This document shows, piece after piece, positions 1-12,626 of a stretch of DNA of 12,626 nt. The position numbers and the translations under genes are program-made. Positions within the stretch are counted from its first letter, which is position 1, and every line of letters starts with the position of its first letter. Source of the DNA: JBFMHD01 sp040752395 [NCBI: Candidatus Hydrogenedentota bacterium] (lineage in GTDB: Bacteria > JBFMHD01); contig JBFMHD010000067.1 of assembly GCA_040752395.1 (NCBI GenBank), forward strand, positions 1 through 12,626. Direction: 5' to 3'. The notes under the pieces were generated by a model. The model had not been told where the DNA came from. It made no database searches and saw only the letters and a list, made by a program, of their open reading frames with translations.

Positions 1-140
1 AATTGCAAATTGTAAATTTATTTGCCTACTACGGGTCTTGTGACCCTTACTACTTCTTTGTGCCTTTGTGCCTCTGTGCCTCAAGAAGCAGTAAGGGTCA
101 CAAGACCCGTAGTAGGCAAATAAATTTACAATTTGCAATT
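1..140. repeat. 51-bp perfect inverted repeat (REP pair/BIME-like) upstream of flbD
   Basis: Bases 1-51 are the exact reverse complement of 90-140. After one mismatch (52/89) the pairing resumes for 6 bp (53-58 with 83-88). The 24-base loop (59-82) is three tandem octamers, TGTGCCTT, TGTGCCTC and TGTGCCTC. Each arm holds a small palindrome, GGGTC-ACAA-GACCC, and three AATTT[A/G]C heptamers (123-143 in the right arm). A further copy of the right arm lies at 6559-6632 before fliQ. An inverted pair plus a solo copy is how REP/BIME elements are arranged; that identity is inferred. The left end may extend beyond the window. As RNA or single-stranded DNA it would fold into a very stable hairpin. 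Confidence 0.93.
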
Positions 141-144
141 TACA

Positions 145-174
145 ATGGAGCGAAGCAACAAGTGTAGTCTATGA
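145..174 (+). other. possible 9-codon leader ORF overlapping the flbD start
   Basis: ATG at 145 opens a 9-codon frame, MERSNKCSL, whose TGA (172-174) overlaps the flbD start codon as ATGA. flbD has no clear Shine-Dalgarno sequence, so the short frame could deliver ribosomes by coupling. It is encoded by the tail of the repeat element. The related copy before fliQ has ATA at the matching place, so the ORF may be chance. Confidence 0.2.
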
Positions 175-368
175 TCAAAGTAACGAGGTTAAATCAGACT
201 GAGTTTTATGTGAATCCGCATCAGATCGAGTTTATGGAAGCTACGCCTGATGTTGTGATTTCACTTGTATCTGGTAAGAAGATAGTTATAGCTGAAAAGA
301 TTGAAGAGATTTTACAGAGGATCATAGAGTATCGGCGTAAGATAGGGATAAACATAGCAGATGATTAG
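171..368 (+). CDS. flbD: FlbD family flagellar protein
   Basis: This 65-residue protein matches the small FlbD family found in flagellar operons of spirochaetes, Firmicutes and related groups. It begins MIKVTRLNQTEFYVNP, followed by the family pattern of QIEF at about 18-21, TPDVVI at 25-30, SGKK at 34-37 and an acidic-basic C-terminal helix. The family is small and cytoplasmic, and its biochemical role is not settled. No transmembrane segment is visible. There is no good Shine-Dalgarno sequence ahead of ATG 171; the start overlaps the stop of a tiny leader frame. In comparable operons motA and motB follow flbD, but here fliL comes next after a 150-bp gap with its own promoter. The identification is firm; the function is not established. 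Confidence 0.9.
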   Translation: MIKVTRLNQTEFYVNPHQIEFMEATPDVVISLVSGKKIVIAEKIEEILQRIIEYRRKIGINIADD

Positions 369-386
369 ACCGATATATATTTAGGA

Positions 387-438
387 GGAGACAGGAGACA
401 GATAAATTGTTACTGATACTTCTTGCTTCTTACTTCTT
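387..438 (+). repeat. tandem heptamers in the flbD-fliL gap
   Basis: Two copies of GGAGACA (387-400) are followed after a short spacer by ACTTCTT-GCTTCTT-ACTTCTT (418-438). Both words recur in the fliL-protease gap (GGAGACA at 1240-1253, ACTTCTT at 1186-1199), where the 12-mer CTGATACTTCTT is also shared. These are 7-bp short tandem repeats of the kind filling other gaps of the window. Confidence 0.85.
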
Positions 439-462
439 TTAGGAGAAGATAGTAAGTAAGGA

Positions 463-490
463 TTGACAATTTGATTTTTTTGAGTATAAT
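463..490 (+). promoter_or_regulatory. sigma-70-type promoter for fliL and downstream genes
   Basis: A perfect -35 hexamer TTGACA (463-468) and a perfect -10 hexamer TATAAT (485-490) are separated by 16 bp. Transcription would start near 496-498, leaving a leader of about 22 nt. This holds the Shine-Dalgarno GAGGAGG (501-507), 11 nt before the fliL ATG. It is the only full consensus promoter I found in the window, so housekeeping sigma probably drives the switch and export genes from here. Confidence 0.75.
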
Positions 491-518
491 ATAAAGAAGA
501 GAGGAGGACTTAAATTTT

Positions 519-1142
519 ATGCCAGAAGAAAAAGATAGAAAGGTGGAAGATAAAAAGATAGACGAAAAAAAGGTTGACAGAGCAGAAAGACTAAGAGACG
601 AAGAAAAAAAAGATGAGAAAAAAGAAAAAAGGTTTGCGAAACTATCTTCTCCTCTTGTAAAAGTGATAATTCTTGGCATAATTTTTTTAACGCTGTTATC
701 AGTTACCACAGGTGTATCCGTGTATATGATAAAAAATATTACTCCAACGAATTGGGAACAAACAGGGGTAGAGACCAAGAATGTAGAGGAGCAGAAGGTT
801 CAGATTCAGGAGAAAAAACAGGAACCGCTTAAAACTTACAGAATTGAGGAACCGTTCAAACTTGTATTATATGACAAAGACGGGAACACGTACAGTATGA
901 GTATGAAGATTGCGTTCGGATTAAAGAAAGACCATGTAGAGGATGTTCTTATTGAGCTCGAGGCACGGTTCTCTGAGATAAAGGATATAATACTTCAGAC
1001 GATTTACAGTCAGAACCCTGCTGAATTAATCTACATCAATGGTCAGATATCATTAAAGATTGAGATTAAGAACAAAGTTAATGCGATATTGATAAGGCCG
1101 ATTGAGAGGGTATATTTTGAAGACTTTGTGATAAGCAAGTAA
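519..1142 (+). CDS. fliL: flagellar basal body-associated protein FliL
   Basis: The protein has 207 residues with the FliL layout: a cytoplasmic N-terminus, one membrane helix (about 46-71), a linker, and a periplasmic FliL domain (about 105-207). The family pattern is recognisable in EPFKLVLYD, SMKIAFGL, a central stretch with IKDIILQTIYSQ, and the closing IERVYFEDFVIS. FliL sits at the inner membrane around the MotAB stators and supports stator function and torque. The N-terminal 44 residues are unusually rich in Lys, Glu and Asp, longer and more charged than the typical FliL tail. ATG 519 is preceded by GAGGAGG and a strong promoter. The position ahead of fliM supports the call, although motAB are not adjacent. 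Confidence 0.88.
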   Translation: MPEEKDRKVEDKKIDEKKVDRAERLRDEEKKDEKKEKRFAKLSSPLVKVIILGIIFLTLLSVTTGVSVYMIKNITPTNWEQTGVETKNVEEQKVQIQEKKQEPLKTYRIEEPFKLVLYDKDGNTYSMSMKIAFGLKKDHVEDVLIELEARFSEIKDIILQTIYSQNPAELIYINGQISLKIEIKNKVNAILIRPIERVYFEDFVISK

Positions 1143-1286
1143 GATTGAAAGATTGAAAGATTGAAAGATTAAAATTTTTTCTGATACTTCTTACTTCTTA
1201 CTTTCAAAGGCACAGAGGCACAAAGGCACAAAGAAGACAGGAGACAGGAGACAGGAGGAGAAGGCACAAAGGCACAGAGGCACAAC
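1143..1286 (+). repeat. stacked 7- and 8-bp tandem repeats after fliL
   Basis: Directly after the fliL stop come three and a half GATTGAAA octamers (1143-1170), two ACTTCTT heptamers (1186-1199), and the octamers GGCACAGA, GGCACAAA and GGCACAAA (1209-1232). Next are the heptamers GAAGACA, GGAGACA, GGAGACA and GGAGGAG (1233-1260), then the octamers GGCACAAA, GGCACAGA and GGCACAAC (1263-1286). The GGCACA words are the reverse complement of the loop octamers at 59-82. No gene, RNA gene or terminator is visible here. Confidence 0.92.
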
Positions 1287-1472
1287 GTATGAAAAACTAA
1301 AGATGATATGAAAAGAGTCGTGAGTCGCAAGTTGTGAGTCAAAACAGGACTCGAGACTCAAGACTCAAGACTTTTCAGCAGGCTCCGGGCTTTTTGCTCC
1401 AGCAGGCTGTAGTCCGTAGGCTGTAGGCTGTAGCCCGAATTATTAGAGTTACAAAGTTTTTAATGGGAGGAG
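1271..1472 (+). repeat. leader repeat copy A, upstream of the protease gene
   Basis: Bases 1271-1309 are identical over 39 bp to 1899-1937, and similarity continues to the ribosome-binding site. The body reads in phase as heptamers: GAGTCGT, GAGTCGC, AAGTTGT, GAGTCAA (1315-1342); GACTCGA, GACTCAA, GACTCAA, GACTTTT (1348-1375); GGCTCCG, GGCTTTT, TGCTCCA (1381-1401); GGCTGTA, GTCCGTA, GGCTGTA, GGCTGTA, GCCCGAA (1405-1439). The GAGTC and GACTC blocks are complementary and could fold on each other as 5-bp stems with 2-base internal loops. The element ends in GGGAGGAG (1465-1472), which serves as the Shine-Dalgarno of the next gene. Confidence 0.92.
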
Positions 1473-1482
1473 TTGATACCAG

Positions 1483-1860
1483 ATGGCAGTGATTCAGAAA
1501 CAGGTTTTACTTGTAGGTTCTAAAGGGAAAAGAGAGGTTCAAGCATTATTTGATAGTGGAGCAAGTTACTCTTGCTTAAATCCTAAATTAGCAAAAGAGA
1601 TTGAACAAATAATACCGCTTCCTGAACCGAGGGAGTTTGGTACTGCTAAAGATGGTGATAAATTAAGAGCAAAAGAGCGGGTAAGTTTAGATTTCTACAT
1701 TGATAACCTGCGGTTCTCAGACGAGTTTATGCTAATAGAAGATTTATCAGAGGAAGCGATAATAGGTTCTGCAACGCTGCAGAAGTGGAGGATGAAATTA
1801 GATTTTGAGCATGATGAGGTTATTCTTGATCCACGTGTTACTAAATTAAGATTGTTATAG
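1483..1860 (+). CDS. retropepsin-like aspartic protease (clan AA), single domain
   Basis: The protein has 125 residues. It carries one retropepsin-type active-site motif, ALFDSGAS (22-29, catalytic D24), in a beta-rich context. A hydrophobic strand then IIGSATLQKW (93-102) match the second half-motif of clan AA proteases, where IIG or ILG precedes a helix. With only one DSG per chain it would have to act as a homodimer, as retroviral proteases do. No signal peptide or membrane helix is visible, so it is probably cytoplasmic. The Shine-Dalgarno GGGAGGAG lies 10 nt before ATG 1483. It sits between fliL and fliM, where flagellar operons normally have no protease, and is flanked by two copies of one leader repeat. 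No reverse transcriptase or integrase is nearby, so it is not a retroelement. The substrate is unknown. Confidence 0.8.
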   Translation: MAVIQKQVLLVGSKGKREVQALFDSGASYSCLNPKLAKEIEQIIPLPEPREFGTAKDGDKLRAKERVSLDFYIDNLRFSDEFMLIEDLSEEAIIGSATLQKWRMKLDFEHDEVILDPRVTKLRLL

Positions 1861-2076
1861 GCAAGATGCAAGATAACGGAAAGAAAGATAACGAAAGAGG
1901 CACAGAGGCACAACGTATGAAAAACTAAAGATGATATAAAAAGAGTCGTGAGTCAAAACAGGACTTGAGACTCAAGACTTTTCAGCAGGCTTTTGGCTTT
2001 TGGCTCCAGCCGGCTGTAGTCCGTAGCCTGTAGTCTGTACCCCGAATTATTATAGTTACAATGTTTTTCAGAGGAG
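1861..2076 (+). repeat. leader repeat copy B, upstream of fliM
   Basis: After two GCAAGAT heptamers (1861-1874) and two AGATAACG words, copy B of the leader begins at 1899. It is shorter than copy A. The GAGTC block has two units (1943-1956) instead of four, and the GACT block has three (1962-1982) instead of four. GGCTTTT, GGCTTTT and GGCTCCA occupy 1988-2008, and GGCTGTA, GTCCGTA, GCCTGTA, GTCTGTA, CCCCGAA occupy 2012-2046. The closing segment CCGAATTATTA-AGTTACAA-GTTTTT is shared with copy A, and the repeat again runs into a Shine-Dalgarno, GAGGAG (2071-2076). No gene lies in this gap. Confidence 0.92.
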
Positions 2077-2082
2077 TAATCA

Positions 2083-3165
2083 GTGACTGATATATTGAGT
2101 CAGGATGAAATCGATGCGTTGTTATCAGCTATTTCATCAGGTGATTTAGCTGAAACCGAGGCACCGGCTGCTGTTATTGAAGAAGAGAAAGCAGTGCCAG
2201 CTGTTACAGTAACAAAAGCTGTCACCAAGAAAAAGATAAAAGTTTATGATTTTAAGCGGCCTGATAGATTTTCTAAAGACCAGATACGTACCCTTCAAAT
2301 GATGCATGAATCTTTTGCTCGGATGGCTACAACCGCGTTATCAGGCAGATTACGTGCTCTGACACATGTTCATGTCCAGTCAGTTGACCAGATGACGTAT
2401 GAAGAATTTATAAAGTCTATACCTCATATAACAACTATTGCAATAATCGATATGGCGCCTCTTAAAGGTAAAGCAGTATTTGAGATAGACCCGGGAATAA
2501 CCTATGCAATAATTGACAGATTGTTTGGTGGTGAAGGGAAAACACCGAATCTTGAACGTGAACTCACTGATGTCGAAGCCTCGGTAATGGAAAAAGTTAT
2601 AATCAGGCTACTTAACGATTTAAAAGAAGCGTGGGCAGGTGTTATCTTTCTCCGACCCAAACTTGATGCGCTCGAATCAAATCCACAGTTTGTTCAGGTT
2701 GTTCCACCAACTGATATGGTTGTTTTAGTAACTTTCTCAACCAAGATTGGTGATATAGAAGGGATGACCAATCTATGTATCCCATACATAACTATCGAAT
2801 CTATAGTTTCGAAACTTTCTGCACAATTATGGTATGCTTCAATTAGAAAAGGCGGTTCTTCAGAGAGTATGCAGGCATTAAGGAAAAGAATAAGTAATAT
2901 TTATGTACCTATTGTTGCTGAATTAGGGGCTACAAAAGTTTCATTTGACCAGATTTTATCTTTACAGACAGGAGACGTTATTAAACTTGATAATAAACAT
3001 AAAGAAGATATTACAGTTAAAGTCGGGTTACAGACTAAATTTAAATGCAGACCAGGTGTATCCGGCTCTAAAAAAGCTATACAGATAACAGGTATAGCAG
3101 ATGTGACATTGTCTGATGAATTAAGTCAGAGTGTTACTAAAGGAGGTGAACTCGCAAATGAGTAA
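2083..3165 (+). CDS. fliM: flagellar motor switch protein FliM
   Basis: The protein has 360 residues and all three FliM parts. The N-terminal CheY-binding peptide LSQDEIDALLS is at 5-15. After an Ala/Val/Glu-rich linker (about 20-50) comes the CheC-like middle domain (about 55-250), carrying the GGEG loop (149-152) of the family GGxG motif. The C-terminal SpoA domain lies at about 280-345. FliM builds the C-ring and connects CheY-P binding to FliG and rotor switching. The start is GTG 2083, with GAGGAG 6 nt upstream; translation from here gives the CheY-binding peptide right at the N-terminus, which supports the choice. The stop overlaps the start of the next gene by 8 nt. Confidence 0.97.
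   Translation: MTDILSQDEIDALLSAISSGDLAETEAPAAVIEEEKAVPAVTVTKAVTKKKIKVYDFKRPDRFSKDQIRTLQMMHESFARMATTALSGRLRALTHVHVQSVDQMTYEEFIKSIPHITTIAIIDMAPLKGKAVFEIDPGITYAIIDRLFGGEGKTPNLERELTDVEASVMEKVIIRLLNDLKEAWAGVIFLRPKLDALESNPQFVQVVPPTDMVVLVTFSTKIGDIEGMTNLCIPYITIESIVSKLSAQLWYASIRKGGSSESMQALRKRISNIYVPIVAELGATKVSFDQILSLQTGDVIKLDNKHKEDITVKVGLQTKFKCRPGVSGSKKAIQITGIADVTLSDELSQSVTKGGELANE
3141..3148 (+). promoter_or_regulatory. Shine-Dalgarno that sets the fliN/fliY start
   Basis: AGGAGGTG inside the end of fliM lies 9 nt before ATG 3158. The upstream in-frame GTG at 3131 precedes this site, so ATG 3158 is the likelier start. The protein then opens MSNGTLSQDEIDALL. Confidence 0.85.
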
Positions 3166-4243
3166 TGGTACTTTATCGCAGGATGAAATTGATGCCTTGT
3201 TATCTGAGGCAGTTGGAGGTCCCCAAACTAAAAAAACTATTGAAACTCAAATAGAAATCGGTGGTATAACTGACCGAGAGAAATCTGACCTGACTAAAAT
3301 TTTCTCTGAAATATTAGTTTCAGGTGGTGTAGTGATCGGAACGATACTGAACAGAACTGCAAATTTTAAAAATGTTCATTGTAAAATTTTAAATTTATCA
3401 GAGATAGGTTCGGATATAAATAAAAAGGCAATCATAGCTTCAACAGATTTTAAAGATGCCATTTCTGGCAGGATAAATTTTATTATTTCTTTTGAAGATA
3501 CGTTAAAAATATCTGATATTATTCTTGGCGAAACAACTGAAGCAAAAGAAGAAGCAGAATTTACTATTCAACAGAAAAACGCTTTCACTGAGGTGATGAA
3601 TCAGTTTTACAGTTCATTCTCGCATTCGCTAACTGAGAAATTAGGTAGATCTATTACACAGGGATCAGTTACATTGAAAACAATCAAACCAGGCGAGAAA
3701 ATTGATCTTGGGATAAGTGATAATGAAATTGTTTCTATTGAAAGTGATTTAAATGTAGAAGGCGTTATGGAGAATAAGGTGAGGATTATTATGCCAGTAG
3801 CTGTGGCAAGAGATATCAATCAGATGATTTCTGGTGGTGTTAAAGAATACACTGTTAAGGAGATAAAAACAGAGGTTAGACCTGCTGCTACTCCGCTAAC
3901 ACCCAGCGTGCCACAGGAAACAGGGGTAAGAGTTAAACCAGTTCAGTTTCAGCAATTTGGGGCTACGACACAAGAACCCTTACCAACTAATATGCAGTTA
4001 CTTCTTGATGTGCCGATGGATGTTACAGTGGAGCTTGGCAGAACCCGTAAATTAGTAAGAGACGTTCTTGAACTCGGCACCGGCTCAATAATTGAACTTG
4101 ATAAATTAGCAGGCGAGCCTGTTGATATAATGGTGAACGGAAAACTTGTGGCCAAAGGCGAGGTTGTTGTAATAGATGAAAATTTTGGTGTAAGAGTTAC
4201 TGATATTATAACGCCGATGGAAAGACTGGTGAATTTGCAGTAA
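3158..4243 (+). CDS. fliY: flagellar motor switch protein FliN, FliY-like with CheC-type middle domain
   Basis: From ATG 3158 the protein has 361 residues, far more than a short FliN, and has the FliY layout. An N-terminal CheY-binding motif LSQDEIDALLS (6-16) matches that of FliM. A CheC/FliY-like middle domain spans about 40-225, a Pro/Thr-rich linker about 235-275, and a classic FliN/SpoA domain 280-358 (VELGRTRKLVRDVL, GSIIELDKLAGEPVDIMVNG). FliY in Bacillus is both a C-ring component and a CheY-P phosphatase. Here the second phosphatase half-site keeps E145 and N148 (TEVMNQF), while at the first half-site E51 is followed by V54 instead of Asn. Phosphatase activity may therefore be reduced. 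It overlaps fliM by 8 nt. The SpoA assignment is certain; fliY versus fliN is naming. Confidence 0.93.
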   Translation: MSNGTLSQDEIDALLSEAVGGPQTKKTIETQIEIGGITDREKSDLTKIFSEILVSGGVVIGTILNRTANFKNVHCKILNLSEIGSDINKKAIIASTDFKDAISGRINFIISFEDTLKISDIILGETTEAKEEAEFTIQQKNAFTEVMNQFYSSFSHSLTEKLGRSITQGSVTLKTIKPGEKIDLGISDNEIVSIESDLNVEGVMENKVRIIMPVAVARDINQMISGGVKEYTVKEIKTEVRPAATPLTPSVPQETGVRVKPVQFQQFGATTQEPLPTNMQLLLDVPMDVTVELGRTRKLVRDVLELGTGSIIELDKLAGEPVDIMVNGKLVAKGEVVVIDENFGVRVTDIITPMERLVNLQ

Positions 4244-4356
4244 TAAAATTTAGCTATTTTATTAATTCCTGGCGAGATTTTTATAAATAGAGATAATTTC
4301 ATTAAAAGTGCTAAAGTAATAAGAAGTGAATTAAAGATATTGATGAAGATGTAATT

Positions 4357-4692
4357 ATGAGGACAAAAAAACTTACAGATAAAATAATAGTTGAAACATT
4401 AGAAAAAAAGAGTGAGATACTTAAAAAATACGGAGTTAAAAAAATAGGACTATTTGGTTCTTTTATGAAGGCTAAACAGAAGAAAAATAGTGATATTGAT
4501 TTTCTTATTGAATTTGAATTAAATATGTTTGGTGAAAACTTTAAAGGACTTTATGAAGCATTTATGGATTTATCAGATTATCTTGAAAATCTTTTCCATA
4601 GAAAAGTAGAGATATTAACCCCAATAAGTATAGAAACTATAAGAATAAAAAGGATTGCAGATGAGATAAAAAGGAGCGTAGTTTATGTTTAA
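4357..4692 (+). CDS. mntA: MntA-like nucleotidyltransferase antitoxin (MNT domain)
   Basis: The protein has 111 residues with the minimal nucleotidyltransferase fold. It shows GLFGSF at 31-36, then the GSx10DxD pattern (G34, S35, D46, D48) and a third acidic residue, E85, in KVEIL. In the MntA/HepT (type VII) family this enzyme neutralises HepT by adding AMP units to the tyrosine of the RX4HXY motif. The last 8 nt overlap hepT, as is usual for the pair. It interrupts the flagellar operon between fliN/fliY and fliO. The preceding 113-bp gap has no repeats and no convincing promoter or Shine-Dalgarno; it holds only an AT-only 9-bp dyad (4241-4264). The partner toxin is broken, so the antitoxin may be unneeded or may act in trans. 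Confidence 0.85.
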   Translation: MRTKKLTDKIIVETLEKKSEILKKYGVKKIGLFGSFMKAKQKKNSDIDFLIEFELNMFGENFKGLYEAFMDLSDYLENLFHRKVEILTPISIETIRIKRIADEIKRSVVYV

Positions 4693-5032
4693 AAGAGGGG
4701 ATTTAGAATTTTTGATAGATATTAAAGAGGCAATAAAGAGGATAGAAACTTATATTAACAAAGTAGATTATGAAGAATTTTAAAAAAATATAGAAAAGCA
4801 AGATGCGGTCATCAGAAACCTGGAAATCATTGGTGAGGCGGTAAAGAACCTCTCACCTTATATTAGAAAAAAACAGAAGGATATTGAATGGAGAAATTTT
4901 GCTGGAATGAGAGATAAAATAATCCATTTTTATTTTGGAATAAAATGGGATATTGTGTGGTCTGTTATTAAAAATAAGATACCCGAACTTAAAACAAAAA
5001 TTAAAATAATACTGAGAGATTTGGAAAAATAA
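4685..5032 (+). pseudogene. hepT: HepT-like HEPN toxin gene interrupted by an in-frame TAA
   Basis: Reading from ATG 4685 gives a HEPN protein of 115 codons broken by TAA at codon 33 (4781-4783). The frame is unchanged on both sides, so this is a nonsense substitution, most simply TTA (Leu) to TAA, and not a frameshift. After the stop the family pattern continues: QDAVIRNLEIIGEAVKNL, then IEWRNFAGM, then the RX4HXY catalytic motif (R76, H81, Y83; RDKIIHFY), ending ILRDLEK. HepT is an RNA-targeting nuclease toxin controlled by MntA. The product as written would be 32 residues and inactive. The only nearby in-frame restart is ATG 4907, just before the RX4H motif, and it would lack most of the fold. 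The stop codon shares one base with the fliO start (TAATG). Confidence 0.85.
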
Positions 5033-5622
5033 TGAGACCTGATAAAAACAAAGAAAACATTAAAATAAAGAGAGTTATTTTATGTGTTTTAGTATTATTT
5101 ATTTATTTTTTACTTATAACAAATACTCTAACCATAGAATCTGATACAAAAATAAGTAATATTCAGAGTGTGAAAACCGGGTTGGAATCTATTTCTGTCA
5201 AACAAGCAGAATATTCTTTTACAGGCCTTTTCATAAAGACAGTTATCGGACTTTTGATAATAATAGTAATAATATTTGTTATTTCCAGGTTTTTATGGCG
5301 GGGTAGAAGAATCTTTGAAAGAAAAAGTAATATTATTAAACAGCATTATATCTATCCGCTGGGAACGAATAAGTATCTTCTTTTAGTAGAGTTCAGCGAA
5401 AAATTGCTTCTTTTAGGAGTGACAGAAAATTCAATAAATTGCTTGACAGAAATAACAGAAAAAGACAAAATCGACAATATAAAGTTAGAATTAAGCAGGA
5501 GTGAGAAAAAGGGTTCGTTTACGAGTATTTTCAGGGAAGAAACAGAGAATAATAAAGGAATGGTTGACAAAAAAATCGACGAGTCATTGATTGATCGAAT
5601 TCGCAGACTAAAAGAGAGATAG
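5032..5622 (+). CDS. fliO: flagellar biosynthesis protein FliO (FliZ-like)
   Basis: The protein has 196 residues. A hydrophobic N-terminal segment (14-31) could be a signal peptide or membrane helix. After a short outside region comes a strong membrane helix (about 63-88), followed by the cytoplasmic FliO domain (about 95-145) with YIYPLGTNKYLLLVEF and LLLLGVTENSI, the recognisable family core. The charged tail ends IDRIRRLKER. FliO helps assemble or stabilise the FliP-FliQ-FliR export gate. The ATG overlaps the last base of the hepT frame, with only a weak GGA upstream, so its translation may depend on ribosomes from upstream; the premature hepT stop could weaken that coupling. The position directly before fliP supports the call. 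Confidence 0.85.
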   Translation: MRPDKNKENIKIKRVILCVLVLFIYFLLITNTLTIESDTKISNIQSVKTGLESISVKQAEYSFTGLFIKTVIGLLIIIVIIFVISRFLWRGRRIFERKSNIIKQHYIYPLGTNKYLLLVEFSEKLLLLGVTENSINCLTEITEKDKIDNIKLELSRSEKKGSFTSIFREETENNKGMVDKKIDESLIDRIRRLKER

Positions 5623-5661
5623 TTTAAGATTAAAAACGAAGTAATCTACGGAGCAATGTTC

Positions 5662-6498
5662 ATGGGAGGGAATGTAGTACAATCCGCAACTTATATCTTA
5701 CAATTTACAAATTACCTAAATAGGATTTGCAGGTTTAAAAAATATTTCTTTATTATTTTAATATTCCTATTCTTTTTTTGGAGTCGGATTTACGGAGCGG
5801 GTGAAGATTTAAATCTTCCGTTACCTGTACCAAAAGTTAATATCGACATAACAGAAGCAAAATCGCCAGAAGAAGTATCAACAGCATTACAGCTTCTTTT
5901 CCTTTTAACAATACTTGCTTTAGCGCCCTCTATAATTTTAATGACCACCTCATTTGTACGTGTGGCAATAATCTTATCGTTTATAAAAAGAGCGTTATCA
6001 CTCCAGGATTTGCCGCCAAATCAAGTAATGATGTCACTCGCTTTGTTCCTCACTTTTTTTATAATGGCTCCCACCTTTTTAAAAATAAATAACGAGGCTA
6101 TTCAGCCTTATCTGAAAGGAGAAATTACTCAAAGAGAGGCTCTTTCTAAAGCGATGGTGCCATTAAGAGAATTTATGTTTAAACAAACCCGCGAAAAAGA
6201 CATAGCTTTATTTGTAAAATTAGGGAATTTAGAAAGACCTAAAAATATGAATGATATCCCAACTTATATTCTTGTGCCAGCATTTATGATATCTGAAATA
6301 CATATATCTTTTATTATGGGATTATATTTGTATTTACCCTTTGTTGTAATAGATATGGTTGTAGCCTCGACTTTGTTATCTATGGGTATGATAATGTTGC
6401 CGCCGGTTATGATATCATTACCTTTTAAAATATTATTGTTTATCGTTATTGATGGCTGGCATTTATTATCGTATGCGATCGTGAAGGCGTATATGTGA
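5662..6498 (+). CDS. fliP: flagellar export gate protein FliP
   Basis: From ATG 5662 the protein has 278 residues; FliP is usually near 245-250. GGAG (5650-5653) is 8 nt from this ATG but only 2 nt from the in-frame ATG 5656, so 5662 is preferred. A basic, then hydrophobic stretch (about 25-46) ending in YGAG looks like the cleaved FliP signal peptide. The family core follows: TSFVRVAIILSFIKRAL, DLPPNQVMMSLALFLTFFIM, then PAFMISEIHISF and the C-terminal helices ending VKAYM. FliP forms most of the export-gate channel in the inner membrane. The roughly 25 residues before the signal peptide are unusual and are encoded by DNA resembling degenerate AATTTAC heptamers. Confidence 0.95.
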   Translation: MGGNVVQSATYILQFTNYLNRICRFKKYFFIILIFLFFFWSRIYGAGEDLNLPLPVPKVNIDITEAKSPEEVSTALQLLFLLTILALAPSIILMTTSFVRVAIILSFIKRALSLQDLPPNQVMMSLALFLTFFIMAPTFLKINNEAIQPYLKGEITQREALSKAMVPLREFMFKQTREKDIALFVKLGNLERPKNMNDIPTYILVPAFMISEIHISFIMGLYLYLPFVVIDMVVASTLLSMGMIMLPPVMISLPFKILLFIVIDGWHLLSYAIVKAYM

Positions 6499-6500
6499 TC

Positions 6501-6520
6501 CGACATTCTTTCGAATGTCG
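6501..6520 (+). other. stem-loop just after the fliP stop
   Basis: CGACATTC (6501-6508), a TTTC loop and GAATGTCG (6513-6520) form a perfect 8-bp stem two bases after the fliP stop codon. There is no T-run after it, so it is not an intrinsic terminator. It could protect mRNA ends or mark the start of the inserted repeat block. Confidence 0.6.
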
Positions 6521-6640
6521 AATTGAAAATTGAAGTTAAAGGAACAAAGGAACAAAGTAGTAAGGGTCACAAGACCCGTAGTAGGCAAATAAATTTGCAA
6601 TTTGCAATTTAAAATTTGCAATAGAGCGAAGCGACAGAGG
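6521..6640 (+). repeat. solo REP-like element and tandem words upstream of fliQ
   Basis: The block starts with AATTGAA twice (6521-6534) and GGAACAAA twice (6541-6556). From 6559 it matches the right arm of the 1-140 element exactly for 38 bp, including the palindrome GGGTC-ACAA-GACCC. It then has four AATTT-type heptamers (6592-6619) where the first copy has three, and the shared tail GAGCGAAGC. TAGTA flanks the palindrome on both sides as a direct repeat. The block ends next to the fliQ Shine-Dalgarno AGAGGAGG (6636-6643). Confidence 0.9.
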
Positions 6641-6650
6641 AGGCTTAACA

Positions 6651-6929
6651 ATGAGTATTAACGAAGTAGTAGCTATAGCTCGAGACACTATCTGGATAGC
6701 TATATACACTGCTGCACCTATGTTATTAACGAGCATCATTGTAGGACTTGGTATCAGCATACTTCAAACAACAACCTCTATTCAGGAACAGACGCTTACC
6801 TTTGTACCTAAATTAGTAGCTATTTTTGTGGTGACAGTGTTGTTCGGTGGTTTTATGACACAGACGATGATGGATTTTACAATCCAGATTTTCGAGAAAA
6901 TAATGAATATCAAAGCAAGCAATTTCTAG
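6651..6929 (+). CDS. fliQ: flagellar export gate protein FliQ
   Basis: The protein has 92 residues with two membrane helices (about 14-37 and 52-75), the standard FliQ size and layout. The family pattern is seen in the N-terminal amphipathic stretch, GLGISILQTTTSIQEQTLTFVPKL, and the hydrophobic AIFVVTVLFGG. FliQ packs around FliP and FliR in the export gate. ATG 6651 follows AGAGGAGG with 7-nt spacing. A 152-bp gap with a REP-like element separates it from fliP, although these genes are usually close together; the repeat probably inserted between them. Confidence 0.95.
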   Translation: MSINEVVAIARDTIWIAIYTAAPMLLTSIIVGLGISILQTTTSIQEQTLTFVPKLVAIFVVTVLFGGFMTQTMMDFTIQIFEKIMNIKASNF

Positions 6930-6954
6930 ATATCACATCAGTTATAAGTGATAT
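6930..6954 (+). other. 7-bp dyad in the fliQ-fliR gap
   Basis: ATATCAC (6930-6936) and GTGATAT (6948-6954) are perfect reverse complements separated by 11 bases, directly after the fliQ stop. It could be a weak hairpin or a binding site; in AT-rich DNA chance is also possible. Confidence 0.35.
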
Positions 6955-6961
6955 AATAAAA

Positions 6962-6984
6962 GCAAGAGGCAAGAGGCAAGAAGC
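6962..6984 (+). repeat. GCAAGAG heptamers abutting the fliR start
   Basis: GCAAGAG, GCAAGAG and GCAAGAA (6962-6982) plus GC run straight into the fliR ATG. There is no better Shine-Dalgarno, so the repeat's own AAGAGG must serve as the ribosome-binding site if one is used. Confidence 0.8.
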
Positions 6985-7755
6985 ATGGAGATAATCCTTT
7001 ATCATTTCAGGACTTTTTTTATAGTTTTTTCAAGGGTATCGGGCTTGTTTGTTGCTACACCGGTTTTTGCTTCGCAATCAATACCAATGATTTCAAAAGG
7101 CACACTCGCTTTTTTTATCTCTTTAATATTGTACCCTATTGTGAATGCTCATATCCCCAAAACGCCTGATTCAATGGTATCCTATTTATTTTTATGTGGC
7201 CAGGAGGTACTGATAGGTCTGATCATTGGTTTGACTGCGGCGGTAATAATACAGATTTTTCAAATATCAGCTGAATTTTACAGCACTCAGATTGGTTTTG
7301 GGATAATGAGTGTTTTTGATCCTTTAAGTGAAAACAATATCCCGCTAATCGGTCATTTTCAGGCGCTTCTTGGACTAATGATATTTCTACTATTAAGTGG
7401 AGATGCGTTTATTTTGATGGGGCTTAAGGATAGTTTTGTGTTATGGGAGACCATCTCTATTAACAATGCAGAATCGTTTTACAAAATATTTTTCGATATA
7501 ATTCACATGGTATTTATTGTTAGTTTTCAGATAGGTGCGCCTTTGATGGCGACTATGTTTCTTATCTCTGTTGCATCAGGCCTTCTCTCGCGTGCAGCAC
7601 CGCAAATGAATATACTTATTGTTGAGTTGCCGATAAAGATTGTTATTGGATTATTGAGTCTGGCAATACTGATGCCAATCTTTTTTAAATTAGGTGGCGA
7701 AGTGATAACAAAAATAGATTATTATATTCGAGTTTTAGTAAAAGTATGTGGCTAA
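6985..7755 (+). CDS. fliR: flagellar export gate protein FliR
   Basis: The protein has 256 residues, the normal FliR length, and is very hydrophobic, with about six membrane segments. Family features include the N-terminal FSRVSGLFVATPVFASQSIP, the central GLIIGLTAAVIIQIFQISAEF, QIGFGIMSVFDPLSENNIPLIG, and RAAPQMNILIVELPIKI near the C-terminus. FliR completes the FliPQR gate through which rod, hook and filament proteins are exported. The start sits directly after GCAAGAG tandem heptamers, with no ordinary Shine-Dalgarno. The gene overlaps flhB by 10 nt. Confidence 0.96.
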   Translation: MEIILYHFRTFFIVFSRVSGLFVATPVFASQSIPMISKGTLAFFISLILYPIVNAHIPKTPDSMVSYLFLCGQEVLIGLIIGLTAAVIIQIFQISAEFYSTQIGFGIMSVFDPLSENNIPLIGHFQALLGLMIFLLLSGDAFILMGLKDSFVLWETISINNAESFYKIFFDIIHMVFIVSFQIGAPLMATMFLISVASGLLSRAAPQMNILIVELPIKIVIGLLSLAILMPIFFKLGGEVITKIDYYIRVLVKVCG

Positions 7756-8906
7756 AAGTAGAAGCAAGAAGTAACATCGGTTCGTTCTTTATAAAGGATG
7801 TCATCAGAATCGATTTGCAGTGGTTTGCAGCTGAGGACGAGGGCAGAACTGAGAAACCCACAGGAAAAAAATTAGGTAAAGCACGCAGTGAAGGTAAAGT
7901 ACCTAAAAGTCAATTCTTAAATCAGGCCGTGTTACTTTTTACCGGATTTATGGTTTTATATTATTTAGCTGGATGGGCATTTAGAAATTTAATGTGGTTT
8001 ACCACCTATTCAATTCAGCTGATATCAGATGCTAAAGATTTTTCATTATCAGATTTTACTAATATTTTATTTTTTACTATGTTCTTTATTTTAAAAATAT
8101 TAAGTCCTTTTTTAATTATTGCTATTATCGTTGCGATTGTAATAAACATTATTCAGAGTGGTATCGTATGGTCATTCAATCCATTTAAGTTCGATTTCAA
8201 TCGGGTGCTACCTCATTTACCAAGATTTTTTACCACTAATATTTTTTCACGGCAAGCAGCTGTTAATTTTATAAGAACCATTGCTTTGCTTGTTATAATT
8301 TCTTTTATTGAGTATAAAGTTATTAAAAATAGATATGATGAGATACCCTATATGATGATGATGGGGGTGATGGATAGTGTAAGATTTACGATGGATGTAA
8401 CTTTTAATATTTTTTTGAAAGTCCTGATATTAATGCTTATAATCGGGATAGCTGATTATTTGTTTCAAAAATATGAATACATCCAGAGTTTGATGATGAG
8501 GCCTGAAGAGGTAAAAGACGAGCTAAGACAGGCCGAGGGCGACCCGTTGATTAAAAAGGAGCTCAGGAAACGACAATTTGCGATGAGTGCTGCGAGAATG
8601 ATGAGAGAGGTACCAAAGGCAGATGTTGTTATAACCAACCCCACGCATTATGCAGTTGCGCTTAAGTATGACCAGCTTACTATGGATGCGCCAATGTGTA
8701 TAGCTAAAGGCAAGAATTATCTCGCACTAAAAATCAAAGAGATTGCGATACAATATGGCATCCCTATTGAAGAAAACAAAGAATTAGCAAAAGCCTTGTA
8801 CGATACTGTGGAGATAGGAGATTTCATACCAGCTGAGTTATATAGAGCCGTAGCTGAGATACTCGGAAGAATATTTAGAATGAGAAACAGGAGAAAGGCA
8901 GCGTGA
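7746..8906 (+). CDS. flhB: flagellar export substrate-specificity switch protein FlhB
   Basis: The protein has 386 residues. The conserved N-terminal DLQWFA and RTEKPTGKKLGKARSEGKV lie at 23-51, after a 22-residue lead. Four membrane helices occupy about 60-235, then a cytoplasmic domain with the autocleavage motif N298-P299-T300-H301 in VVITNPTHYAVAL. Cleavage between Asn and Pro, known for the family, is part of the switch from rod/hook to filament export. The C-terminus (MRNRRKAA) is basic. Start ATG 7746 overlaps fliR by 10 nt and has no clear Shine-Dalgarno, so translation is probably coupled; no better in-frame start keeps the DLQWFA segment. The end overlaps flhA by 4 nt (GTGA). Confidence 0.96.
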   Translation: MWLKVEARSNIGSFFIKDVIRIDLQWFAAEDEGRTEKPTGKKLGKARSEGKVPKSQFLNQAVLLFTGFMVLYYLAGWAFRNLMWFTTYSIQLISDAKDFSLSDFTNILFFTMFFILKILSPFLIIAIIVAIVINIIQSGIVWSFNPFKFDFNRVLPHLPRFFTTNIFSRQAAVNFIRTIALLVIISFIEYKVIKNRYDEIPYMMMMGVMDSVRFTMDVTFNIFLKVLILMLIIGIADYLFQKYEYIQSLMMRPEEVKDELRQAEGDPLIKKELRKRQFAMSAARMMREVPKADVVITNPTHYAVALKYDQLTMDAPMCIAKGKNYLALKIKEIAIQYGIPIEENKELAKALYDTVEIGDFIPAELYRAVAEILGRIFRMRNRRKAA

Positions 8907-10963
8907 ATTTTAACGAATGGGTAAAACGTTCTGAGATTTTATTCCCGCTCTTTTTTGTATGTATAATTGTAATGCTTGTTGTACCACTCCCAACATTTAT
9001 TTTAGACCTTTTATTATCATTAAATATTTCATTATCGATGGTCGTTCTTCTTACAACAATCTATACACCACGAGCTATAGATTTTTCAATATTTCCTGCT
9101 TTACTTTTAGTGACAACAGTCTTTAGACTTGCATTAAACGTCTCTTCAACAAGATTGATTTTGCTTCAGGGTATAGCCTTTGGCGGCAAGATAATAAGAG
9201 CTTTTGGAGAGTTTGTTATTGGCGGCAATTATGTAGTTGGTATAGTAATATTTTTAATACTTGTAATAATTCAGTTTATTGTAATTATAAGGGGTGCTAC
9301 GAGGGTTTCTGAGGTTGCGGCACGGTTCACACTCGATGCTATGCCAGGCAAACAGCTCGCTATAGATGCTGATCTCCAGCAGGGACTCATAACAGAAGCC
9401 GAGGCAAAAGAGAGAAGGAAAGAGATAAGACAGGAAGCTGATTTTTATGGTGCGATGGATGGTGCTGCCAAATTTGTGCAGGGCGACACAATGGCTGGAT
9501 TAATCATTACTTTTATTAATATTATTGGTGGACTGATTATAGGTACGATATTCAGGGGGGAGCCGATAATGGAAGCAGCGCGAGTTTATACGACACTTAC
9601 TGTAGGTGATGGGCTTGTGGCTCAGATACCGTCTCTTTTAGTATCGGTAGCAACTGGTTTAATAGTCACTCGCGCAGCAACCGATTCTGAGATGAGCACC
9701 GATGTAGTTAGACAGCTGACAAGACAACCAAGAGCCTTGTATATCGCATCAGGTATACTGACATTTTTTGGTATCTTTACTCCGCTGCCAGCCTCGAGTC
9801 TGTTACCTATGGCTGCTTTTTTTGCTTTTATTGCTTATCAATCTCACCAATCAATGCAGGTACTCGCAAAAGAAAAAGAAGCCACTAAAAAGAAAAAAGA
9901 AGCTGAAGAGATTAAAAAACCAGAAAATGTTACTGCATTATTAACAGTGGATCCTATGGAATTAGAGATCGGATATAGTTTAATACCACTTGTTGACCCT
10001 CAACGTGGCGGTGATCTACTTGATAGAATAACTCTGATTAGAAGACAGATGGCGCTTGAGATGGGAATAATAGTTCCGCCAATACGCATAAGAGATAATT
10101 TAAAGTTAAAACCCGAGGCATACATAATAAAAATAAGAGGGGTAGAGGTTGCAGGTGGGACATTAAGGATAGATAGATATCTTGCAATGAATCCTGGTAC
10201 AGTTGATGTAAAGATACCTGGCGAGGTTACGGTAGAGCCTGCATTCGGGTTCCCTGCGATATGGGTATCAGAAGAGAACAGAGAGAAGGCTGAAATGGCT
10301 GGCTATACTGTGGTCGATGTTCCGACTGTTATAGCAACACATCTTACTGAAGTGATAAGAAATAATGCACATATAATTCTTGGCAGAAAAGAGGTAAAAG
10401 ACATACTTGATAATTTGAAAAGAACAAATGAGGCTCTGGTTAATGAATTAATACCAAATGTATTAACTATGGGTGAGGTGCATAAAGTTTTACAGAGGTT
10501 ACTTGAAGAGGATGTCTCGATAAGGGATATGATTACAATATTAGAGACATTATCTGATAAAGCAGTAGCTTATGGTAAAGACATAGAATTACTGGTTGAG
10601 GCAACGAGGCAGGCTTTAGCAAGGCATATTTGTAAATCTTTACAGCAGCCTGACGGTAAAATGTATCTTGTTACGCTTGACCCTGCATTAGAAAATATCA
10701 TAGTAAATTCTATACAGGAGACTCCAGAGGGCAAAATTGCGGCTATCGAACCCACCATTAATCAAAAACTTTTAAGAAATATAGCTACAGAGGTTGACAA
10801 ACTTACAAAGAAAGGGTATCCTGCAGTTGTTTTGTGTAGCCCTGCTATCCGCAATGTTTTTCGGAAGCTTACAAGAAAAGTTGCTCCTGGCTTAAAAGTC
10901 ATATCTTTTCAGGAGATAACAAGTGACATTGATATTCAGGCAGTAGGTATGGTTGGTGTATGA
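8903..10963 (+). CDS. flhA: flagellar export gate/platform protein FlhA
   Basis: The protein has 686 residues, close to the usual length of about 690. The N-terminal half holds about eight membrane helices (to about residue 310) with the FHIPEP family signature FRLALNVSSTRLILLQG (74-90). The long conserved cytoplasmic loop has GATRVSEVAARFTLDAMPGK (131-150) and FYGAMDGAAKF (181-191), whose D186 matches a residue linked to proton-driven export in Salmonella. The C-terminal domain (about 340-686) docks export substrates and chaperones. Start GTG 8903 has AGGAG at 8889-8893 and overlaps the flhB stop by 4 nt. The end overlaps flhF by 4 nt (ATGA). Confidence 0.97.
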   Translation: MNFNEWVKRSEILFPLFFVCIIVMLVVPLPTFILDLLLSLNISLSMVVLLTTIYTPRAIDFSIFPALLLVTTVFRLALNVSSTRLILLQGIAFGGKIIRAFGEFVIGGNYVVGIVIFLILVIIQFIVIIRGATRVSEVAARFTLDAMPGKQLAIDADLQQGLITEAEAKERRKEIRQEADFYGAMDGAAKFVQGDTMAGLIITFINIIGGLIIGTIFRGEPIMEAARVYTTLTVGDGLVAQIPSLLVSVATGLIVTRAATDSEMSTDVVRQLTRQPRALYIASGILTFFGIFTPLPASSLLPMAAFFAFIAYQSHQSMQVLAKEKEATKKKKEAEEIKKPENVTALLTVDPMELEIGYSLIPLVDPQRGGDLLDRITLIRRQMALEMGIIVPPIRIRDNLKLKPEAYIIKIRGVEVAGGTLRIDRYLAMNPGTVDVKIPGEVTVEPAFGFPAIWVSEENREKAEMAGYTVVDVPTVIATHLTEVIRNNAHIILGRKEVKDILDNLKRTNEALVNELIPNVLTMGEVHKVLQRLLEEDVSIRDMITILETLSDKAVAYGKDIELLVEATRQALARHICKSLQQPDGKMYLVTLDPALENIIVNSIQETPEGKIAAIEPTINQKLLRNIATEVDKLTKKGYPAVVLCSPAIRNVFRKLTRKVAPGLKVISFQEITSDIDIQAVGMVGV

Positions 10964-12384
10964 CAGAGGAAAGAGTTTTTACAGGAAGAAGTCATAAAGA
11001 TGCTATTACTAAAGTGAGAGAGGAGTTTGGTGAAGAAGCGATAATTTTAACTTCACGAAAATTAAAAGATAGATATGAAATCATAGCACGGGCTAATAAA
11101 AATCATTTTGATGATAAAAGCAGAATAAAAAAATCTTATGATATTAAATTACTGCAACAAAAACTGAAAGAAGAGATGGAGCGCAGGCGAAAGGCCAAAG
11201 ATAATGCAGAAAAATTAAAAACCGATATATCACTTGTCTCAGACGACGAGGTATTTCTTAAATTTTCTAAAGAACCGTATGAGGAGGCAGAGGAAGCCAA
11301 ACCTCTTACTTACAAAAATATCTTAAAAATAAGACGATATACACCGGAAAAACCGAAAGTAGACAAAAACGAGATTGGAGATGGCGTTTATAAAGAAGTT
11401 GCCGATGATGAAACAACGACTATAAGAAAACATAACTTACAAAACGAGATAATTAAACAGTATAATCATTCATATCGTGAAACAAACAAAAGAATAGAAC
11501 ATTTCGAAGATATACTTAAAAACCTGCAAGAAAAAGTGAATGAGGTCTTCAATAAAATATCAATAGTTGAAGGAAGCCAGAAAAAAATTCATCATCCTGT
11601 AATAGAAAAATTCAGGATACATCTTGTTAATAAAGGTATCGATAAAGAAATAATCGCGGATATTGTAAACAAAGTGGGACGAGAGTTAAAAGAAAGAAAA
11701 GATATCAATGATGATTTAATAAAAGAGATGTTTGTAAAAGAGATTAGAAGGTCTTTTTCTATAGGAAATATAAAATTTGGCAGTATGGATAACAATTTTG
11801 AGCTTGTGGTTTTAATGGGGCCTGCTGGTTGTGGCAAAACAACAACGTTAGTTAAGATGGCGAGATTGTTAATAAAAGAGTATAAAATGAATATCGGTAT
11901 TGCAACTATGGATTATCAGAAAGTTGGTGCCAAAGAACAGATAGGAAGGTATGCCCGAGTTTTAGATGTCCCTGTGTTATACGTTACAAAACCAGTTGAA
12001 ATGGATAAAAATCTCAGTATATTTGCGCGAGACAAAAGCGTGATACTTTTTGATACCCCGGGTTTTACTCCTTCACTTGGAAAGGAGAATATACAGAATA
12101 TGAAGAGGTATCTACAATTTTTTAAAAATCCCTGTAAAAAAATTTTAATTCTTCCTGCAACATGGAAAACTGAAGACTTAAAACGGCTTATTAAATCGTA
12201 TGAAGAATTAAAAGTCACAAGTTATATTTTTACTTCTATTGAAGAGACAGTTAATACAGGAAATATTTTTAATATAATGTATCGTTCTGAAGTAAATGAA
12301 ATTTTATGGACTTCTGGTGCGTCGCCAACAGGTAGAATTTATATACCTCAAAAAGACGAGTTCATCAATCGGCTAATAAATTAA
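10960..12384 (+). CDS. flhF: FlhF-like SRP-family GTPase with altered G motifs
   Basis: The protein has 474 residues, long for FlhF. The N-terminal B-domain pattern, VFTGRSHKDAITKVREEFGEEAIILTSRKL (7-36), is typical. A charged coiled-coil-rich middle (about 50-215) is followed by a helical N domain and the NG GTPase domain (about 280-474). G1 is intact, GPAGCGKTTT (287-296). The others are altered. Where SRP GTPases have DTYR there is D318-Y-Q-K. Where they have DTAGR there is DTPGF (365-369). Where they have TKxD there is T425-S-I-E. FlhF sets flagellar position and number, normally with FlhG. The gene overlaps flhA by 4 nt, its standard place. The call is firm; normal GTP binding or hydrolysis is doubtful. 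Confidence 0.9.
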   Translation: MTEERVFTGRSHKDAITKVREEFGEEAIILTSRKLKDRYEIIARANKNHFDDKSRIKKSYDIKLLQQKLKEEMERRRKAKDNAEKLKTDISLVSDDEVFLKFSKEPYEEAEEAKPLTYKNILKIRRYTPEKPKVDKNEIGDGVYKEVADDETTTIRKHNLQNEIIKQYNHSYRETNKRIEHFEDILKNLQEKVNEVFNKISIVEGSQKKIHHPVIEKFRIHLVNKGIDKEIIADIVNKVGRELKERKDINDDLIKEMFVKEIRRSFSIGNIKFGSMDNNFELVVLMGPAGCGKTTTLVKMARLLIKEYKMNIGIATMDYQKVGAKEQIGRYARVLDVPVLYVTKPVEMDKNLSIFARDKSVILFDTPGFTPSLGKENIQNMKRYLQFFKNPCKKILILPATWKTEDLKRLIKSYEELKVTSYIFTSIEETVNTGNIFNIMYRSEVNEILWTSGASPTGRIYIPQKDEFINRLIN

Positions 12385-12429
12385 TAATTATTACTTGCAA
12401 AATATTACAATAATAGATAATATTTATTT

Positions 12430-12626
12430 GTGTACAAAAATGGACGGATTTTATTACTCTCTTTTTTGTTTGCAGTAATAGTTATTATTATAAGATTTGC
12501 ATTTTCTTTGATTTTTAATTGGATAGATAATTTATTTTTTTATAAAACTGCTTTTATCGGGATTGGAACATTTTGTATAGCGTGGTTTTGTTTGAGTTAT
12601 ATATTTATGGAGGAGGAGGTAAAATT
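12430..12626 (+). CDS. partial small two-helix membrane protein, unidentified
   Basis: GTG 12430 opens a frame that stays open to the window edge (65 codons). It starts VYKNGRILLL, has two hydrophobic segments (about residues 7-26 and 39-58), and then MEEEVK. Basic residues before the first helix suit a membrane protein. No Shine-Dalgarno precedes the GTG, and I do not recognise a family. In related operons flhG follows flhF directly, so a membrane protein here is unexpected. The frame could also be chance in AT-rich DNA, or the true start could differ. The 45 bases before it hold only AT-rich dyads. Confidence 0.45.
   Translation, partial: MYKNGRILLLSFLFAVIVIIIRFAFSLIFNWIDNLFFYKTAFIGIGTFCIAWFCLSYIFMEEEVK
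12609..12620 (+). promoter_or_regulatory. strong Shine-Dalgarno-like run at the right edge
   Basis: GGAGGAGGAGGT is followed by AAAATT at the end of the window. Its spacing would suit a start codon at about 12625-12628, just outside, which could be the next flagellar gene, for example flhG. The same bases also encode the Glu run of the partial membrane ORF, so the two readings compete unless the genes overlap. Confidence 0.4.

What the first reader, a model, noticed from the sequence alone, without database searches (positions are those of the whole stretch)
1143..2076. Intergenic DNA written in many different 7-bp tandem words
The non-coding gaps are tiled with tandem units of exactly 7 bp: GGAGACA, ACTTCTT, GAGTCGT, GACTCAA, GGCTTTT, GGCTGTA, GCAAGAT here, and AATTTGC, AATTGAA and GCAAGAG elsewhere in the window. 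A smaller 8-bp class has GATTGAAA, GGCACAAA and GGAACAAA. The words are unrelated in sequence but share the period, so the process counts length and not sequence. Heptanucleotide STRR sequences of heterocystous cyanobacteria are the closest known parallel, but a mosaic of ten or more words within a few hundred bases would be unusual. A shared slippage or copying mechanism with a 7-nt step is inferred.
Basis: partly seen in the sequence, partly recalled or inferred. Interest (0 to 1): 0.75.

Follow-up and report, generated by a model that had tools for sequence, protein, structure and literature searches.

The report
Seven-base repeat mosaics between flagellar genes
Several gaps between the flagellar genes of an uncultured bacterium are filled with many different seven-letter DNA repeats, a widespread but still unexplained habit of bacterial genomes, mixed here with one eight-letter repeat that, unusually, is the same word in other bacteria.

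Summary
In the window's non-coding gaps, identity at lag 7 is 0.393 (z 9.1 against dinucleotide shuffles; lags 6 and 9 flat, lag 8 z 3.0); coding DNA shows no lag-7 excess over lags 5 and 8. Block copies in the window differ by 14, 7 and 7 bp inside tracts. The window's own genome is not held, so its genome-wide test could not be run. Elsewhere: G075, picked because it matched, has 24 non-coding period-7 runs against 0 at period 6 and 4 at period 8; 80 genomes have 18 period-7 runs against 3.6 expected. This is known and unexplained: heptamers are the most abundant intergenic tandem repeats of prokaryotes (PMC6344855); mixed heptamers and 7-nt indels are in print (PMC4679880). Slippage is the best explanation.

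Three window heptads tested occur in 1, 2 and 1 of 317 genomes. The octamer GGCACARA occurs in 16 of 317, 322 match positions, against 3 of 317 and 3 for a scrambled unit and 8 and 27 for the backwards word. It is mostly transcript-sense between co-directional genes (18 of 20). That class is the less expected part.

The parts
1..140 (.). Near-perfect long hairpin (58-nt arms, 98% complementary) with an octamer array (CTTTGTGC, complement of GGCACAAA) in and next to the loop and AATTTAC/AATTTGC heptads at the tips
   Evidence: the repeat finder I1; RNA fold -94.2 kcal/mol, z -18; TRF rows 56-81 and 123-146
386..401 (+). Heptad tract AGGAGAC (same word as 1235-1257)
417..438 (+). Heptad tract TACTTCT (same word as 1185-1203)
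   Evidence: 32-nt direct repeat D9 91%
1141..1174 (+). Octamer tract AAGATTGA, 4.2 copies, at the fliL stop codon
1185..1203 (+). Heptad tract TACTTCT
1205..1233 (+). Octamer array GGCACARA (the word shared with other genomes)
   Evidence: the tandem 17-mer is in 16 of 317 other genomes
1235..1257 (+). Heptad tract AGACAGG
1261..1285 (+). Second octamer array GGCACARA
1270..1469 (+). Block copy A: end of the octamer array, spacer of about 26 nt, stem of GAGTCGT/GACTCAA heptads, stem of GGCTTTT/GGCTGTA-type heptads, AT-rich tail; ends 13 bp before the protease-like gene
   Evidence: direct repeats D1, D2, D4; alignment; fold z -3.2
1483..1860 (+). Aspartyl-protease-like gene between fliL and fliM, flanked by the two block copies; in the relative L001 fliL and fliM overlap
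   Evidence: Pfam PF13650 E 5.5e-05, just under its cut-off; L001 ORFs
1861..1874 (+). Heptad pair GCAAGAT
1898..2076 (+). Block copy B upstream of fliM; lacks 14 bp and 7 bp that copy A has, both inside heptad tracts
   Evidence: fold z -2.7
6521..6534 (+). Heptad pair AATTGAA
6538..6557 (+). Octamer tract AAAGGAAC
6555..6622 (+). One arm of the hairpin of 1-140 with AATTTGC heptads; 7 bp longer in the tract than the copy starting at 86
   Evidence: D3 95% over 61 nt; alignment
6962..6985 (+). Heptad tract GCAAGAG between fliQ and fliR

Best explanation
The gaps hold heptamer short tandem repeats made by replication slippage that adds or removes whole 7-nt units with little regard to the word. 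Shown here: the 7-bp period, its absence from the window's coding DNA, words that are hardly shared between genomes, and unit-sized length differences between block copies. Inferred: that DNA polymerase slippage is the agent, that 7 nt is the favoured step for a polymerase-contact or misalignment-loop reason, that point mutation then alters words in phase, and that occasional copying of whole blocks (direct at 1270-1469 and 1898-2076, inverted at 1-140) spreads them. The octamer GGCACARA is a second class that also keeps its word and, mostly, its strand; the slippage model alone does not explain that.
For: Lag-7 z 9.1 in gaps, no excess in coding, z 6.3 without the duplicate gap. Block copies differ by 14, 7 and 7 bp inside tracts (the gaps of 3, 3, 1 and 1 bp in the same alignments, and the ragged ends, lie outside tracts near the downstream genes). 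Period 7 stands out in G075 (24 non-coding runs against 0 at period 6 and 4 at period 8) and G002 (11 against 0 and 0); with other gene against 1 and 8, and 13 against 0 and 2; 80 genomes 18 against 3.6 expected. Heptad words are hardly shared. Three tract-bearing junctions are longer than in L001, where fliL-fliM, fliP-fliQ and fliQ-fliR overlap or nearly abut; in the window they are 940, 152 and 55 bp. In print: differences between two Cyanothece strains, mostly indels in 7-nt increments (PMC4679880 section 10), and heptamers as the most abundant intergenic tandem repeats of prokaryotes (PMC6344855 passage).
Against: No sister genome or reads of this organism were available, so no slippage event was observed. 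Between flbD and fliL the window's tract-bearing gap (150 bp) is not longer than L001's gap without tracts (243 bp). In the 80-genome survey periods 9 (13 against 2.0) and 14 (25 against 4.6) are also raised, only 11 of 80 genomes have any period-7 run, and one genome gives 5 of the 18. G125, G101 and G039, picked because they matched the window's words, show no clear lag-7 peak in the stretches sampled, and G075 has 13 period-7 runs in called ORFs. Length differences between anchors in G075 are not all multiples of 7. Plain slippage does not explain the shared, strand-biased octamer or why both arms of a stem change by heptads while still pairing. A heptad word shared across phyla (TAACTGA) is also in print.
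Confidence: 0.6

Rival explanations
1. The tracts are cargo of a dispersed, palindromic non-autonomous element (MITE- or REP-like) that copies itself into intergenic sites; the heptads are just its internal structure.
For: Blocks are repeated in the window: 180-200 bp twice, and a hairpin arm at 86-146 and 6555-6615. The 1-140 hairpin folds at z -18. In G075 one heptad-rich 701-bp query gives 35 matches, its own place included. Octamer arrays can lie as inverted pairs (L257 1501 and 1577).
Against: Several tracts in the window (386-401, 1141-1174, 1235-1257, 6962-6985) lie outside the repeated blocks; the same was not measured in G075. No transposase among the genes scanned with Pfam; target-site duplications were not looked for. 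A mobile element does not predict one period with differing words in different genomes.
Confidence: 0.2
2. The tracts are regulatory: binding sites or RNA structures controlling translation or termination of the flanking genes, as proposed for TAACTGA repeats.
For: Both block copies end 6-13 bp before the starts of downstream genes and fold better than most shuffles (z -3.2 and -2.7; 2 and 1 of 200 shuffles do as well). Octamers are transcript-sense in 18 of 20 co-directional gaps.
Against: Heptad words differ from gap to gap and from genome to genome, which suits no single binding protein. The terminator scan of 1-7000 gives 3 found against 3.2 in shuffles. No expression data.
Confidence: 0.12
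3. Artefact of assembly or binning of a metagenome contig.
For: The window starts inside a hairpin, a plausible place for a contig to end, and its source genome is not held.
Against: The pattern occurs in other, independently sequenced genomes (G075, G002) and, weakly, near flhA in one strain whose record is not marked as a metagenome assembly (Desulfosporosinus sp. I2, L038); here it lies inside an otherwise orderly flagellar operon.
Confidence: 0.03

Closest known systems
Intergenic heptamer tandem repeats of prokaryotes (SPADE survey, PMC6344855; over-representation credited to a 2007 study in PMC4692102)
   Same: Unit of 7 bp, intergenic, many species, function unknown (passages seen)
   Different: Here the tracts form a dense mosaic inside one operon, mixed with a shared octamer and with hairpin blocks
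TAACTGA and mixed heptamer repeats of Beggiatoaceae, Cyanobacteria and Bacteroidetes (PMC4679880)
   Same: Assemblages of several heptamers, 7-nt-step indels, relatives with shorter gaps lacking repeats (abstract and section 10 read)
   Different: TAACTGA is one heptad shared across phyla and is not among the window's tracts. The shared word here is an octamer, mostly after stop codons; in the Guaymas Maribeggiatoa most TAACTGA sets lie just before start codons
STRR heptanucleotides of heterocystous cyanobacteria
   Same: Tandem heptanucleotides; PMC4692102 mentions three in Calothrix (passage).
   Different: The host encodes flagella, so is not a cyanobacterium by general knowledge; the STRR words themselves were not compared
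Heptanucleotide and octanucleotide repeat families of Geobacter metallireducens (PMC2700814)
   Same: Three to five tandem heptamers or octamers per site, some sites paired on opposite strands (passages seen)
   Different: There each family is one consensus dispersed in about 16-49 places; here most gaps have their own words

Membership tests
Intergenic heptamer tandem repeats of prokaryotes | Tandem unit of 7 bp above neighbouring periods | tested here: met
   z 9.1 at lag 7, lags 6 and 9 flat, lag 8 z 3.0
Intergenic heptamer tandem repeats of prokaryotes | Confined to or enriched in non-coding DNA | tested here: met
   Coding lag-7 identity equals lags 5 and 8
Intergenic heptamer tandem repeats of prokaryotes | Genome-wide in the host | not testable with these tools
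   No genome held for the window
Intergenic heptamer tandem repeats of prokaryotes | Length varies in steps of 7 | tested here: met
   14, 7 and 7 bp inside tracts between block copies of the window; only three events
TAACTGA heptamer repeats (MacGregor 2015) | Unit TAACTGA | tested here: not met
   No such unit among the 28 TRF rows
STRR of heterocystous cyanobacteria | Cyanobacterial host | tested here: not met
   Flagellar operon; nearest FlhA among the capped results is 56-58% to an uncultured lineage named Hydrogenedentes CG07_42_17 and a second genome of its phylum
MITE/REP-like mobile repeat | Palindromic unit in several copies | tested here: inconclusive
   One full hairpin, one single arm, one block in two copies; no genome to count copies
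MITE/REP-like mobile repeat | Target-site duplication or linked transposase | not tested
   No empty site available

The most novel reading that the evidence does not exclude
Two processes are superposed: a length-specific heptad process whose words differ from genome to genome, and a sequence-specific octamer (GGCACARA)n that is one word shared by widely different bacteria, placed transcript-sense, usually just after stop codons. The octamer would then be an unnamed, widely distributed bacterial 3'-end element, spread horizontally or held by selection, that travels with heptad mosaics.
Probability: 0.33. Interest if true: 0.62.

Novelty: new member of a known kind. Interest (0 to 1): 0.42.

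Why it matters
Why prokaryotes favour a 7-bp tandem unit is an open question stated in print (PMC6344855 passage). Separating heptads that are hardly shared from an octamer that is shared gives that question two testable halves: a mutational one (what sets the step) and a sequence-specific one (why one octamer recurs, mostly sense-oriented, after genes in unlike genomes). It also warns that 'period only' and 'word' explanations must be tested separately.

Tried and rejected
Searching the own genome: not held. Exact search of the hairpin arm in viral contigs: none. GACTCAA repeats in viral contigs: 4 stretches. Closest FlhA relatives as carriers: in the stretches held, G001 has 0 and G010 has 1 non-coding period-7 run, and the flhA loci L001, L081 and L082 have none. 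Shared heptad vocabulary: not supported. Three window heptads occur in 1, 2 and 1 of 317 genomes (the last is G075, with one GGCTGTA array), while read backwards they occur in 0, 6 and 3 genomes; these patterns carry no degenerate letters, the octamer pattern has two. A reversed copy of the whole 283-nt stretch matched 11 of 145 genomes against 16 of 145 for the true one, so that comparison alone shows little; the octamer test with a CpG-free scrambled unit is cleaner. The octamer read backwards gave 8 of 317 genomes and 27 matches, but its unit contains a CpG. Octamer on plasmids and phages: weak matches only, best E 0.1 in 2 plasmid records, and E 5 in the 20 phage rows shown of 25 records; the low-complexity filter was on, so this is no clean negative. 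Orthologous tracts for G075: no second genome in its genus or family. Anchor-based length differences in G075: 12 intervals (0 three times, 7 twice, 42 three times, 60 twice, 29 and 53 once each), some of them the same pair counted in both orders, and not all multiples of 7. Strand bias of heptads by G over C: weak (G075 27 against 15 of 45) over a background skew of 0.22; by purine content 37 against 8 over a background of 58% purine; not claimed.

Full report
What is there. The window is a flagellar operon: flbD, fliL, an aspartyl-protease-like gene, fliM, a FliN-type gene, a nucleotidyltransferase with a HEPN-like neighbour (named from recall of the fold's motif, not from a hit), fliO, fliP, fliQ, fliR, flhB, flhA, and an SRP54-type GTPase gene I take to be flhF. 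Ten proteins were scanned with Pfam and all ten have a match, that of the protease-like one just under its cut-off; fliR and flhB are named by place and length, and flhA by its relatives. Nine non-coding gaps total 1477 bp. Identity at lag 7 in them is 0.393 against 0.286 in dinucleotide shuffles (z 9.1), lag 14 z 5.6, lag 8 z 3.0; lags 5, 6 and 9-11 are flat, lag 19 is z 3.6, and coding DNA shows no lag-7 excess over lags 5 and 8. Dropping the duplicated gap 1861-2082 leaves z 6.3, and the gaps outside the finding alone give z 3.4.

Anatomy. The span 1143-2076 holds two copies of one block of 180-200 bp, one before the protease-like gene and one before fliM. Each block runs: GGCACARA octamers, a spacer of about 26 nt, a stem whose arms are GAGTCGT and GACTCAA heptads (near reverse complements of each other), a second stem in which GGCTTTT-type heptads pair with GTAGNCT-type heptads, and an AT-rich tail (z -3.2 and -2.7). 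Copy B lacks 14 bp of one arm and 7 bp of the other arm of the first stem, and the stem still pairs. A second family is a 58-nt-arm hairpin at 1-140 with octamers at its loop (fold z -18); one arm recurs at 6555-6622 with 7 bp more of tract. These three length differences inside tracts are multiples of 7; gaps of 1 and 3 bp in the same alignments lie outside the tracts.

The gaps compared with a relative. In the window these junctions are 940 bp (including the protease-like gene), 152 bp and 55 bp, all with tracts. Against this, the flbD-fliL gap is 150 bp with tracts in the window and 243 bp without tracts in L001. L001's phylum has only two held genomes, so the window's lineage is poorly sampled.

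Other genomes. Of 80 FlhA loci, 2 (L035, L063) reach five non-coding period-7 or -8 runs. In 100 kb of G075 there are 24 non-coding period-7 runs against 0 at period 6 and 4 at period 8, with 13 more in called ORFs; in 87 kb of G002, 11 against 0 and 0; G101, G039, G125, G001, G010, G011 and G009 have 0 to 2 such runs and no clear peak. With other gene calls G075 gives 32 against 1 and 8 and G002 13 against 0 and 2. G075, G101, G039 and G125 were chosen because they matched the window's words, and G002 because L035 shows tracts. In a survey of one contig stretch from each of 80 genomes (80 of the 145; 12 of that call's 16 matching genomes are among them, the last batch partly hand-picked), non-coding runs number 18 at period 7 against 3.6 expected, 7 at period 8 against 3.6, 13 at period 9 against 2.0 and 25 at period 14 against 4.6; 11 of the 80 genomes hold the 18, one of them 5. 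So 7 is favoured but not alone, and genomes differ greatly.

Heptads are hardly shared, one octamer is. Canonical 7-mer classes number 9 in the window, 40 in the G075 DNA held and 16 in G002 with L035; overlaps are 1 (GGCTGTA), 0 and 2, against 0.34, 0.17 and 0.87 for letter-shuffled words (9, 31, 14 and 0, 0, 1 under a stricter mask). Three window heptads, searched as 17-mers in 317 genomes, occur in 1, 2 and 1 genomes; read backwards, in 0, 6 and 3. The octamer behaves otherwise: the 17-mer GGCACARAGGCACARAG occurs in 16 of 317 genomes at 322 positions, overlapping ones in one array counted apart (97 in G075, 61 in G311, 58 in G216, 45 in G200); a CpG-free scrambled unit in 3 of 317 at 3 positions; the backwards word in 8 of 317 at 27 positions. 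The twelve loci fetched, from twelve of these 16 genomes, range from 33% to 65% G+C, so they are hardly one clade, though kinship is not told. The window carries the octamer in four arrays.

Orientation. Taking single units or arrays of GGCACARAG in 31 loci (the window, 14 from G075, 16 others), 47 sites were found; 20 lie between genes of one direction, and 18 of these read GGCACARA on the coding strand (window 3 of 3, G075 8 of 8, others 7 of 9), 15 of the 18 within 80 bp after a stop codon. The other 27 were not counted (10 inside called ORFs, 7 convergent, 2 divergent, 8 at locus edges). Gene calls were simple ORFs, sites within one genome are not independent, and many loci were fetched because they carry the word.

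What is known. [quoted passage not shown] PMC4692102 credits the over-representation, and the idea of slippage set by the polymerase contact size, to a 2007 study (passages and Discussion read; the study itself not held). PMC4679880 describes mixed heptamers, relatives with shorter repeat-free gaps and mostly 7-nt-step indels between two Cyanothece strains (abstract and section 10 read). PMC2700814 describes heptamer and octamer families in Geobacter (passages). PMC12699852 reports no average enrichment of short tandem repeats in bacteria (passages), which fits an effect bound to some lineages. A full-text search for four forms of the octamer found one paper, on ovarian granulosa cells (listing only); this covers only the held open-access library.

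Verdict. The heptad mosaic is a dense example of a known, unexplained phenomenon, best read as slippage in 7-nt steps (confidence 0.6).

Noticed in passing
window 1-140: Near-perfect 58-nt-arm hairpin at the very start of the window with an octamer array at its loop; the contig may end here because of it.
   Followed up: partly
window 1483-1860: Aspartyl-protease-like gene between fliL and fliM, flanked by two copies of the same block, a layout that would allow its loss by recombination; L001 has no room for it at that junction.
   Followed up: partly
window 4357-5032: Nucleotidyltransferase (MNT-like) gene with a HEPN-like partner between the FliN-type gene and fliO, absent at that junction in L001; the HEPN-like frame has an internal stop.
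   Followed up: partly
window 463-490: Perfect sigma-70-type promoter match (TTGACA, 16 nt, TATAAT) upstream of fliL; the scan as a whole found 30 sites against 25.6 in shuffles.
   Followed up: no
L103 and L104 (viral contigs): Both carry a GAGTCTT heptad run in DNA that my mask calls coding, and L103 also a GGGGCAGA octamer-like tandem near its end.
   Followed up: no
G063, G251: The backwards control word GAATGAA has 18 and 22 matches in these genomes, which may be further heptad-rich genomes with words of their own.
   Followed up: no
80-genome survey: Periods 9 and 14 are also raised in non-coding DNA.
   Followed up: no
L257 1501-1590, L246 1500-1642: GGCACARA-like arrays as inverted pairs about 45-115 bp apart.
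   Followed up: no
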